Origin: Herpetosiphon geysericola
GTDB taxonomy: Bacteria > Chloroflexota > Chloroflexia > Chloroflexales > Herpetosiphonaceae
Direction of reading: 5' to 3'
NCBI RefSeq assembly: GCF_001306135.1
Contig: NZ_LGKP01000022.1
Location: forward strand, 62,001-126,000
Length of the DNA stretch: 64,000 bases
The stretch's first letter is position 1. Each line of letters opens with the position of its first letter. Positions 1-64,000 of the stretch are shown here, one piece after another. The translations under genes and the position numbers were made by a program. Under the pieces are notes generated by a model, which saw nothing but the letters and a program-made list of their open reading frames with translations, did not search any database and was not told where the DNA came from.

Positions 1-922
1 AATTGACGTCGTTGGTTCAATTGGTTTGACCTTGGCTAACGCTCCTAAGCTCGACGAACTCGAAGCTGCTGGCACGCTCAAAGGTCAATATGTTCCAGCA
101 ACCGTGTGGGAACACATGGACTTCGGTGTCGAACGCAATGATGGTCAACCATCAATCTTCGCCGATGTTAAATTGCGCCAAGCTGTTGCTTATGCAGTCA
201 ACCGCAAGCAAATCATCGATAACGTCTTGTTCGGCAAGACCGTTGTGATGAACACCTTCTTGCCAGCCGATCACTGGGCTTATCCACCAAACGGCGAAGG
301 CTTGGAAGCATACGAATACGATGTTGAAAAAGCTAAGGCGCTCTTGGCCGAAGCTGGTTGGACTGCTGGTGCTGATGGCATCCTTGAAAAAGATGGTTCT
401 AAGCTCACGATCCAATTCTTCACCACCGAAAACAACCAAACCCGCGAAGCCGTTGCTCAATTGATCCAAGAAGACTTGAAAGCTGTCGGTATCGATGTTC
501 AATTGAACTTCGTGCCAGCAACCGATGTCTTGTTCAAGAACGGCGCAGAAGGTATCTTGGCTGGCCGCCGCTTCGACTTGGGCTTGTACGCTTGGGTCAG
601 TGGCCCAGAGCCATCGACCGCTCTGTACCTCTGTGATCAAATTCCAACCGAAGAAAACAGCTACGGCGGCCAGAACAACACTGGCTGGTGTAACCCTGAA
701 TACGATGCAGCTGCGTTGGCTTCACAAGCTGAAACCGACCGCGCCAAGCGTATTCCTTTGGTCATCGAAGCTCAAAAAGTATTCAATGCCGAATTGCCAA
801 CCTTCCCATTGTACCAACGCGTCAATGTTGGTGCTTACAACGTCAAGGTTAGCGGCTTGGACTTGAACCCAACCAGCCAAGTTGACTTCTGGAACATCGA
901 AACCTGGGATGTTACCAAGTAA
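1..922 (+). CDS. Peptide-type ABC transporter substrate-binding protein (C-terminal part)
   Basis: The frame is already open at the window edge (it reads I-D-V-V-G-S from base 2), so the gene begins upstream and only about 306 C-terminal residues are seen. The sequence has the family 5 (Opp/Dpp type) extracellular solute-binding pattern: a region resembling 'VKLRQAVAYAVNRKQI', then the AGW segment after 'AKALLAEAG', and the closing 'FPLYQRVNVGAYN' block. It should bind peptides or a similar solute outside the cell and deliver it to the permeases that follow. Codon choice is strikingly uniform (gct, ggt, aac, acc, ttg), unlike the genes downstream, which fits very high expression. Two hairpins separate it from the permease genes. 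The substrate cannot be read from sequence. Confidence 0.93.
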   Translation, partial: IDVVGSIGLTLANAPKLDELEAAGTLKGQYVPATVWEHMDFGVERNDGQPSIFADVKLRQAVAYAVNRKQIIDNVLFGKTVVMNTFLPADHWAYPPNGEGLEAYEYDVEKAKALLAEAGWTAGADGILEKDGSKLTIQFFTTENNQTREAVAQLIQEDLKAVGIDVQLNFVPATDVLFKNGAEGILAGRRFDLGLYAWVSGPEPSTALYLCDQIPTEENSYGGQNNTGWCNPEYDAAALASQAETDRAKRIPLVIEAQKVFNAELPTFPLYQRVNVGAYNVKVSGLDLNPTSQVDFWNIETWDVTK

Positions 923-937
923 TTGGTAAGCTCCTCT

Positions 938-971
938 CTACGGAGCTGCGTGCTTGCACGTAGCTCCGTAG
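938..971 (+). terminator. Strong hairpin after the binding-protein gene
   Basis: CTACGGAGCTGCGTGC pairs with GCACGTAGCTCCGTAG over 16 positions with one G-T pair, starting 16 bases after the stop codon. No long T run follows, so it may act as a 3' mRNA stabiliser or partial terminator rather than a full stop. Such hairpins are common between a highly expressed binding protein and its permeases. Confidence 0.7.
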
Positions 972-1051
972 TTGTATCCCTCGCCTTCCCACAGCTTTTT
1001 GTGAGCACCATAAATAGTTAAATCAAGACAATGTTGTCACGCCCGGATATT

Positions 1052-1092
1052 AACCACCAGACAGTGATTGTCGTGCTTGTGTGGTTTTTTTT
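1052..1092 (+). terminator. Rho-independent terminator upstream of the permease genes
   Basis: AACCAC and GTGGTT form the base of a stem, with a smaller GACA/TGTC pairing inside, and the stem is followed directly by eight T residues. Together with the 938-971 hairpin it should insulate the binding protein from the permease operon. The rest of the 325-base gap (923-1247) holds the probable promoter at 1111 and an untranslated leader. Confidence 0.7.
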
Positions 1093-1110
1093 GTAATGCG
1101 AGATAAATGG

Positions 1111-1116
1111 TACAAT
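1111..1116 (+). promoter_or_regulatory. Probable -10 box of the permease operon
   Basis: TACAAT followed by AG lies just after the terminator and 132 bases before the permease start. It resembles the -10 boxes at 11184 and 54698 (TATAATAG). No clear -35 hexamer is seen, only the T-rich terminator tail, so the call is weak. Confidence 0.4.
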
Positions 1117-1247
1117 AGGCCAGTTTTCCAAACCGATAAAATTCAATGCTCTTTTTTTGAACGTAATTTGCCGTAACCGAGTGTACTAGTTAAGAACCAT
1201 TTATCTTATCGGCAATTAACCATTTCAAGCATCTTTAGAGGTACCGC

Positions 1248-2315
1248 ATGACTGTATATCTCATTCGGCGCTTGTTTCAAGCGATTCTCGTTCTCCTGTT
1301 CTCATCGGCAGTGATCTACTCGCTGTTTGCTTTGGCTCCTGGTGGCCCCCTTGATGAGTTACGCCAAAATACTGACCCTAAGAGCCGTCCGAGTGAGGCG
1401 GATATTCAGCGTCAAGCAAAATTGCTGGGGGCTGATAAACCGTGGTACTTGTGGTATCCCACGTGGCTTGCTGGTGATACCTGGCTCGATAAAGTTGGGC
1501 TTGAACAATATGTTGGCGAACGTAAAGGGATTTTACGCTGGGATTGGGGTACCTCATGGAAGTTCCAGCGCAATGCTCCGGTCTTAGACATTATTAAAGA
1601 TAAGCTGCCTGATACACTGTGGCTGATGATCAGCTCAACGATTATTTCGTTGGTCTTGGGGATTCCGCTCGGCGTCTTTTCAGCAGTGCGCCAATATTCG
1701 TTCTTCGATTATATTTTGACCACATTTAGTTTTATCGGCTTATCATTGCCCTCCTTCTGGTTTGGGCTTTTGATTATTGCGGTATCGCTGTGGTTTAAAC
1801 GCAACGGCTGGTTCTATTTCCCTGCTGGCGATATTTTGGCCCTGCGCAATTACGAAGTGCCAGTCCTCGGTACGGTTGTCGCTGGCTCGTTCCTCGATCG
1901 GGTGATGCACTTGGTGATGCCAGTTACCGTACTTTCGATGCTCAACTTGGCCAACTGGAGCCGCTTTATGCGCGCTAGTATGCTCGAAGTGCTCAGCCAA
2001 GATTATGTGCGGACTGCCCGCGCTAAAGGGGTCAAGGAACGGGTCGTGATCTACAAGCACGCCTTCCGCAATGCGTTGATTCCCTTGATTACGATCATCG
2101 TATTTGCGATTCCTGGGGTTTTTGGTGGTGCGTTGTTTACCGAAACGGTGTTCAACTACAAGGCGCTTGGTTTTACCTTTATTAGCGCCCTTAACCTCAA
2201 AGATTATCCCTTGGCAATGGCCTTCTTGCTGATCTCATCGATCTTGCTGGTGTTTGCTACCTTGCTGGCTGATGTGCTCTATACCATTGTTGACCCACGA
2301 ATTCGACTTGACTAG
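1248..2315 (+). CDS. Peptide ABC transporter permease, DppB/OppB type
   Basis: Inner-membrane subunit of an oligopeptide/dipeptide importer, 355 residues. A first membrane helix lies at about residues 9-30, followed by an external loop of roughly 90 residues, then five further hydrophobic segments. The EAA-type cytoplasmic loop that docks on the ATPases is at about 251-280 ('TARAKGVKERVVIYKHAFRN'). GAGGT sits 5 bases before the ATG. It is followed 52 bases later by the partner permease and then both ATPases, giving the standard order B-C-D-F. The long first loop is usual for this subunit. Confidence 0.95.
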   Translation: MTVYLIRRLFQAILVLLFSSAVIYSLFALAPGGPLDELRQNTDPKSRPSEADIQRQAKLLGADKPWYLWYPTWLAGDTWLDKVGLEQYVGERKGILRWDWGTSWKFQRNAPVLDIIKDKLPDTLWLMISSTIISLVLGIPLGVFSAVRQYSFFDYILTTFSFIGLSLPSFWFGLLIIAVSLWFKRNGWFYFPAGDILALRNYEVPVLGTVVAGSFLDRVMHLVMPVTVLSMLNLANWSRFMRASMLEVLSQDYVRTARAKGVKERVVIYKHAFRNALIPLITIIVFAIPGVFGGALFTETVFNYKALGFTFISALNLKDYPLAMAFLLISSILLVFATLLADVLYTIVDPRIRLD

Positions 2316-2367
2316 TTGAGGCTCGTAGTTTTCGATTGGTTTAGCGACCCGTGTGAAAGGAAAATCC

Positions 2368-3339
2368 ATGGCTGTTTCAACAACTCAAGTCGAGGCCCGT
2401 GAGGCGAAAAAAGAAGAATATGAGCGCCCTTGGCTTGAGATTCTCAAACGCTTTTCGCGTCACCGCTTTGCGGTTGCAAGCGTAGTGGTTTTGTTTGTGA
2501 TGATTGTGGCAGTTACCTTTGGGCCATTATTTATGCCCTTTGGTGAAACTGATACCGCTGTTACCAAAAAAGATCAACCACCAGGCACCGAATATGTAGT
2601 GCCAAAAAATCTTTACTATAACAGTATTGGTGGCGATGTGCGGACTGCCGCAGGCACGACTCTGACCTTCTGGCTTGGCTCAGATGGAATTGGCCGCGAT
2701 TTGCTGACCCGTTTGCTGTATGCAGGCCGCGTGTCGCTGTATATTGCGGTTGCAGTTACCTTGCTCAGTGAATTAATCGGGATTATCATTGGTGTGATCA
2801 GTGGCTACTTTGGCGGGATTGTCGATGCCTTTGCAATGCGCTTTGTCGACTTCCTCAACACCTTGCCGTTGCTGCCAATTCTGCTGATTATCTCGACAAT
2901 TCTTGAGCCAACGGTCAATCTGCTAATTTTGATCTTGGTGTTCTTTAGTTGGACTGGCGGCGCCCGCTTGATGCGTGGCCAAATCTTGAGCTTACGCGAG
3001 CAAGAATACGTTTCTGCTTCGCGGGCCTTGGGTGCTTCCAACTTGCGGATTATGTTCCGCCACCTGGTGCCAAACGCCTTGGCTCCCAACATCGTTAATG
3101 CCTCATTGGCCTTGAGCGGTGTGATGATTACCGAAGCAGCCTTGAGCTTCTTGGGCTTCGGGGTCAAGTTGCCAGCTGCTTCGTGGGGCAATATGCTCAA
3201 AGGTGTCAACACCACGATTCTAGAAAAATATACGTGGCAAGCCTTCTTCCCGGGGCTGGCAATCTTTATTTGTTCATTGTGCTTCAATTTTATTGGCGAT
3301 GGCTTGCGCGACGCTCTTGACCCACGCGCCAAACGCTAA
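2368..3339 (+). CDS. Peptide ABC transporter permease, DppC/OppC type
   Basis: Second membrane subunit of the same importer, 323 residues from the ATG at 2368. GAAAGGA lies 6 bases upstream, whereas the in-frame GTG at 2353 has no such site, so I prefer 2368. The cytoplasmic N-terminus is charged ('EAREAKKEEYERPW'), followed by a first helix near residues 32-52, a long external loop and the EAA loop near 218-240 ('ALGASNLRIMFRHLVPNA'). It ends with the usual 'GDGLRDALDPRAKR' tail of DppC proteins. Confidence 0.95.
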   Translation: MAVSTTQVEAREAKKEEYERPWLEILKRFSRHRFAVASVVVLFVMIVAVTFGPLFMPFGETDTAVTKKDQPPGTEYVVPKNLYYNSIGGDVRTAAGTTLTFWLGSDGIGRDLLTRLLYAGRVSLYIAVAVTLLSELIGIIIGVISGYFGGIVDAFAMRFVDFLNTLPLLPILLIISTILEPTVNLLILILVFFSWTGGARLMRGQILSLREQEYVSASRALGASNLRIMFRHLVPNALAPNIVNASLALSGVMITEAALSFLGFGVKLPAASWGNMLKGVNTTILEKYTWQAFFPGLAIFICSLCFNFIGDGLRDALDPRAKR

Positions 3340-3370
3340 CCTGTAATTCTTGCTAGATAGGGGCATGCTT

Positions 3371-4339
3371 GTGGCTCAATCCGATGTTTTGTTGAAACTC
3401 AAGGGTGTCAAAACCTACTTTTTCACCGATGAAGGCACTGTTCATGCCGTCGATGGCCTCGATTTTCAGGTGCGTCGTGGCGAAACCTTAGGGATTGTCG
3501 GTGAATCAGGCTGTGGCAAAAGCGTAACGTCCATGTCGATTCTACGCTTGCTGGGCAAAACTGGTAAAGTCATCGAAGGCGAAATCATGTTCGATGGCGA
3601 AAATTTGCTCGACTTGAGTGAAGAAGAAATGCGCAAAATCCGTGGTAATCGGATTTCAATGATTTTTCAACAGCCAACGACCTGTCTGAATCCTGTTTTC
3701 CGGATTGGCGAACAGATTATCGAGGCCTTGCAAATTCACCAAGGGCTTTCGGGCGAGGAAGCCAATAAACGCACGATTGAGCTTTTGACCTTAGTCGGTT
3801 TGCCCGACCCCGTGCGTCGGATGCGCTCGTTCCCTCACGAAATTTCCGGCGGTCAGGCCCAACGGGTGATGATCGCAATGGCGTTGGCATGTAACCCAGA
3901 ATTGTTGATTGCTGACGAACCAACGACTGCACTTGACGTAACGATTCAAGCCCAAATCTTGGATCTGATGCGCGAGTTGCGCGAAAAAGTTAATACTGCA
4001 ATTATTTTGATTACCCACGACTTAGGGGTTGTGGCCGAAATGGCCGAAAATGTGATGGTTATGTATGCAGGCAGGGCGGTCGAATATGCCCCTGTCCATG
4101 CGCTGTTTGAGGCACCCAAACACCCCTATACCCAAGGCTTGATCGCTTCAACTCCGGTTTTGGGCAATGTGCGTGATGAACTAGAAACAATTCCTGGTCA
4201 GGTTCCAAGCTTGTTGAACCCGCCTGCTGGTTGTCGTTTTGCTTCACGCTGCGCCCATCGGATGGATCAATGTACCCAAGAAGAACCCCCGTTGATCAAG
4301 CTCGAAGGTGATCGACTGGTACGTTGCTGGTTGTACTAG
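3371..4339 (+). CDS. Peptide ABC transporter ATPase, DppD/OppD type
   Basis: Cytoplasmic ATPase of the importer, 322 residues. Walker A GESGCGKS is at about 43-50, the signature SGGQAQR near 159 and Walker B LLIADEP near 177. The C-terminal oligopeptide/dipeptide domain carries cysteines ([10 protein letters not shown] and DQC) that in some relatives hold an iron-sulphur cluster. The start is uncertain: AGGGG at 3359-3363 is 7 bases before GTG 3371 but only one base before ATG 3365, so GTG seems better; a TTG at 3350 is possible but unlikely. Confidence 0.94.
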
Positions 4340-4351
4340 AAGAGGTTTTAC

Positions 4352-5341
4352 ATGACTGTTTCCAACAGTACCAGTGAGCATTTGCTTGAGGTACGCAATC
4401 TCAAGAAATATTTCCCAATTAAAGGTGGCTTGATGCGCCGCACTGTCGCCGAGGTTAAGGCACTTGATGGCGTTAGTTTTAGCATCAAGAAGGGCGAAAC
4501 GCTTGGTTTAGTCGGTGAATCTGGCTGTGGCAAAACGACCACTGGCCGCACAGTTCTGCGCTTGATTCCACCTTCTGGTGGTCAAGTGCTGTTTGAAGGC
4601 CAAGATGTGCTCAAGGCAAGCGCTGGCCAGATGCGCGTCCTGCGGCGCAATATGCAAATTGTGTTTCAAGACCCTTATGCCTCGCTCAACCCACGGATTC
4701 CCGTAGGCCAAAGTATTGCCGAGGGCTTGAAAATTCACAATATTGGTACGCCCAGGGAGCGGCTTGACCAGGTTGCCCAGGTGCTGGAACGGGTCGGCTT
4801 GAATTCAAGCCACATGCGCCGCTTCCCGCACGAGTTTTCTGGCGGCCAACGCCAACGGATCGGGATTGCCCGCGCCTTGGTGATGCAACCAAAATTGATT
4901 GTCTGCGATGAGCCAGTTTCGGCCTTGGACGTGTCGATTCAAGCCCAAGTGCTTAACTTGTTGAATGACTTGCAAAAAGATTTGGGCCTGACTTATCTGT
5001 TTATTGCCCATAACTTAAGCGTTGTTGAGCATATTAGCAATCGGGTGGGTGTGATGTATTTGGGGCGTATGGTCGAGCTTTCAAGCCGCGACCAATTGTT
5101 CCGCAAGCCAATGCACCCGTATACCAAAGCCTTGATGTCGGCAATTCCCTTGCCCGACCCAACCATCAAGCGCGACCGGATTATCTTGGAAGGCGATGTG
5201 CCAAGCCCGGTTAATCCACCAAGCGGCTGTCGCTTCCACCCACGCTGCTGGCTGGCGCAAGATATTTGTAAACACGACGACCCCGCCTTTGAGGAAAAAG
5301 AGCCAGGCCACTTTGTTGCTTGTCACTTTGCTCAGGGGTAA
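4352..5341 (+). CDS. Peptide ABC transporter ATPase, DppF/OppF type
   Basis: Second ATPase of the importer, 329 residues, starting 12 bases after its partner with AGAGG upstream. Walker [10 protein letters not shown] is near residue 54, signature SGGQRQR near 163 and Walker [11 protein letters not shown] near 184. The C-terminus has the [12 protein letters not shown] motif of the dipeptide/oligopeptide subfamily. With the DppD-type subunit it forms the heterodimeric motor. A hairpin terminator follows at 5367. Confidence 0.95.
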
Positions 5342-5366
5342 ACAGCGTGTTGGGATAACGCATCAG

Positions 5367-5393
5367 AACCGAGGCGGCTTTGCTACCTCGGTT
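5367..5393 (+). terminator. Terminator at the end of the ABC operon
   Basis: AACCGAGG and CCTCGGTT form a perfect 8-base stem with an 11-base loop, followed by CGTTGTTT. It lies 26 bases after the ATPase stop and separates the operon from the second binding protein. Confidence 0.7.
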
Positions 5394-5594
5394 CGTTGTT
5401 TAACCAGCTAAAGATCTGATGAGAAACCCCATTTGTGGCCTAAATATGGCTTGGCTGCATTCGACAAAAATGCGGGGCTGCGCTACACTACCTGTTGCTT
5501 AAAAGTGATCGAACGTTGCGGTTTGAATAAATTAGAGCGTCAACGATCGGCAAGTTTTTTGGCTTGCACGATGGTTGGCCTTGGATTGATGCTG

Positions 5595-7343
5595 ATGAAA
5601 TTGCGTTTTAGCCTTGCGCTTCTGCTGTGTTTGAGTTTGGTTGGGTGTAGTGTTGAGGGTGGTGCGCCAGTTGGTCAGCCAACGGTGCAAGTTCAAACTC
5701 CACTGCCAACAACCAATCCCGCCACAAGCAATCTATGGACATTGGGTCTGACTGAAGAACCAGTCGATCTGTATCCCTATAGTTATGCGTTTCGGGGCGC
5801 TGCACCTTTGATTGAATTACTCTACCCAGCTCCGTTGACGGTGGTGAACGAAGCCTATACCACAACGGGCGTTTTGGAGCGCGTGCCATCGTTTGAAAAT
5901 GGCGATGTGCAATATATTACAACTACCGTTAATCTTGATTCCAATGGCGTGATTACCACGACCCAAACCGAGACGATTACCAGCGTGCGCCAGTTGACGG
6001 TTACTTATCGCTGGAATAAAAATCTGCAATGGGAGGACGGCCAGCCATTAACCGCTGCTGATTCGGTTTTTGCCTACAAGTTGCTGCGTGGCAGTGCCTC
6101 GACCGCCCAATTGGCAACCCAAAGCGACCTAACCGCTGATTATGTGGCGCTTGATGAATATACGACGCGGGCTTATTTGCCACCAGAGCGCGATGATCCA
6201 AACTATTTGATTACGGTTTGGACGCCGTTGCCAGCTCATCTGTTTGAAGGCGAGCCAAGTGCCAAACAAGTGAGCGATCGTTTAGGTCAATCGCCGCTTA
6301 GCTATGGCCCGTATAAGCTCAAAGCTTGGACTGCTGGCACGCAATTGGAGTTTGTGCGCCGCGAAGGCCAAGCTGAACAATTGCCAAGCACGATTGTTGC
6401 CCGCCTCTACCCTGATATTGCCATGATGCGCGATGACGTGCTGAGTGGGCGGGTTGATGTAGCCTGGACTGAAGGCTCGTTGGAACAATTAGCACCTGAG
6501 CTTAAAACCGACGTGCAATCCAAAACCTTGCAACTCTTGCAAGCGCCCAACCCAATTTGGGAACATATTGATATGAACTTGGCAGTTGTGGCTTTGCAAG
6601 ATATTCGGATGCGCCAAGCGATTGCCCATGGCTTTGATCGTGAAGCAATTAGCACCAGTTTGTATGGCTCGCCCAAGGCCGTTTTGCATAGCTGGTTGGC
6701 TGCCGAATCGTGGGCCTTTGATCCGACTACAGCGGTCAGCTATACCTTTGATCCTGATTACTCGCGCGAATTGCTTGATCAGATGAATTATCTTGATACC
6801 AATAGCGATGGTTTGCGCGAGCGTCCTGATGGCTCGCCGTTCCAATTAACCTTGACGACGTCGGCTCAAACCCCAATTCGCCAACGGCTTAGCGAACAAT
6901 TTGTGAGCGATATGCGAGTGATTGGGATTGATATTAAAATTGAGGCCTTGTCAACGACCGATCTCTATAGCCAGCAAGGGCCATTGTTTGGTCGGCGCTT
7001 TGAGTTGGCTTTGTTTGGCTGGTTGCGCAGCGTTGACCCCGATGGGGCAGTGCTGTGGAGTTGCGCCGCGATTCCCAACCAAATTAATGGCTACTCTGGT
7101 GATAACTTTACTGGCTGGTGTATGGATACTGCTGATCGGGCTATTCGCACCGCCACCAGTTCGCTTGATCCTGAAGTGCGCAAAGCAGCCTATAGCCAAC
7201 AGCAGGAAATTTTTACCCGCGAGTTGCCAGTCTTGCCAGTGATTACGCGCCAAACCACAGTGCTGCTTGCGCCACGTATTCGCGGCGTTCAGCCCCAACC
7301 GTTGGCGCCAATTACTTGGAACTTGAGTGCTTGGCAACGCTAA
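5595..7343 (+). CDS. Lipoprotein substrate-binding protein, family 5 (peptide type)
   Basis: About 582 residues. The N-terminus MKLRFSLALLLCLSLVGC is a lipoprotein signal with lipobox LVGC and Cys18, so the start must be 5595 or the ATG at 5589; the frame is open back to 5433 but that would bury the signal peptide. The body matches family 5 solute-binding proteins: 'WEDGQPLTAADSVFAYKLL' early, 'DIRMRQAIAHGFDREAIS' in the middle and 'FELALFGWLRSVDPDG' late. It resembles the truncated binding protein at the window start and probably feeds the same permeases. A Pro/Thr-rich linker follows the lipid anchor. It is downstream of a terminator, so it may have its own promoter. Confidence 0.92.
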   Translation: MKLRFSLALLLCLSLVGCSVEGGAPVGQPTVQVQTPLPTTNPATSNLWTLGLTEEPVDLYPYSYAFRGAAPLIELLYPAPLTVVNEAYTTTGVLERVPSFENGDVQYITTTVNLDSNGVITTTQTETITSVRQLTVTYRWNKNLQWEDGQPLTAADSVFAYKLLRGSASTAQLATQSDLTADYVALDEYTTRAYLPPERDDPNYLITVWTPLPAHLFEGEPSAKQVSDRLGQSPLSYGPYKLKAWTAGTQLEFVRREGQAEQLPSTIVARLYPDIAMMRDDVLSGRVDVAWTEGSLEQLAPELKTDVQSKTLQLLQAPNPIWEHIDMNLAVVALQDIRMRQAIAHGFDREAISTSLYGSPKAVLHSWLAAESWAFDPTTAVSYTFDPDYSRELLDQMNYLDTNSDGLRERPDGSPFQLTLTTSAQTPIRQRLSEQFVSDMRVIGIDIKIEALSTTDLYSQQGPLFGRRFELALFGWLRSVDPDGAVLWSCAAIPNQINGYSGDNFTGWCMDTADRAIRTATSSLDPEVRKAAYSQQQEIFTRELPVLPVITRQTTVLLAPRIRGVQPQPLAPITWNLSAWQR

Positions 7344-7409
7344 CGGCCTGAATTATGCTTAATCAAGCGAACTGAACAACTGACAATCAACGTGGATTAA
7401 GCTAAATCT

Positions 7410-8354
7410 ATGCGCTTATTAATTGGCATTGTGCTGTTAAACTTAGTCTGGTGTAGCTTCCGCCCCCAAGAACGCCAAATTCTCTGGGGGTGGTTTTTGC
7501 GTATTTGGCCCCGTTTGCGGCCAATTTTGGGCTGGTTTTTTATTTTGATTGGCATTTTGGGTGTCATTTTGCCCATTCTGCAAGGCTTGATTTTCTTGGT
7601 GCTTGGTTCGGCGCTAATTGGCCCACGCCATCGGCTGATTCGGCTGACGCGGGTGCTGTATAAACGCTTTTTACGCTGGCTGGCAACGCGGCCCAATCGG
7701 CTGCTGGCTTGGCTCGGACGCTTTGGCATCAGTTCGTTGCGCACCCTGAATCAGCAAATTCAACGCCTGAAGGATTATCGTGCGCGCTATTATCGCAAGC
7801 ATCGATTAATTCGCTTGGCGATTGTGCCACCAGCAGCGGTTATTAGCGAGCTTAATCACTATCGGCTACGCTATGATCCAAGTTATCGCCATGGCTTGCC
7901 GCCACATATTGTGTTGGTGCCAAGTAGCCTACCGCTTGATCGCGATGCATTTGAAGCGCAGATTGTGACAGCACTTCAGGAGTATCCCGCGTTTGAATTG
8001 ACGCTGGATCAGGTGCAAATTGCGCCAATGCAGCATCGCTTGGTGGTTACGCCGAGCCAAGGCCAAGCAGCAATTGAACAGCTTCACGCCATGTTGCCCA
8101 CAACCAGGCCAATTAAACGCCGCCCATGGCCAGCGCTGACGCTTGGCAAATTATTGCAATATAGTAGTTTGGAAAGTGCCCAAGCATGGGTAGCTGAAAG
8201 CTGGCAACCCCAAAGCTGGCAGGTTACTGAGGTGGTGTTGTTTGAAGAACGTTTTGGCCATATGTGGCACGAAGTGCGGCGTTTTCGCTTAGCCCAAGCG
8301 CCCATGAAGCAGACGGAGTATGTTAAGATAGATGATATTAACTATTCTGGCTAA
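7410..8354 (+). CDS. Membrane protein with two N-terminal hydrophobic segments, function unknown
   Basis: 314 residues. Hydrophobic stretches at about 1-15 and 36-72 are followed by a strongly basic region ('RHRLIRLTRVLYKRFLRWLA') and a soluble domain of about 200 residues. The second hydrophobic segment, ILGVILPILQGLIFLVLGSA, recalls the PGPGW-type small membrane proteins, though the PGPGW motif itself is not present. The C-terminal domain has the look of an FHA-adjacent or DUF3662-like N-terminal domain ('VPSSLPLDRDAFEAQIVTAL') but I cannot name it with certainty. It lies 66 bases after the binding protein and 38 bases before gdhA. Confidence 0.75.
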   Translation: MRLLIGIVLLNLVWCSFRPQERQILWGWFLRIWPRLRPILGWFFILIGILGVILPILQGLIFLVLGSALIGPRHRLIRLTRVLYKRFLRWLATRPNRLLAWLGRFGISSLRTLNQQIQRLKDYRARYYRKHRLIRLAIVPPAAVISELNHYRLRYDPSYRHGLPPHIVLVPSSLPLDRDAFEAQIVTALQEYPAFELTLDQVQIAPMQHRLVVTPSQGQAAIEQLHAMLPTTRPIKRRPWPALTLGKLLQYSSLESAQAWVAESWQPQSWQVTEVVLFEERFGHMWHEVRRFRLAQAPMKQTEYVKIDDINYSG

Positions 8355-8392
8355 AGCAATGCTGCTTACACTCACTGCCGAGGAGTTTTACG

Positions 8393-9643
8393 ATGATTGA
8401 AACCACAATGGCAACCGCCCAGCGTCAATTTGATATTGCCGCTGAATTGCTGGACTTGGAACCGGAAGTTCGGGATTTGTTGCGCTCGCCGCGGCGTGAG
8501 TTGATCGTCCATTTTCCGGTTAAATTGGATAATGGTCGGGTGCGCAATTTGACTGGCTATCGTGTGCACCACAATATTACTCGTGGCCCAACCCTTGGTG
8601 GTTTGCGCTTGCAATCGGCAGCCACGCTCGAAGAAATGCAAGCCCTCGCCATGTGGATGACCTGGAGCTGTGCAATTGTCCAAATTCCCTATGGTGGCGC
8701 CAAAGGGGCGATTGTCTGTGACCATCGCGAGCTAAGCAACGGCGAATTAGAACGGATTATTCGGCGCTATGTGACCGAAATTACCCCCTTGATCGGTGCT
8801 GAACGCGATGTGATGATGCCTGATCTCAACACCAACGAGCAAACCATGGCTTGGGTGATGGATACCTATTCGATGCATCATGGCTATACCATGCCCTCGG
8901 TGGCAACGGGCAAACCAGTGCAAGTTGGCGGCTCGCAGGGCCATGGCCAAGGAACTGCGCGTGGTTTGTGCTATAGCGTGCGCCAAGCGGCCAGCAAGAT
9001 TGGCCTCGATTTGGCGGGAGCGCGGGTTGTGATGCAAGGTTCTGGCACAACTGGGCGCTTGGTTTTGCAATTTTTGGCCGAAATGGGCTGCCAGATTATC
9101 GCTGCTAGCGACGATAACACCGGCGTGGTTGCTGAAACTGAGGCTGGAATTGATGTCGCTTCGTTGATTGAGCATCGAATCACAACCGACGGCGTTGCCA
9201 ATTTGGCGGGCACAAAGCCAATTAGCCACAACGAATTGCTCGAATTGCCATGCGATATTTTGGTCTTAGCAGCAGGCCAAAATGATATTAGCGGAGCCAA
9301 TGCAGGGCGGGTGCAAGCCAAAATTGTGGTCGAGCTGGCCAATGGCCCAATCACGCCAACAGGCGACTCGATTCTGGCCAACAAAAATATTATGGTTGTG
9401 CCCGATATTCTAGCCAACGCTGGCGGGATTGTCGTCTCCTACTTCGAATGGGTCCAAGGCTTGCAAGAGTTTTTCTGGACTGAGCGCGAGGTGCATGGCG
9501 AATTATCGACAACCATGGAACGAGCCTTTAACGAGGTCTACACGGTCGCCCAAGAGCGCTTTGTGCCCTTGCGCACTGCTGCCTACTTGCTCGCCGTTGA
9601 TCGAGTGGTTCGGGCGATGGCGATGCGCGGGATTTATCCATAA
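8393..9643 (+). CDS. gdhA: Glutamate dehydrogenase (Glu/Leu/Phe/Val dehydrogenase family)
   Basis: Converts glutamate to 2-oxoglutarate and ammonia, or the reverse, in the cytoplasm; 416 residues, normal for the hexameric family. The substrate-binding block PYGGAKGAI holds the catalytic lysine near 104, and PDLNTNEQTMAW holds the catalytic aspartate. The Rossmann dinucleotide site is VVMQGSGTTGRL near 211; the usual GFGNVG is here GSGTTG, a mild departure. The start ATG follows GAGGAG with 7 bases between. Its C-terminus 'AMAMRGIYP' matches the family. Leucine or other amino-acid dehydrogenase activity cannot be ruled out from sequence, but the length and motifs favour glutamate. Confidence 0.93.
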   Translation: MIETTMATAQRQFDIAAELLDLEPEVRDLLRSPRRELIVHFPVKLDNGRVRNLTGYRVHHNITRGPTLGGLRLQSAATLEEMQALAMWMTWSCAIVQIPYGGAKGAIVCDHRELSNGELERIIRRYVTEITPLIGAERDVMMPDLNTNEQTMAWVMDTYSMHHGYTMPSVATGKPVQVGGSQGHGQGTARGLCYSVRQAASKIGLDLAGARVVMQGSGTTGRLVLQFLAEMGCQIIAASDDNTGVVAETEAGIDVASLIEHRITTDGVANLAGTKPISHNELLELPCDILVLAAGQNDISGANAGRVQAKIVVELANGPITPTGDSILANKNIMVVPDILANAGGIVVSYFEWVQGLQEFFWTEREVHGELSTTMERAFNEVYTVAQERFVPLRTAAYLLAVDRVVRAMAMRGIYP

Positions 9644-9649
9644 TTTTTA

Positions 9650-9845
9650 GGGGTCAGGAGTTAGGGGTCAGGGGCTAGAATCATGGGGCATATAAAGATT
9701 GGTTTGATATCGATGTGGGTGATTATTTGCCGATATCGATTGACTGAATCCTAGTCCCTGAAACCTGGCCCCTCTATTCAATATTTTCTATCATGAGCGA
9801 TACGTAATGAATTCATCCTTCATCCCTCATCGCTCATCCTTACAA
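9650..9845 (+). repeat. Intergenic repeat mosaic 1
   Basis: The gap before scpA is made of repeat words. 9650-9678 has AGGGGTCAGGAGTTAGGGG-type units; 9748-9774 carries the same unit inverted (CTAGTCCCTGAAACC...); 9806-9841 has CATCCTTCATCCCTCATC, the inverse of the GATGAGGGATGAA unit. Two GATATCGAT copies lie between. The same words recur at 10.6, 18.3, 29.7, 44.8 and 60.8 kb. Confidence 0.75.
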
Positions 9846-9847
9846 CG

Positions 9848-10642
9848 ATGCCATTAGCAAGCCACCATCCTTATACATTGCAACTACCCGAATTTGCTGG
9901 TCCGTTGGATCTATTGTTGCGCCTGATTGAGCGCGAAGAATTGGCGATCACAGCGATTTCGTTGGCGACGGTAGCCGACCAATATTTGGCTCATGTGCGG
10001 GCAATGAGCGACCCCGACCCGCTAACGGTTGCCGATTTTTTGGCCTTGGCTGCCCAATTATTGTTGATTAAATCGCGGGCTTTGTTGCCCCGGCGTGAGC
10101 CACCGCCAGCCCCACCAGAAGAAGATGTAGCTGAACAATTGGCCCAACGCTTGCGCGAATATCAGCAATTTAAGCAAGCTGCAAGCAAATTGCGCGAGTG
10201 GGAAAGCGCTGGTTTGCGGGTCTGGGAACGAGTAGCTCTCCCGCCTCAGCCCGATTTGCCAGCGCCCCAGCTGGCAGCACATAAATTAAGTGCCTTGGTC
10301 AATGCTTTATCGCGACGTTTAAGCTTGATCGAGCGCGAAACGCCACCAATTCCCATTCCCAAGGCCAAAGTTATTACAATTGCCGAAATGGCCGAATTGA
10401 TTGGCGAGCGTTTGCAACGCCAACAATATGTAGCGTTTGATGATTTGCTGAGCCTGGCAACCACCCGCAGCGAAGTGATTGTTGCCCTGTGGACTGTTTT
10501 GGAGCTTGCCAAGCGCGAAATTATCAATGTTGAACAAGATGAACTGTTCGATTTGATCAATCTCTCGCGCGGTGAACGCTTTGGCGAACGCTTAACCGAA
10601 AGTATGCAGGACGAAACCGAAAGTATGAAGGATGAGGGATGA
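9848..10642 (+). CDS. scpA: Segregation and condensation protein A
   Basis: Kleisin subunit of the SMC-ScpAB condensin complex that compacts and separates chromosomes; 264 residues. The N-terminus 'LPEFAGPLDLLLRLIEREEL' is the diagnostic kleisin motif that contacts the SMC neck, followed by 'YLAHVRAMSDPDPLTVADFLA'-like helices. The C-terminal winged helix includes 'EVIVALWTVLELAKREIINV' and binds the SMC head. The last dozen residues (ESMQDETESMKDEG) are encoded by the flanking GATGAGGGATGA repeat, so the natural C-terminus may have been extended by repeat invasion. No scpB or smc gene is next to it here. The ribosome-binding site is weak. Confidence 0.93.
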   Translation: MPLASHHPYTLQLPEFAGPLDLLLRLIEREELAITAISLATVADQYLAHVRAMSDPDPLTVADFLALAAQLLLIKSRALLPRREPPPAPPEEDVAEQLAQRLREYQQFKQAASKLREWESAGLRVWERVALPPQPDLPAPQLAAHKLSALVNALSRRLSLIERETPPIPIPKAKVITIAEMAELIGERLQRQQYVAFDDLLSLATTRSEVIVALWTVLELAKREIINVEQDELFDLINLSRGERFGERLTESMQDETESMKDEG

Positions 10643-10945
10643 AATGCAAAAGTCAGAAATCAGAAGTCAAAAACCAAAAACAGAACAGAGCATTTGGGGA
10701 TTAGGGGTCGGGGGCTGGGGATCAGGGTATGGGCTATGGGACGATAATCAAAAAAATCTGTGCCAATCTGTGGTAAAAAAACAATCATTCGGGCAATTCG
10801 GGCAATTCGTGGCGCAAATGATATTTGCGATCTTCGTGCGCTTCGCGGTTTCGTTTTTTAACGCAGCGGCGCAGAGAAACTATGGCTCTTGGTTGAGAGT
10901 TATGGTCTATGGAAATAATTAATCTGAGCAAATATGTGTGAATCT

Positions 10946-11027
10946 GTGGCTAAAAAACTTGACCTTCGTGTCCCTTCGTGGCCTTCGCGGTTTCAGCGCT
11001 CGGTGATCAATTCCTGATCCCTACATT
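10946..11027 (+). repeat. 82-base direct repeat, copy 1
   Basis: Begins GTGGCTAAAAAACTTGACC, contains CTTCGTGTCCCTTCGTGG and ends CCTGATCCCTACATT. It matches 11057-11138 at 80 of 82 positions. The two starts are 111 bases apart. Confidence 0.9.
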
Positions 11028-11056
11028 AATGATCATTCGTGCAATTCGTGGAATTC

Positions 11057-11138
11057 GTGGCTAAAAAACTTGATCTTCGTGTCCCTCCGTGGCCTTCGCG
11101 GTTTCAGCGCTCGGTGATCAATTCCTGATCCCTACATT
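11057..11138 (+). repeat. 82-base direct repeat, copy 2
   Basis: Second copy of the unit at 10946-11027, differing at two positions (GATC for GACC, CTCCG for CTTCG). The near identity suggests a recent local duplication. Confidence 0.9.
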
Positions 11139-11183
11139 CTGACAACTGACCCCTCGCAATACCGCCTGCTTGCAAGCATCGTG

Positions 11184-11189
11184 TATAAT
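11184..11189 (+). promoter_or_regulatory. Probable -10 box of the SPFH operon
   Basis: A perfect TATAAT followed by AGG lies 73 bases before the SPFH start. No convincing -35 hexamer is visible at 17 bases. It shares the TATAATAG form with the box at 54698. Confidence 0.5.
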
Positions 11190-11262
11190 AGGCCGCAGTA
11201 CTTGTTAATGGTTTTTTGAGCCTTGCTGCTGGCTTGCGGCTTAACTGCATGGGAGGCCAACG

Positions 11263-12567
11263 ATGAGCCGGTTATCGCCCTCTGTCCTCGTGATTATCCT
11301 GCTAGTAAGCTGTTTATTTATTTATATCGGGCCAGCTCAATCGCAAGCAAATCAAGGTCTGGTTGGGATTATTCTGCTTTTGATTGTCCTAATTGGGCTT
11401 TTTTTGGCGTTTAGTCGTGGCTCGGTCGCCCAACGCGAATCGGCGCGCAATATGCTAGGTACATTAACTGGCATTACGGCGGTTTCGTGTGCTGCCTTGC
11501 TTGGCCAACAAGCCTTAAATGGCAATTTGTTGGGTTTGATGTGTGCTCCGGTGCTGCTTGCTGGCGTGTATATGATCTTTTTGGCCATGACTGCGCGGAT
11601 TGGCCAGCATGTTGAAGAAGGCGAAGTGCTGCTAATTCAACGCCGGATGGATCATCAACATATTATTCGCCCGCCTGGCTTGCATTCGCCAATTGTGCCC
11701 GCCCTCGAAGTTGGGGTTGCGGTGATGCCAACCTACAATATTCAGACTGATGTTGAAGTTGATATGGTTGATACTGCGTCGCTGCATAAAGTCGATAAAA
11801 TTATCGTCGATACCCAATCGCGCATTATTCAGCGCTTTCCCGATGAGGGCGAAACGATGCCCGTGGAAATGCGCTATGAAGGCTTTTTGAAACTGCCTTA
11901 CAACTATCCCAATCGTGACCATATTTTTAAAGAAATTGCCGACCGCCGTAATATTGATGTGATGCAAGTGCGTATGAGTGCCGATTTTTGGATCGAAGCA
12001 ATTCAATCGCAATTGCGCCGCGACGTTGAGGAAGATTTACGAGCAATTATTCACGATAACACCTTTTATAACCCAGAAAAACGCAGTTATGGCAAACTTG
12101 GGCCTGCTGATATTTCTGCGCGGCGAGCTGAAATCGCTGCCCAATTAAAAAATCGCTTGCAAGAAAAAGTGCAGCAATGGGGCATCGAAGTGCTCGATAT
12201 TGGGATTACCCAAGTTATCTTGAATGCTGATCGAATTAAGGCCTTTTATCGCACTATTACCGCTGATCTCGAAATTCAAGCTGCTAATCGTTTGGCTGAA
12301 CAAGAAATTAAGCGCACCATGGCCTTGGCTGATGCAGAAGCCTATCAACGCAAGAAAATGGCCGAAACCGAGCTGGAAATTCAACGCCAACGCAACGAAA
12401 TTGAAAATGCCGCCAGCTTGCAAATGCTGCAAGATTGGATGAATACAATCATCGCCGATAACCCAGATATGAAGCCAGATGATTTGAAACATTTGCTCAC
12501 CTTGGCGCTCGATGAGCACGAAAAACGCAAGGTCTACCGCGAACACAATCTGATTGACCAAGAATAA
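11263..12567 (+). CDS. SPFH/Band 7 domain membrane protein
   Basis: 434 residues. Four hydrophobic segments lie in the first 110 residues (about 7-25, 32-50, 64-82, 88-110). The SPFH (stomatin/prohibitin/flotillin) domain follows at about 115-330, starting 'QHVEEGEVLLIQRRMDHQHI' with a typical IRPPG turn, and a charged helix predicted as coiled coil at 335-385 ('AEQEIKRTMALADAEAYQRK'). Such proteins form membrane cages or scaffolds that organise partners. A GGGAGG site precedes the ATG by 6 bases. It opens a four-gene operon with a PfkB-type kinase, a receiver-GGDEF protein and a TPR protein. The multi-pass N-terminus is longer than in ordinary prohibitins. Confidence 0.87.
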   Translation: MSRLSPSVLVIILLVSCLFIYIGPAQSQANQGLVGIILLLIVLIGLFLAFSRGSVAQRESARNMLGTLTGITAVSCAALLGQQALNGNLLGLMCAPVLLAGVYMIFLAMTARIGQHVEEGEVLLIQRRMDHQHIIRPPGLHSPIVPALEVGVAVMPTYNIQTDVEVDMVDTASLHKVDKIIVDTQSRIIQRFPDEGETMPVEMRYEGFLKLPYNYPNRDHIFKEIADRRNIDVMQVRMSADFWIEAIQSQLRRDVEEDLRAIIHDNTFYNPEKRSYGKLGPADISARRAEIAAQLKNRLQEKVQQWGIEVLDIGITQVILNADRIKAFYRTITADLEIQAANRLAEQEIKRTMALADAEAYQRKKMAETELEIQRQRNEIENAASLQMLQDWMNTIIADNPDMKPDDLKHLLTLALDEHEKRKVYREHNLIDQE

Positions 12568-12591
12568 TGCTATAACAGGGAGTTGGCTGGC

Positions 12592-13530
12592 ATGGAACAT
12601 TTTGATGCAGATTGGCGCGTGGTAGTTATTGGCGGGGCAGGGCTGGATATTAAAGGGCGCTTGCTTGAGCCAATGCTCGAAAAAACTTCAAATCCAGGGC
12701 GGTTGACGATTAGTGTTGGGGGTGTGGCCCGCAATATTGCCGAAAATATTGCTCGGTTAGGGGCGCACAGTACGCTAATCGCCGCTGTGGGCAACGATGA
12801 ATTTGGGCGCTTGATCATTCAGCAAACTGAAGATGCTGGGGTCGATACCGATGCCATGATGATTTTGGAAGATCAGCATTCGGCGGCCTATTTGGCGCTA
12901 CTTGATCGCAATGGCTTGTTGTATACGGCCCTTGATGACAGTCATTGCGCGCGCGCGCTTACGCCAGAGTATATTCAAGATAATATTCAGCTTTTGCGTT
13001 CTGCCGATGCAGTCTTTATTGATGCCAATTTGTCACGGGCTACCGCCGATGTGATTCTGCAAATCTGTGCTGAGGAAGATATTCCAGTTTGCTTCGAGCC
13101 AGTTGCTTATGGCTTGGCGGGCCGCTACCGCGATCGCTTGCGCGGGATGTATCTGATTACGCCCAACGAGCGTGAGGCCGAAGCCTTAACTGGCTTGCCA
13201 GTAACCTCGCCAGCAGAGGCGACTGCGGCGGCCAAAGAGTTGGTGCGGCTTGGCGTGGAAATTGCGATCATCACCTTGGCGCGGGAAGGCTTAGTCTATG
13301 CAACTGTCGATGGCCATGGGCATATTCCGACCTTGGTGCGCGATGTGGTCGATGCAACCGGAGCAGGCGATGCCTTGGCGGCAGCGGTATTGTTTGGCCT
13401 AATGAATGAATTGCCCTTGGATGAGGCTGTGCGCTTGGGAGCAAGCGCCGCAGCGCTGACCGTTGCCTCGCCCGATACCGTGCGCCGCGACCTGAGCCTA
13501 GAGAGCTTGTACGCCCAGTTGTTAATCTGA
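12592..13530 (+). CDS. PfkB-family carbohydrate/nucleoside kinase, pseudouridine-kinase-like
   Basis: Phosphorylates a sugar or nucleoside with ATP; 312 residues. The N-terminal block has 'VVVIGGAGLDIKGR' and 'SNPGRLTISVGGVARNIAEN', which resembles pseudouridine kinases (PsuK) more than ribokinase. The C-terminal PfkB signature 'DATGAGDALAAAVLFG' carries the catalytic aspartate near 258. AGGGAG at 12577-12582 is 9 bases before ATG 12592; an in-frame TTG at 12583 overlaps that site and is unlikely. No pseudouridine glycosidase gene is adjacent, so the substrate remains open. Confidence 0.85.
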   Translation: MEHFDADWRVVVIGGAGLDIKGRLLEPMLEKTSNPGRLTISVGGVARNIAENIARLGAHSTLIAAVGNDEFGRLIIQQTEDAGVDTDAMMILEDQHSAAYLALLDRNGLLYTALDDSHCARALTPEYIQDNIQLLRSADAVFIDANLSRATADVILQICAEEDIPVCFEPVAYGLAGRYRDRLRGMYLITPNEREAEALTGLPVTSPAEATAAAKELVRLGVEIAIITLAREGLVYATVDGHGHIPTLVRDVVDATGAGDALAAAVLFGLMNELPLDEAVRLGASAAALTVASPDTVRRDLSLESLYAQLLI

Positions 13531-13531
13531 G

Positions 13532-13549
13532 CCTAGCATTTTTGCTAGG
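13532..13549 (+). other. Hairpin between kinase and receiver-GGDEF genes
   Basis: CCTAGCA and TGCTAGG form a perfect 7-base stem around TTTT, starting one base after the kinase stop. It may tune transcript level inside the operon; no T run follows. Confidence 0.5.
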
Positions 13550-13567
13550 TGCTGCCTTGGGAACAGT

Positions 13568-14806
13568 ATGCCTGAACGTATTCTCGTTGCTGACGATAAT
13601 GAAGCGCTAAGCCAATTGCTCGAACTTATTTTAGTTGAGCATGGCTATGAGGTTACTCTGGCCAACGATGGTAGCGACCTGTTAGCCAAGGCCCAACTGC
13701 ATATTCCCGATTTGATGATCGTTGATATTTTGATGCCCCGGATCGATGGCTACGAGGCGATTCGCCAATTGCGCAACGATACGCGGCTGGCGCATATTCC
13801 GATTATTGTCTTGACGGCGCGCACGGCAATTGAGGATGTAGTGACGGGCTTTGAATTGGGCGCTGATGATTATATCGTCAAGCCGTTTCAAATGCCCGAA
13901 TTGCTGGCGCGGGTGCGTGCCCAATTGTTGCGGGCTACGCGGCGGCCAGTGCTCAATCCACTGACAGGCTTGCCAGGCAATATTTTAATCGAAGAAGAAG
14001 TTAATCATCGTTTGCGCCAAGGCCAAGCTTTTGCCCTGTTGTACCTCGATTTGGATAATTTCAAGGCCTATAACGATAGCTATGGCTTTGCCCGTGGCGA
14101 TTTGGTGATTAAACTGCTGGCCACTCTTTTGAGCGAAATCAAGGCCGAACACAACGATGAAGGCTTGTTTATTGGCCATATTGGTGGCGATGATTTTGCA
14201 ATTATCACCCTTGCAGAGAAGGTTAATGCCCTCTGCGAAGATGTAATTCGGCGCTTTGATCAACGGATTTTGACCTTGTACGACCCGAGTAATAGCAATA
14301 AACCGGTGCCAATTCAGACCCTTTCAGTTGGGGTAGTTTTGCATCGTGGCGATGTCCAACAAAGCTATCACGATCTGAGTCGGATTGCTGCCGAAATGAA
14401 ACGGGTCGCCAAACAACAAACTGGCAGCGTGTATGTGGTTGATCGGCGCTCAAACTCACAAAGCATCGAGCAAGATCGGCGTAAACGCGGCCCAACAATT
14501 GGCTTACTTGTGCAAGATGCGAGCTTGATTGCTATGCTGAGCGATCTGCTTCAGCAACAATCGTTATTTGTGGTTACCGCCGAAAGCGAGCTTAAGCCCG
14601 ATGCAATCGTCCTTGGCTATCGTGATCGTTTGCCGAAAGTTCCCAAACAATGGCAAGGCTTACCACAAATTAGCCTCAAAATAGATCAATCACATGATGA
14701 GCAACGCTTTGCCCAGCTTCAAATTCAGACCAATTTGAAGCCGACCATTCCTATTCACGAGTATCTTTCGTTGGCTTTGCACTTGGTGCGGCTGGAGGCT
14801 CGATGA
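13568..14806 (+). CDS. Response regulator with degenerate GGDEF domain
   Basis: 412 residues. Receiver domain at 1-120 with acidic pair D9-D10, phosphorylatable D53 and K105. A GGDEF-type domain at about 128-290 begins 'NPLTGLPGNILIEEEV' and has 'LDLDNFKAYNDSYGFARGD', but the active-site motif is GGDDF (206-210) rather than GGDEF/GGEEF, so cyclase activity is doubtful. The last 100 residues ('PTIGLLVQDASLIAMLSDLL') look like a second, eroded receiver. The gene overlaps the TPR gene by ATGA, implying translational coupling. It may serve as a c-di-GMP enzyme, a GTP sensor or a scaffold. Confidence 0.9.
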   Translation: MPERILVADDNEALSQLLELILVEHGYEVTLANDGSDLLAKAQLHIPDLMIVDILMPRIDGYEAIRQLRNDTRLAHIPIIVLTARTAIEDVVTGFELGADDYIVKPFQMPELLARVRAQLLRATRRPVLNPLTGLPGNILIEEEVNHRLRQGQAFALLYLDLDNFKAYNDSYGFARGDLVIKLLATLLSEIKAEHNDEGLFIGHIGGDDFAIITLAEKVNALCEDVIRRFDQRILTLYDPSNSNKPVPIQTLSVGVVLHRGDVQQSYHDLSRIAAEMKRVAKQQTGSVYVVDRRSNSQSIEQDRRKRGPTIGLLVQDASLIAMLSDLLQQQSLFVVTAESELKPDAIVLGYRDRLPKVPKQWQGLPQISLKIDQSHDEQRFAQLQIQTNLKPTIPIHEYLSLALHLVRLEAR

Positions 14807-17800
14807 TCGGATGGATTTTTGTTCTGTTGTTATGCGGGCTTCTTGGCTATAACCTCTATCGAACTGGCCATGTGCAGCGCTTGATTGCGATTCGCCAACG
14901 CCGCCAAACGCCGCGGCCTAGTGCTGCCATGGCGTCAACTCTGCGCGCCCGCGATTTGCGCACCCAACGCTCGTGGGCGGTGCGCGTTCGCGATGAAGTC
15001 CAAGCTCGTGGCAGTATGGGCGTTGTTATTTTCTTCCTGATTCTTTTAGTTGCTTTTTTTGTTAGCTTAAATCTGTTGGGCTTTTTTGGTAGCCAGCCAG
15101 TGGCGAGCAGTCGCGCACGGGTGATTCTCTCGCCATTTACCAATAATACTGGCCAGCCCGCCCAAGAAGGCTTTGCAGCCGCAACCACGATGGCCCAAGC
15201 ATGGCAGGCGCGTTCAGCCAATTTGCAATTTGCGGTGCTCAAAACGCCAATTGCCGATGCTCAAAGCGCTTGGAGTTTGCCCGATCGTCCACAATACGAT
15301 GTGGTGATTTGGGGATCGATTGTGGCTGGTGGCGATGCCAATAGTGCCAGCATCGAGCCGCAATTGCTCTGGACTCCGCGCCAACCCTTGCCTCACGATC
15401 GTGCCTTGGGCCTACGCGAACGCTTGGTTTTGCCACTCGTTTATAGTTTGGCTGATCAGCCGTTTAATGCCCAAGCCCTGCTTGGCGAAATTTTGGTGGT
15501 GCTCGATCTCTATCAAGTTGGCGATTACGATCAAACGCTGCAAGCGATTAACAGTTTGCTCGATCGCTATGCTGTCGATGGGCCGCTGCGGCCTGATTTG
15601 CTTTTAGGTATTCGTGGCTCGATTGCCGCCTTGCAAGAGCAATGGAGCCTTGCTGAGGGCGATTTTCGCCGCGCCTTGGAAACCGCCGATAAAGCAGAAT
15701 ACTGGAATAATCTTGGGGTTACGCTGCTTGAGCAAGGCCGTTTTTCCGAGGCTACCCAAGCCTTCAATACTGCGCAAGATCGGCTCAAAGGTACCAATAG
15801 CGACCTTAGCGCGCTGCATCTTAATCGTGGTCTTTTGGCCTTGCGTGGCGTTGATCCAGCGGTGGCGGTAGGCGAATTGGCTTTGGCAGTCAAGCTTAAT
15901 CCCAATGGCATTAGTAATAAATTGGCCTTAGTTGAGGCCCAATTGCAAGCCAATCAACTGGCCGAGGCGATCGAAACCATCAATAATCTGAATGGCTATG
16001 CTAGCGAAGATCCGTTGGTGCAATTGATGACCGCACGCGTTCAGCTGGCCCAATTGGTCAACAATGGCGATCAGCCCTTGTGGGAATTGGAGATTGTGCC
16101 GCCTTTAGCGCGCGATACCTTAACGATTTTGCGCCAACGGCTCGATGCTGCGGTGGTTACGCTTGAAACGATTTCGACCCAACAACGCCAAATTGCTGCC
16201 CGCGATGATGCTGCTGGCTTGCCTGAATCGGGGCGGGTGCATGAGGCCCATTCGCGCCAAGCCTTTGAATTACTCAACCAAGTGCGCTATTGGCAGGCAG
16301 TGGCCATGACCGAGGAAGGCATTTCGGCTTCGGTTGAGCCAAAAGGCCGTTTGCGTGGCATGTGGGATGGCATGTTTGGCGATGATCCGCCACTTGAGCT
16401 AGCCCAAGCAGTGATTGATCCGCTCGCTAAAACCCAAGACCAGAATTATGCAATTTTGATTCAAGCAGGTCGAGTGCATCGGATTCTGGGCGAGCCGAAA
16501 ACCGCCATGGATTATTACACCAAAGCCACGACCTTGAATGCCAATCTGCCTGAAGGTTGGTATGGCCTGGCGATTACACGTTTCAACACCGAAGGCCCAA
16601 GCCCTGAGCGCAATCAGGCGGTACGCGATTATTTGCAAAAAACCTTGGCTGCCGCGCCAAACTTTACGCCAGGCTATATTTTGGCTGCACGCTTGGAAAC
16701 ACGCGATAAACAGTGGGCCGCAGCCTTGCCCTATCTGCAATGGATTGTGGCTAATCGCCCAGATAATCTTGGCGCACGAATTACGCTTGGCTCAACCCAA
16801 CGCGAGCTTGGGGCTTTGGCAGAAGCCGAAGTTACTTTATTGCCCTTGGCCAATGCTAACAATAGCACAGCCTTGGTTGAGTTAGGCAAGGTCTACGCCC
16901 AAGCTGGACAAGATCAAGCTGCCGAAGATATTTTTCTGCGGGCGCTCAATGTTGATGCCAGCAATGCCAGCGCTGCCTATGAGATTGGGCGGTTGCGCCA
17001 AAATCGTGGTGATTACCCTGGCGCCGAAAAAGCCTATAACGTTGCGATCGAAATTAATTCAGGCTATGTTGAAGCGCATTTGGCCTTGGGCCAGCTTTAT
17101 GCTCGCTACCTCGACCAGCCAGACAATGCGGTCGCTGCTTATCAACGGGCGATTGACGCTGGCGGAGAAGATCCGCGTAACTTTGAAGATATGGGCCGCG
17201 AGTTTATGGAGATTGGGCGTTATAGCGAGGCCGCCGATGCCTTGGAGCAATCGGTGCGCTTGAATCCGAATGTGCCTGAATCGCACCATTATTTGGCCCA
17301 AGCTTACCTTGAGCAAGGCCGTTTCGAGGCTGCCCGTGAGCAAGAACGGGCGGCGATTGCCCGTGATGCCGATGGGGTGTATATCGAGGCCCAACTTGGA
17401 ATTGCTGAGAGTTTTCGCCGCGAACGGCGCTTCGACGAGGCAATTAGCGCCTATAACGAAATTTTGGATAATGATTCGACGATTATTGCTGCTTATATTG
17501 GCTTAGGTCGCACCGCCGCTGATCGCGGTGAATGGCAAGGAGCGATTGGCTACTACAATCAAGCCCTCGCCCGCGAGCCAAATAGCACGAATGCCCATTT
17601 TTGGCTTGGCCAAGCCTTGGTTGAGCAAGGCTTCTACGAGCGGGCGCTTGATGAATTTAATCTTGTGCTGGCAACTGACCCGAATAATGTCGAAGCGTTG
17701 TTTGGGGCTGGGCGCGCCTATAGTAATATGGCGATTAATAATTATGCCTATGATCCAGATCAAGCTGCCAAATATGATGCTGAAGCACGACGCTTGCTTG

Positions 17801-18288
17801 ATCGGGCCTTAAGCTATCGGCCTAACGATGGCCGCGCCTTGTTTGAGCGTGGTAAGCTCAACGAGCGCCAAAATCAACTAGCGGCGGCGATTAGCGACTA
17901 TGGGCGGGCGGCGCAAATCGATACCCAAAATAGCGAAGCGCTGTATTTGCAAGGCAAGCTCTATTTGAGCCAAAACAACCTGCAAGCAGCAGAAGAGGCG
18001 CTTGATCAATCGGTGCGACGCAATCAAAATGACCCGATGGCCTTGTATTGGCTTGGTCGAACGTATCGCGCTCAAAATCGCACCAACGATGCGATTAAGG
18101 CCTTTGAGCGAGCTTTAGCTGCTAATGGTAATTTCCACGAAGCCCGTTATTATCAAGGCTTGACCGCCGAAGAATCCAACCAGCTTGATCTAGCGCGCGA
18201 GGCCTATAAGCTGATTAGCCAACAAGCCAGCCCCGATGATCGTTGGCGCTTGCAAGCAGAGGAACGCCTGCGCGATTTGGGTCAGTAG
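14803..18288 (+). CDS. Large membrane-anchored TPR protein
   Basis: 1161 residues. Two hydrophobic helices lie at about 1-18 and 74-96, separated by an Arg-rich loop ('RQRRQTPRPSA'), so the long C-terminal part should be outside the membrane. Residues 105-200 form a non-repeat domain ('VILSPFTNNTGQPAQEG'). From about 255 to the end come many TPR units with the usual W-LG-Y-A-P pattern, for example 'AEYWNNLGVTLLEQGRFSEA' and 'AYYRAQNRTNDAIKAFERAL'-like repeats, broken near 420-530 by a spacer. ATGA overlap with the upstream receiver-GGDEF gene suggests a shared role. Probably a protein-binding scaffold or envelope assembly factor; partners unknown. Confidence 0.88.
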   Translation: MIGWIFVLLLCGLLGYNLYRTGHVQRLIAIRQRRQTPRPSAAMASTLRARDLRTQRSWAVRVRDEVQARGSMGVVIFFLILLVAFFVSLNLLGFFGSQPVASSRARVILSPFTNNTGQPAQEGFAAATTMAQAWQARSANLQFAVLKTPIADAQSAWSLPDRPQYDVVIWGSIVAGGDANSASIEPQLLWTPRQPLPHDRALGLRERLVLPLVYSLADQPFNAQALLGEILVVLDLYQVGDYDQTLQAINSLLDRYAVDGPLRPDLLLGIRGSIAALQEQWSLAEGDFRRALETADKAEYWNNLGVTLLEQGRFSEATQAFNTAQDRLKGTNSDLSALHLNRGLLALRGVDPAVAVGELALAVKLNPNGISNKLALVEAQLQANQLAEAIETINNLNGYASEDPLVQLMTARVQLAQLVNNGDQPLWELEIVPPLARDTLTILRQRLDAAVVTLETISTQQRQIAARDDAAGLPESGRVHEAHSRQAFELLNQVRYWQAVAMTEEGISASVEPKGRLRGMWDGMFGDDPPLELAQAVIDPLAKTQDQNYAILIQAGRVHRILGEPKTAMDYYTKATTLNANLPEGWYGLAITRFNTEGPSPERNQAVRDYLQKTLAAAPNFTPGYILAARLETRDKQWAAALPYLQWIVANRPDNLGARITLGSTQRELGALAEAEVTLLPLANANNSTALVELGKVYAQAGQDQAAEDIFLRALNVDASNASAAYEIGRLRQNRGDYPGAEKAYNVAIEINSGYVEAHLALGQLYARYLDQPDNAVAAYQRAIDAGGEDPRNFEDMGREFMEIGRYSEAADALEQSVRLNPNVPESHHYLAQAYLEQGRFEAAREQERAAIARDADGVYIEAQLGIAESFRRERRFDEAISAYNEILDNDSTIIAAYIGLGRTAADRGEWQGAIGYYNQALAREPNSTNAHFWLGQALVEQGFYERALDEFNLVLATDPNNVEALFGAGRAYSNMAINNYAYDPDQAAKYDAEARRLLDRALSYRPNDGRALFERGKLNERQNQLAAAISDYGRAAQIDTQNSEALYLQGKLYLSQNNLQAAEEALDQSVRRNQNDPMALYWLGRTYRAQNRTNDAIKAFERALAANGNFHEARYYQGLTAEESNQLDLAREAYKLISQQASPDDRWRLQAEERLRDLGQ

Positions 18289-18295
18289 GCCGATC

Positions 18296-18596
18296 CACGA
18301 AGCGCACGAAGGGTTCGATTTTTAGCCACGAATTGCCCGAATTGCACGAAGCACGGAACCGCGAAGGACGCGAAGAGCGCGAAGGCTGTTTTTAGCCACA
18401 GATTCCACAGATTTTCTTGATGGTGTTCTGCTAGCCGAGAGCCAATAGCCCATAGCCATATAGGCTCTGCGCCTCTGCGTTAAAGCCTTTCTTCGTGCTA
18501 TTTGTGTCCTTCGTGGTTAAAACAGCTTTTGACTTTTGAATTCTGCCTTTTGATTTTTCCTTCATCCCTCATAATTCATCCTTCATCCTTCTCAAA
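18296..18596 (-). repeat. Intergenic repeat mosaic 3 (mostly inverted)
   Basis: The 377-base gap between the TPR gene and the acyl-CoA dehydrogenase is repeat. It holds ACGAAGCGCACGAAGG, GAATTGCCCGAATTGCACG, GCGAAGGACGCGAAGAGCG, GCCACAGATTCCACAGATT, CCAATAGCCCATAGCC, GCGCCTCTGCGTTAAAG, GTGTCCTTCGTGGTTAAA, TTGACTTTTGAATTCTGCC and CATCCCTCATAATTCATCC. Most are reverse complements of words at 10.6 kb. Confidence 0.85.
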
Positions 18597-18603
18597 ACTG
18601 TGG

Positions 18604-18609
18604 TATAGT
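18604..18609 (+). promoter_or_regulatory. Probable -10 box of the acyl-CoA dehydrogenase gene
   Basis: TATAGT lies directly after the repeat mosaic, 57 bases before the start codon. A -35 hexamer is not clear; the position at 17 bases is inside a repeat word. Confidence 0.4.
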
Positions 18610-18665
18610 AATAACGCAGTGCGTCATCCTCGATCCGACGCAAAATCATAGAAGGAGATCCATCA

Positions 18666-19853
18666 ATGACGATGCAAGAGCATACCAACGATCCCGCCTT
18701 GGACTTCTACCAATTTGATTTGCTGTTAACGCCTGAAGAGCGCGAAGTCCGTGATCGGGTGCGCAGCTTTATGCAGCGCGAAGTTAAGCCAATCATCAAC
18801 GAATATTGGGAGAAGGGCGAATTTCCGTTCGAATTGATTCCCAAATTGGCTGAACTCAAGGTGTGTGGCGGCACGATTCAGGGCTATGGCTGCCCAGGCT
18901 TATCCAGCGTGGCAACCGGCTTGGTTGCTGCCGAAATGGCCAAGGTCGATGGCTCGGTCTGTACCTTTTTTGGCGTAACCAGTGGCTTGGCAATGTCGAG
19001 CATCTACTACTGCGGCTCGGAAGCCCAAAAAGAATATTGGTTGCCCAAATTGGCCTCGATGGAAAAAATTGGCGCATTTGCCCTCACCGAGCCACATAAC
19101 GGCTCAGATGCTTCGCATATTCAAACCACGGCGCGGCTTGATGGCGACCACTATGTGCTCAACGGCGAAAAACGCTGGATTGGTAATGCCTCGTTTGCAG
19201 ATGTGATTATTGTTTGGGCACGCGATGAAGCAACCAACCAAGTCAGCGGCTTTTTGGTCGAAAAAGATACGCCTGGCTTTGAAGCAACGGTGATGCACGG
19301 CAAAATTGCCAAGCGCGCACTTTGGAACGCCGAAATCAAACTCGACAACTGCCGCATTCATGCTATCAATCGGCTTGAAAAAGCCCGCTCTTTCAAAGAT
19401 ACTGCGGTTGTGCTGGCCAACACCCGCTTTGGCGTAGCCTGGGAAGGCGTTGGCCATGCCCAAGCTGCCTACGAAATGGCCTTACGCTACAGCCAAGAAC
19501 GCAAACAATTTGGCAAGCCAATCGCTGGCTATCAATTAATTCAAGAAAAATTGGTCAAGATGTTGGCCGAAGTTGTGGCAATGGAATTAACCACCTGGCG
19601 CTTGAGTGTGCTACGCGACCAAGGTTTGATGACCGATGGTCAATCGTCGCTGGCCAAGATGAACAATTCGGCCAAAGCTCGTCAAATTGTGGCGCTAGGA
19701 CGCGAAATCTTTGGCGGCAACGGCTTGTTGCTCGAAAACCATATTGCCCGTCATTTTGCCGATATGGAAGCGGTGTATACCTACGAGGGTAGCAACGAGA
19801 TCAATACGCTCGTGGTTGGCCGCGAAATTACTGGCGTGGCTGCCTTCGTCTAA
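18666..19853 (+). CDS. Acyl-CoA dehydrogenase, glutaryl-CoA dehydrogenase-like
   Basis: FAD-dependent enzyme that oxidises an acyl-CoA to the enoyl-CoA; 395 residues. It has 'FALTEPHNGSDASHIQTTAR' (FAD and acyl-CoA contact), 'ERKQFGKPIAGYQLIQEKL' and the C-terminal 'YTYEGSNEINTLVVGREITG'. The catalytic base is E374 of YEG, the position used by glutaryl-CoA dehydrogenases and plant short-chain acyl-CoA oxidases, and the ending 'ITGVAAFV' resembles theirs. A strong GAAGGAGAT site precedes ATG. It stands alone after a repeat region and is followed by a terminator. Glutaryl-CoA is the likeliest substrate but other short-chain substrates are possible. Confidence 0.9.
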   Translation: MTMQEHTNDPALDFYQFDLLLTPEEREVRDRVRSFMQREVKPIINEYWEKGEFPFELIPKLAELKVCGGTIQGYGCPGLSSVATGLVAAEMAKVDGSVCTFFGVTSGLAMSSIYYCGSEAQKEYWLPKLASMEKIGAFALTEPHNGSDASHIQTTARLDGDHYVLNGEKRWIGNASFADVIIVWARDEATNQVSGFLVEKDTPGFEATVMHGKIAKRALWNAEIKLDNCRIHAINRLEKARSFKDTAVVLANTRFGVAWEGVGHAQAAYEMALRYSQERKQFGKPIAGYQLIQEKLVKMLAEVVAMELTTWRLSVLRDQGLMTDGQSSLAKMNNSAKARQIVALGREIFGGNGLLLENHIARHFADMEAVYTYEGSNEINTLVVGREITGVAAFV

Positions 19854-19874
19854 ATCGCAATTAATTTGGGTTTT

Positions 19875-19902
19875 CAATCGCAGGCCGCTTGGTCTGCGAT
19901 TG
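19875..19902 (+). terminator. Terminator after the acyl-CoA dehydrogenase gene
   Basis: CAATCGCAGGCC and GGTCTGCGATTG form a 12-base stem (one G-T pair) with loop GCTT, 22 bases after the stop. No strong T run follows. Confidence 0.7.
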
Positions 19903-19986
19903 AGCGTTAAAGTGCATCAAATGGCCGATGTTGGCTTGGCTGTTGCTGGTTATGATCAAGGCTTGATAGCCTACAGGAGCAAAGCA

Positions 19987-20610
19987 ATGTCAATTCAACA
20001 AGCCTATAACCAATGGGCGAGCAGCTACGATAGCGATCGCAACCGCACGCGCGACCTTGATCAGCAGCTGATGCGTGAGCTTTTGCAAGGCCAAACGTAT
20101 CAATCAATTTTGGAGTTGGGCTGTGGGACTGGCAAAAATACCCAGTTTTTTAGCACGCTTGGGGCCGAAGTTGTGGCCCTCGATTTTTCAGCAGGCATGC
20201 TTGCACAAGCACGGAGCAAAATCAATGCAGCCCATGTGCACTTTCAGCAGGCCGATTTAACCCAAGCATGGCCAGTTGCCAGCGGGCATTTCGATTTGGT
20301 GGTGACGAATTTGGTGCTTGAGCATTTGGCCGATCTCGATCATTTTTTTGCTCAAGCCAGCCAAGCTATGAGTGCCAACGGGCAACTTTTGGTTTCTGAA
20401 TTACACCCATTTCGCCAGTATCAAGGCTCGCAGGCTCGTTTCCAAGGCCAAGACGGCATCATTCAGGTGCCGGCTTTTACCCATCATATTAGCGATTTTT
20501 TGCTGGCGGCGGCCAAGGCTGGCTTGCAGTTGCGCCAATTGCACGAACATTGGCATAACGATGATCTGAATCAACCGCCGCGCCTGCTTAGCCTGCGCTG
20601 GCACAAATAG
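19987..20610 (+). CDS. Class I SAM-dependent methyltransferase
   Basis: 207 residues with the BioC/UbiE-like fold. N-terminal 'AYNQWASSYDSDRNRTRDLD' is the usual lead-in, motif I is ELGCGTGKN at about 43-51, and 'VVTNLVLEHLADLDHFFAQA' is the motif IV region. CAGGAG lies 7 bases before ATG 19987; the frame is open far upstream into the previous gene but without a start context. The C-terminal third ('PAFTHHISDFLLAAAKAGLQ') matches small-molecule methyltransferases. The acceptor substrate is unknown. Confidence 0.88.
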   Translation: MSIQQAYNQWASSYDSDRNRTRDLDQQLMRELLQGQTYQSILELGCGTGKNTQFFSTLGAEVVALDFSAGMLAQARSKINAAHVHFQQADLTQAWPVASGHFDLVVTNLVLEHLADLDHFFAQASQAMSANGQLLVSELHPFRQYQGSQARFQGQDGIIQVPAFTHHISDFLLAAAKAGLQLRQLHEHWHNDDLNQPPRLLSLRWHK

Positions 20611-20738
20611 GCGAACGCTGGCAGAGATTGTGCTAACAATCACCATTAATTGCAGCGCTTGAAACACCACTACGGCCAAGGACGTAGAAGCGCCAACATA
20701 CTCTCAGCAGAATCTCAGCTTACGCGCCCCGTCAACTA

Positions 20739-20767
20739 TTCACAAAAGCCCTGAGATCGTCTAGACT
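20739..20767 (+). promoter_or_regulatory. Probable promoter of the Ser/Thr kinase operon
   Basis: TTCACA (20739-20744) and TAGACT (20762-20767) are separated by exactly 17 bases, 36 bases before the start codon. Transcription should then begin near 20774, at the edge of the inverted repeat at 20775. Confidence 0.45.
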
Positions 20768-20774
20768 GAGCCGA

Positions 20775-20791
20775 CACAATGAATTATTGTG
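20775..20791 (+). promoter_or_regulatory. Inverted repeat over the predicted transcription start
   Basis: CACAAT-GAATT-ATTGTG is a perfect 6-base inverted repeat whose right end touches the GAGG ribosome-binding site of the kinase gene. Its place suggests an operator or a small hairpin affecting translation. Confidence 0.4.
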
Positions 20792-20803
20792 AGGTCTTTT
20801 TAT

Positions 20804-23485
20804 ATGCAAGATCCCCAGTTGATTGGGCGCATGCTCAATCATTTCAAAATTGTTGATAAACTTGGTCAGGGTGGGATGGCGATGGTCTATCGTGCCTACC
20901 AAGAAAACCTCAATCGCACGGTAGCGCTCAAATTATTGCCCCCAGAGATGACCTTTGACCAAAGCTATATTGCGCGCTTCCAGCAAGAGGCGCGGGCAGC
21001 TGCTGGGCTTGAACATAGCCATATTGTGCCTATCTACGAAACTGGTCAAGCTGAAGGCTTTCACTATATTGTGATGAAATACATTGAGGGCAACACGCTT
21101 AAGGAAAATATTGAGCAAGAAGCCCCAATGTCGGTCAATCGCGTGTTGGAATTGCTTGAGCCAATTGGCAAGGCGCTCGATTATGCGCATAAAAAGGGTG
21201 TGATTCACCGTGACATCAAGCCCTCGAATGTGATGCTCACGCCAGAAGGTTGGGTTTATTTGACCGACTTTGGCTTGGCGCGTGGCGGCAGCAGCGATTC
21301 TGGGCTAACCCAAATTGGCACGGTGATGGGCACGCCTGAATATATGTCACCGGAGCAGGCTCAAGGCTTGGCAGTAGGCGCGGCCAGCGATTTGTATTCG
21401 TTGGCAATTATGGCCTACGAAATGCTGACCAAGCAAATGCCATTTGTGGCCAATAATCCTCAAGCAGTGCTGTTGGCGAGGGTTATTCGGGCGCCACGAG
21501 CGCCAAGCGATTTGGTGCCAACGATGCGTTCGGCGGTTGAAGATGTGCTAATGAAAGCCTTGGCGCGCACGCCCGAGGCCCGTTATGCAACCGCTGCTGA
21601 CTTTTTTGAGGCCTTGCGCCAAGCTAATAATGGTGCTCAGCCAAGCGTTCCTGCAACGCCAGCCTTTGTGCCAAACCAACCACCGTATGCGCCAACGCCA
21701 AATTACTCAGCAACTCCGATGAGTAACCAACAGGCGGCTGTGCCACCATATCAACCAACACCGCTGAGCAATCAGCAGGTTATGCCCAACTATCCAAGCA
21801 ACCAACATGTGCCAATGCACAATCAATCGCCCTATGATGGCTATGTGGCAACCAATACTCAGGCTACCAAGCCAGCGATTATGCCTGTCACTGGACAAAC
21901 CGTGCAGTATCATCAGCAGCCAATGCCAATTAGCCAACCAAGCCCTGCGGCGTATGCCCCAACAGTACCTGTACAACGCAATAAACAAAAAATGGCAATC
22001 TGGATTGGCGCAGGCGTTTTGTTATTAATTGCGGCAGTTGTAGGCATTATTTTGGCCAATAGCAGCGATGCTGAAGCGATAATTGCCCAAGGCGATGCAG
22101 CGTTTGAACGGCGTGGTGGCTTGATCGAAGCGATCAATCTCTACAAAGAAGCAACCGCTGCCGATGATGAGAGCTTTGAGGCCCACGAAAAATTAGCAAT
22201 TGCCTACCTGATGCGGGGCCAAACGCCCGATGCAGATGCAGCTATTCGCAAAGCGATTGCGCTTGATGCGAATCAGGCGAGTGGCCATGCTTGGCTCAGC
22301 CAAGTCTATTCAGATAATCGCCAACATAACGAGGCTTTAGCCGAGGCCGAAGAAGCAGTGCGCTTGGATGGCAACAATCCGTTGGCATATGTGGCGCGGG
22401 CTACCGCTCGCTCTGATGTTGGCAACGAACTTGGCGATAGCGATTTGCTCAAGCAAGCCTTGGACGATGCAAATAAGTCGATTGAGCTAGCGGCCAATCG
22501 GTCGCGCTTTGAACAAGCTATGGCCTACAGTGCCAAGGGCTATGTGCAGTGGGTCGTCTATCAAGATGAAACCAGTCGCGACGCCGGAGCTGGCAAAGAA
22601 TATGTCGTTGATGGGATTGATAATTTCAATCGGGCGATTGGTTTGCAAGAACAATTGCCGTTGCTCCGCAATAATATTGGCTATTTTTATGCTGAACAAG
22701 GGCGGGTTGCGCTCTACTTAGGCGAATCGGATACCGCTGAGCAGCGTTTTGCCAAAGCCTATCAATCATTCGACGATGCGTTAGCGCTCGATCCTAATTA
22801 TGGCTTGGCTTTTGCGGGCAAGGGCTGGACCCAAATTTACGAACGCAAATATGAAGAAGCCCAGCAATTTTTCGATTTGGCGCTTGAGCGCAACCCCAAA
22901 GATGCCAATGCCTTAAATGGTCGGGCGCTGACCAACTGGTGGCTTGGCCGCAATAATTCGAGCGATCCGCAGAGCGATTATGAAGCTGCAATTCGCGATT
23001 ATGAGGCTGCTTTGGAAGGCGCACCATCGTGGCTTTCGGTCTATGTTGATTTGGGCTATGTCTATCTCTACGATACCAAAGATACTGATAAAGCACTTGC
23101 AACCTTCAAAAAGGCCTTAGAGCGCGATCCCGATTACCCAAATGCGCTTGCTGGGTTGGCTGATACCTACTACGAAACGCGTTATTATGACGAGGCGTTG
23201 AAGCTTTATGAGCAAACAATTGACCTCAAGCCCGATTTTGCGACTGCCTACCTTGGCAAAGCCAATGTCTTGTACAATAAGAAAGACTACGATGCGGCAA
23301 TTGATCAATATAGTACCGCACTCGAATACGATTCCTCGCTCAAAAACGCCTATATCGGCAAGGCCTATTGCTATCAAGGCAAAGGCAATATCGAAGAGGC
23401 GCGCAAAGTGCTCGAAGATGGAATCGATTTGGTGTCGTATAATGATCAATCCGAATTAAAAGCTATATTGGATAAACTAAAATAA
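20804..23485 (+). CDS. Transmembrane Ser/Thr protein kinase with C-terminal TPR repeats
   Basis: 893 residues from ATG 20804, which has GAGG 9 bases upstream; a GTG at 20789 is in frame but lacks a site. The kinase domain (about 10-275) has GQGGMAMVYRA, VALK with K43, HRDIKPSNVM near 135, DFGLARG and GTPEYMSPEQ, so it should be active. A Pro/Gln/Asn-rich linker (about 280-393) leads to one membrane helix near 396-418, and the outside part is a run of TPR-like units ('DADAAIRKAIALDANQASGH') to the end. The topology mirrors PknB-type receptors, with TPRs in place of PASTA domains. It shares a base with the next small gene. Confidence 0.94.
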   Translation: MQDPQLIGRMLNHFKIVDKLGQGGMAMVYRAYQENLNRTVALKLLPPEMTFDQSYIARFQQEARAAAGLEHSHIVPIYETGQAEGFHYIVMKYIEGNTLKENIEQEAPMSVNRVLELLEPIGKALDYAHKKGVIHRDIKPSNVMLTPEGWVYLTDFGLARGGSSDSGLTQIGTVMGTPEYMSPEQAQGLAVGAASDLYSLAIMAYEMLTKQMPFVANNPQAVLLARVIRAPRAPSDLVPTMRSAVEDVLMKALARTPEARYATAADFFEALRQANNGAQPSVPATPAFVPNQPPYAPTPNYSATPMSNQQAAVPPYQPTPLSNQQVMPNYPSNQHVPMHNQSPYDGYVATNTQATKPAIMPVTGQTVQYHQQPMPISQPSPAAYAPTVPVQRNKQKMAIWIGAGVLLLIAAVVGIILANSSDAEAIIAQGDAAFERRGGLIEAINLYKEATAADDESFEAHEKLAIAYLMRGQTPDADAAIRKAIALDANQASGHAWLSQVYSDNRQHNEALAEAEEAVRLDGNNPLAYVARATARSDVGNELGDSDLLKQALDDANKSIELAANRSRFEQAMAYSAKGYVQWVVYQDETSRDAGAGKEYVVDGIDNFNRAIGLQEQLPLLRNNIGYFYAEQGRVALYLGESDTAEQRFAKAYQSFDDALALDPNYGLAFAGKGWTQIYERKYEEAQQFFDLALERNPKDANALNGRALTNWWLGRNNSSDPQSDYEAAIRDYEAALEGAPSWLSVYVDLGYVYLYDTKDTDKALATFKKALERDPDYPNALAGLADTYYETRYYDEALKLYEQTIDLKPDFATAYLGKANVLYNKKDYDAAIDQYSTALEYDSSLKNAYIGKAYCYQGKGNIEEARKVLEDGIDLVSYNDQSELKAILDKLK

Positions 23486-23766
23486 TGCGAGCATTGATTC
23501 TCACACTTCCAGCAGTTATCATGTGCTGCGGCATCATTTGGATGGCCGCAGCAACCACGTTTTTCGCCAATCGTTCTGGTCGAGTAGCCGATCTGCGCAA
23601 ATTATTCAGTCAGATGAGCCTCGGGATTGGGGCGGCATTCTTAATTTGGGCAGGGGTCGTGATCATGCTCGATATTGTTAAAGTTGCCTATCCAACGGTT
23701 TTTGCAATTGTTGGCGCGATTTTTCTGTTCCAAGGCTGGGCATTTAGCCGTTTCAAGCTATTCTAA
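23485..23766 (+). CDS. Small membrane protein, function unknown
   Basis: 93 residues with three hydrophobic segments at about 3-25, 45-65 and 68-86. The ATG overlaps the kinase stop (TAATG), so the two are translationally coupled. I do not recognise a family. The coupling hints at a role with the kinase, perhaps in the membrane. Confidence 0.75.
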   Translation: MRALILTLPAVIMCCGIIWMAAATTFFANRSGRVADLRKLFSQMSLGIGAAFLIWAGVVIMLDIVKVAYPTVFAIVGAIFLFQGWAFSRFKLF

Positions 23767-23785
23767 ACCTATCAAGGAGCCTGCT

Positions 23786-24307
23786 ATGGCGGTTGTATCA
23801 TTGATCGAGCTTGGAAACCCATTGTTACGCCAGCCAGCAACTCCCTTCGCAGACCCAACCAGCCCTGAAGTAGCGCGAATTTTGAATGATATGCGCGATA
23901 CCTTGGCCGATATGCGCCAACGCATTGGCTATGGCCGAGGTATTGCCGCCCCGCAAATTGGTGTGCTCAAACGCCTGATTTTGATCGATACCCCTGAAGC
24001 AAATTTGGTTTTGGTCAACCCCCGTTTTGAGCGCTGGAGCCGCGAGGAAGACGAGCGCTATGAATCGTGTTTTAGTTTTCCTGGCATCTGGGGGCTGGTG
24101 CAACGCCCTCTTGGCGTAACCGTCGTCGCTTATACCTTGGCTGGTGAAGAGCAACGCATCGAAGCGAGTGGCAGCCTCTCGCGGATTATCCAGCACGAAA
24201 TGGATCATCTTGATGGCTTTGTCTGGCTCGATCGCAACCCCGATTTGCATAGCCTCTGCACCACCCAAGAATATGAAAAACGCTACGTTAGCCGCGAATC
24301 ACATTAA
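23786..24307 (+). CDS. def: Peptide deformylase
   Basis: Removes the formyl group from the N-terminal methionine of new proteins using a bound metal; 173 residues. The three family motifs are present: GRGIAAPQ (about 50-57), ESCFS with metal ligand C95 (the usual EGCLS has a Gly where this has Ser), and HEMDH at 137-141 with the two histidine ligands and catalytic Glu138. AAGGAG lies 6 bases before ATG 23786. Its 3' end overlaps the convergent gene on the minus strand by 9 bases. Confidence 0.95.
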   Translation: MAVVSLIELGNPLLRQPATPFADPTSPEVARILNDMRDTLADMRQRIGYGRGIAAPQIGVLKRLILIDTPEANLVLVNPRFERWSREEDERYESCFSFPGIWGLVQRPLGVTVVAYTLAGEEQRIEASGSLSRIIQHEMDHLDGFVWLDRNPDLHSLCTTQEYEKRYVSRESH

Positions 24308-24646
24308 TTGCTTGAGCATGGTTTGGGCTGCTTGAGCCGCAAGCTGCGCATGACGATCATCAATCCCATACACCGCAATGTAGATTGTAATCTCGGCCTT
24401 GGTTGCAGCACCCAATGGCTTGGGTATATTGCTCCATGAATTATGGCCATTAGCTTCGGTGCGCGAAACATAACCCACCTGATCGCCTGTATCCACCATT
24501 AATTTACAATGGCCAAGCCACTCAGGCGCGGCGGTGCAAATGCACTCGTCGGCGGCTTGCAAGGCTGCTTCAAACAGCGCTTGCAGCTGGTTGGTTGCTG
24601 CAAGTTCGAGTTGCTCAACAATCGTTGCTGCGCCAATTTCTAGCAT
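24299..24646 (-). CDS. Conserved-looking small protein next to G3E GTPase, unknown
   Basis: 115 residues, probably soluble, with an alpha-helical N-terminus, a cysteine cluster (C35-I-C37 and 'EWLGHCKLM'), and a strand-rich second half ('AEITIYIAVYGIDDRHAQ'). AAGGAG is well placed before the start. The start is 12 bases after the stop of the GTPase gene, so they form one transcript. I cannot name a family; the cysteines and context suggest a metal-related or cofactor-related client of the GTPase, but this is inference. Confidence 0.75.
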   Translation of the reverse strand: MLEIGAATIVEQLELAATNQLQALFEAALQAADECICTAAPEWLGHCKLMVDTGDQVGYVSRTEANGHNSWSNIPKPLGAATKAEITIYIAVYGIDDRHAQLAAQAAQTMLKQLM

Positions 24647-24658
24647 GTGGTTGCTCCT

Positions 24659-25267
24659 TTAGCGCAATGGCTCACTAAATGCCCGTAGCATTAGGGTGGT
24701 TGCCGCTGGATCGTCGGCAGTAAACGGTATCACTGGTACATCGGGGCGCAAACTGCGAATTTCGGCGGCGACATGCTCCAATACGCTTGGCTCAACTAAA
24801 TCGCTTTTGGGCAGCACAATCACATCGGCGAGATTAATTTGGCCGCGCAATAATTGACCTAAGCCATAGCTATCGTGCCACATTTTGCCAAAGCGCACCG
24901 GATCGACCAAGGCAATAAAGCGCCAATTGATTTGGCTAATCATTGGGTGTTGTAAGCTGGCTTTGAGCAATTCAGGCTTGGCGATGCCGCTGGCTTCGAG
25001 CAGTAGCCAATCTGGCTCATAATGCTCGCTCAAGCGCTGCACCGTAATTTGCAAAGGCAAGGCCAAATCGCAACACACACAGCCAGCCCGTAATTCGCGC
25101 ACGGTCATGCCTTGCGATTGCAGATAGCGGCCATCGATGCCAACGCTCCCGCGCTCGTTTTCGATAATCGCCACATACTCGCCCCGATCAGCTAAGGCAT
25201 TGGCGACCGCCAAGAGCAAGGTTGTTTTGCCTGTTCCCAAAAAGCCAGTTAATACCGCCGCGCGCAT
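24659..25267 (-). CDS. Short G3E-family GTPase (CobW/UreG-like)
   Basis: 202 residues. Walker A GFLGTGKTT is at 8-16, 'IENERGSVGIDG' follows, and GCVCC (C63, C65, C66) is the CxCC metal-binding motif typical of CobW/ZNG1-like chaperones; LPKSDL takes the place of NKxD. G3E GTPases help insert metals or activate cobalamin enzymes. The protein ends after the GTPase core and lacks the C-terminal CobW domain, which is unusual for CobW but normal for UreG/HypB. Coupled to the 115-residue gene downstream. Target enzyme unknown. Confidence 0.88.
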   Translation of the reverse strand: MRAAVLTGFLGTGKTTLLLAVANALADRGEYVAIIENERGSVGIDGRYLQSQGMTVRELRAGCVCCDLALPLQITVQRLSEHYEPDWLLLEASGIAKPELLKASLQHPMISQINWRFIALVDPVRFGKMWHDSYGLGQLLRGQINLADVIVLPKSDLVEPSVLEHVAAEIRSLRPDVPVIPFTADDPAATTLMLRAFSEPLR

Positions 25268-25330
25268 GGCCGTGCCCTCCGTTGAATCACCTTGATATTA
25301 TAGACCATGTGCTTGGCGAAATGCCGCCGA

Positions 25331-27973
25331 TTAATGCAATAAACCTTCATCGCGGGCGATTGCCACTGCTTCGGTGCGGCTGCGCGCATTCAACTTGCCA
25401 AGCAAATTATTGACATGGCGTTTAACTGTACCGATCGCAATGATTAAACGTTCGGCAATTTCGGCGTTGCTATGGCCCAACGCCAATAATTTCAATACTT
25501 CGATTTCGCGTTCGCTCAGCGGCTCGTTAAGGCGTTGGGCGGCGCTGGCGGTGCTGCTGTGTTGCAACATTGCGGCCACAATCGCCGCTCGTTGAGCAGC
25601 ATAGCTCGTGCCTTCGCGCAGCAATTGGGCCAGCACTGGGCCTGTATCAAGAAAGCATCGCAACGCGCCTTCATGCGCGCTGATTGCTAAGGCTTGTTCG
25701 AGCTGGGTTTGGGCTGGCTTGGGGTTATTTTGGGCAGCATAGGCCAAGGCTAAGCTCAACAGCCATTCCAACCGATTTCCGCCATATTTGAGCGTTTGTT
25801 GGAGCAATGGTTGCACCAACTGAATCGCTTGGGCTGGCTCGTTATTTGCAATCAGCCAGCGGGCATAGGTGTTGGCCGCGCTGACCTGCTGCCATTGCCA
25901 TGCTGTTTGCTGCACGCTTTGCGCCCAGCGCCGCACCGTAGCCAGATCGCCGAGAATCAAGGCCATGCGGGCTTGAGTGGCTTGTACTTCGTTGACAAAG
26001 CGCCCAACATTATTGCGTTGGGCAAAATGCAGCGCTTGCTCGATTGAGGCTTGGCTATTGCGCCGCTCGTTGTTGGCATGCTCCACTCGCGCCCGCAAAC
26101 GATAGCCATCGGTGGCAATATCCAAATAGCCATTAATTTGGGCAATTGCAATTGCTTGCTCGGCGTGTGTTTGGGCTTGCTCAAGCTGGTTCCATTCGTA
26201 ACAGACTTCGCCTAAGCCAACGTGAATTAAGCCCAAGGCTGGTACTTGATGCCAACCACGTTCGCTGGCTAGCTCGATGCCACGGCGATAGGTTGCGGCA
26301 GCTTTGCGCAAATCGCCTTGTTGTGCTTGAATCTGGCCAAGATCGGCAATTGCCAAGAGCATGGCAAAGGTATTGCCACTGCGTTGATTGATCGTCACTG
26401 CATCGCTGGCCGCCGCCACAGCAATGGTTAGATTGCCAGTTAAGCGCGCCGAAACGGTTAGGTTGCCCAACAAAATGCCGCGTAGCACCAAATCGTCGTG
26501 TTCGACGAGTTCAAGCGCTGCTTGCGAATGGCGCATTGAATGCTCGATATTATCGCCAAAGCGCAACAACACTGCTTCAATCGTGGCAATTTCGGCTTTG
26601 GCGCGGGCTTGCTCGGCTTGGGGCAAAGCTGCAAGCAGGGAGCTGGCTTGGTTCAGATGTTCTTCAATGCCCAAAATATCGACGGTCAGCAATTGCGACC
26701 ATGCCGCAATTAAGGCCAAATGGCTGGATTGGCTGAGTTGGCTGGCTGGCAAGCGCGCCAACCAATTGCGCACGCTCAAGGCTTCGCCACGCATCAAGGC
26801 ATCGCGGCCAAATTGGGCAATCAAATTGGTAGCTTGTTGATGATCGTTGGCTGCTAAACTGTAGCTAATCGCCGTGTTCAAATCGTTGTTGGCTGCATGC
26901 CAGGCGCTGGCCCGTTGCAAATACTCGGTTGGTGCTTGCGGATCGAGCTGCTGGAGCCGAAACCGTAAAAATTCTGCAAACAAATGATGATAGCGATACC
27001 AGCGTCGTTCATCATCGAGCGCGACCAAAAAGAGTTGAGCCGCTTCTAATTGCACTAGCATTTGTGCGCCTGTACCTGGCTGCCAATCCAAAAGCTGGTC
27101 GCATAAAGCTCCGGTCAAGCGTTCGGCTACACTGGTGGCAAGCAAAAATTCAACCGTGGCTGGGTCAAGCCGATCAAGCACTTCTTCGGCCAAGTAATCG
27201 AAAATATAGCGATGACTGCCGCTAAAACCACTTAATAACTGTTGAACATTGGCCCGATCTTTGGCCGAAAGTGCTGCCAATTGTAGCCCAGCAACCCAGC
27301 CTTCAGTGCGCTCGGTCAGCCAATCGATCGTTGCTTGATCGGGTAAATCGCTGAGGGTTTGGCGCAGCAATTGGGCAGTTTCAGCAGAATTAAATCGCAG
27401 CATGTTGGCATCGATTTCGCTGAGGTAACCGCGCCCGCGCCAACGCCCCAAGGGCAAGGGCGGCACAGTACGGCTGGCGATAATCAGGTGCAATTGGGTT
27501 GGGAGTTGATCGATGAACCAAGCCAGCGCCGTATGCACCACTGGTGTATCGATCCAATGATAATCATCGAGCACCAGCACGATTGGCGCGAGCTGAGCGA
27601 CGCTAATTTCATTGATCAACAAGGTTAAGACTGCTTCGATTGCTGGTTGCTGCAAGCCATTCAACAAGGCCATGGCATTGCGGCCTAAGGCTGGCTCAAG
27701 CGTTTGCAGGGCAGCAATCAGATAGCGTGCGAAGCGAATTGCATCATTATCGTTACTATCTAAGGTGAGCCAAGCAACGCGCTGGTGTTCAGCAGCCATT
27801 GCACTCAGCAAGGTGGTTTTGCCGCTGCCTGCGCTCGCCGTAATCAGGGTTACGCGCCCGCGAACAGCTAGGCGCTCAAGCACATGCTGGCGCTCAACCA
27901 GCGTACTTGGGGTTTGCGGAGCTGCCAATTTGGTCAACAAAACTAATTGATGCAAATCGCTCATAGTGCTCAT
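25331..27973 (-). CDS. MalT-like LuxR-family transcriptional regulator
   Basis: 880 residues. An N-terminal STAND ATPase has Walker A ASAGSGKTT (46-54) and Walker B 'IVLVLDDYHWID'. A winged helix and a long TPR-like helical region (about 350-780) follow, and the last 65 residues are a LuxR helix-turn-helix ('LSEREIEVLKLLALGHSNAE', 'GTVKRHVNNLLGKL'). Such proteins bind an effector and ATP, oligomerise and activate transcription. The start could be M1 or M4 (27964). An inverted repeat lies immediately upstream. Its target genes are not evident from the neighbours. Confidence 0.93.
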   Translation of the reverse strand: MSTMSDLHQLVLLTKLAAPQTPSTLVERQHVLERLAVRGRVTLITASAGSGKTTLLSAMAAEHQRVAWLTLDSNDNDAIRFARYLIAALQTLEPALGRNAMALLNGLQQPAIEAVLTLLINEISVAQLAPIVLVLDDYHWIDTPVVHTALAWFIDQLPTQLHLIIASRTVPPLPLGRWRGRGYLSEIDANMLRFNSAETAQLLRQTLSDLPDQATIDWLTERTEGWVAGLQLAALSAKDRANVQQLLSGFSGSHRYIFDYLAEEVLDRLDPATVEFLLATSVAERLTGALCDQLLDWQPGTGAQMLVQLEAAQLFLVALDDERRWYRYHHLFAEFLRFRLQQLDPQAPTEYLQRASAWHAANNDLNTAISYSLAANDHQQATNLIAQFGRDALMRGEALSVRNWLARLPASQLSQSSHLALIAAWSQLLTVDILGIEEHLNQASSLLAALPQAEQARAKAEIATIEAVLLRFGDNIEHSMRHSQAALELVEHDDLVLRGILLGNLTVSARLTGNLTIAVAAASDAVTINQRSGNTFAMLLAIADLGQIQAQQGDLRKAAATYRRGIELASERGWHQVPALGLIHVGLGEVCYEWNQLEQAQTHAEQAIAIAQINGYLDIATDGYRLRARVEHANNERRNSQASIEQALHFAQRNNVGRFVNEVQATQARMALILGDLATVRRWAQSVQQTAWQWQQVSAANTYARWLIANNEPAQAIQLVQPLLQQTLKYGGNRLEWLLSLALAYAAQNNPKPAQTQLEQALAISAHEGALRCFLDTGPVLAQLLREGTSYAAQRAAIVAAMLQHSSTASAAQRLNEPLSEREIEVLKLLALGHSNAEIAERLIIAIGTVKRHVNNLLGKLNARSRTEAVAIARDEGLLH

Positions 27974-27980
27974 TTGGCAA

Positions 27981-28009
27981 CATAGACCACCATGATTTGG
28001 TGGTCTATG
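27981..28009 (-). terminator. 12-base inverted repeat between guaA and the MalT-like gene
   Basis: CATAGACCACCA and TGGTGGTCTATG form a perfect stem with a 5-base loop, 33 bases downstream of the guaA stop and 8 bases upstream of the regulator start. It may end guaA transcription or act as a regulator operator. The 11-base arm CATAGACCACC also occurs inside the guaA C-terminal coding region at 28084-28094. Confidence 0.6.
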
Positions 28010-28042
28010 CTCCTGCTAGAATGGGTTTATTCGGTCAAACAG

Positions 28043-29587
28043 TTATTCCCATTCGATGGTGGCTGGTGGTTTTGAGGAAATATCATAGACCACCCGATTG
28101 ACCCCAGTGACTTCGTTAACGATCCGACTGGAGACTTTCGCTAACAGTTCGTAGGGCAAGCGCGCCCAATCGGCAGTCATAAAGTCCTCGGTGCTGACGG
28201 CGCGAATCGCAATCGTATCTGCATAGGTGCGATAATCGCCCATCACGCCAACGCTCTGAACTGGCAAGAGTACCGCAAAGGCTTGTTGCGTTGCCCGATA
28301 CAAGCCAGCAGCGCGTAGTTCTTCTAGGAAAATCGCATCTGCATGGCGCAAGGTTTCCAAGCGCTCAAAGCTAATTGCGCCCAGCAAACGCACGGCCAAA
28401 CCAGGGCCAGGGAAGGGATGGCGCCAAACCCAATCTTCGGGCAAGCCCAACGCCAAGCCTGCTGCCCGCACTTCATCCTTGAACAACATGCGCAACGGCT
28501 CGATCACCTTCAATTTCATATCAGCAGGCAAACCGCCAACGTTATGATGGGTTTTGATTTTAACCGCTACGTTGCGATCGGGCGCTGTCGATTCGATCAC
28601 GTCGGGATAGAGCGTGCCTTGCACCAAGTAGGCTGCATCGTCGAGGTTGCGGGCTTCGCGCTCGAAAATTCGAATAAACTTCTCGCCGATGATTTTGCGC
28701 TTTTGCTCTGGGTCGGTCACGCCAGCTAGCGCAGCCAAAAATTCTTCGGCAGCATCAACCGTAATCAATTCAATTTGGAAATGATCGCGGAAGGTGCGCG
28801 AAACTTGCTCGGCCTCGCCGCGCCGCAACAAGCCGTTATCCACAAAAATACAGGTCAAGCGCTCGCCGATGGCTTGATGGGCCAACAAGGCGGCTACTGC
28901 TGAATCGACTCCACCGCTGAGCGCACAAATCACTTGGCCGCTTGGCGCTTGCTGCTGAATGCGCTCAACTGCTTCTTGGATAAACTGGCTTGGCTGCCAG
29001 CTCCCAGCGCATTCGCAAATGCGGTAGATAAAATTGTGCAGCACTTGCTTGCCATACGGCGAATGCACGACTTCGGGGTGAAATTGCAGCCCATACCAGC
29101 GCCGTGCTTCATCTGCCGCCGCTGCATAAGGCGAATTGGGGCTAACCGCAATCGGATGCCAGCCAGCAGGCAGGGTTTCCAAGCGATCGCCGTGGCTCAT
29201 CCAAACCGAATGTTCGCTGGGAATATCGGCTAAGAGCGGCGATTCAGCAGTAATAGTGATCACAGCATGGCCAAATTCGCGATCGTTGGATGGCGCGACT
29301 TTGCCGCCCAAATGATGAGCCTGCAACTGCAACCCATAGCAAATGCCCAAAACTGGCAAATTGCTGGCCAAAACCCAGTCTGGCAGTTGCGGTGCGCCTT
29401 CAGCATAGACGCTATTTGGCCCGCCCGAAAGAATCACGCCCTTGGGCTTGAGCGCGGCAATCGTCGCCTCATCTGCATCGAAGCGTACTAATTCGCTATA
29501 CACGCCCGCCTCACGAACCCGCCGCACAATCAACTGACTATATTGTGAGCCATAATCAAGCACCACAATTGCTTCATTCTGTGTCAT
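28043..29587 (-). CDS. guaA: GMP synthase (glutamine-hydrolysing)
   Basis: Converts XMP to GMP with glutamine and ATP, the last step of GMP synthesis; 514 residues. The N-terminal class I amidotransferase has [16 protein letters not shown] with nucleophile C83, and FHPEV. The ATP pyrophosphatase domain has SGGVDSA, and the dimerisation domain has [11 protein letters not shown] and the terminal 'PPATIEWE'. GAGGAAAC lies before ATG 29587, so I prefer it to an upstream in-frame ATG at 29611. It appears to be a single-gene unit between the repeat mosaic and the MalT-like gene. Confidence 0.97.
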
Positions 29588-29654
29588 TGTTTCCTCAGTT
29601 TGGCACAACAACGGCGTTGTTATTTTGGTTGAGCATACGATGCGGCTAGTTTAA

Positions 29655-30060
29655 CATAGGAATGCAGAAGGTAGAACATAGAACATAGAGCAAAGAACAT
29701 AGGGGAGAAGGAATGAAGAAAAGTAAAAAGGCAGAAGGCAAAAATCAAAAACGCGCTGAGATTCCAGTGATCAGGGGTCAGGATTTAACGCAGCGGCGTA
29801 GAGAACGAGAGGCTATCGGCTTTTGGCTATGGGAACATAATTCAACAAATCTGTGAAATCTGTGGCGAAAAACGAAACCTTCGTGCCCTTCGTGTTCTTC
29901 GTGGATCAATTCATTAACGTAGCAGTGCAGAGAAATAAAGGCTGAGGGATGAAACGCAAAAGGCAGAACGTGAAAATCAACAAATCAGCATGATAATCCT
30001 ACAAATCTGTGCCAATCTGTAGCTAAAAACTTGGTGCGCTTCGCAGTTTCATCCCTGCAT
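29655..30060 (+). repeat. Intergenic repeat mosaic 4
   Basis: The 486-base gap between guaA and the flavoprotein gene has no gene and is nearly all repeat words: GAACATAGAACATAGAGC, AAGGCAGAAGGCAAAAATC, ATCAGGGGTCAGG, AACGCAGCGGCGTAGAG, TTGGCTATGGG, AATCTGTGAAATCTGTGGC, CCTTCGTGCCCTTCGTG, TTCTTCGTGGATCAATTC, GCTGAGGGATGAAACGC and CTGTGCCAATCTGTAGC. 29612-29655 probably holds the guaA promoter. Confidence 0.85.
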
Positions 30061-30073
30061 AAATTACCAATAC

Positions 30074-31804
30074 TTATTCAACTAAGCGGCCAGCAATGCT
30101 GTATTCTTGCTGGCTGAAGGCTGCTTGCACTTCCTCGCTGGCGGTCGGAATTAACTCGGTATCGAGCTGAAGCCGTAGCTGATCGGTTTGATCACGATAC
30201 GGCTTGATGACGATTGTGCGTTGCCATAATGGATCAGTTGCTGGAAAATCGCTACGTTGGTGTGCGCCACGGCTCTCGGGCCGCATCAAGGCTGCCAAAA
30301 TCGTGGCTTCTGCGGTCAACAACATCGATTGTAAATCTAATGTTGCGGCCAAATCGGCTGGGCCGACCGAGCGTTGTTGGGCTTGCAAGCGCAGCGTATG
30401 TAGTTGATCAAGGCTGGCTTCGAGCGTTTGTTCGTTGCGGACTACGCCTGCGCCGTGCCAAACCACCTGTTGCAATTGCTCAATTAAGCTGCGCTGGACA
30501 TCGCCTGCCTGCTGGCTAGCCCATGCCAAGCGTTCAGCTGCTTGCTCAATTTGTGCTGCTTGAATTGGCTGCTCGCTCTGTTGGCGCACATATTCGCCAG
30601 CATGCTGAGCTGCAATCCGCCCAAAAACCAAAATTTCGGCCAAACTATTGCCACCTAAACGATTGGCTCCATGCACGCCAGCAGTTACCTCGCCAGCAGC
30701 ATACAAGCCAGCAATATTGGTCGCATGGCTAAATGGATCGACCTTCAATCCACCCATGGAATAATGGGCGGTTGGCGCAATTTGCATGGCCTCGCGAGTA
30801 ATATCAACGCCCACAGCTTGAAATTGTTCAACCATCCGTGGCAAGCGTTCGCGAATTAAGCTTGCTGGCATATGGCTAATATCGAGCCAAACCCCGCCAT
30901 ACTCGCTGCCGCGACCCTCAATAATTTCCGTGTAATTAGCCAAGGCCACGCGGTCGCGGGTCGATAATTCCATGCGTTCGGCATCGTAGCGCTGCATAAA
31001 CCGCTCGCCATGGCGATTGTAAAGCCTCCCGCCTTCGCCGCGCACTGCTTCAGTTACCAAGGTTCCTGCCAATTCATGGGGGAAAATCATGCCCGATGGA
31101 TGGAATTGCACTAATTCCATATCGGCCAAGTGAGCGCCAACTTGCAAACCCAAGGCCATGCCATCGCCAGTATTTTCGCGTCGCCGCGACGAGGAACGTT
31201 GGTAAATATGAATATGACCGCCCGTTGCCAAAATAACAGCGTTGCTTTCAATCATAAATTGGCGCTGATCCGCTAGCCAAAAGCCATATGCACCATTGAC
31301 CCGATTGCCAGTGTGCAGTAAATCGCTGATATACGCTCGTTCGAGAATTGGAATTTGGCGGCGCTCAACTTCGCGCATCAAGGCATTAATAATCTCAAGC
31401 CCAGTGTAATCGCCAACAAAGCAGGTACGCCGATAGCGATGCGCGCCAAAATAGCGCTGATCGATCAGGCCAGTGCTGGTGCGCGCAAATGGCATGCCCC
31501 AAGCTTCCAATTCAGCAATTGCTTGCGGCGCTTGTTGACAGAGCAATTCGACCATACGTGGGTCGCCGAGCATGCGACCCTCTTGCAAGGTATCGGCGGC
31601 ATGAATCGCCCACGTATCTTCAGGATCGACCGTCGCCAAGGCTGCATTAATGCCGCCAGCAGCCAAAACCGTGTGGGCATCGGCTTTTGGCCGCTTGCCA
31701 ACCAACAAAACCTTCAAGCCTTGATCGTGCACCTCAATTGCTGCCCGTAAACCAGCCCCGCCCGTGCCAATCACCAAAACATCGCTTGTGTAACGCTGCC
31801 GCAT
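30074..31804 (-). CDS. FAD-binding oxidoreductase of the SdhA/FrdA/NadB superfamily
   Basis: 576 residues from ATG 31804, which follows GAGG by 6 bases. The FAD site VIGTGGAGLRAA starts near 11. 'AHTVLAAGGINAAL' contains H44 where SdhA/FrdA attach FAD covalently; L-aspartate oxidase has no His there. Later motifs 'FHPSGMIFPHELAG', 'HYSMGGLKVD' and 'GEVTAGVHGANRLGGNSL' place it near succinate dehydrogenase/fumarate reductase flavoproteins, and the C-terminal 'PESRGAHQRSDFP' agrees. No iron-sulphur or membrane-anchor subunit gene is next to it. Divergent from a LysR regulator, which probably controls it. NadB function cannot be excluded. Confidence 0.87.
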   Translation of the reverse strand: MRQRYTSDVLVIGTGGAGLRAAIEVHDQGLKVLLVGKRPKADAHTVLAAGGINAALATVDPEDTWAIHAADTLQEGRMLGDPRMVELLCQQAPQAIAELEAWGMPFARTSTGLIDQRYFGAHRYRRTCFVGDYTGLEIINALMREVERRQIPILERAYISDLLHTGNRVNGAYGFWLADQRQFMIESNAVILATGGHIHIYQRSSSRRRENTGDGMALGLQVGAHLADMELVQFHPSGMIFPHELAGTLVTEAVRGEGGRLYNRHGERFMQRYDAERMELSTRDRVALANYTEIIEGRGSEYGGVWLDISHMPASLIRERLPRMVEQFQAVGVDITREAMQIAPTAHYSMGGLKVDPFSHATNIAGLYAAGEVTAGVHGANRLGGNSLAEILVFGRIAAQHAGEYVRQQSEQPIQAAQIEQAAERLAWASQQAGDVQRSLIEQLQQVVWHGAGVVRNEQTLEASLDQLHTLRLQAQQRSVGPADLAATLDLQSMLLTAEATILAALMRPESRGAHQRSDFPATDPLWQRTIVIKPYRDQTDQLRLQLDTELIPTASEEVQAAFSQQEYSIAGRLVE

Positions 31805-31925
31805 AACATACCTCGTTGTGTAGCATGAAGCCTCAGCGCAATCAATCAACGATTGCCCCGTATTGCGCCAAGGCATTTTGTTGTTGTTGTTTACTCTACC
31901 GTTAACAAATCGCTACGTCTAAGAT

Positions 31926-31945
31926 ATGATTGCTCTATAAATCAT
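31926..31945 (+). promoter_or_regulatory. Candidate LysR-type binding site
   Basis: ATGATT and AATCAT flank an 8-base spacer, an inverted repeat of LysR-box form, in the 177-base gap between the divergent flavoprotein and LysR genes. It lies 36 bases before the LysR start, so it is well placed for autoregulation and control of the flavoprotein. Confidence 0.5.
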
Positions 31946-31981
31946 AGTCTGAGGCTATCAATTATTAACTAAGGAGTAGCG

Positions 31982-32878
31982 ATGGAATTTAGCCAATTAC
32001 GTTATTTTGAAGCGGTGGCGCGGTTGGGCAACGTGACCAAAGCTGCCCACGAACAGCATATTGCCCAACCTTCGATGAGCAAAGCACTGCAAGCTTTGGA
32101 GCAAGAAGTTGGGGTGCAATTGTTTGATCGAGTTGGGCGTGGGGTCGAGTTGAGCGATGCTGGCGCATTATTGTTGCCTTATGCGCGGCGGGTCTTGGCC
32201 GAAATTCAGGCAGCGCGCCAAGCCTTGCAAGCCCGCGCCGATCTGACGGTTGGCCATGTTTCGTTGGGGGTTACGCCAACGGTCGGTACGCGGCTAATTC
32301 CGCAGGCCTTGGCGACTTTCAATCGGCGCTACCAGGGCATACAACTCGAATTGCACGAGGCTGGAGCCAGCGAGTTGGTCGAATTGCTCAATGCAGGCGT
32401 GGTTGATCTGGCGATTGTTTCAGCGCTGGTGCATGGCGTAGAATCGACCACCTTGTTGAGCGAGCCGCTGGTCGTGGTGGTTAGTCAGCAGCATCGGTTT
32501 GCTCAGCGCCAGAGTGTGCTTGCTAGCGAGTTACGTGATGAAGGCTTTATCGTGTTTCCGCAGGGCTACGAGCTGCGCAATTATACCTTGCAACTCTGCG
32601 AGCAGGCTGGCTTTGCGCCGCGGATTGTGCTTGATGGCGGCGAGATGGATACAGTGGTCAGTTTGGTGGCAGCAGGTTTGGGTGTAGCAGTCGTCCCGCA
32701 ATTAGCTATCGATCAACGCATAGGCTTGCATGCCTTGGCGATTGCTGATGGCGGATTGCAACGCACCTTGCGGTTGATTCGTCATAGTCAACGCCAACCT
32801 TCACCTGCGGCGGCGGCCTTGTATCGGGTTTTGCACGAATGGGTAAGCCAGCATTATGCCCAAGCATCAATTGGATAG
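31982..32878 (+). CDS. LysR-family transcriptional regulator
   Basis: 298 residues. The winged helix-turn-helix at 1-60 ('MEFSQLRYFEAVARLGNVTK', 'QPSMSKALQALEQEVGVQLF') is typical and resembles CbbR/CynR-like members. The effector domain (about 90-290) has the two-lobe periplasmic-binding pattern, with 'LEAGASELVELLNAGVVDLA'-like sequence. AAGGAG precedes the ATG. Divergent to the flavoprotein gene, its likely target; the effector is unknown. Confidence 0.94.
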   Translation: MEFSQLRYFEAVARLGNVTKAAHEQHIAQPSMSKALQALEQEVGVQLFDRVGRGVELSDAGALLLPYARRVLAEIQAARQALQARADLTVGHVSLGVTPTVGTRLIPQALATFNRRYQGIQLELHEAGASELVELLNAGVVDLAIVSALVHGVESTTLLSEPLVVVVSQQHRFAQRQSVLASELRDEGFIVFPQGYELRNYTLQLCEQAGFAPRIVLDGGEMDTVVSLVAAGLGVAVVPQLAIDQRIGLHALAIADGGLQRTLRLIRHSQRQPSPAAAALYRVLHEWVSQHYAQASIG

Positions 32879-32910
32879 TTGCTCACTCCACGCCCATAGA
32901 GTGAGCAACT
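32877..32910. terminator. Bidirectional terminator after the LysR gene
   Basis: AGTTGCTCACTC and GAGTGAGCAACT form a perfect 12-base stem with a 10-base loop; ATTATTT follows on the plus strand. It overlaps the LysR stop codon and sits between convergent genes. Confidence 0.8.
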
Positions 32911-32915
32911 ATTAT

Positions 32916-33581
32916 TTAATCAAATTGGCGTGAAAGCGCTTTAGCTCCTTGGCTCATCCATGGCTTAACCGGCGTGAATTTGAGCACCTCCAGCGGCGCA
33001 GGAATATAGCCGCCACACAGGCGGTTGATAATCGCTTCGGCGATAATCCGGGTTGGAAATTGCTTGGCATCCGATGGACGTTGCCACAGCACGCCTAAAG
33101 TTTGCTCGCACAAAAAGGCGGCGAATGTATTCAAAACCAACAATTGATAATGTGGATCAGGACCATAACGACTTGGCCGCTTGAACCATGTTTCAAAGTC
33201 AGCATAATCGGTTTCGAGGCCACCAAAGCGTTGCAGGCAAATTTCAGTAATTCCAGCCTTCGGGCGCAGCCATGCAGGCGTGCTCGTGTTGGCAAACCAT
33301 TGCTCAAGGCTTGGTACTATGCCCGCAAAATCCTCTTGAATATGTTGGATGGCGATTAACTCGGTTGGCACGGTTTGTTGATCGGAAGGTCGTTGCCAAA
33401 CCTCGCCAAAGATTGCTAGACATAATTCGATGCCATAGGGTTGATGCAACAACATACGATGGCGTGGATCGATACAATAGCTTTTACTACTATCAAACCA
33501 ATGTTCAATTGGCCAATAATCTTGCCAAATGCCGCCCCAGCGCTGGGCCGCACTGCGAGCGTGATAATAGGGATGCGACAT
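32916..33581 (-). CDS. Protein with two DUF6915-like units
   Basis: 221 residues. The start 'MSHPYYHARSAAQRWGGIWQ' and 'IEHWFDSSKSYCIDPRHRML' resemble DUF6915, a family of unknown function. The same pattern returns in the second half: 'FGGLETDYADFETWFKRPSR' and 'PDPHYQLLVLNTFAAFLCEQ', and the phrase VLWQRPSD repeats EVWQRPSD, so the gene looks like an internal duplication. ATG 33581 shares a base with the stop of the preceding gene (TGATG), so it is translated with the tandem family. The ninth codon of a longer frame also exists, but coupling supports this start. Confidence 0.78.
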   Translation of the reverse strand: MSHPYYHARSAAQRWGGIWQDYWPIEHWFDSSKSYCIDPRHRMLLHQPYGIELCLAIFGEVWQRPSDQQTVPTELIAIQHIQEDFAGIVPSLEQWFANTSTPAWLRPKAGITEICLQRFGGLETDYADFETWFKRPSRYGPDPHYQLLVLNTFAAFLCEQTLGVLWQRPSDAKQFPTRIIAEAIINRLCGGYIPAPLEVLKFTPVKPWMSQGAKALSRQFD

Positions 33582-34714
33582 CAATAGCCTCGCTGTTCGC
33601 CATGCCAAAAGGCCACATCAACTCCTTGGTGTTGATCCTCAGGCAGATACATCACATACAATTCTGGGTTTGCAGGGTGGACTGTTACCGGATAGAGCAA
33701 AGAGTTACTTTCGTAGGCTTGCTCTTCTGCATAATCGTATTCATTCCAGATCATGCCCACATAATTGACCATGGCATTGGCAATATCAAGCTGATACACT
33801 CCATGGGGTTGGTATTCTGGCAATGCTCCTGCCCAATCAAAATTCATGAAATCCCATACCAAGCGCTCTAATTCTTGGTTGATAAAGCCTTCACTGAGTG
33901 GTTTGCTGGTTCCATCGGATAAACGATAGAGACGATAGCCAACTTCGGCCTCGTCGTGATTGTTGTAAATTGCCCATTCGAGGCTGATAATTTGTTCTGC
34001 TTGCAACAGGGCGAGTAAGCGTTCGGCAGGGTGCGCCAAATCGATAAGTTTGTCGCTATCAAGCGGATCATCACTGACCAGCGGTTGGTCAATGTTGAGC
34101 GGGGGATTGAGCAAGCCACAGCAAATTTCGTACAAATCCCAATATATTGCCCAATAATCCCAAGGTTCAAATCGTTCGGCGCGGATTTCGCGCGCACAGC
34201 GCCGCGCTATTTCTAAGGCCAGTTGCTGGTTATTGGTTAAGCGCGCTTCAGCAATTTGGGCGATCCAGCCATTGATTGACCATTCTTGCAGGTTTGAATC
34301 TTGTTGATAGAGCCGGATACATTCACGATCGTTACCAAGCCAAAAGTGGGCTTCGAAGATTTGCACTTGATATCTAACATAATCCGAATTGTCGGCCTTG
34401 GTTGCTTTGTATAATAATTGCAGATAGAGCCTTTGCATTGTGGCCTGATCGCCTGCTAGCCGATACCAATTGATCCGCTCTGCTTCATAATCGATCATTG
34501 CTGTTTTATACTCGATGCTTGGCGCTTGTTTCTGCGCTGCTTGGCGCAAATAGTCAGCGGCTTGCGGATCACGCAAATAATACAGACAGCGGGCTAACTC
34601 GGGGAGTTGATAGAACGAACCCTGCGGTTGAGTTTCGTTATTTTTGTAAATTTGTTGCATCATTTCGTGCAAGCGTTGTTGATTCAAGCGCAGGGTCGGG
34701 TATTCTAAGTCCAT
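33581..34714 (-). CDS. Tandem paralogue family, member 4 (unknown function)
   Basis: 377 residues, soluble, acidic. The N-terminal half is helical and TPR-like, with 'ELARCLYYLRDPQAADYLRQ' and 'YRLAGDQATMQRLYLQLLYK'. The C-terminal half is strand-rich: 'LEWAIYNNHDEAEVGYRLYR', 'ELERLVWDFMNFDWAG', and an ending with 'LYVMYLPEDQ' and 'FWHGEQRGY'. It is 34-50% alike by eye to the neighbours at 34732 and 36557. GGAGA precedes ATG 34714, 17 bases after the stop of member 3. I do not recognise the family. The longer upstream frame lies inside member 3. Confidence 0.8.
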   Translation of the reverse strand: MDLEYPTLRLNQQRLHEMMQQIYKNNETQPQGSFYQLPELARCLYYLRDPQAADYLRQAAQKQAPSIEYKTAMIDYEAERINWYRLAGDQATMQRLYLQLLYKATKADNSDYVRYQVQIFEAHFWLGNDRECIRLYQQDSNLQEWSINGWIAQIAEARLTNNQQLALEIARRCAREIRAERFEPWDYWAIYWDLYEICCGLLNPPLNIDQPLVSDDPLDSDKLIDLAHPAERLLALLQAEQIISLEWAIYNNHDEAEVGYRLYRLSDGTSKPLSEGFINQELERLVWDFMNFDWAGALPEYQPHGVYQLDIANAMVNYVGMIWNEYDYAEEQAYESNSLLYPVTVHPANPELYVMYLPEDQHQGVDVAFWHGEQRGY

Positions 34715-34731
34715 CGCTTCTCCGCTCACAG

Positions 34732-35817
34732 CTAATAACTTCGTTGCTCGCCATTCCAGCGAGCCAAATCGAGCATCCGCTCTTCTGGATTGGGCAACAA
34801 TACAACCAACAAATCGGGATTCAGCGCATGTTCGCTGGTGGGATAGGTTGGTAAATCGCCCAACCATTCGCTCTTGCTCTCAACCATTGCTGCATATTCG
34901 TATTGGCTCCAAAGCTGGCCTACACAATGAACCTTGGCGCTTGCTACCTCCAGCCGATAGAGGCCATAGGGCTGCCAACCAGGCAATGACCAATCGAAAT
35001 TCGTCATATCCCATACCAAGCGCTCTAATTCTTGGTTGGCGATGCCTTGATTAAACAGCCGGGTTGTGCCATCGGCTAAAAGGTAGCAACAGTAGCCTTC
35101 CTCGGCCTCGTCGTTATTGTTGTAGATTGACCATTCGAGCGCCACAATCTGGTGGGCTTGCAACAGCTCAATTAATCGCTGAGCCGGATTTGGGGTAATT
35201 TCAAGCACGGGGCCATCGATGCTGAGTGGTGGGTTGAGCAACTGGCAACTAAGCTCATACAAATCCCACAGATTCAGTGGCAGATTGCTCCATGGCTCGA
35301 TTCGCTCCTCGCGAATTGTCGTTGCCAGCCGTTGGGCAACAGTCAAGGCTTGCAGGGAATTGCGCTTGAGTCGGGCTTCGGCCAATTGCGTCATCATGCC
35401 TGCCAATTGAATCGCTTGCAAGGCAGCCTCATGGTGGTAGTACTCAATCAATTTGTGATCATCGCCCAGCCAAAATAAGGCTTGAAAAAAGGCCCATCGA
35501 TAGGTTGCTTGTTGCCATTGGTTGGCGCTAGCAGGCTTGGCTGGCAAGTTACCAAAGCATGTGTGTAGCACTGCCCAATCGCCCGCCATGCGATAGAAAT
35601 TGAGGCTAGCAAACTGCTGATTGATCGTAGTTGATTGTTGTTGGGCTGCTTGGTGCAAATAGCTCGCTGCCTGCGGATCACGCAAATAGTAGGCACAGCG
35701 TGCGAGTTTCACCCATTCATTGGCTCGTAGCGAGTCAGGTTCTTTGGCTTGCAGCTGCCGCATGGTGTTGAGCAAACTTTGCTGATTCAATCGTAGGGTC
35801 GGATATGCTAATTGCAT
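34732..35817 (-). CDS. Tandem paralogue family, member 3 (unknown function)
   Basis: 361 residues. Same layout as member 4: 'QLAYPTLRLNQQSLLNTMRQ' at the start, 'LARCAYYLRDPQAASYLHQA', 'LSIDGPVLEITPNPAQRLIE', 'LEWSIYNNNDEAEEGYCCYL' and an ending 'LDLARWNGEQRSY'. TGGAGA lies 5 bases before ATG 35817, and the junction sequence TTATTAGCTGTGAG with its 17-base spacing is the same as between members 3 and 4. The segment around 35131-35230 is almost identical in DNA to 36241-36330 of the decayed copy, showing recent duplication. Confidence 0.8.
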   Translation of the reverse strand: MQLAYPTLRLNQQSLLNTMRQLQAKEPDSLRANEWVKLARCAYYLRDPQAASYLHQAAQQQSTTINQQFASLNFYRMAGDWAVLHTCFGNLPAKPASANQWQQATYRWAFFQALFWLGDDHKLIEYYHHEAALQAIQLAGMMTQLAEARLKRNSLQALTVAQRLATTIREERIEPWSNLPLNLWDLYELSCQLLNPPLSIDGPVLEITPNPAQRLIELLQAHQIVALEWSIYNNNDEAEEGYCCYLLADGTTRLFNQGIANQELERLVWDMTNFDWSLPGWQPYGLYRLEVASAKVHCVGQLWSQYEYAAMVESKSEWLGDLPTYPTSEHALNPDLLVVLLPNPEERMLDLARWNGEQRSY

Positions 35818-35834
35818 AGGTTCTCCACTCACAG

Positions 35835-36538
35835 CTAATAACTCCGCTTTGTACCATTCCAATGCGCAAGATCGACCGCTTGGCGCAGTTCTGCGGGCAA
35901 ATACATCACATACAAATCTTGGTTAACAGGGTGTTGGATGACGGGATGCGGGATTGCACTTGGCTCATATTCAGCAAAAGCCCGTAAATCTTCATACTCG
36001 TAGCTGCTCCAAAGCATGCCTAAATAGCTGATTTGGGCGGTTTGCACATCAAGCCGATAAACTCCATATGGCTGTTGATCGGGAAACTCGTTCGACCAAT
36101 CCTCATTGACTACATCCCATACCAAGCGCTCTAATTCGTGGTTGGCGAGGCCTTGATGAAACGGTGCGCTGCTGCCATCGGCAAAGTGATAATTACAAAA
36201 ACCCTCGTCGGCCTCATCGTTGTTGTTGTAGATTGACCATTCGATCGCGACAATCTGGTGGGCTTGCAACAGCTCAATTAATCGCTGAGCGGGATTTGGG
36301 CTAATTTCAAGCACGGGGCCATCGATGCTCATAGGTTGTTTGCTCCCAATGACTTACATTGCTGGGCTTAGTTGGCAGCGTTTGAAAGCATGTTCGCCTT
36401 TCGCAAATAGTACGCGCTTCGGGCAAGGCCAACGAGCTTATATGCTGCAAGTTGATGCGTGATTTTCGCTGAGATTTGCTGAAAATGATTGCCTAAACTT
36501 TGTTGGTTTAAGCGCAGAGTGGGATATTCAGGATTCAT
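35835..36538 (-). pseudogene. Tandem paralogue family, member 2, decayed by deletions
   Basis: The ribosome site GAGGAG and start ATG 36538 are intact, and the first residues read MNPEYPTLRLNQQSLGNHF, as in the paralogues. The frame runs through LARSAYYLRKAN and stops at a TAA near 36379. In another frame the same DNA then reads TCFQTLPTKPSNVSHWEQTT, matching the middle of member 3 (TCFGNLPAKPASANQWQQAT). It jumps at 36332 to SIDGPVLEISPNPAQRLIEL, in a third frame, and continues intact to 35835. Two internal deletions with frame changes explain this. A protein of 165 residues could still start at ATG 36332. Confidence 0.85.
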
Positions 36539-36556
36539 CAAACTCCTCTCGATTAA

Positions 36557-37645
36557 TTAGAGAAAACGATACTCATCACGTTGGGTTTGGGCCCATTCTT
36601 CAAGCAGCACCTTGGGCCGGTGTTGATACGGAAAGTAGTAGTAGGCATAGACATCGGGATTGTCGGGATGCGGAGTTGCTTCAAAATCTAGTTCACCCCA
36701 GGTCTGAATCTCCACATAATCGTAGTAGCTCCACAGATCGCCAACATGATAGACAGCCGCCTCTGCTACCTCAAGCCGATAAATTCCATAGACAGAAAGA
36801 TGTTGCGGTGGCATAACAGCTGGCCAATTATCATTGAATAAATCCCAAACAAGCCTTTCCAGTTCAGGATTATCAATGCCTTGGGCAAAACGCCGACGAC
36901 TGCCATCAGCCAAGATATAGCTACAAAACCCTTCGTCAGTCTGATCTTGGTTGTTGTAGATTGACCATTCGAGCGCAATAATCTGTTGTTCGTTAAGCAA
37001 TGCCAGCAAACGTAAATCGGGGTCATCCGAGGAGGTTATGATTGGGCCATCGATTGCTAAGGGCGGATCAAGTAATTGACAGGCAATTTCGTACAAATCC
37101 CAGTGATTAAATGCTAAATCGCTCCATGGCTCAAGCCGTTCAGCACGAATTGTGCTGGCCAAACCTTGTGCGATAGCCAAAGCCTGTTGCGAATTGCCAG
37201 TTAGCCGTGCTTCCGCCAATTGGCTGATAAGCTCAGCGAGCGGTATATTCTGCACCGCATCCTGCTGTTGATAGGCGTTGCTACATTCGCGATCCTTGCC
37301 GAGCCAAAACAAGGCTTCGAACATTTCCCGCTGATAGCGATCATGCTGGGTGTGCTCAGCAGTTGCTGCTTGCTGAAGCAATTGTTGATAGATCGTTTGC
37401 ATGGTCACCCGATCGCCAGCCATCCGATAGTGATTTACACTGCTAGCATGCAATACATTAGTTGTTTCTTGTTCTGCTGCTTTTTGCAAATAGTACGGCG
37501 CTTTGGGGTCGCGCAGAAAGTAGGCGATGCGGGCCAACTCTCCATAACGTGATTTGACCGATTGGTGTTTGGCTTGCTGACGAATCGCTGCAAATCGATT
37601 GCGTAAACTAATCGCATCAATGCGCAGAGTGGGATATTCAGGCAT
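36557..37645 (-). CDS. Tandem paralogue family, member 1 (unknown function)
   Basis: 362 residues, first of the array in transcription order. It begins MPEYPTLRIDAISLRNRF and has the shared motifs 'ELARIAYFLRDPKAPYYLQK', 'YRMAGDRVTMQTIYQQLLQQ', 'LDPPLAIDGPIITSSDDPDL', 'LEWSIYNNQDQTDEGFCSYI' and 'ELERLVWDLFNDNWPAVMP'. The C-terminus differs most from the others ('VLLEEWAQTQRDEYRFL'). The ribosome site is weak. A perfect TTGACA lies upstream on this strand at 37695-37700, close to the divergent lipoprotein promoter. Confidence 0.8.
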   Translation of the reverse strand: MPEYPTLRIDAISLRNRFAAIRQQAKHQSVKSRYGELARIAYFLRDPKAPYYLQKAAEQETTNVLHASSVNHYRMAGDRVTMQTIYQQLLQQAATAEHTQHDRYQREMFEALFWLGKDRECSNAYQQQDAVQNIPLAELISQLAEARLTGNSQQALAIAQGLASTIRAERLEPWSDLAFNHWDLYEIACQLLDPPLAIDGPIITSSDDPDLRLLALLNEQQIIALEWSIYNNQDQTDEGFCSYILADGSRRRFAQGIDNPELERLVWDLFNDNWPAVMPPQHLSVYGIYRLEVAEAAVYHVGDLWSYYDYVEIQTWGELDFEATPHPDNPDVYAYYYFPYQHRPKVLLEEWAQTQRDEYRFL

Positions 37646-37691
37646 AGGCCGTTGCTCTCACTAAATCAATCGGCCTAGCTATACCCCATGC

Positions 37692-37720
37692 TTGTGTCAA
37701 GCGCTGTCACACTGTATGAT
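37692..37720 (+). promoter_or_regulatory. Probable promoter of the lipoprotein gene
   Basis: TTGTGT (37692-37697) and TATGAT (37715-37720) are 17 bases apart, 38 bases upstream of the start. On the other strand the same site contains TTGACA, possibly the -35 of the tandem array, so the promoters may overlap. Confidence 0.5.
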
Positions 37721-37758
37721 AGATGCCTAGTTGATGAGAATAGAGGGAGGACTATGCA

Positions 37759-38220
37759 ATGCAACGAATTTTAGTTATTTTCGGCTGTTGGCTCTTGTTA
37801 AGTGCGTGTGGTAGTAGCCAGCCAACCGAAGTGCTGGCAAATGCGACCCATCAAACTGCCCAACAAGCACCAGAGAGCGTGGTGCAATTGTTGGGCGAGT
37901 TGAGTATTACTCAGCGCTATGCTGAAATTGAGCCATTGTATATGCCCAAAGCACGGACTGGCTTTACGATCAATAATCAACAATCTTTTGCTGCTGGCTA
38001 TGGCGGGCCATTTCGAGTGCATGGGCCAATTTATTCAATGACTCATGAAGCACCTCGCTATATACAGGCCGATTATGCCGCGATCGAAGTTCACTATTTT
38101 TTTGATCTTAGTAACACTGTCTCGCAGACGAGCCAGTTGCTGCTGCAAAAAATCGATGGGCTTTGGTATATTTGCCAGCGGATTGAGCGTGATCAGCCGA
38201 TTCCTGGGCGTTGTGAGTAG
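37759..38220 (+). CDS. Small lipoprotein, function unknown
   Basis: 153 residues. MQRILVIFGCWLLLSACG is a lipoprotein signal with lipobox LSAC (Cys17). The mature part has 'ESVVQLLGELSITQRYAEIE' and 'YAAIEVHYFFDLSNTVSQTS' and resembles an NTF2-like or DUF4878-like ligand-binding fold, but I cannot name it. GGGAGGA lies 8 bases before the ATG. A strong terminator follows at once. Confidence 0.8.
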   Translation: MQRILVIFGCWLLLSACGSSQPTEVLANATHQTAQQAPESVVQLLGELSITQRYAEIEPLYMPKARTGFTINNQQSFAAGYGGPFRVHGPIYSMTHEAPRYIQADYAAIEVHYFFDLSNTVSQTSQLLLQKIDGLWYICQRIERDQPIPGRCE

Positions 38221-38253
38221 CAGCGCGGCACTGTTCGATTACGTGCCGCGCTG
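38221..38253. terminator. Bidirectional terminator between convergent genes
   Basis: CAGCGCGGCAC and GTGCCGCGCTG form a perfect 11-base stem with an 11-base loop, directly after the lipoprotein stop and 6 bases before the arylsulfotransferase-like stop. Confidence 0.85.
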
Positions 38254-38259
38254 AAAGTA

Positions 38260-40116
38260 CTATTGGATACTGATGCTTGGCAAATACAGGCGGTTTGGCG
38301 TACAGCTATCGCTGGCTAAAAAGGCGATTGCCGATGAGCCTAAAACCGTGCCTTGGCTATTTCGCGCCCGCACTTGGACAAAGCAGTGAGCATTATTAAC
38401 CACACTCGTGCTGGTTTCAAAGCTGGTTTTGGGTGTGGTGTTTTGCAAACTCAAGCTTGCACTGGTTGGCCCAGTATAAACCTGATAATCGGCAACCTCG
38501 GTCGCGCCATTCCAGCTGTAGTACAAGGTTGTGCTGTTGCCCTGGCTTTCGGGCACGAGGGTCGGTGGCCAAGTTGGCTGGCCCTGCCATTCGTAGCGTT
38601 TGGCCCGATAGCTGACGATTGGCTCGACCGTGGTTAACTCGAAAACTGGCTGGCCAAGCGGATTAAACTCGGTATAGAGCGTGCTTGTGCTGCCCCAACC
38701 AACGCCTGTATTGCCGTTATCAAGCCGTTGAGCGCTGCCCATGGCTACGCCATATTGATCAGGATTGGTGCGAAAACTCTTGACTAAACGGGCAGTTTTG
38801 TTGATTTCATCGAGCTTGTATTCCATAGCCATTGAGAAGGCATTGGCGCTTGGTGGCAAGCTATTCCAATTGTTATACAACAGAAGATTGCCATTGGCTA
38901 AGCGCCGAATATCGTGCTGATGAAAGAAGCTTGGGCTATTATCGAGAAATTGAAATTGATTGCCCTCGCCCCCAAAACGCCAAATAACCGCCCCCGTTTG
39001 GCGATTGATTTTGGTAATTTCATCAGTGTGGCGACTGGAGATCAACCAATGACCATCGGTGTCAACCTCAATCGCATTGCCATGAATATAATCAACCGGC
39101 GCGCTGCCAGTCAGACTATGGCTACTATCCCCAACCGGAATATGCTCAGATGAGCGCCACTGAAAAACTACATTGCCCGCTGTATCCAACTCCTGAAGAA
39201 CTAATTCAGTTAGGATGGCATTTTGCTCGCCGCCATACGGGCTTAAATCATAGGGAATGTTGGCGTAAATCATAAAAATCGCATGCCCATTGGGCTGAAG
39301 CAAAAATTCATGGTAATCGATTTGATAGCCATTGCCAGCTTGATAACGCCCAACTTCTTGGTAGTGTTCGTCTAACACGTGGTAATTGAGGGTTGAACTA
39401 TCGTAATAAGTTAGGCGATTCTCAGCAACTTTGCGAAAATCGAGCAAGAAATTGCCTGGCCCACCGCCTTGATGAAAGATCGGCGTTCCAGTGTTATCAA
39501 CCATCAGAATATAGCGATTTGGTGTGTAATTACTTTGCCATCGAAATGGGCTAACAAAGATATAGCCTGGCGTGTTACTGATTGCTAAAGTAACGGTTAA
39601 TGGTGGCAGATTGAATGGCAATGTGCGCAGCGTTTGCAGATCGCCTGTTGGTTGCTCCGCTTGTGGTTGATTGGCGCGATTGCTAGCAAGCTCGGCTTGA
39701 AGTCGCTTGACCTGTTCAGTTTGTTCGACCAAACGCTCAACCACTTCAAATGACCAGCTTTGTTGATCAAGTTCAGCAATCTCGTTGCTTTTGATTGATA
39801 CTCGCACAGTTTCGCCAAACGCAAAAGCTGTGGTTGGTTGAAAAATGATTGTGCGTTGATCTTCGGCGAGTACGACTTTGCCCTGATGCAAGCCGCTCTG
39901 CGAGCCGAACACCTGAAAATCAAGGGTTGCTGCTACGGCGTTGGTTAAGCGCGGCCCTAGCCGAATGGCAATTGTATTGCTCGGGTTTACCGCCTTGGCA
40001 AATGGTGCAGGATCGCGATACTCGATCATGGGTGCTGCTTGGGCGGGTTGGCGCGGGGAAAAACTGAAACTCAGCAGCACGATTAGGATGCAGGCGCATC
40101 CAAAAAATTGGCGCAT
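38260..40116 (-). CDS. Secreted arylsulfotransferase (ASST)-like protein
   Basis: 618 residues from ATG 40116, which has AAGGAGG 9 bases upstream. A signal peptide MRQFFGCACILIVLLSFSFS precedes 'RQPAQAAP'. Residues about 30-120 look like an Ig-like (SbsA/Big_5 type) domain, followed by a charged helix ('VERLVEQTEQVKRLQAELAS'). The main domain (about 160-500) is a beta-propeller of the ASST type: 'YHEFLLQPNGHAIFM', 'DYIHGNAIEVDTDGHWLISS', 'VIWRFGGEGNQFQF' and 'FFHQHDIRRLANGNLLLYNN'. A C-terminal fibronectin-like region ends it. ASST enzymes transfer sulphate between aryl groups, but the catalytic His cannot be assigned with confidence, so a non-enzymatic role is possible. Confidence 0.85.
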   Translation of the reverse strand: MRQFFGCACILIVLLSFSFSPRQPAQAAPMIEYRDPAPFAKAVNPSNTIAIRLGPRLTNAVAATLDFQVFGSQSGLHQGKVVLAEDQRTIIFQPTTAFAFGETVRVSIKSNEIAELDQQSWSFEVVERLVEQTEQVKRLQAELASNRANQPQAEQPTGDLQTLRTLPFNLPPLTVTLAISNTPGYIFVSPFRWQSNYTPNRYILMVDNTGTPIFHQGGGPGNFLLDFRKVAENRLTYYDSSTLNYHVLDEHYQEVGRYQAGNGYQIDYHEFLLQPNGHAIFMIYANIPYDLSPYGGEQNAILTELVLQELDTAGNVVFQWRSSEHIPVGDSSHSLTGSAPVDYIHGNAIEVDTDGHWLISSRHTDEITKINRQTGAVIWRFGGEGNQFQFLDNSPSFFHQHDIRRLANGNLLLYNNWNSLPPSANAFSMAMEYKLDEINKTARLVKSFRTNPDQYGVAMGSAQRLDNGNTGVGWGSTSTLYTEFNPLGQPVFELTTVEPIVSYRAKRYEWQGQPTWPPTLVPESQGNSTTLYYSWNGATEVADYQVYTGPTSASLSLQNTTPKTSFETSTSVVNNAHCFVQVRARNSQGTVLGSSAIAFLASDSCTPNRLYLPSISIQ

Positions 40117-40139
40117 TGCTAGCTTCCTCCTTAGGCTAA

Positions 40140-40159
40140 GCAACCCACAATTGGGTTGC
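40140..40159. other. Inverted repeat upstream of the ASST-like gene
   Basis: GCAACCCA-CAAT-TGGGTTGC is a perfect 8-base inverted repeat 23 bases upstream of the start codon. It may be an operator or an untranslated hairpin. Confidence 0.45.
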
Positions 40160-40197
40160 CGTAAGGCTTAAGCGAGCATCAAAGGGGCGATGCTCAT

Positions 40198-40227
40198 AAA
40201 AAACAGGGCAGGTTGGACTGCCCTGTT
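40198..40227 (-). terminator. Terminator of the two-kinase operon
   Basis: On the minus strand AACAGGGCAG pairs with CTGCCCTGTT around TCCAAC and is followed by six T residues, just past the stop at 40233. This is a textbook Rho-independent terminator. Confidence 0.9.
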
Positions 40228-40232
40228 TAGGT

Positions 40233-43109
40233 TTATTTATGTTGGGGAAGGTAGACGTTGAAGGTTGTGCCTTGGCCAATCGCGCTTTGCACCTCGATTG
40301 TGCCACCATGCTCATCGACAATGCTTTTGGTAATTGCTAGTCCAAGGCCCGTGCCCTCAACTGGTGAATCAATATCGCGCTTGACGCGATAGAAGCGCTC
40401 GAAAATATGCGGCAATGAATCCTCGGGAATCCCCAAGCCGCTATCTTGAATTTGCACATGCACTTTGGTATCGCCATTACTTGCTTTGACCACTACCTTG
40501 CCACCTGCTGGGGTGTATTTGATCGCATTCGAGAGAATGTTGGTAAAAACTTGGCGCATACGCGATGGATCGGCCAGTAACGGTAAGCTTGGCGGGATTT
40601 CTGGCTGGACGCTGATTTGGCCTTGCTTGGCGCGCAGTTTCAATTCATCGATTACTTCGCGCAGCACGACCGACAAATCAGTTTCTTGGGGCGAAATGCC
40701 GATCCCTGCTTCGATTTTGCCCAAATCGAGCAAATCGCTAATCAAGGCGGTCATTGCGCCAGTGTTGCGCACCACTGCTTGCAAGGCATCGCGCTGCATC
40801 TCGTTGACTGTGCCCATGTGGCCATCGGCGACCAATTGGGCGTAGCCTTGAATTGCAGTCAATGGCGATTTAAGGTCGTGCGAAACCATCGAGACAAAGC
40901 GGCTCTTGATTTGGTCTAGCTCTTTGAAATGGGTAATATCTTGCAGCACAATCACTTGGCCGCCCAACGAGCTGTTTTGCAAGGGCGCGGTGTTGACTGC
41001 ATAGTAGCGATTGTTGATCGCAATTTCTTTACTTTCATGATCTTCGCGGCGAGCCAAAATTGCCAACATTGGGAAGAAGGTAAGCAATGGCTGGTTGACC
41101 AAGCGACTATTAGAAACCCCAGCAATTGCGCCAGCGGCAGGGTTAGCAACCACAATTTGACCTTCATCAGTGAGCAAAATGCCGTCGCTGACCGATTCAA
41201 TCACTGCTGCCAAGAGCGTGCGCTCCTCGGAAGCCGTCACATACAAGCGGGCACTTTCCATAGCAACTGCTGCTTGGCCCGCCAGAGCAGTCAAGAGTTG
41301 GCGTTCATAGGCATCGAAGGCATCGCGGCGCTCATCGGCGGCAATCAACAAGCCGTTAATCCCATCGCCAAGCATCAGCGGCACGCCGATCCAGCTTTCG
41401 CCCAATGGCTCTTCGTTATTGACCAAAAGCTCAATTTGGCTGCCTGCCGAGGTCAAAAGCACTGGCTCTTGATCGTTGAGGGCAGCACTAATTGGCCCCA
41501 ATTTCAGCAGCGGTTGCTCTTGACCATTAATCAACGAAACCAAGGGCAAGGTTCCGCCTTTATCATCAACATGCAGCAGGGCAACCATTGGCGCGGCCAG
41601 CATTTCTGCACAGCGATAGGCCACTTTGCGCGCTACTTCAAGCGGATCGAGCGAGCTAGCCAATTCGCGGCTGGTCGAATTCAAGCCCTCTAAATCAAAT
41701 ACCCGTTGCTCAAGCTCGGCAAACAAATTGGCATTTTCAATTGCCACTGCTGCCTGAGCCGAAACCGAGCGTACCAATTCCAAATCGGCAGCACTGAAAT
41801 GATCGATCCGTGGGTGGGTCAAGGTCATCACGCCGAGCACTTGATCTTCGCGCAACAGCGGAACCGCCAAGGCCGAACGCACACGGCCACGAGTTGAGGG
41901 CAATTCAACCCAGCGTTTATCAACCCGCACATCGGCGATGCGCGCGGCTTCGCGCTGGCGAAACACCCAGCCCGAAAGCCCAGCTTGCAACAAGGCTGCC
42001 GCCACCGATTCAGTCACCGATTGATCCATGCCATAACGCGCAACGATGCGCTGAGTAGTGCGGCCATCTTGCGATGAAATGATGATGCTGCCGCGCTCGG
42101 CGTTGACTGCGGCTACTGTATGTTGAATAATCCGCGAGAGCAATTGATCGGGGTCGAGCGAGCTAGCCAATTCGCGGCTAATGCCATACAGCAAGCGTAA
42201 GCGGTCGCGCTCTTCGCGCACTGCATTAAACAAGCGCGTATTGACCAAGGCCATGCTCAAAGCATTGCCCAAGGAGATTAAAAATGGTGGTGACCAGGCT
42301 TGAGTTTTGCGGCTTGAACCAACCAAGACCAGCGACATCAGCGCTTGCGGGCCTGCATCGAGCGGCAATGCGCCCCAAGCAACCTTGCCACCGACGCTGC
42401 TACAAATGCCTTGCAATAATTCATAGGGCATCTCGGCTAGCCAAGGCGGGCGATCTTCCCACACAATCGTGGCTTTGCTCAGCGGGCTTGGCGGAAATAA
42501 TTCGGCTAATTGTTGAATAAGTTGCTCATTGAGGCCAACATGGCGCCATAAATGCCAGCGCATACCATTTTCGGCAGCGGTGTAGAGCAAGGCCACTTGG
42601 GCGCCAGTTGATTCGGCAATTGCGCTGAGTGTGGCATCGGCCATCGCGACCGGCTCCAACGAGCGGCCCATTTGGCGGGCAATTGCAGCAATGGCGGAAA
42701 GCTCAGCGGTGCGCTGACCATCGGCGCGGCGTTTGGCAACTGCTGCCGAAGCGCGGTTTAAGGCAGCCTGCACAGTTGGCAACGAAAAGGGTTTTAAGAT
42801 GTAATCATACGCCCCGAGGCGTAGCGCACGGGTGGCACTTTCCAGCGAACCATAGCCAGTCATGACGATAATCGGCATGTCTGGGCGATTTTCGCGCACC
42901 CATTGCAACACCGTATAGCCATCAACATCAGGCATGGTGACATCAGTCAGCACGACATCAACGTCGCTTGCTTGGAGCGTGGCAATTCCGGCAGCACCCC
43001 CAACCGCAGTGGTAACGCTATAGCCTTGCCCTTCCAATAACAACCGCAACTGGCCACTTAAACGTGGCTCGTCATCGACCACCAAGATCTGTAATGGCAA
43101 CTCATTCAT
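40233..43109 (-). CDS. Receiver-GAF-PAS histidine kinase
   Basis: 958 residues. An N-terminal receiver (about 5-120: 'ILVVDDEPRLSGQLRLLL', TDVTMPDVDG with the phospho-Asp, and KPFSLP) is followed by three GAF-type sensor regions (about 150-295, 310-475, 490-635), a PAS-like region (about 645-745) and the kinase core with 'MVSHDLKSPLTAIQGYAQLV' carrying the phospho-His, then an ATPase with 'NILSNAIKYTPAGG' and 'GTGLGLAITKSIVDEHGG'. ATG 43109 is 2 bases after the previous stop, so it is coupled to the upstream kinase gene. No membrane helix, so it should be cytoplasmic. Confidence 0.93.
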   Translation of the reverse strand: MNELPLQILVVDDEPRLSGQLRLLLEGQGYSVTTAVGGAAGIATLQASDVDVVLTDVTMPDVDGYTVLQWVRENRPDMPIIVMTGYGSLESATRALRLGAYDYILKPFSLPTVQAALNRASAAVAKRRADGQRTAELSAIAAIARQMGRSLEPVAMADATLSAIAESTGAQVALLYTAAENGMRWHLWRHVGLNEQLIQQLAELFPPSPLSKATIVWEDRPPWLAEMPYELLQGICSSVGGKVAWGALPLDAGPQALMSLVLVGSSRKTQAWSPPFLISLGNALSMALVNTRLFNAVREERDRLRLLYGISRELASSLDPDQLLSRIIQHTVAAVNAERGSIIISSQDGRTTQRIVARYGMDQSVTESVAAALLQAGLSGWVFRQREAARIADVRVDKRWVELPSTRGRVRSALAVPLLREDQVLGVMTLTHPRIDHFSAADLELVRSVSAQAAVAIENANLFAELEQRVFDLEGLNSTSRELASSLDPLEVARKVAYRCAEMLAAPMVALLHVDDKGGTLPLVSLINGQEQPLLKLGPISAALNDQEPVLLTSAGSQIELLVNNEEPLGESWIGVPLMLGDGINGLLIAADERRDAFDAYERQLLTALAGQAAVAMESARLYVTASEERTLLAAVIESVSDGILLTDEGQIVVANPAAGAIAGVSNSRLVNQPLLTFFPMLAILARREDHESKEIAINNRYYAVNTAPLQNSSLGGQVIVLQDITHFKELDQIKSRFVSMVSHDLKSPLTAIQGYAQLVADGHMGTVNEMQRDALQAVVRNTGAMTALISDLLDLGKIEAGIGISPQETDLSVVLREVIDELKLRAKQGQISVQPEIPPSLPLLADPSRMRQVFTNILSNAIKYTPAGGKVVVKASNGDTKVHVQIQDSGLGIPEDSLPHIFERFYRVKRDIDSPVEGTGLGLAITKSIVDEHGGTIEVQSAIGQGTTFNVYLPQHK

Positions 43110-43113
43110 CGGA

Positions 43114-44748
43114 TTAACCAATCAACAATTCATCGGAATCAAGATCGGGCGATTGGCTGCGCTGGGCGGCAACTGGAATGCGCAAGGTAAAGTTCGAGCC
43201 TTTATCCACGGTGCTTTCGACCGAAATTGCGCCGCCAACTTGTTGCAAAATCCCATACACCACTGAAAGCCCAAGCCCAGTTCCTGTCACACCTTTAGTG
43301 CTAAAGAAGGGCTCAAAAATACGTTCGCGATGCTCAGGCGGAATCCCAATGCCTGTATCTTCAACATTGATAAAAATTTGGCCCTTTTGATGCGCCGAGC
43401 GAATGGTCAATTTGCCGCCATCGGGCATCGCGTCAATCGCATTGCGCACCAAATTGATGAGCACTTGCTTGCAGGCATCGCTGCTAATATTGGGCGCTGG
43501 CAAATCGGTTGCCAACTCTTGATAGAGTTTAACATTGGCTTTATCAAGTTGCGGCTTGGTAATGTGCATCAATGAAATAATCAAATGATTGAGATCAGGC
43601 GGCACACCATCGTTATTGGGCTGATAAAAATTAACCAAGGTATAGAGCAAGCGGGCAATCCGCGCCACTTCTTCATCAAGCCCTTGCACCAAATCGCCAA
43701 GCGCGCTGCCAGGCGTATGTTGCTGCGCCACCAACTCCAAGCCCGAGCGAATAATCGCCAGCGGATTATTGATTTCGTGAGCGAGTGACGCAGCCATGCG
43801 GCCCATACCCGACAGCTTTTCGGCCTCGACCAAACGGCCTTGAGTTTCACGCAGCGTGCTATAGGTGCGGGCGTTGTGCAAGGCAATCGAGGCATAGTCA
43901 GCCAGCATTTGCATCAAACGCTCGTCGCCTTCGTCGAAGTTGCGCCGATGAGTCGTCGCGGCCACCGTCAGCACTCCCAAGGCCTCAGTCCCAACCAACA
44001 ACGGCACCATTAGCACTGCTTGAGCCAAATAATTGGCTTGCACCCGAATCCCATCGCGTTCAGAATTGATTCGAATTGGCTTGTTGGTTTTGATGGTGCG
44101 GGTTGCCAATTCATAATCGGTATGCTTGCTCAGTTCGCGCAAATGCAATGGGTTAATATTGTGTGAGGCTCGCACAACCAACTGATTATCATCAATTAAT
44201 TGCACAAAACCTTCGTCTGCATTCGAAAGAAAGACCGAGGCCTCAACAATTCGTTCCAACAAATTGCTAGCATCGAGTTGGGCGGTCACCGCTTTGCCCA
44301 CGCGATGCAACACGGTTAATTGGCGCACTTGGCCTTGTAATTGGCCAAGCAAGATTTCTTTTTCACGTTGCAAACGCCACTCGCGCAGCGCCCGATCAAT
44401 CGCCTGAGCAACATCTTGCGGCTCAAAAGGCTTGATCAAATAATCACGCACGCCCATTTTGAAGGCCGTTACGGCGATCCGTTCGGAGCCTTCGGCGGTC
44501 ATCAGCAAAATTGGCACGGTATTGCCATCGGTGCGCAGCTTACGCAGCAAATCCAACCCAGTGGTATCAGGCAGCTGATAATCGAGCAAAATGAGGTGCG
44601 GATGATGTTGGGTAATCGCGTTTAGCCCATTTCGCCCAGTTTCAGCCAACACGACCTGATATCCCAGCGAACGCAATTGAGCCTGAAGTTTCACCCGAAT
44701 TGCTTCACTATCGTCGATTACTAGAATCGTTTCTTGACCACTTGCCAT
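43114..44748 (-). CDS. Receiver-GAF histidine kinase
   Basis: 544 residues. Receiver at 1-125 ('ETILVIDDSEAIRVKLQAQL', LDYQLPDTTG and KPFEPQD), a coiled linker, one GAF domain (about 165-300), then the kinase core with 'ASLAHEINNPLAIIRSGLEL' holding the phospho-His and an ATPase with 'NLVRNAIDAMPDGGKL' and 'GTGLGLSVVYGILQQVGG'. It resembles NtrB/AtoS-type kinases. It is first in a two-gene operon with the larger kinase. The N-terminal receiver suggests it takes input from another kinase. Its promoter must lie near the repeat mosaic. Confidence 0.92.
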   Translation of the reverse strand: MASGQETILVIDDSEAIRVKLQAQLRSLGYQVVLAETGRNGLNAITQHHPHLILLDYQLPDTTGLDLLRKLRTDGNTVPILLMTAEGSERIAVTAFKMGVRDYLIKPFEPQDVAQAIDRALREWRLQREKEILLGQLQGQVRQLTVLHRVGKAVTAQLDASNLLERIVEASVFLSNADEGFVQLIDDNQLVVRASHNINPLHLRELSKHTDYELATRTIKTNKPIRINSERDGIRVQANYLAQAVLMVPLLVGTEALGVLTVAATTHRRNFDEGDERLMQMLADYASIALHNARTYSTLRETQGRLVEAEKLSGMGRMAASLAHEINNPLAIIRSGLELVAQQHTPGSALGDLVQGLDEEVARIARLLYTLVNFYQPNNDGVPPDLNHLIISLMHITKPQLDKANVKLYQELATDLPAPNISSDACKQVLINLVRNAIDAMPDGGKLTIRSAHQKGQIFINVEDTGIGIPPEHRERIFEPFFSTKGVTGTGLGLSVVYGILQQVGGAISVESTVDKGSNFTLRIPVAAQRSQSPDLDSDELLIG

Positions 44749-44814
44749 AGGCTCGCCGTTCTACAATGCTCAACAAGGAGATTCTCGCCAAAATCATACG
44801 ACAGAGAAGCGTAG

Positions 44815-45048
44815 AACGCAAGGACGGATTAGCCGAAGGATGAAGCCAAAGACAGAAGGCAAAAGTCAGACGATAGAAAGAACATAGAACATACAACAGA
44901 GAGCATATGAATATGATCAATCTATTCGCAGCAGAACATAATCCTCATAATCTGTGCTCATCTGTGGCGAAAAATCAGCCTTCGCGATCTTCGTGTTCTT
45001 CGCGGTTTCCAGCCTTCGTGTCCCTTCGTGCTCTTCGTGGATCAACGG
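44815..45048 (+). repeat. Intergenic repeat mosaic 5
   Basis: The 302-base gap between the kinase operon start and the PII-like gene's end is mostly repeat: CCGAAGGATGAAGCC, CAGAAGGCAAAAGTCAGAC, AGAACATAGAACATAC, AATCTGTGCTCATCTGTGGC, GCGATCTTCGTGTTCTTCG, CCTTCGTGTCCCTTCGTGC and TCTTCGTGGATCAA. 44749-44815 must hold the kinase promoter; I see no clear boxes. Confidence 0.85.
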
Positions 45049-45050
45049 TC

Positions 45051-45416
45051 CTACTCAAAATTGCGCGTGCCGCCAAAGACGCGCCCAACTGGCATTGTCA
45101 CAATAAAGCCTGTATTCGGTTTATTCAGCGAGCCAGTGATTTGCTCGGTGATTGCAACCAAATGCTCAACTTGGCTGCTTTGCACCACGCTGAGCAGCGT
45201 AAAATGGTGCATCTCATCGTCCTCAAGCAATTCGCGCAACGAGGGAAACAAGGGCGCATCATCACGATACAGGGCATTGCCAATTCGTCCAAGCCCAGTG
45301 CTACGCAGCACCGTCACGCCGCGCACACCTTGCTCCTCCCACGCCCGCAACACCTCGTTTAACAGATCAACATCATTTAAAATAAAGATCAGCGTTTCTA
45401 ATTGGCCTTGATTCAT
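45051..45416 (-). CDS. PII-like signalling protein next to an antiporter
   Basis: 121 residues. The pattern is that of the PII superfamily: strand-helix-strand 'LETLIFILNDVDLLNEVLRA' then 'GVRGVTVLRSTGLGRI', a T-loop-like insert, 'HHFTLLSVVQSSQVEHLVAI' and the closing strand 'NTGFIVTMPVGRVFGG'. It lacks the classical T-loop Tyr and the GlnB signatures, so it is PII-like rather than GlnB. AAGGAG is 8 bases before the ATG. The antiporter gene is 45 bases upstream on the same strand, and PII-like proteins often regulate the transporter they are paired with, as SbtB does for SbtA; here a role in controlling the antiporter is inferred. Confidence 0.82.
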   Translation of the reverse strand: MNQGQLETLIFILNDVDLLNEVLRAWEEQGVRGVTVLRSTGLGRIGNALYRDDAPLFPSLRELLEDDEMHHFTLLSVVQSSQVEHLVAITEQITGSLNKPNTGFIVTMPVGRVFGGTRNFE

Positions 45417-45461
45417 GGTAATTGCTCCTTTGGTAAAACACCTAATTCGATGGGCTAGATT

Positions 45462-46754
45462 TTAGTTTGGTTGCGGGCGTGGGGTTTCTGCTTTCGGCGT
45501 TTGATCATTGCCAAACGACCAGCGCAAGACCAATGGCGTAACCAAGGTGGTTACCAGCACCATCAGTACCGTCATGGCAAACACATCTTCGCCAATAATC
45601 CCTTGGCGAATACCGACGCTGGCGACAATTAAGCCAACTTCGCCACGCGAAATCATGCCCAAACCAACCTGCAACGATTCTTTATTATTCATGCCGCCAA
45701 GTTTCGCGCCCAAGCCACACCCAACAATTTTGGTAACGATTGCAATCAAGCAGAGCAAGGCTGCAAAGAGCACCAAATCGCTTGGTAAGGCAAAAATATT
45801 GGCGTGCAGGCCGATGCTGGCGAAGAAGATCGGCACAAAGAAGGCATAGGTCAAGGTTTGCATGCCATCCTCAATGCGATTGTGATAGGGCGTGCGACCA
45901 AGAAATACGCCAATCAGAAATGCCCCGGTAATGGCGGCCACCCCACCCAAAGCTTCAGCACTCCAGGCAGCAAGCAACACCAAAACAATTGCGCTGCTCA
46001 CCAGCGGTTGGCTAATTGGTAATTTGGCAGCTTTGCGGATAAGCCAAGGCAACGCGCGTAGCCCAAAAATACTCATCACGACGAAATAAAGCAGCATAAC
46101 GCCCACAATGCTCAGCACTGTCATAATGCCGCCGCCACTGCTGGCAGTCAAGGCCACAAAGGTCGAGAGCAGCACAATCACCAAAACATCATCGACGATT
46201 GCCGCGCCAAGCAGCGATAAACCAACGCGCGAACGCAATTTGCCAAGCTCCAGCAAGGTTTGCGCCGAAATTGAAACGCTGGTTGCAGTTAGCAAAATGC
46301 CAATAAACAGGCTTTTGGTAAACGAGTAGTTGTTGGGCCAGAACCACGCTAGTGCAAAACCACCAATCAGTGGGATGATTACGCCCAGCACGCCTGCGAT
46401 CGTCGAAACTTTGCCCGCCGCCAAAAGATCGGGCAATTTGACCTCAAGCCCAGCCACAAACATCAAGAAAATCACCCCAATTTCGGCAATTTCAAAGACG
46501 GTTGTTTGCAAGTGAGGGCTGGTAAAAAAGCCTAGTTGCAAAAAATTGAGCACACTGGGTCCAAGCAAAATTCCCACTAAAAGCTCGCCTAAAACTGCTG
46601 GCTGTTTGAGCTTGGTGCTGATAAGCCCGCCAATTTTGGCAGCCGCAATCAATACCGCCAAAGCCAGCACTAGCTGTAAGAGCGGCGACATGCCCTCCCC
46701 AGTAGCAGCTGCTGGCACTGGGGCAGCATTCGTTTGAACGACGATCAGCGACAT
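45462..46754 (-). CDS. Cation/proton antiporter, CPA2 family (KefB/NapA type)
   Basis: 430 residues, about 12 hydrophobic segments. The start ATG 46754 follows AAGGAG by 6 bases; ATG 46760 is too close to that site. The CPA2 features are 'LLVGILLGPSVLNFLQLGFF' and 'FEIAEIGVIFLMFVAGLEV' near the N-terminus, 'TATSVSISAQTLLELG' and 'GAAIVDDVLVIVLLSTFVAL', whose DD pair matches the ion-binding aspartates. Exchanges Na+ or K+ for H+ at the inner membrane. There is no KTN/RCK domain, so regulation may come from the PII-like partner. The leader carries hairpins at 46809-46862. Confidence 0.92.
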   Translation of the reverse strand: MSLIVVQTNAAPVPAAATGEGMSPLLQLVLALAVLIAAAKIGGLISTKLKQPAVLGELLVGILLGPSVLNFLQLGFFTSPHLQTTVFEIAEIGVIFLMFVAGLEVKLPDLLAAGKVSTIAGVLGVIIPLIGGFALAWFWPNNYSFTKSLFIGILLTATSVSISAQTLLELGKLRSRVGLSLLGAAIVDDVLVIVLLSTFVALTASSGGGIMTVLSIVGVMLLYFVVMSIFGLRALPWLIRKAAKLPISQPLVSSAIVLVLLAAWSAEALGGVAAITGAFLIGVFLGRTPYHNRIEDGMQTLTYAFFVPIFFASIGLHANIFALPSDLVLFAALLCLIAIVTKIVGCGLGAKLGGMNNKESLQVGLGMISRGEVGLIVASVGIRQGIIGEDVFAMTVLMVLVTTLVTPLVLRWSFGNDQTPKAETPRPQPN

Positions 46755-46808
46755 ACGCATCTCCTTGTTGGCTGCTTTGTGGCCAGCAAATGCAACCAAA
46801 ACTAAACT

Positions 46809-46862
46809 AAAAAAGCCGCATTCCTGCGACTGACTCCACCATAGTTGTCTCGGCTGCGAGAC
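46809..46862 (-). promoter_or_regulatory. Structured 5' leader with terminator-like hairpin before the antiporter
   Basis: Read on the minus strand, GTCTCG-CAGC-CGAGAC (46847-46862) forms a perfect hairpin, and 16 bases later GTCGC-AGGAAT-GCGGC (46809-46830) forms a 5-base stem followed by six T residues, 54 bases before the start codon. This is the shape of a transcription attenuator or ion-responsive riboswitch. The alternative is a terminator for antisense transcription reading in from the methyltransferase gene. I cannot assign a known riboswitch class. Confidence 0.5.
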
Positions 46863-47019
46863 GTATTCACTTTGACTATAGGCCTCTAATCAAGCACTGT
46901 ACCCGAAAAAATCGGCTTGGTCAAATCTATTTTTCATCATATAGGTCATACTTATTCGTTAATTACTTTGTGGTATGATATTCAATACTACACAAATTAT
47001 ATTTACATAAGAGACATAT

Positions 47020-47835
47020 ATGTATTCACAAGAATTTATTATTACCAATGTAGCACTTCAAACACAATGGATGGTCAAACAAAGATTAGAAAAACTCCGA
47101 GAAGGCTTACATGATACGATGTCGATCAGCCCTTTTTTAATACCCATTATCTTTGACCTTCATCATGCCAATAACTTTTCCGATCTAGCTCAGTTATTAA
47201 TTTCTGGCCATTTAATGATTGGACATTTTACTAGTTTTGGTAAATTTATTGACGAGAAGATTCTTCCTAATGTCTTTGGAACATTCAAATTAAGTAGCAA
47301 ATATAGAGCTGCTAATTATCCATTAAATATCCCTTGTTTCAATGAAATCGATCATATTGTCCAAAGGGCTAATACTACTTCATTATTATCTTTAAAAGCT
47401 AGTAAATGGACAATTAATTTATCAGTAGCAAAAGAATTAAATACAGCCTTCTCAATTATTCTTCGTGATTATAAAGAAAGCTATAACGAGATCATTGTGG
47501 GGATATTTAATGGTAATAATGAAGGATTAACAGATAAATATGATATTATAAAAGGTATAAATCGAGGTAAATTTCATGATGTTGCCGATATACGTGCAAA
47601 TATTCGAGTATTAGCAGGCCAATCATTTTGGAGTTGGCTCAATTATGATGAAGCTCAAACTCAGAATTGGGTTTTAGCTGGTATTTTAGAAGGTTTAAAC
47701 CAAGCAGATTGTAGAGATGAAGCTGAAGTTCTACTTCAAAGTTATGTAAATTTATTTAACCAAAAGTATAACAGATATATCCAAAATGATGGTATAGTCA
47801 ATTGGCAGCAACTCCTTTTAGATATTAATGGGTAA
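47020..47835 (+). CDS. Type II restriction endonuclease, EcoO109I/PmeII-like
   Basis: 271 residues, close to EcoO109I's length. Segments 'TMSISPFLIPIIFDLHHANN', 'GHFTSFGKFIDEKILPNVFG' and 'QSFWSWLNYDEAQTQNWVLA' look like EcoO109I, which cuts RGGNCCY. The active-site area reads 'CFNEIDHIVQRANTTSLLSL' then K126, with D111 and K126 present but S124 where an acidic residue is expected. The gene is markedly richer in A+T than neighbours, sign of transfer. It is tail-to-tail with its probable methylase, with one base between the stops. It is expected to cut unmethylated DNA; activity is untested. Confidence 0.85.
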   Translation: MYSQEFIITNVALQTQWMVKQRLEKLREGLHDTMSISPFLIPIIFDLHHANNFSDLAQLLISGHLMIGHFTSFGKFIDEKILPNVFGTFKLSSKYRAANYPLNIPCFNEIDHIVQRANTTSLLSLKASKWTINLSVAKELNTAFSIILRDYKESYNEIIVGIFNGNNEGLTDKYDIIKGINRGKFHDVADIRANIRVLAGQSFWSWLNYDEAQTQNWVLAGILEGLNQADCRDEAEVLLQSYVNLFNQKYNRYIQNDGIVNWQQLLLDING

Positions 47836-47836
47836 A

Positions 47837-49105
47837 TTAAGATCGTTCATATACATTATTTTCAAGCTCGAATAAATTTATCTGTTGATTATTTTCATAA
47901 TACGATATATCCCCTGCAAGAGCTTTTCCATTTTTCCAATAGCTTCGAGTACGTACATGAGGACGTAAATGAATTATTCGATAACCTTCCACTGATTGGG
48001 TCGTATCGCGTTCGCCCTGATTTATTCTAAACAATAAATCTTTTACTGTTTTACCTGAAACGATGCCTAACCGAATTGGTACTGCGTTTCCAATTTGTCT
48101 AAATTTAGCTGTAGTATTACCTGAAAATTTCCATGTCTGAGGAAACTCTTGAATAGCTGCTGCTTCGCCAACAGATATCGCACGCAATTCTGACGGATGA
48201 CACATACTTGTCCCTGCATGATTAGGCAGGGTTACAACTGTAGGTGAAGGAAATGCAAAAGAGAGCTTGCGCCAATAAGCACTCCTTCCACCCTTAAGAT
48301 ACCAGCTTTTCCCCATAGATTCTTGTTGTATTTCAAGCGGCAAACTTCGCCAATTTCCGCCTGGTGGAATCATTGCAAGATATTTTAGCTTTCTGGGACT
48401 AAAATTTAGAACTTCAGGGCAGTGATCTACAAAACCCTGACCAATAACCTCTCCCAAGGTTTTAAATGGAGGTAGGTTATCCTCGATCCTATTGCTAAAT
48501 TCAGGCAGTGGAAAATTCGCATCTAAGCCAAATCTATTACCAATACAAATAATTCTTTCTCTAATTTGTGGTGCACCATAATTAACTGCATTTACAATAA
48601 AACAATCGATATGATATCCAATATCATTGAATTTATTAAATAAGAGTTTTAATAAAGAGCCTTTGGAATAATATTCACTATTAATATCTTGACCATTCTT
48701 ATTATTTTTTTTCGGGATTACAGGCATTGATAATAAACCACGAACGTTTTCCATAATAAAAGTTTGAGGTCGAAGTTCGTCAATAATTCTAAAAAATTCA
48801 AATAATAATTTCCCATTGGTAGATTCAATACCATCACGTTTACCAAATACGCTAAATGACTGACATGGCGGCCCTCCTACAACCAGCGGAATATCACCTT
48901 CGATTAGTGAGATTGAGCGAAGTTGCTGGGCCGAAACAGTATAAATATCATTTAAGATCGGAAGATTAGGGCGATTCAGACGGATCGTATTGATCGCTTC
49001 TTCATTATTTTCAACACATATAGAGGGATTAAATCCCTCGATCTCTAAGCCTAAATCTAGGCCCATCGCACCTGAAAAAAGCGAAATAAATTTAATTGAA
49101 TCCAT
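47837..49105 (-). CDS. DNA cytosine-5 methyltransferase of the EcoO109I-like pair
   Basis: 422 residues from ATG 49105 (an upstream in-frame GTG at 49123 is less likely). All the core m5C motifs are visible: motif I 'SLFSGAMGLDLGLE', motif IV GGPPCQSFS with nucleophile C81, motif VI IMENVRG, motif VIII QIRERIICIG and motif X 'KFRQIGNAVPIRLG'. Methylates cytosine to protect host DNA from the neighbouring nuclease. Unusual position: convergent with the nuclease. AT-rich like its partner. The target specificity region lies between motifs VIII and IX. Confidence 0.95.
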   Translation of the reverse strand: MDSIKFISLFSGAMGLDLGLEIEGFNPSICVENNEEAINTIRLNRPNLPILNDIYTVSAQQLRSISLIEGDIPLVVGGPPCQSFSVFGKRDGIESTNGKLLFEFFRIIDELRPQTFIMENVRGLLSMPVIPKKNNKNGQDINSEYYSKGSLLKLLFNKFNDIGYHIDCFIVNAVNYGAPQIRERIICIGNRFGLDANFPLPEFSNRIEDNLPPFKTLGEVIGQGFVDHCPEVLNFSPRKLKYLAMIPPGGNWRSLPLEIQQESMGKSWYLKGGRSAYWRKLSFAFPSPTVVTLPNHAGTSMCHPSELRAISVGEAAAIQEFPQTWKFSGNTTAKFRQIGNAVPIRLGIVSGKTVKDLLFRINQGERDTTQSVEGYRIIHLRPHVRTRSYWKNGKALAGDISYYENNQQINLFELENNVYERS

Positions 49106-49289
49106 AACCTTGCCTGTAACCACTTAAAATAAAACAAATATGAATAAGATTAAATTGTAACATAAAAGCACAGATGTATCAATCGCTTCAGGTATGTTAA
49201 ATGATAAAATTCATCCAATGGTTAACCCACAGTATGATATGATCTAGCGGATACTGCAATTAGCTTGATTTTAGTAAGGATGTTGCCCT

Positions 49290-49658
49290 ATGAGCGATGC
49301 ACCTGAAATGCTGCCCGACGAGCAGCCAGATGCTGCGCCAGTGTTCGATAAAGAAGCTGCCCGCGCCCGCTATCGCGCCATGATGCGCAGTTGGCCCATG
49401 CGTTTGATGTTTGCCATGACTGGTTTGGTGATTGTTGCAACTTGGGTTTTTGCCTTTGGTGCAGCCTATGGCCCCGATGTCAAAGAATTGCCCGGCCACG
49501 ACGTTACGGTGGCGGTTGCTGATTGTAAGACGTGTCATAATGCTGGCCTGCCAACCGCGCCCAGTTTTAACCATAGTTTTGCTCCAACTTGTGGCTTTTG
49601 CCATGTGCAGGGCATGCCACCAACCACGGCTTTGACCAGCACATCGAGGTTGCGCTAA
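49290..49658 (+). CDS. Membrane-anchored diheme c-type protein
   Basis: 122 residues. An acidic N-terminus, one membrane helix at about 39-60, and a C-terminal tail with two CxxCH haem sites, CKTCH (79-83) and CGFCH (101-105). This resembles a truncated NapC/NirT-type or split-Soret-like electron carrier. The stop overlaps the mnmE start by one base (TAATG), so the two are co-transcribed. Likely periplasmic, receiving electrons from the quinone pool, but no partner enzyme is nearby. The weak GGATG-type ribosome site is at 49278-49283. Confidence 0.8.
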   Translation: MSDAPEMLPDEQPDAAPVFDKEAARARYRAMMRSWPMRLMFAMTGLVIVATWVFAFGAAYGPDVKELPGHDVTVAVADCKTCHNAGLPTAPSFNHSFAPTCGFCHVQGMPPTTALTSTSRLR

Positions 49659-51022
49659 TGCTCTATGCAGATACGATTGCTGCCTTGGCTACGCCGCCCG
49701 GGGTTGGTGGGGTTGGGATTATTCGGGTCAGCGGCCCGCACAGTTTGGCAATCGCCCAAGCCGTGATCAAACCACGGCGCAAAGGCGTTTGGCGCTCCTA
49801 CCAAATGCGCTATGGCCATGTGCTCGACGAGCAAGGCCATGTTGTCGATGAAGTGTTGGCGGTTTTTTTTAAAGGCCCACGCTCGTTCACTGGCGAGGAT
49901 ATTCTAGAAATCCACTGTCACGGCGGCCCGCTACCGTTGCGCCGAACCCTCAGCTTGGCTTTGGCCCATGGCGCGCGCTTGGCGAACCCAGGCGAATTTA
50001 GTCTACGCGCCTTTGCCAATGGTCGCATTGATTTGGCTCAAGCAGAAGCAACCCTCGACGTGATCGAAGCTCAAACTAATTTGGGCCTGAGTTTAGCGCT
50101 CGATCAGCTTGGCGGTGGGCTTTCACGTGATTTGCGCAGCCTGCGCGAGCAGTTGATGTATCCATTAGCCTATGTCACTGCACTAACCGATTTTCCCGAA
50201 GACGATGTGCCAAGCGAGGAATTGCTGCCGCCGTTGCAACAAGCCCACAGTCTACTCAGACAATTATTGGCCGGAGCCGATCAAGGCGTGGTTGTGCGCG
50301 AAGGGGCGCGGGCGGCGCTGGTTGGTCGGCCAAATGCTGGCAAATCAAGTTTGATGAATGCCTTGTTGCGTACTGAACGCGCGATCGTCACCGCGATTCC
50401 TGGCACAACCCGCGACACTTTGGAAGAAACCGCCAATCTTGGCGGCATACCGGTGGTGCTGATTGACACAGCGGGCATTACTGAAACCGACGATGTGGTT
50501 GAGCGAATTGGTGTCGAACGCTCGCGAGCAGCCTTGAGCAAGGCCGATTTGGTTTTGCTGTTGATCGATGGCTCTCAGCCGTTGAGCGTCGAAGATCTGG
50601 CGATTGCTCAATTAACCCACGAACGGCCAACTATTTTGATTGCAACCAAGGCCGATTTGGGCCAACACGCCGATTTAACCCCGCTGAGCCAAGCGCATCC
50701 TGCGCTGCGCGGCAGCATCGCAATCTCGTCGCAGGCTGGCACGGGCTTGGATTATTTAGGTACAATGGTCGCTGAGCAATTGCTTGGTGGTTTGCCACTC
50801 AGCGATGCCCGTTTAGTGACCAATCCACGCCACCGTGATGCCCTGCGCCGCGCCAACGCCGCCCTTGAGCAAGCTATCCAAGGCTTTCAAGAAGGCCGCC
50901 CAGTTGATCTGATTGCCATCGATTTGCATGAGGCAATTGCCAGTTTGGGCGAAATTACTGGCGAAACTGTCGAGCATGATTTATTGAATCTGATCTTTAG
51001 TCGCTTCTGTATTGGCAAATAA
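49658..51022 (+). CDS. mnmE: tRNA modification GTPase MnmE
   Basis: With MnmG it installs the 5-carboxymethylaminomethyl group on wobble U34 of certain tRNAs; 454 residues. The N-terminal folate-binding domain has 'TIAALATPPGVGGVGIIRVS' and 'ILEIHCHGGPL'. The GTPase domain has GRPNAGKSS near 223, GTTRDT, DTAG and TKAD. The C-terminus ends FCIGK with catalytic C451. GAGG at 49646-49649 is 8 bases before ATG 49658. Confidence 0.97.
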   Translation: MLYADTIAALATPPGVGGVGIIRVSGPHSLAIAQAVIKPRRKGVWRSYQMRYGHVLDEQGHVVDEVLAVFFKGPRSFTGEDILEIHCHGGPLPLRRTLSLALAHGARLANPGEFSLRAFANGRIDLAQAEATLDVIEAQTNLGLSLALDQLGGGLSRDLRSLREQLMYPLAYVTALTDFPEDDVPSEELLPPLQQAHSLLRQLLAGADQGVVVREGARAALVGRPNAGKSSLMNALLRTERAIVTAIPGTTRDTLEETANLGGIPVVLIDTAGITETDDVVERIGVERSRAALSKADLVLLLIDGSQPLSVEDLAIAQLTHERPTILIATKADLGQHADLTPLSQAHPALRGSIAISSQAGTGLDYLGTMVAEQLLGGLPLSDARLVTNPRHRDALRRANAALEQAIQGFQEGRPVDLIAIDLHEAIASLGEITGETVEHDLLNLIFSRFCIGK

Positions 51023-51048
51023 GTGCGCACCCAGCAAGGAGCAAGCCC

Positions 51049-52083
51049 GTGCTAGATTCAAAGCAGCTACCCGTCGAACGCGCCAAACTTTACGCTCGAA
51101 TTATGCTCGGCATTACAGCGCTGTTTTTGCCAATTCCCATTATCGGTTGGGAAAATGTGCATTCGCAGATTAATTTTTATGTGGCGATTGTGCATGGCTT
51201 GCTCATCGTTGGCTATATTTTTCTGGTTAAGCCCAATAATCTGTATCCATTAACCTTATTGTTGCACTTTGCCAGTTCGGTTACAGTCGCAATGATCAAT
51301 CATAATGTTGGGGGATTTGTCTCATATCATTTTGCAACTATTTGCATTGAATTGGTTGGTGCTGGCTTTATTTTGGCGCGCGGGCGTTGGATTTTCGCAG
51401 CGGTAGGAATTAGTATTTTTACCCATCTGATTGCGATAAGTATCGAAATGAATCGCACATGGGGCTTTAACGATCCCGATTCGTTACTGATGATGAGTGT
51501 CAGTGATAATTACAAATATCTAGCCATGGTTTCGCAAACAATTTTACTGATTGGGACTGGGGTGATTATTGCTGCGCTGATGCACGTCATTAATCAGCGT
51601 GAACAAGCGTTGGAGCAATCGCGCCAAGCTATGCAGCAACGCTCCGATGAGCTAGCCAGCTTGGCAATTCGCTTAGAAACCTCAAATCAACAATTGGTTT
51701 CAACTGAAACAACCTTGCGCCAAACCGTTGCTGCGCTGACCGTAGCAGCCCTGCCAGTTGGCGACGATGTGGTGGTGCTGCCATTAGTTGGTGGCTTCGA
51801 TGCCCAACGGGCCGAAGCGGTGGAAGCGTCCTTGCTTAGCTATTTGCACGAACAACGAGCCAACACCTTAATTCTTGATCTGACGAGTGTGCCAGCAGCC
51901 TCGGAAACCTTGCTGACCATGCTCGAACGGATTATCCAAGCTGCCCGTTTGTTGGGCGCACGCGTAATTTTGGCTGGATTGCAACCAGAAGTCGCGCCAA
52001 TGATGGTAAAGTTAAAGCTCAACCGCCAAAATGTGCTTTCGGCACCAACCTTGGCGGCAGCCTTAGAACTTCGTTCAACCTAA
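51049..52083 (+). CDS. Membrane sensor with C-terminal STAS domain
   Basis: 344 residues. Six hydrophobic segments occupy about residues 15-185 (for example 'IMLGITALFLPIPIIGWENV' and 'HFASSVTVAMINHNVGGFVS'). A coiled linker ('REQALEQSRQAMQQRSDELA') leads to a STAS domain (about 235-340) of the RsbR/SpoIIAA type, with 'ALPVGDDVVVLPLVGGFDAQ' and 'RANTLILDLTSVPAASETLL'. The usual phosphorylated Ser/Thr after 'DLT' is replaced by an S-V-P. The start is GTG with AAGGAG 9 bases upstream. Probably a stress-type signalling component; no kinase or phosphatase partner is adjacent. Confidence 0.83.
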   Translation: MLDSKQLPVERAKLYARIMLGITALFLPIPIIGWENVHSQINFYVAIVHGLLIVGYIFLVKPNNLYPLTLLLHFASSVTVAMINHNVGGFVSYHFATICIELVGAGFILARGRWIFAAVGISIFTHLIAISIEMNRTWGFNDPDSLLMMSVSDNYKYLAMVSQTILLIGTGVIIAALMHVINQREQALEQSRQAMQQRSDELASLAIRLETSNQQLVSTETTLRQTVAALTVAALPVGDDVVVLPLVGGFDAQRAEAVEASLLSYLHEQRANTLILDLTSVPAASETLLTMLERIIQAARLLGARVILAGLQPEVAPMMVKLKLNRQNVLSAPTLAAALELRST

Positions 52084-52099
52084 GCATAAGGGGGATTGT

Positions 52100-52378
52100 G
52101 TGGAAACAACCCGCGCTCATGTGATTGTGACTGGAACCGTGCAGGGGGTGAATTTTCGGGCAAATTGCCGCGACCAAGCCCGTTTGGCCAAGGTTGGCGG
52201 TTGGGTCAAAAACCTGCCCGACGGCAGCGTCGAAGCAATCTTTGAGGGCAGCCAAGCAGGGGTGCAGCGCATGATCAGCTGGTGCTATAGCGGCCCAATT
52301 CATGCCAAAGTGCAGCATGTTGAAGTCACCTGGCAAGAGCCAACCCATCGCGAGCCAACTTTTGATATTGCGTGGTAA
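52100..52378 (+). CDS. acyP: Acylphosphatase
   Basis: Hydrolyses acyl phosphates; 92 residues, normal for the family. Catalytic R20 lies in GTVQGVNFRANC and N38 in WVKNLPDGSVE. The GVNFR form has Asn in place of the common Gly/Phe, a minor change. The start is GTG with GGGGGA upstream. It lies 16 bases after the STAS gene and 6 bases before the DJ-1-type gene. Confidence 0.93.
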   Translation: METTRAHVIVTGTVQGVNFRANCRDQARLAKVGGWVKNLPDGSVEAIFEGSQAGVQRMISWCYSGPIHAKVQHVEVTWQEPTHREPTFDIAW

Positions 52379-52384
52379 TCAACA

Positions 52385-52951
52385 ATGACAATTAAATCAA
52401 TTGGCATCTTGCTGTTCAACGATGCAGAGGAATTGGATTTTATCGGGCCACTGGAAGTGTTTGGCATGGCCAGCAATTGGGTTGATCTGACGATCAATAC
52501 GGTTGCCGAGCAAGCCCAAACTGTCAAAGCCCGCTATGGCCTAAAAATTCAGCCAGATTATGGCTTTGCCGATGCGCCAGCTTTTGATGTGGTGTTGGTG
52601 CCAGGTGGGCTTGGAGCCCGCACTCATGCCCGTCACAACAACCTAATTCTCGATTATTTACGCCACCAGCGCGATCGGGGCTGGGTGGTTTCGGTTTGCA
52701 CTGGAGCCTTGGTGCTTTCGGCTGCTGGCTTGCTCGATGGCCAACGGGCCACAACCCACTACACTGCCTTTGATCTTTTGGCCGAAAATAGCCAGATTAC
52801 GGTCGAGCGCGAACAGCGCTATATCATCGCGCCGCCAATTGCTAGCTCAGCGGGTGTTTCTGCAGGCATCGATTTGGCGCTCGCCTTGCTGGAAACCTGG
52901 TTTACCCCAGAACTGCGTGCCCAAGTTGCCGAGCGGATCGAATGGCGCTAG
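52385..52951 (+). CDS. DJ-1/PfpI family protein, isonitrile hydratase-like
   Basis: 188 residues. 'EELDFIGPLEVFGMAS' includes D18, and 'VSVCTGALVLSAAGLL' includes nucleophile C105 with the T106 partner, which match the isonitrile hydratase branch of the family. 'RATTHYTAFDLLAE' also agrees. Isonitrile hydratase adds water to isonitriles giving N-substituted formamides, but many relatives act on other substrates. It is co-oriented with and 6 bases from the acylphosphatase gene. Confidence 0.87.
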   Translation: MTIKSIGILLFNDAEELDFIGPLEVFGMASNWVDLTINTVAEQAQTVKARYGLKIQPDYGFADAPAFDVVLVPGGLGARTHARHNNLILDYLRHQRDRGWVVSVCTGALVLSAAGLLDGQRATTHYTAFDLLAENSQITVEREQRYIIAPPIASSAGVSAGIDLALALLETWFTPELRAQVAERIEWR

Positions 52952-52984
52952 GATCGTTTCCCGCTTGCTAGCCGAGAAATAGCT

Positions 52985-54679
52985 ATGTCACACAGCAACC
53001 AGCGGCGCATTCAATGGCTCTATTGGCTTTTGGCCTTGCCAGCGCTTGCTTTTTTTATGCTCTTTTTTGGCGTGCCACTGTGGGCAATTATGCAACGTGC
53101 CTTTGCAGAAAAGGGCTTGTTGGTTGCCATCCAAATAGTCGTGAGCAACCGTAGCTTGCTGCATGTCGTGGCCTGGAGTGCTTGGCAAGCCAGCCTTTCG
53201 ACCCTGTTTACCTTGCTACTTGGTGTACCAACCGCCTATCTTCTGGCGCACTATCACTTTCCCGGGCGGGCATTAATTCGCTCGTTGATTGCAGTGCCAT
53301 TTGTGTTGCCAACGGTGGTTGTCGCCTTGGCTTTTCGGGCTTTGCTTGGCGAGCGCGGCTTGGTCAATCGCTGGCTGATGGCGTGGTTTGAGCTTACGCA
53401 CGCGCCATTGCAGCTTGAGCAAAGCCTTGGCATGATTTTGCTGGCTCATGTTTTTTTCAATCTGACGGTTGTTGTGCGGTTGCTTAGCGCCTATTGGAGC
53501 AACCACGACCAGCGTTTGGAGGCTTCGGCCAATGTGCTGGGCGCGCCACGCTGGCGGGTTTGGCTCGAAGTGACCTTGCCATTAGCAATGCCAGCCTTGT
53601 TAGCAGCAGCGTTGTTGGTTTTTACCTTTACCTTTTCGGCCTTTGGCACGGTGCTGTTATTGGGCAGTAGCCAACAACGCACCATCGAGGTCGAAATTTA
53701 TGATCAAGCGATTCGCCAATTTAATTTGCCAGTCGCCGCAACCCTCTCGCTATTGCAAATTCTCACCAGCCTGGGCTTGACCTTGGCCTATACGCGGCTT
53801 GTGCGGCGGAGCAGCGTGGCTCAAGAAGCCCAGCAATTGCCGTTGCGTCGTGCTCAGCGTTGGTCAACCCGCTTGGCTATTGGCTTGGTGATGCTGCTGG
53901 TGGGGAGTCTGATTGTCTTGCCATTGGGCAGTTTGTTGCTTGGCGCATTGCGCATTGATGGCCAGTGGAGCCTTGAATATTTTCGTATGTTGAGCATCAA
54001 TCAGCGCGGCAGTTATGCCTATGTGCCGCCAACCCAAGCGATGCTCAACTCACTACGTTATGCAGGTATTACCATGGTTTTGGCTTTGGGGTTTGGCTTA
54101 CCGTGTGCCTATTTGCTGGCTCAGCCCCAAGCCCGCCTCACCAAGCTGCTCGATGGTCTGCTGATGTTGCCCTTGGGCACGTCGGCGGTGACTGTCGGTT
54201 TAGGCTATATTATCGCGTTTCGTTCGTATGAACTTTGGAGCTGGGAAACCCCTGATCTGCGGCGTTGGTCGGGCTTGTTGCCGCTCGCTCATACCTTGCT
54301 AGCTTTGCCATTTGTGATTCGCACAATGTTGCCTGCCTTGCGGCGTTTAAATCCCCGTTTACGCGAGGCTGCCCGCATGTTGGGTGCAAAACCATGGCGG
54401 GCTTGGTGGGAAGTTGATTTGCGCTTGCTCCTGCCAAGCATCATGGCTTCGGCACTCTTTGCCTTTACTGTTTCGTTAGGCGATTTTGGGGCGGCGCTGG
54501 TGGTGAGCGTAACCAGCCCAGATACGGCCACTATGCCCGTAGTGATCTTTCGTTTTTTGGGCCAACCTGGGGCAAGCAACTATGGCCAATCCTTGGCAAT
54601 GAGCAGCCTGTTGATGCTGGTTACCTTTGTGAGTTTTGGGCTGTTGGAGCGCTTCCGCGACCAAGGCAGCGAATGGTGA
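52985..54679 (+). CDS. ABC transporter permease with two BPD domains (ThiP/FbpB type)
   Basis: 564 residues, about 12 hydrophobic segments, two fused permease halves. EAA-type loops are at about 175-195 ('RLEASANVLGAPRWRVWLEV') and 450-475 ('PRLREAARMLGAKPWRAWWE'), as in thiamine (ThiP) and iron (FbpB/SfuB) importers. Thiamine seems likelier from 'SAFGTVLLLGSSQQRTIEVE', but this is not decisive. Neither a binding protein nor an ATPase gene is next to it, so it must draw partners from elsewhere. A weak ribosome site precedes the ATG. Confidence 0.85.
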   Translation: MSHSNQRRIQWLYWLLALPALAFFMLFFGVPLWAIMQRAFAEKGLLVAIQIVVSNRSLLHVVAWSAWQASLSTLFTLLLGVPTAYLLAHYHFPGRALIRSLIAVPFVLPTVVVALAFRALLGERGLVNRWLMAWFELTHAPLQLEQSLGMILLAHVFFNLTVVVRLLSAYWSNHDQRLEASANVLGAPRWRVWLEVTLPLAMPALLAAALLVFTFTFSAFGTVLLLGSSQQRTIEVEIYDQAIRQFNLPVAATLSLLQILTSLGLTLAYTRLVRRSSVAQEAQQLPLRRAQRWSTRLAIGLVMLLVGSLIVLPLGSLLLGALRIDGQWSLEYFRMLSINQRGSYAYVPPTQAMLNSLRYAGITMVLALGFGLPCAYLLAQPQARLTKLLDGLLMLPLGTSAVTVGLGYIIAFRSYELWSWETPDLRRWSGLLPLAHTLLALPFVIRTMLPALRRLNPRLREAARMLGAKPWRAWWEVDLRLLLPSIMASALFAFTVSLGDFGAALVVSVTSPDTATMPVVIFRFLGQPGASNYGQSLAMSSLLMLVTFVSFGLLERFRDQGSEW

Positions 54680-54697
54680 TAACTAGACAGAATGGAG

Positions 54698-54703
54698 TAT
54701 AAT
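54698..54703 (+). promoter_or_regulatory. Probable -10 box of the hybrid kinase gene
   Basis: TATAAT followed by AG, 37 bases before the start. No good -35 hexamer at 17 bases. Same TATAATAG form as at 11184. Confidence 0.5.
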
Positions 54704-54740
54704 AGCATTAGAATCCGTTGGCTTGGCGAAGGATGGTTGC

Positions 54741-57116
54741 ATGAAACGAGGGTCGGTACGCCGGACAATGATCATCATTGCAACCGTGCTTTTGAGCCTA
54801 ATGACTGGGTTAAATATCGTTGGGGTTATTGAGCGTAATTGGCTGAATGATGATATTGAATATGTGATTGATCTCGAAGATGCAGAACGCTTAGCCCGCG
54901 AAATTAGCCTCTATACCCAATATCAAGCTCATGCGCTCGATGCCTATGCCTTGGGCTATGCAGATGAGCGCGAACACTATACCCGTTATCGCCAAGCCTT
55001 CGATGATAAACGCCTCGAACTTGAACAATTCTTCCAGCACATGCAACCAAGCCCCGAGACCAAAGCCGCCTTCGATCAGGTGCAAAAGCTCAGCGCCGAT
55101 TACCAAGATGCAGGCATTGCTTATCTCGCCCAAATCGATTTACGCATCCAAGAAGCAGCGCCAACCCGCTCTGCAGCTGAACTCGCTGCTTGGGAAATTC
55201 TCGATGAGCGTGCCGACCAACTCGACGCTGCCAGCCAAGTCTTATCCGATATTATTGACGATCAATCTGAAACCCTCGAAGCCTCGATTACTAAGCAAAA
55301 TGGCCGTATGATTGTCGCCTTAACTGGCCGCAGTATGGCAATATTTGTGCTGCTCATTTTATTCGTTTACTATCTGCTGGGGCGGGTTGGTAGTCAATTT
55401 AACCTTGTGCGCGATGGGGCGCAACGCTTTGCCGATGGCGATTTTTCGAGCGATATTCCGATTCGGCGCTATGATGAAGTTGGCCAGCTTGCTGCTAGTT
55501 TTAACACCATGGCCCAAACGATTCGCGGCCAAATTGAGCGGCTTGAACAAGCAAAGGATCACGCGCAACGCTTGCAATTTGTGGCCGAAGAAGCCAACCG
55601 CGCCAAAAGTAATTTCTTGGCTAATATGAGCCACGAACTGCGCACGCCACTCAACGCGATCATCGGCTATAGCGAAATTCTGCAAGAAGAATGCGAAGAC
55701 CTCGGCCAAACCGCCATGATCGACGATCTCGATCGGATTCGGCTTTCAGGTCGCCATTTGCTGACCTTAATCAACGATATTTTGGATTTGGCCAAGATTG
55801 AATCAGGCAAGGTTGAAATTTTGCCTGAGGAAATTTCGCTGCCCCAATTATTGCACGATGTGCGCTCCACCGTTGATCCAATGATTATCAAAAATGAAAA
55901 TCGCTTGGTGATCGAATCGGCGGCGGGCTTGCTGACGATGATTAGCGATGAAACCCGCTTGCGCCAGATTTTAGTCAATTTGCTGAGCAATGCTGCCAAA
56001 TTTACCGAGCATGGCCGCATTACGCTCCGGGTGCAGCCCAGCGAAGAAGCTGGCTGGATCAATTTCAGCGTGCATGATAATGGCATTGGCATGAGCAACG
56101 CCCAATTAGCGCGCTTATTTCAACCATTTACCCAAGCCGATGCATCAACGACGCGCAAATATGGCGGCACTGGGCTTGGCTTGGCCCTAAGTCGGCGTTT
56201 GGCGCAACTGCTTGGCGGCGATATTCGGGTTCAAAGTGAGTTGGGTGTTGGCTCGACCTTTAGCGTACATCTGCCGCAATCGGTCATCGATATGACTCCA
56301 GTTTCGTTGCTTGATGAAGCGCCAGTGATTATTAGCGAAGCCAACAATAACCAACCAAAAGTGCTGATTATCGACGACGATCGTAACGTGCACCACATGC
56401 TTTCGCGCACGCTCAAGCGCGAAGGTTGGAGCGTTTTGAGTGCGCTCAATGGTGAAGACGGCTTAACGATGGTCCGAAGCTATCATCCAACCGCGATTTT
56501 GCTTGATGTGTTGCTGCCAGGCCATATCAACGGCTGGGAAATTCTGGCTGAAATCAAGGCCGATCCAGCGATTGCCGAAATTCCGGTGATTATGCATACG
56601 ATTGTGGCTGAGCCGAATCAAGGCGTTTCATTTGGGGTATACGATTATTTGATCAAGCCTGTTGATCGCGGTCAATTATTGCGCACCCTGCGCAGTTGTA
56701 TCGACCCGCAAAACGATAAAACCCAATTAGTCTTGGTTGTTGACGATGATCAGGATAGTCGGGCGATGTTGCGGCGCATGCTCGAAGGCGCTGGCTGGAA
56801 GGTTTATGAGGCAGCCAATGGCCGCGAAGCCTTGGGCGCATTGCATAGCCGCCCCTTTGGAGCCATGATTCTCGATTTGATGATGCCCGAAATGGATGGC
56901 TTTGAAACGATTGCTGCTTTGCAAGAGCTTGAGCAATTCCGCGATCTGCCAATTATTGTGGTTTCGGCCAAAGAGCTAACCGAGGAAGAACGGCAACAAC
57001 TCGAAGCAACCGTTGAACGCGTGGTTAGTAAGGGGAATGTGCGGCGTGAAGAGATTTTGGCCTTGGTTCGCGAGCAAGTTCGGCGGCGGGTGGAGCAACC
57101 GCCTACAACCACGTAA
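54741..57116 (+). CDS. Membrane-bound hybrid histidine kinase with two receivers
   Basis: 791 residues from ATG 54741 (AAGGA 7 bases upstream). A first membrane helix at about 11-30, a helical external sensor (about 32-190), a second helix near 200-220, HAMP (about 222-275), then the kinase core with '[20 protein letters not shown]' (phospho-His near 297) and ATPase '[13 protein letters not shown]' and '[18 protein letters not shown]'. Two receivers follow: about 540-655 ('[18 protein letters not shown]', LLDVLLPG) and 664-785 ('[18 protein letters not shown]', [10 protein letters not shown]). Output must pass through other receivers. Confidence 0.94.
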
Positions 57117-57117
57117 A

Positions 57118-57792
57118 TTGCTGCGCTGGAGCATACGTTTGATGCTTGCGCTTGCAATTGCTTTATTGCTGGTCAATAGTTGGGTGCGTTGGGCAACCGC
57201 CGATTATCGTTTTGCTGATGTGGCCAGCATTCCAACCCAACAGGTTGCAATTGTGTTTGGTGCTGGCATTCGCAACAACCAACCAAGCGCAGCGCTGCGC
57301 GAGCGGCTTGATGGCGCAATTCGCTTGTATCAAGCAGGCAAAGTGCAACATCTCTTGATGAGTGGCGATAATAGCCAGGTTAATTATGATGAAGTGAGCG
57401 TGATACGCGAGTATGCGCTGGCCCATGGCGTGCCTGCTAGCGCAATTACCCGCGATTATGCTGGTTTCAGCACCTACGAAACCTGCTATCGGGCCAAGGC
57501 GATTTTTGGCCTCGAACAAGCCATCCTTGTGACCCAAGACTATCATTTACCCCGCGCAATCTACACCTGTCGCGAGTTGGGCTTGGCGGCGATTGGCCTG
57601 AGCATTCCCGATTGGAGCTATCAGCCAGAACAGGCCACAACCTACTATCCGCCAATGACCCAAGTGCGCTACACCACCCGCGAATGGTTAGCACGTTGCA
57701 AAGCGCTGTTTGAAGTGCATATTAGCCAGCCGCAACCAACCTTTTTGGGGCCATCCGTCGGCTTGGGCGAAACCACCAGCGCCCAACAATAA
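57118..57792 (+). CDS. SanA/YdcF-type DUF218 membrane protein
   Basis: About 224 residues. The first helix ('WSIRLMLALAIALLLVNSWV') is N-terminal, followed by 'VAIVFGAGIRNNQPSAALRE', 'HLLMSGDNSQVNYDEVSVIR' and 'ITRDYAGFSTYETCYRAKAI', then the C-terminal 'QPTFLGPSVGLGE', which parallels SanA's PRFLGP. SanA-like proteins act on cell-envelope integrity and vancomycin resistance in enterics. The start is uncertain: TTG 57118 follows the kinase stop by one base, ATG 57142 is in the helix, and ATG 57037 would overlap the kinase gene. I chose TTG. Confidence 0.83.
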   Translation: MLRWSIRLMLALAIALLLVNSWVRWATADYRFADVASIPTQQVAIVFGAGIRNNQPSAALRERLDGAIRLYQAGKVQHLLMSGDNSQVNYDEVSVIREYALAHGVPASAITRDYAGFSTYETCYRAKAIFGLEQAILVTQDYHLPRAIYTCRELGLAAIGLSIPDWSYQPEQATTYYPPMTQVRYTTREWLARCKALFEVHISQPQPTFLGPSVGLGETTSAQQ

Positions 57793-57797
57793 AGCAG

Positions 57798-57831
57798 CAA
57801 CCGCCGAAATTGGCTGCAACTTCGGCGGTTG
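57798..57831. terminator. Bidirectional terminator between SanA-like and YgfZ-like genes
   Basis: CAACCGCCGAA and TTCGGCGGTTG form a perfect 11-base stem with a 12-base loop, between convergent genes. Confidence 0.85.
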
Positions 57832-57839
57832 TGGAATAA

Positions 57840-58823
57840 CTATTCGACGGTAGTTGGCTCAGTTTGAGCGATAAATGGCAGCTCGACCACGGTTGCTTGC
57901 TGATCGCCAACGCTGAGTTGGCTGCCAAGATCGTGGCCAGTGCGCACATAGCCCAAGCCAATGTGCTGATTCAAATCTGGCGACCAAACCACGCTGGTCA
58001 ATGTACCAGCATCTTTGCCATTGCTGGTTAATGGAGTGGGTACTTCAATTGCGCCGCTCAGTTGCAAGCCTTGGAGCTTTTTAGCCAAGCGTCCGCGACT
58101 ATCCATGCGGGCAATAATTTCTTGGCCGATGTAGCACCCTTTGTTAAAGCTGACTGCATCCCACAAATTGGCTTCCAGTGGAATGAATTCTTCGTTGAGT
58201 TCATTTAAGGCTGGGTAACCAGCTTCAACCCGCAACGTATGGTAGGTTTCGCGGTCAAGCAAGCTAGCTTTAGCATCGTCAAAGGCTTCACATAAAGCAT
58301 CAGCTGCTGCCAGATCAGCAAAAATTGCCCAGCCAGCGCCACGCATTGGGCGAATGCGGGCCAAGCGCACTGGACAGCCATCGATTTCCGCGCTGACATG
58401 CTGCCACAAACCAACCTGCTCTAGGGCTTGGTTGGTCAATTGTTGTAAGATTGCGGTGGCTTGGCTGCCATACACCCGCATCTGATGCACGCTCTCGGTA
58501 ACATCGCGCACCTTAAATTGATCGCCATAAAACTTGTTGCGGCCAAAATAGGTGGTTAATTGTGCGCCGCGATTGGCGCTGGTAATTGCCCAAATCGTAT
58601 CATCATTAATCGCCAAGATCGTGATTAAATCGATAATTCGCCCAATATTGGTGGTCAGCACAGTAATTTGGCCAGTGCCAGGGGCCAAATTGAGCACAGC
58701 ATTGGTCGAAAGCCGATTGATCAACACCAAACGGTCACGGCCTGTAATTTCCACACACCCAGCCGACGAGCGATCCAGATAGACTGCTTGCTCGCTGGCA
58801 GCTCGATACGCCTGTTCATTCAT
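57840..58823 (-). CDS. ygfZ: YgfZ-like folate-binding protein of the GcvT superfamily
   Basis: 327 residues. The signature 'FNKGCYIGQEIIARMD' (K-G-C-Y-x-G-Q-E) identifies YgfZ, a tetrahydrofolate-dependent helper in iron-sulphur protein maintenance; the GcvT-like 'FIPLEANLWDAVSFNKGC' adds support. GAGGAGGT lies 9 bases before ATG 58823. It is 15 bases downstream of the DsbA-like gene on the same strand, so the two form an operon. Confidence 0.92.
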   Translation of the reverse strand: MNEQAYRAASEQAVYLDRSSAGCVEITGRDRLVLINRLSTNAVLNLAPGTGQITVLTTNIGRIIDLITILAINDDTIWAITSANRGAQLTTYFGRNKFYGDQFKVRDVTESVHQMRVYGSQATAILQQLTNQALEQVGLWQHVSAEIDGCPVRLARIRPMRGAGWAIFADLAAADALCEAFDDAKASLLDRETYHTLRVEAGYPALNELNEEFIPLEANLWDAVSFNKGCYIGQEIIARMDSRGRLAKKLQGLQLSGAIEVPTPLTSNGKDAGTLTSVVWSPDLNQHIGLGYVRTGHDLGSQLSVGDQQATVVELPFIAQTEPTTVE

Positions 58824-58838
58824 AACCAACGACCTCCT

Positions 58839-59447
58839 CTAGTTGCTTGGTTGTTGTGGGTCAAGGGCTTGTTGCAAAACATCGGCAAATACGTCGTAGG
58901 GTTGGGCGCCCACAACCAAGTAGCGTTTGGCAAAAACACTGGCGGGCACGCCACTCAAGCGTAGTTGCTGGGCTAACGCAATATCTTCTTCAACCGCAGC
59001 ATCGTAGAGTGGCTCGGCCAAACTTGCTGCTAAATTGCTGGCATCAAGCCCAACCGATTCGGCGCACGCGGCCAAAACTTCAATTTGGCTAATATCTTGG
59101 CCTTGCAACCAATAGGCGGCTAATACAGCTTTGGCAAAACCATTGCCAGCGCCCTGTTGTTCGGCCCATTTGGTCGCTCGATGTGCCCAACGGCTATCAA
59201 TGCCAAACGGCCCTTGTTGAATATCAACCCCATATTGAGCTTTGGCCATCGCCACCATCGCTGGCGTTTTTTCGGCAATAAATTGGCGATATTGGGCATC
59301 TGGTGGCGGCGAGCCAAATGGCCGCAATTCAAAGGCGTGCCATGTCAATTCAATATCGTGAGTTTCTTCCAAGCGTTTTAAGCTGGTTGAAACAAGAAAA
59401 CAAAAGGGGCAAACGAAATCCGACCATACATCAACGCTAACCGACAT
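58839..59447 (-). CDS. DsbA-family oxidoreductase, FrnE-like
   Basis: 202 residues from ATG 59447 (AAAGGA upstream). 'VSVDVWSDFVCPFCFL' has the CPFC redox site and 'IQQGPFGIDSRWAHRATKWA' and 'GVPASVFAKRYLVVGAQPYD' with the cis-Pro loop are typical of the FrnE/2-hydroxychromene-carboxylate isomerase branch. No signal peptide is seen, so it is cytoplasmic. Likely handles thiol redox or protection of cysteine-containing partners. Co-transcribed with the YgfZ-like gene, which links it to thiol or iron-sulphur repair by context. Confidence 0.9.
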   Translation of the reverse strand: MSVSVDVWSDFVCPFCFLVSTSLKRLEETHDIELTWHAFELRPFGSPPPDAQYRQFIAEKTPAMVAMAKAQYGVDIQQGPFGIDSRWAHRATKWAEQQGAGNGFAKAVLAAYWLQGQDISQIEVLAACAESVGLDASNLAASLAEPLYDAAVEEDIALAQQLRLSGVPASVFAKRYLVVGAQPYDVFADVLQQALDPQQPSN

Positions 59448-59583
59448 ACTAGCTTTCCTTTCCGCGCAAGTCCAACCGCCAACAAGGCCCAAACCTCAAT
59501 CAACTGGCGGCCTTTTCAGTCTACCACGAGCCGCCGATTGTGGTAGACTAACCAAACACATGAGCTATTAAAGGGATTGGGCA

Positions 59584-60828
59584 ATGAAAATTCTCCACCT
59601 CGCAGATATTCACATTGGCATGGAAAATTATGGTCGGCTTGATAATGCAACTGGCCTCAACACCCGCTTAATCGATTATCTTGATCGTTTTGCAGAAGCC
59701 TTGCAGATTGGCATCGAGCAGGATGTTGATTTGGTGCTGATTGCTGGCGATATTTATAAAAACCGCACACCCAACCCAACCCATCAACGTGAATTTGCCC
59801 GTCGCCTGCGCAGCGTTTTGGATCGGGGCATTCCGGTGTTTATTTTGGTTGGCAACCACGATGTTTCTGCCGCCGCTGGCAAAGCCCACTCGGTCGAAAT
59901 TTTCGATACGCTGGCGATTGACGGCGTGACGATTGCCGATCGGCTTGGGATTCATACGATCGAAACCCGCGCTGGCAGCATTCAAATTGTGGCTGTGCCT
60001 TGGATTAGCCGCCATGCAATTTTAACCAAAGATGATATTCGTGAATTGCCATTTGCCGAACTCGAAGCCGAATTGTTGCGGCGGGTCGGGGCTTGGCTCG
60101 AACAAGTGCCAGAGCGTTTGCGCGGCGATTTACCAGCTATTTTAACCTTTCATGGCACGGTTTCCAATGCCACTTATGGCGCTGAACGCTCGGTGATGTT
60201 GGGCAATGATCTGATTTTACCACCATCGCTTTTGGCTCAGCCAGGCATTCAATATGTGGCGTTGGGCCATATTCATCGCTATCAAGTGCTGAGCCAAAAT
60301 CCCCCGATGATCTACCCTGGCTCGATTGAACGGATCGATTTTAGCGAGGAAACCGAGCAAAAACAGGTGGTGATTGTTGAAATTGAAAATAATTGGGAAG
60401 ATGCGACCTTCCAGCCAATTCCGGTGCATCCACGCCCCTTCGTTACGATTAAAGTTGATGTAACTGGCAGCAGCGACCCCATGGAGCGGGTAGCCCAAGC
60501 AATGAGCAAACGTGATTTAGCAGGTGCTGTGGTGCGCCTGTTGATTAGTGCTGCCGCTGAGCAACGCCCGCAACTTGATGAAGCAGAACTGCGGCGTTTG
60601 CTTGAAGCTGCCGAAACCCATGTGATTGCCAGCATCGCGATTGATGCCAAACGCAGCGAACGCACGCGCTATGCAGCAGTTGCCAGCGAATTGAACGAAG
60701 GGCTTACGCCCCGTCGTGCGCTTGAAATCTACCTTGAGAGCAGCAACATCAGTGCTACCCGCCGCGAGCACATGCTCAAAGCAGCCGATGCCCTGATCAA
60801 AGCAGAGCAGGCAAGCGAGCATGCATAA
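59584..60828 (+). CDS. SbcD-like DNA repair metallophosphoesterase
   Basis: 414 residues. All metal-binding blocks of the Mre11/SbcD family are present: LADIHIG (D8, H10), LIAGDIYKN, LVGNHDV, LTFHGT and LGHIHRY. It cuts DNA ends and hairpins with an SbcC ATPase. No SbcC gene follows; the stop codon falls directly at the start of a repeat mosaic, so an original partner may have been lost or relocated. Helical C-terminal domain for SbcC binding is at about 320-410. A weak ribosome site lies before the ATG. Confidence 0.92.
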   Translation: MKILHLADIHIGMENYGRLDNATGLNTRLIDYLDRFAEALQIGIEQDVDLVLIAGDIYKNRTPNPTHQREFARRLRSVLDRGIPVFILVGNHDVSAAAGKAHSVEIFDTLAIDGVTIADRLGIHTIETRAGSIQIVAVPWISRHAILTKDDIRELPFAELEAELLRRVGAWLEQVPERLRGDLPAILTFHGTVSNATYGAERSVMLGNDLILPPSLLAQPGIQYVALGHIHRYQVLSQNPPMIYPGSIERIDFSEETEQKQVVIVEIENNWEDATFQPIPVHPRPFVTIKVDVTGSSDPMERVAQAMSKRDLAGAVVRLLISAAAEQRPQLDEAELRRLLEAAETHVIASIAIDAKRSERTRYAAVASELNEGLTPRRALEIYLESSNISATRREHMLKAADALIKAEQASEHA

Positions 60829-60829
60829 A

Positions 60830-61003
60830 AGGCAGAAGGCAAAAGGCAAAAGTGAGCAGAGAACAGAGAACATAATCCTCATCATCTGTGCCAATCTGTA
60901 GCTAAAAAATTAGCCTTTGTGTGCTTCGTGTCCTTCGTGCCCTTCGTGCTCTTCGCGGTTAAAAATAATCTTCATGTGCTTCGTGCTCTTCGTGGATCAA
61001 TCG
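60830..61003 (+). repeat. Intergenic repeat mosaic 6
   Basis: The gap after the SbcD-like gene holds AAGGCAGAAGGCAAAAGGC, GAGAACAGAGAACAT, AATCCTCATCATCTGTG, CTGTGCCAATCTGTAGC, GCTTCGTGTCCTTCGTGCC, GCTCTTCGCGGTTAAAAA and TCTTCGTGGATCAATC. The rest of the gap to 61088 holds the lipoprotein promoter region (TATCCT at 61023) and leader. Confidence 0.85.
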
Positions 61004-61088
61004 AGGGTAGGAACAAAATCTGCTATCCTAACGTTGATCTCGCAGTGAGGTTGGCACAACGCCAATTCTAATTAAGGAGTTTTACCGA

Positions 61089-61538
61089 ATGCGTAAGGGA
61101 ATTTTGCTGCTCGTATTGACCTCCGTTTTAGCAGCATGCGGCACCACACAAAGCACACCAACGGCTGCGCCAACTGCGACAGTCGCGGTAACCCCCACGA
61201 TCGATAGCGCGAGCTATCCAACCCCTGACTTAGCTCAAAGCGAAATTGGCCTGATGATGATTGACAGTGTGGCAGTTACGGTCAAAGAATCGATGCCGCC
61301 CCAAGTAATGGTTGAAATTAACGGCATGCTCAACGATGGCTGCACCGCATTCCACGAAGCAAAGCAATCGGTCGAAGGTAACACGATTAAAATTGAAGTA
61401 ACGACGATTCGACCAAAAGATGCAATGTGTACCCAAGAAATCTCACCATTTAGCACCACGATTCAAGTTGATGCGCAACTCCAACCAGGCGAATACACGA
61501 TTCTGGTCAATGATGTTGCTGAAGCGCTTAAATTGTAA
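61089..61538 (+). CDS. Small secreted lipoprotein, function unknown
   Basis: 149 residues. MRKGILLLVLTSVLAACG is a lipoprotein signal with lipobox LAAC (Cys17). A Thr/Pro-rich linker (20-50) precedes a small domain with 'VAVTVKESMPPQVMVEINGM' and two cysteines (C84 and C113 in the full chain), which may form a disulphide. AAGGAG lies 8 bases before the ATG. I do not recognise the family. A hairpin terminator follows. Confidence 0.82.
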   Translation: MRKGILLLVLTSVLAACGTTQSTPTAAPTATVAVTPTIDSASYPTPDLAQSEIGLMMIDSVAVTVKESMPPQVMVEINGMLNDGCTAFHEAKQSVEGNTIKIEVTTIRPKDAMCTQEISPFSTTIQVDAQLQPGEYTILVNDVAEALKL

Positions 61539-61561
61539 ACTTGCAGATAGCTTATTATGCA

Positions 61562-61583
61562 GCGGGGAGCCTTGGCTCTCCGC
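61562..61583 (+). terminator. Terminator after the lipoprotein gene
   Basis: GCGGGGAGCC and GGCTCTCCGC form a 10-base stem (one G-T pair) with a TT loop, followed by ATTTGGTTT. Confidence 0.75.
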
Positions 61584-61674
61584 ATTTGGTTTAATCGAGA
61601 GCTGATGCCGATTTTGACAGATCGCCAAGCTGTTCTAAAATATCGAACACAGATAACAACCATGGAAGTTAGCT

Positions 61675-62988
61675 ATGAAACAATTTCGGTTTATTGATTT
61701 ATTTGCAGGTATTGGCGGATTTCGGCTCGGGCTTGAGGCTGCGGGAGGTATTTGCGTTGGCTCAGCCGAGATCGATCAACAGGCGATCAAGGTTTATCGC
61801 CAAAATTGGCCGACCGATCGATCAGATCATAATCTAGGCGATATTACAGCCCTTCAGCAATTGCCTGCCCACGATTTGTTGGTTGGTGGTGTGCCATGTC
61901 AACCATGGTCAATCGCAGGCAAAAATCAAGCCTTTGATGATCCACGGGGGAAATTATGGGTCGATGTAATCCGTTTAATCCGAATAAATCAGCCACGAGC
62001 TTTTATATTTGAAAATGTTAAAGGTCTGATCGATCCACGCAATCGTCTATTTCTAGAAACTATTCTCGATAGTTTTAAAGCTGAGGGTTATAACGTTTAC
62101 TACAAGTTATTAAATTCGTTTGATTATGGGGTGGCGCAAAATCGTGATCGGGTATTTATTATTGGGATTCAACAAAAATTGGGTTTGCCCGATTTTTCAT
62201 TTCCCGAATATAGTGAATCAAAACAACGGCTTTATGATCTTTTAGATAATCTTCAAGCTCCTTCTATTATTCCTGAATCGATTCCGATTCAACGCAATTT
62301 ATTTGGTGAGCGGATTGAAGTAGGTTTCAATAAATTAACCCCGCGTGGCGCATTCAATGATTTCTTCATCCTTAACGATATTCGGAATGGACCAACTAGT
62401 ATTCATAGCTGGGAAATCTATGCTACAACTGAACGTGAAAAGCAAATTTGTACAACGATTATGCGCAATCGGCGTAATCCACGCTATGGTGATTGTGATG
62501 GAAATCCAATGAGCTATTCGGATATTGCGGATTTGGTAACTGATTTAGCTGAACCAGAACTGCAAGCCTTGGTACAAAAACGAATTTTACGTCAATATGA
62601 AAATGGTAAATACGAGTTTTTCAATCGCCGTTTGTCTGGCGGGATCGACGGAACATATCGTATTTTCTTACCACATGCTCGCTTCTTTGGTACGTTAACT
62701 GCGCGTGGAATGCACGATGAAATTGCCGAAATCAGTGTTAGCGGAGCAAACGCCGCAGAATATAAGCAAAATTTCATTCAACAAATATTAATCCCCAAAC
62801 GCCATCGTCCAATTACCGTCAATGAAGCCGCCCGCATCCAAGGATTTCCTGCAACATTTAAGTTTCATTCCAATCAATCGGCTAATTTTCGCCTGATTGG
62901 CAATAGTGTTGCCCCACCTGTTATTATGGCCTTGGGTAAAGCACTCCAAACAATTAATCTATTTGAGCCTGAATTGTGTGAGGTTTAG
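61675..62988 (+). CDS. DNA cytosine-5 methyltransferase of the TdeIII-type pair
   Basis: 437 residues. Motif I 'FIDLFAGIGGFRLGLEAAG', motif IV GGVPCQPWS with nucleophile C75, motif VI FENVKGL, motif VIII QNRDRVFIIG and motif X 'NFRLIGNSVAPPVIM' are all visible. An insert between motifs VIII and IX (about 190-310, including 'PRGAFNDFFILNDIRNGPTS') is large for a simple enzyme and should hold the target-recognition domain. AT-rich compared with its left neighbours. The nuclease gene follows 3 bases later. Expected to protect the host from the TdeIII-like nuclease. Confidence 0.95.
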   Translation: MKQFRFIDLFAGIGGFRLGLEAAGGICVGSAEIDQQAIKVYRQNWPTDRSDHNLGDITALQQLPAHDLLVGGVPCQPWSIAGKNQAFDDPRGKLWVDVIRLIRINQPRAFIFENVKGLIDPRNRLFLETILDSFKAEGYNVYYKLLNSFDYGVAQNRDRVFIIGIQQKLGLPDFSFPEYSESKQRLYDLLDNLQAPSIIPESIPIQRNLFGERIEVGFNKLTPRGAFNDFFILNDIRNGPTSIHSWEIYATTEREKQICTTIMRNRRNPRYGDCDGNPMSYSDIADLVTDLAEPELQALVQKRILRQYENGKYEFFNRRLSGGIDGTYRIFLPHARFFGTLTARGMHDEIAEISVSGANAAEYKQNFIQQILIPKRHRPITVNEAARIQGFPATFKFHSNQSANFRLIGNSVAPPVIMALGKALQTINLFEPELCEV

Positions 62989-62991
62989 GCT

Positions 62992-63806
62992 ATGGCGATT
63001 AATCCGATTACTCGTAACAAAATTAAAGATTATTTGAATGGGTTTATCGATCAGCAGTTGGCCGTTTATAGTCAACGAAATCTACGGGAATTTCATGATG
63101 TTGATAGTTATCTAGCAGCTATTTCATCAGATGGAGATCTGAAGCCATTTCACGCTTCAATTATTCCATCTGCGATTATGCGTTTAAATCGCTTTGAACG
63201 AAGCCTAAGTACAGGGCTTGGCTCAACATTCGAGGAATGTGCACGCTTAATCGCGCTTGATCATCATGCAGTTGCTATCCGTAGCTACGATATCCAAGCA
63301 TCACTTGATCAAGCAGTTTGGGCTAGTATCGATTTATTAATTTCAAATATTGATCGTAACATCCCATCTATTCAATTACTGAAATGCTTGAAAAACTTCA
63401 ATCAATCGTATTAACTGGGATAGCAGAAAATCATGTTGTTCGGGCCGATCTGTATATTCAACGCCATGATGGTAGTGAGTTATTCTTTGAAATTAAGTCA
63501 CCAAAACCGAATAAAGGCCAATGTCTTGAAGTTATGCAGCGGTTATTACGAATTTACGCAATCAAACAACAATCTGCAATACCAATCAATGCATTTTATG
63601 CAATGGCTTACAATCCTTGGGGAGCTAATCGAGCAAGCTATACCTATAGCATGGTTAAAAAGTATACCGACTTTACAAATGCAGTAGTCATTGGGCAAGA
63701 GTTTTGGTCGTTGATTGGCGAACCATCAACATACACTGAACTACTTGAAATCTATCGTGAGGTTGGGCTATCAAAATCATCTGAGATAACCCAAAAACTT
63801 TTGTAA
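62992..63806 (+). pseudogene. TdeIII-family type II restriction endonuclease split by a frameshift
   Basis: The first frame (62992-63414) reads 140 residues, including 'LKPFHASIIPSAIMRLNRFE' and 'GSTFEECARLIALDHHAVAI', strong TdeIII family features. The second frame (63384-63806) contains 'VVRADLYIQRHDGSELFFEI' and 'KSPKPNKGQCLEVM', which holds the D...E-x-K active site and should be the same protein. The total length 815 bases is one short of a multiple of three, so a one-base loss fits; the A5 run at 63391-63395 is the natural spot, since adding an A reads L-K-K-L-Q-S-I-V. The nuclease is thus probably inactive, unless slippage restores it or the assembly has an error. TdeIII-type enzymes recognise GGNCC. 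Confidence 0.88.
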
Positions 63807-64000
63807 TACCTCTATAACGGCTCGCAAAAATGGGAGATGCGCCGGAGTTGGCCAACGATATTGCGGCTCCACGGCCAGCTAAACCAAACTGGATACAACA
63901 TACACAACCTCTTTCACGAGTGTTTGATTAAAGAGCAAGCCCAACGCTTCGAGGCATAGCGCAACATCCACTGGCGATTTGGGCTTGCTTGAGTTGTATT
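63807..64000. other. Right-edge non-coding stretch with an 11-base inverted repeat
   Basis: No convincing gene in the last 194 bases; a 33-codon frame (63829-63930) is too short to support. AGCAAGCCCAA at 63934-63944 and TTGGGCTTGCT at 63979-63989 are exact inverse copies with a 34-base spacer that itself contains CGCT/AGCG pairing. It could be a terminator, a mobile-element end or part of a gene beyond the window. Confidence 0.5.

Follow-up and report, generated by a model that had tools for sequence, protein, structure and literature searches.

A toxin-less tandem array of two-domain proteins in Herpetosiphon geysericola, a probable polyimmunity locus directed against nuclease toxins

Homogeneous polyimmunity loci consist of same-strand tandem paralogues with one dominant immunity type (Zhang et al. 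2012, PMC3482391), and loci of four or more genes were recorded from proteobacteria, bacteroidetes, firmicutes and actinobacteria only (PMC3482391). Strings of esaG and tipC are T7SS immunity genes of firmicutes, EsaD being a nuclease toxin (Garrett et al. 2022, PMC9484751). The all-α immunity proteins Imm49 and Imm-PA2201/PoNi are paired with Tox-REase toxins (PMC3482391), and the toxin Tde5 is met by two structurally distinct immunity proteins, Tdi5a and Tdi5b (PMC13392607). The array from H. geysericola described here resembles the homogeneous polyimmunity loci in its tandem same-strand paralogues, in having no toxin gene, and in a copy number that differs among relatives; it departs from them in that its proteins fall outside the named Imm families, its host belongs to the Chloroflexota, and the array ends in a DUF6915 gene.

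The window, i.e. the whole stretch of 64,000 nucleotides analysed, lies on contig C23 of a Chloroflexia genome of 6.1 Mb in 46 contigs (G000), and all array features lie on its minus strand. Copies c1 (36557..37645, 362 aa), c3 (34732..35817, 361 aa) and c4 (33581..34714, 377 aa) each encode an intact two-domain putative immunity protein, with a mutual identity of 46–48% over the full length; the starts of c3 and c4 were taken downstream of the mechanical ORF starts, which lie too far upstream. The broken copy c2 (36541-35835 overall) comprises an N-terminal remnant of ≈ 48 aa (36392..36541), after which the frame is lost, and an intact ORF of 165 aa with an ATG start which encodes the C-domain only (35835..36332). 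A double DUF6915 gene (DUF6915x2, 32916..33581, 221 aa) follows last, its start overlapping the c4 stop as TGATG. The spacer between c2 and c3 (35818..35834) measures 17 nt and places GGAG ahead of the c3 ATG, and the same junction sequence recurs in the 17 nt spacer between c3 and c4 (34715..34731); common to both is TTATTAGCTGTGAG[T/C]GGAGAA, which includes the Shine-Dalgarno-like GGAG. The constant spacing of 17–18 bases given in the preliminary description, with its shared junction sequence, corresponds to 17 nt ahead of c3 and c4, and ahead of c2 the distance is 15 or 18 nt, set by the choice of ATG. The overall layout reported there, three intact copies and one broken copy of a two-domain protein followed by a duplicated DUF6915-like gene, could be confirmed by a check of ORFs and coordinates and by homology. 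The copies are homologous at the protein level (E = 6e-94, 5e-83 and 9e-43) and a related genome has four full syntenic copies, so that the array is not a product of chance; its genes are tandem paralogues of one family, with the single orientation and the short spacing (15–18 nt, plus the TGATG overlap) of a polyimmunity locus, and the putative immunity role of the family is read from the toxin adjacency discussed below.

The DUF6915x2 protein belongs to Pfam PF21866 (E = 2.2e-42; 143.8 bits against a curated cut-off of 27), which it matches in two stretches, so that its duplicated nature is as first described; its putative translational coupling to c4 would run through the TGATG overlap. It is 85–97% identical over the six genomes of the genus, is always the last gene of the locus, and occurs among 158 genomes of the class only at the array locus. 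DUF6915 itself is widespread, with 111 phage records and 218 plasmid records in mixed contexts; its neighbours on phages and plasmids are likewise mixed and include no toxin-immunity loci. A full-length two-domain DUF6915 relative on a conjugative plasmid adjoins a PcfJ-domain gene (L138). In a search of viral contigs, neither the array protein nor the DUF6915x2 gene had a relative.

The two-domain family had not been recognised from the sequence, and c1, c3 and c4 have indeed no match in Pfam, NCBIfam, PADLOC or PHROGs. In c3, residues ≈ 1–195 form a TPR-like N-domain and residues ≈ 205–360 a predicted α/β C-domain. The N-domain resembles helical domains of the TPR type: it scores below the cut-offs of the curated Pfam TPR entries, its profile and predicted fold resemble TPR, a sequence search of solved structures matched it to TPR only, and the structural neighbours of its model are TPR folds, including Rap proteins. 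Common to the members of the N-domain family is a C-terminal W-D-x-Y motif situated outside the TPR-like part. The search of solved structures gave no match for the array C-domain or for the toxin domain considered below, and Foldseek returned nothing at E < 0.001 for the models of either the array protein or the toxin domain. An all-α immunity domain and the proposed pairing with a REase-fold toxin would link the array protein to Imm49 and PoNi, from which it is set apart by its additional α/β C-domain and by lacking Pfam or hhalign similarity to them (one protein compared for each). Imm49 (PF15575) was rejected as a family assignment with no Pfam match at E ≤ 10 and an hhalign probability of 0.1 for the A3 profile against one Imm49 protein; for PoNi/Imm-PA2201 (PF08929) there was again no Pfam match, and hhalign gave a probability of 0.1 with one representative only. 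The best explanation is that the array represents a new, unlisted immunity family.

Relatives were sought in 158 Chloroflexia genomes, and whole-genome searches yielded N-domain homologues that do not belong to the array family. At five loci (L045, L031, L030, L032 and L133) a single-gene N-domain homologue lies directly 3′ of a large secreted-type protein, or of what survives of one in a fragmented contig. This toxin-type protein carries a conserved C-terminal domain and, where complete, TSP3 repeats and a VWA domain. The profile of the toxin C-domain (A4) retrieves exactly five genes in the 158 genomes, all five of them followed by an N-domain homologue at distances of 27, 42, 158, 209 and 759 bp; the gap of 158 bp belongs to L045, which is found in the same genus as the array, and L031 carries three N-domain genes. 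The four toxin loci outside the genus sit in draft metagenome-type assemblies, and a contig scan with the toxin profile returned known loci only, with two organisms named, Chloroflexi bacterium AL-N1 and Chloroflexales MAG.66. The homology between the array N-domain and the toxin-linked genes does not depend on the final alignment: the whole-genome search gave E = 7.6e-11, and hhalign started from array-only sequences gave 2.5e-12, 1e-13 and 1.6e-8. As the array proteins are only ≈ 20–28% identical to the toxin-adjacent homologues, the array's own target may differ from theirs. Class-wide N-domain matches at E 1e-5 to 1e-2 were left out of the count as probably generic TPR, and a match in G049 (0.0012), located within a metallo-hydrolase-like ORF, was dismissed as chance.

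For the relatives' toxin C-domain a nuclease function was indicated by its motif and its predicted fold. Alignment revealed an invariant P-D and E-x-K (PD...ExK), and the model (pLDDT 67, pTM 0.70) has an α-β-β-β-α-β core, so that the PD-(D/E)XK motif is placed on the corresponding core. The VIA matches of this model are mostly PD-(D/E)XK nucleases, led by FokI (Z 7.3, 3.4 Å over 127 residues) and including the CdiA-CT toxin 4zqu (Z 7.1, 3.0 Å over 116), MspJI, EndoMS and Hjc; all Z-scores are below 8, and a middling Z alone is weak. Because the VIA matches are consistent with one another and accompany the PD...ExK motif, the domain is likely a REase-fold nuclease. In another Chloroflexota genome, a REase-like toxin candidate precedes a clear Imm49 (E 1.6e-47; L154 206-2018).

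In L031 and L032 the array-type C-domain forms a gene of its own right behind the N-domain gene, with 4-bp overlaps (hhalign 2.2e-6). This arrangement, in which the two domains are encoded separately and side by side, suggests that N- and C-domains act on the same toxin, as has been shown with other proteins for Tde5 (PMC13392607). Compared by description, two immunity genes next to one nuclease toxin are a feature of both systems; Tde5 is a ββα-metal DNase and not of the REase fold, and Tdi5a and Tdi5b are not fused.

N-domain genes are also found away from the REase-fold-type toxins. One adjoins Imm10 (PF15588, E = 1.8e-20) in G046 and in G044, where it is accompanied by an NB-ARC/TPR protein in an order that is swapped between the two genomes (L067 9274-12041, L131 7696-10606). 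A second, orphan N-domain locus has one gene in G000 (C1:338153-338833; L129 8145-8825), whereas its counterpart at this chromosomal position in G044 has three tandem genes (L068 10616-13032); G046 contains another orphan N-domain gene (L130). Fusions of the N-domain to pentapeptide repeats were seen at the toxin locus L030 (4103-4902) and in L132 (6840-8447). Pentapeptide proteins can mimic DNA, a property that would suit nuclease inhibition.

The statement that no toxin gene lies in the window was borne out, and by profile search none of the REase-fold type was detected in the whole of G000; of the other five genus members, four were likewise negative. The preliminary idea of immunity proteins is strengthened by the relatives, in which a toxin gene directly precedes a single-gene N-domain homologue at all five loci and an N-domain gene borders Imm10, whereas for the array itself, which is toxin-less, such adjacency does not hold.

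The locus is present in all six genomes of the genus in an identical chromosomal context, flanked by genes for a flavoprotein oxidoreductase and LysR at one end and for an arylsulfotransferase-like protein and a hybrid histidine kinase at the other. The number of full copies ranges from 1 to 4, the variation among relatives that had been proposed as a check: G043, G045 and G047 have one copy each, G044 has one with an in-frame TAG together with a deleted c2, G000 (H. geysericola) has three and the deleted c2, and G046 has four, all intact. Homologues in the form of a single-copy conserved housekeeping gene, which would have spoken against an immunity role, were encountered by half: in three genomes the gene is indeed syntenic and present once, yet it has no known housekeeping function. 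A small predicted lipoprotein gene (37759-38220, plus strand), divergent from c1, occurs at the array only in the multi-copy or c2-bearing genomes (G000, G044 and G046) and is absent from the corresponding place in the three single-copy genomes.

Between G000 and G046 the orthologues of c1, c3 and c4 are 86%, 87% and 94% identical, as against ≈ 47% for the paralogues, and trees join orthologues before paralogues; judged from these sequences, the duplications predate the species split. The same holds for the damage to c2, which consists of two internal deletions rather than one break; since their positions coincide between G000 and G044 (L026), they are old and ancestral. The remaining C-domain ORF is 91.5% identical to its G044 counterpart with a dN/dS of 0.14 (Fisher p = 7e-10), and as this value was maintained after the deletions, the ORF is probably still translated and useful. 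The picture of ongoing duplication and decay therefore has to be modified: copy number does vary, but the duplications are old, recent duplication is unsupported, and the C-domain ORF of the decayed copy is under purifying selection. The near-identity of c2 and c3, first put at about 90 bases, could be located at the start of the C-domain, where 111 of 120 bases are equal, with agreement falling to 40–90% per 30 bases thereafter. Moreover, the N-domain of the single copy in G043 groups with G045/G047 (support 0.78) and its C-domain with a G046/G044 copy (support 0.95). This tree conflict, together with the c2/c3 match, shows that C-domains have been exchanged between copies. Along these lines the array is comparable to the esaG and tipC strings, i.e. 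diverged tandem immunity paralogues that recombine via conserved blocks and are gained and lost between strains; it is distinguished from them by unrelated proteins and secretion route (judged from the descriptions), by a slower turnover, between species, and by the two-domain make-up of its proteins.

Taken together, the array is probably a homogeneous polyimmunity locus that lacks its toxin and whose genes form a new immunity family, directed against REase-fold nuclease toxins. The incoming toxin would be a secreted protein that ends in a PD-(D/E)XK nuclease domain and is delivered by neighbouring cells; c1, c3, c4 and probably the c2 C-domain would be co-produced as cytoplasmic antidotes, presumably from a polycistronic message. 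In analogy to immunity proteins already known, the most likely binding partner of c1, c3 and c4 is the nuclease domain of neighbours' toxins. The TPR-like N-domain and the α/β C-domain may each recognise part of the toxin, a putative division of labour, and binding would block the nuclease before DNA is cut, thereby protecting the cell. Diverged copies with exchangeable C-domains would widen the range of toxin variants from kin and competitors that are covered. Tentatively, and with rather less confidence than the polyimmunity assignment, this can be formulated as a fused dual immunity, in which two unrelated antidote domains, which the relatives still encode by distinct, coupled genes downstream of the nuclease toxin, became fused and multiplied in the genus, with the C-domain swapped between copies and also acting alone (c2), to give a mix-and-match set of antidotes against REase-fold toxins.

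The main rival, unlikely in our assessment, is that a gene of immunity descent was domesticated for a stable cell function together with DUF6915x2, e.g. in the control of a cellular nuclease or mobile-element function, the extra copies being tolerated duplicates. It would account for a locus that occupies the same place in six of six genomes, always followed by DUF6915x2, is single-copy in three of them and has no cognate toxin in five of the six. This retention, steadier than would be expected for a disposable orphan immunity gene, also counts against the polyimmunity reading, as does the missing toxin. Purifying selection on the copies fits it as well (dN/dS 0.16–0.34 overall; 0.23–0.34 for c1, c3 and c4, with 0.23 for c1), yet these values are ≈ 3–5 times those of DUF6915x2 (0.04–0.09) and LysR (0.01–0.08), and an arms race explains this excess better, as it does the copy number of 1 to 4 and the exchange of C-domains.

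An array of TPR adaptors or regulators, e.g. in peptide sensing or protein interaction, unrelated to toxins and placed beside them only through generic TPR similarity, was already disfavoured and is judged very improbable. The TPR-fold neighbours such as Rap, and the match of the N-domain profile to TPR proteins of designed consensus sequence (CTPR3 at E 4e-8, one with 16 repeats at 7e-21), would be expected from it; against the array profile, however, a generic TPR protein reaches an hhalign value of 0.086 as compared to 1e-8 to 1e-13 for the toxin-linked genes, the W-D-x-Y motif extends across the family beyond the TPR-like part, and the array C-domain co-occurs at toxin loci too. Least probable of all, and scarcely tenable, is a dying pseudogene array left behind after toxin loss: c2 with its two deletions and the in-frame TAG of the G044 copy are the kind of damage it predicts, but it is already contradicted for the intact c1, c3 and c4 by their selective constraint, and the C-domain ORF of c2 has remained constrained since its deletions.

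Under the polyimmunity reading, the poorly studied Chloroflexota would gain an immunity family not listed so far, together with the type of nuclease toxin paired with it, with L045 as a concrete toxin accompanied by candidate antidotes. A polyimmunity locus in this phylum would be of some note, given that extended loci were unreported in it as of 2012 (PMC3482391). If the reading is true, the two-domain make-up, the exchange of C-domains and the presence of a C-domain-only gene raise the question of which domain sets specificity.
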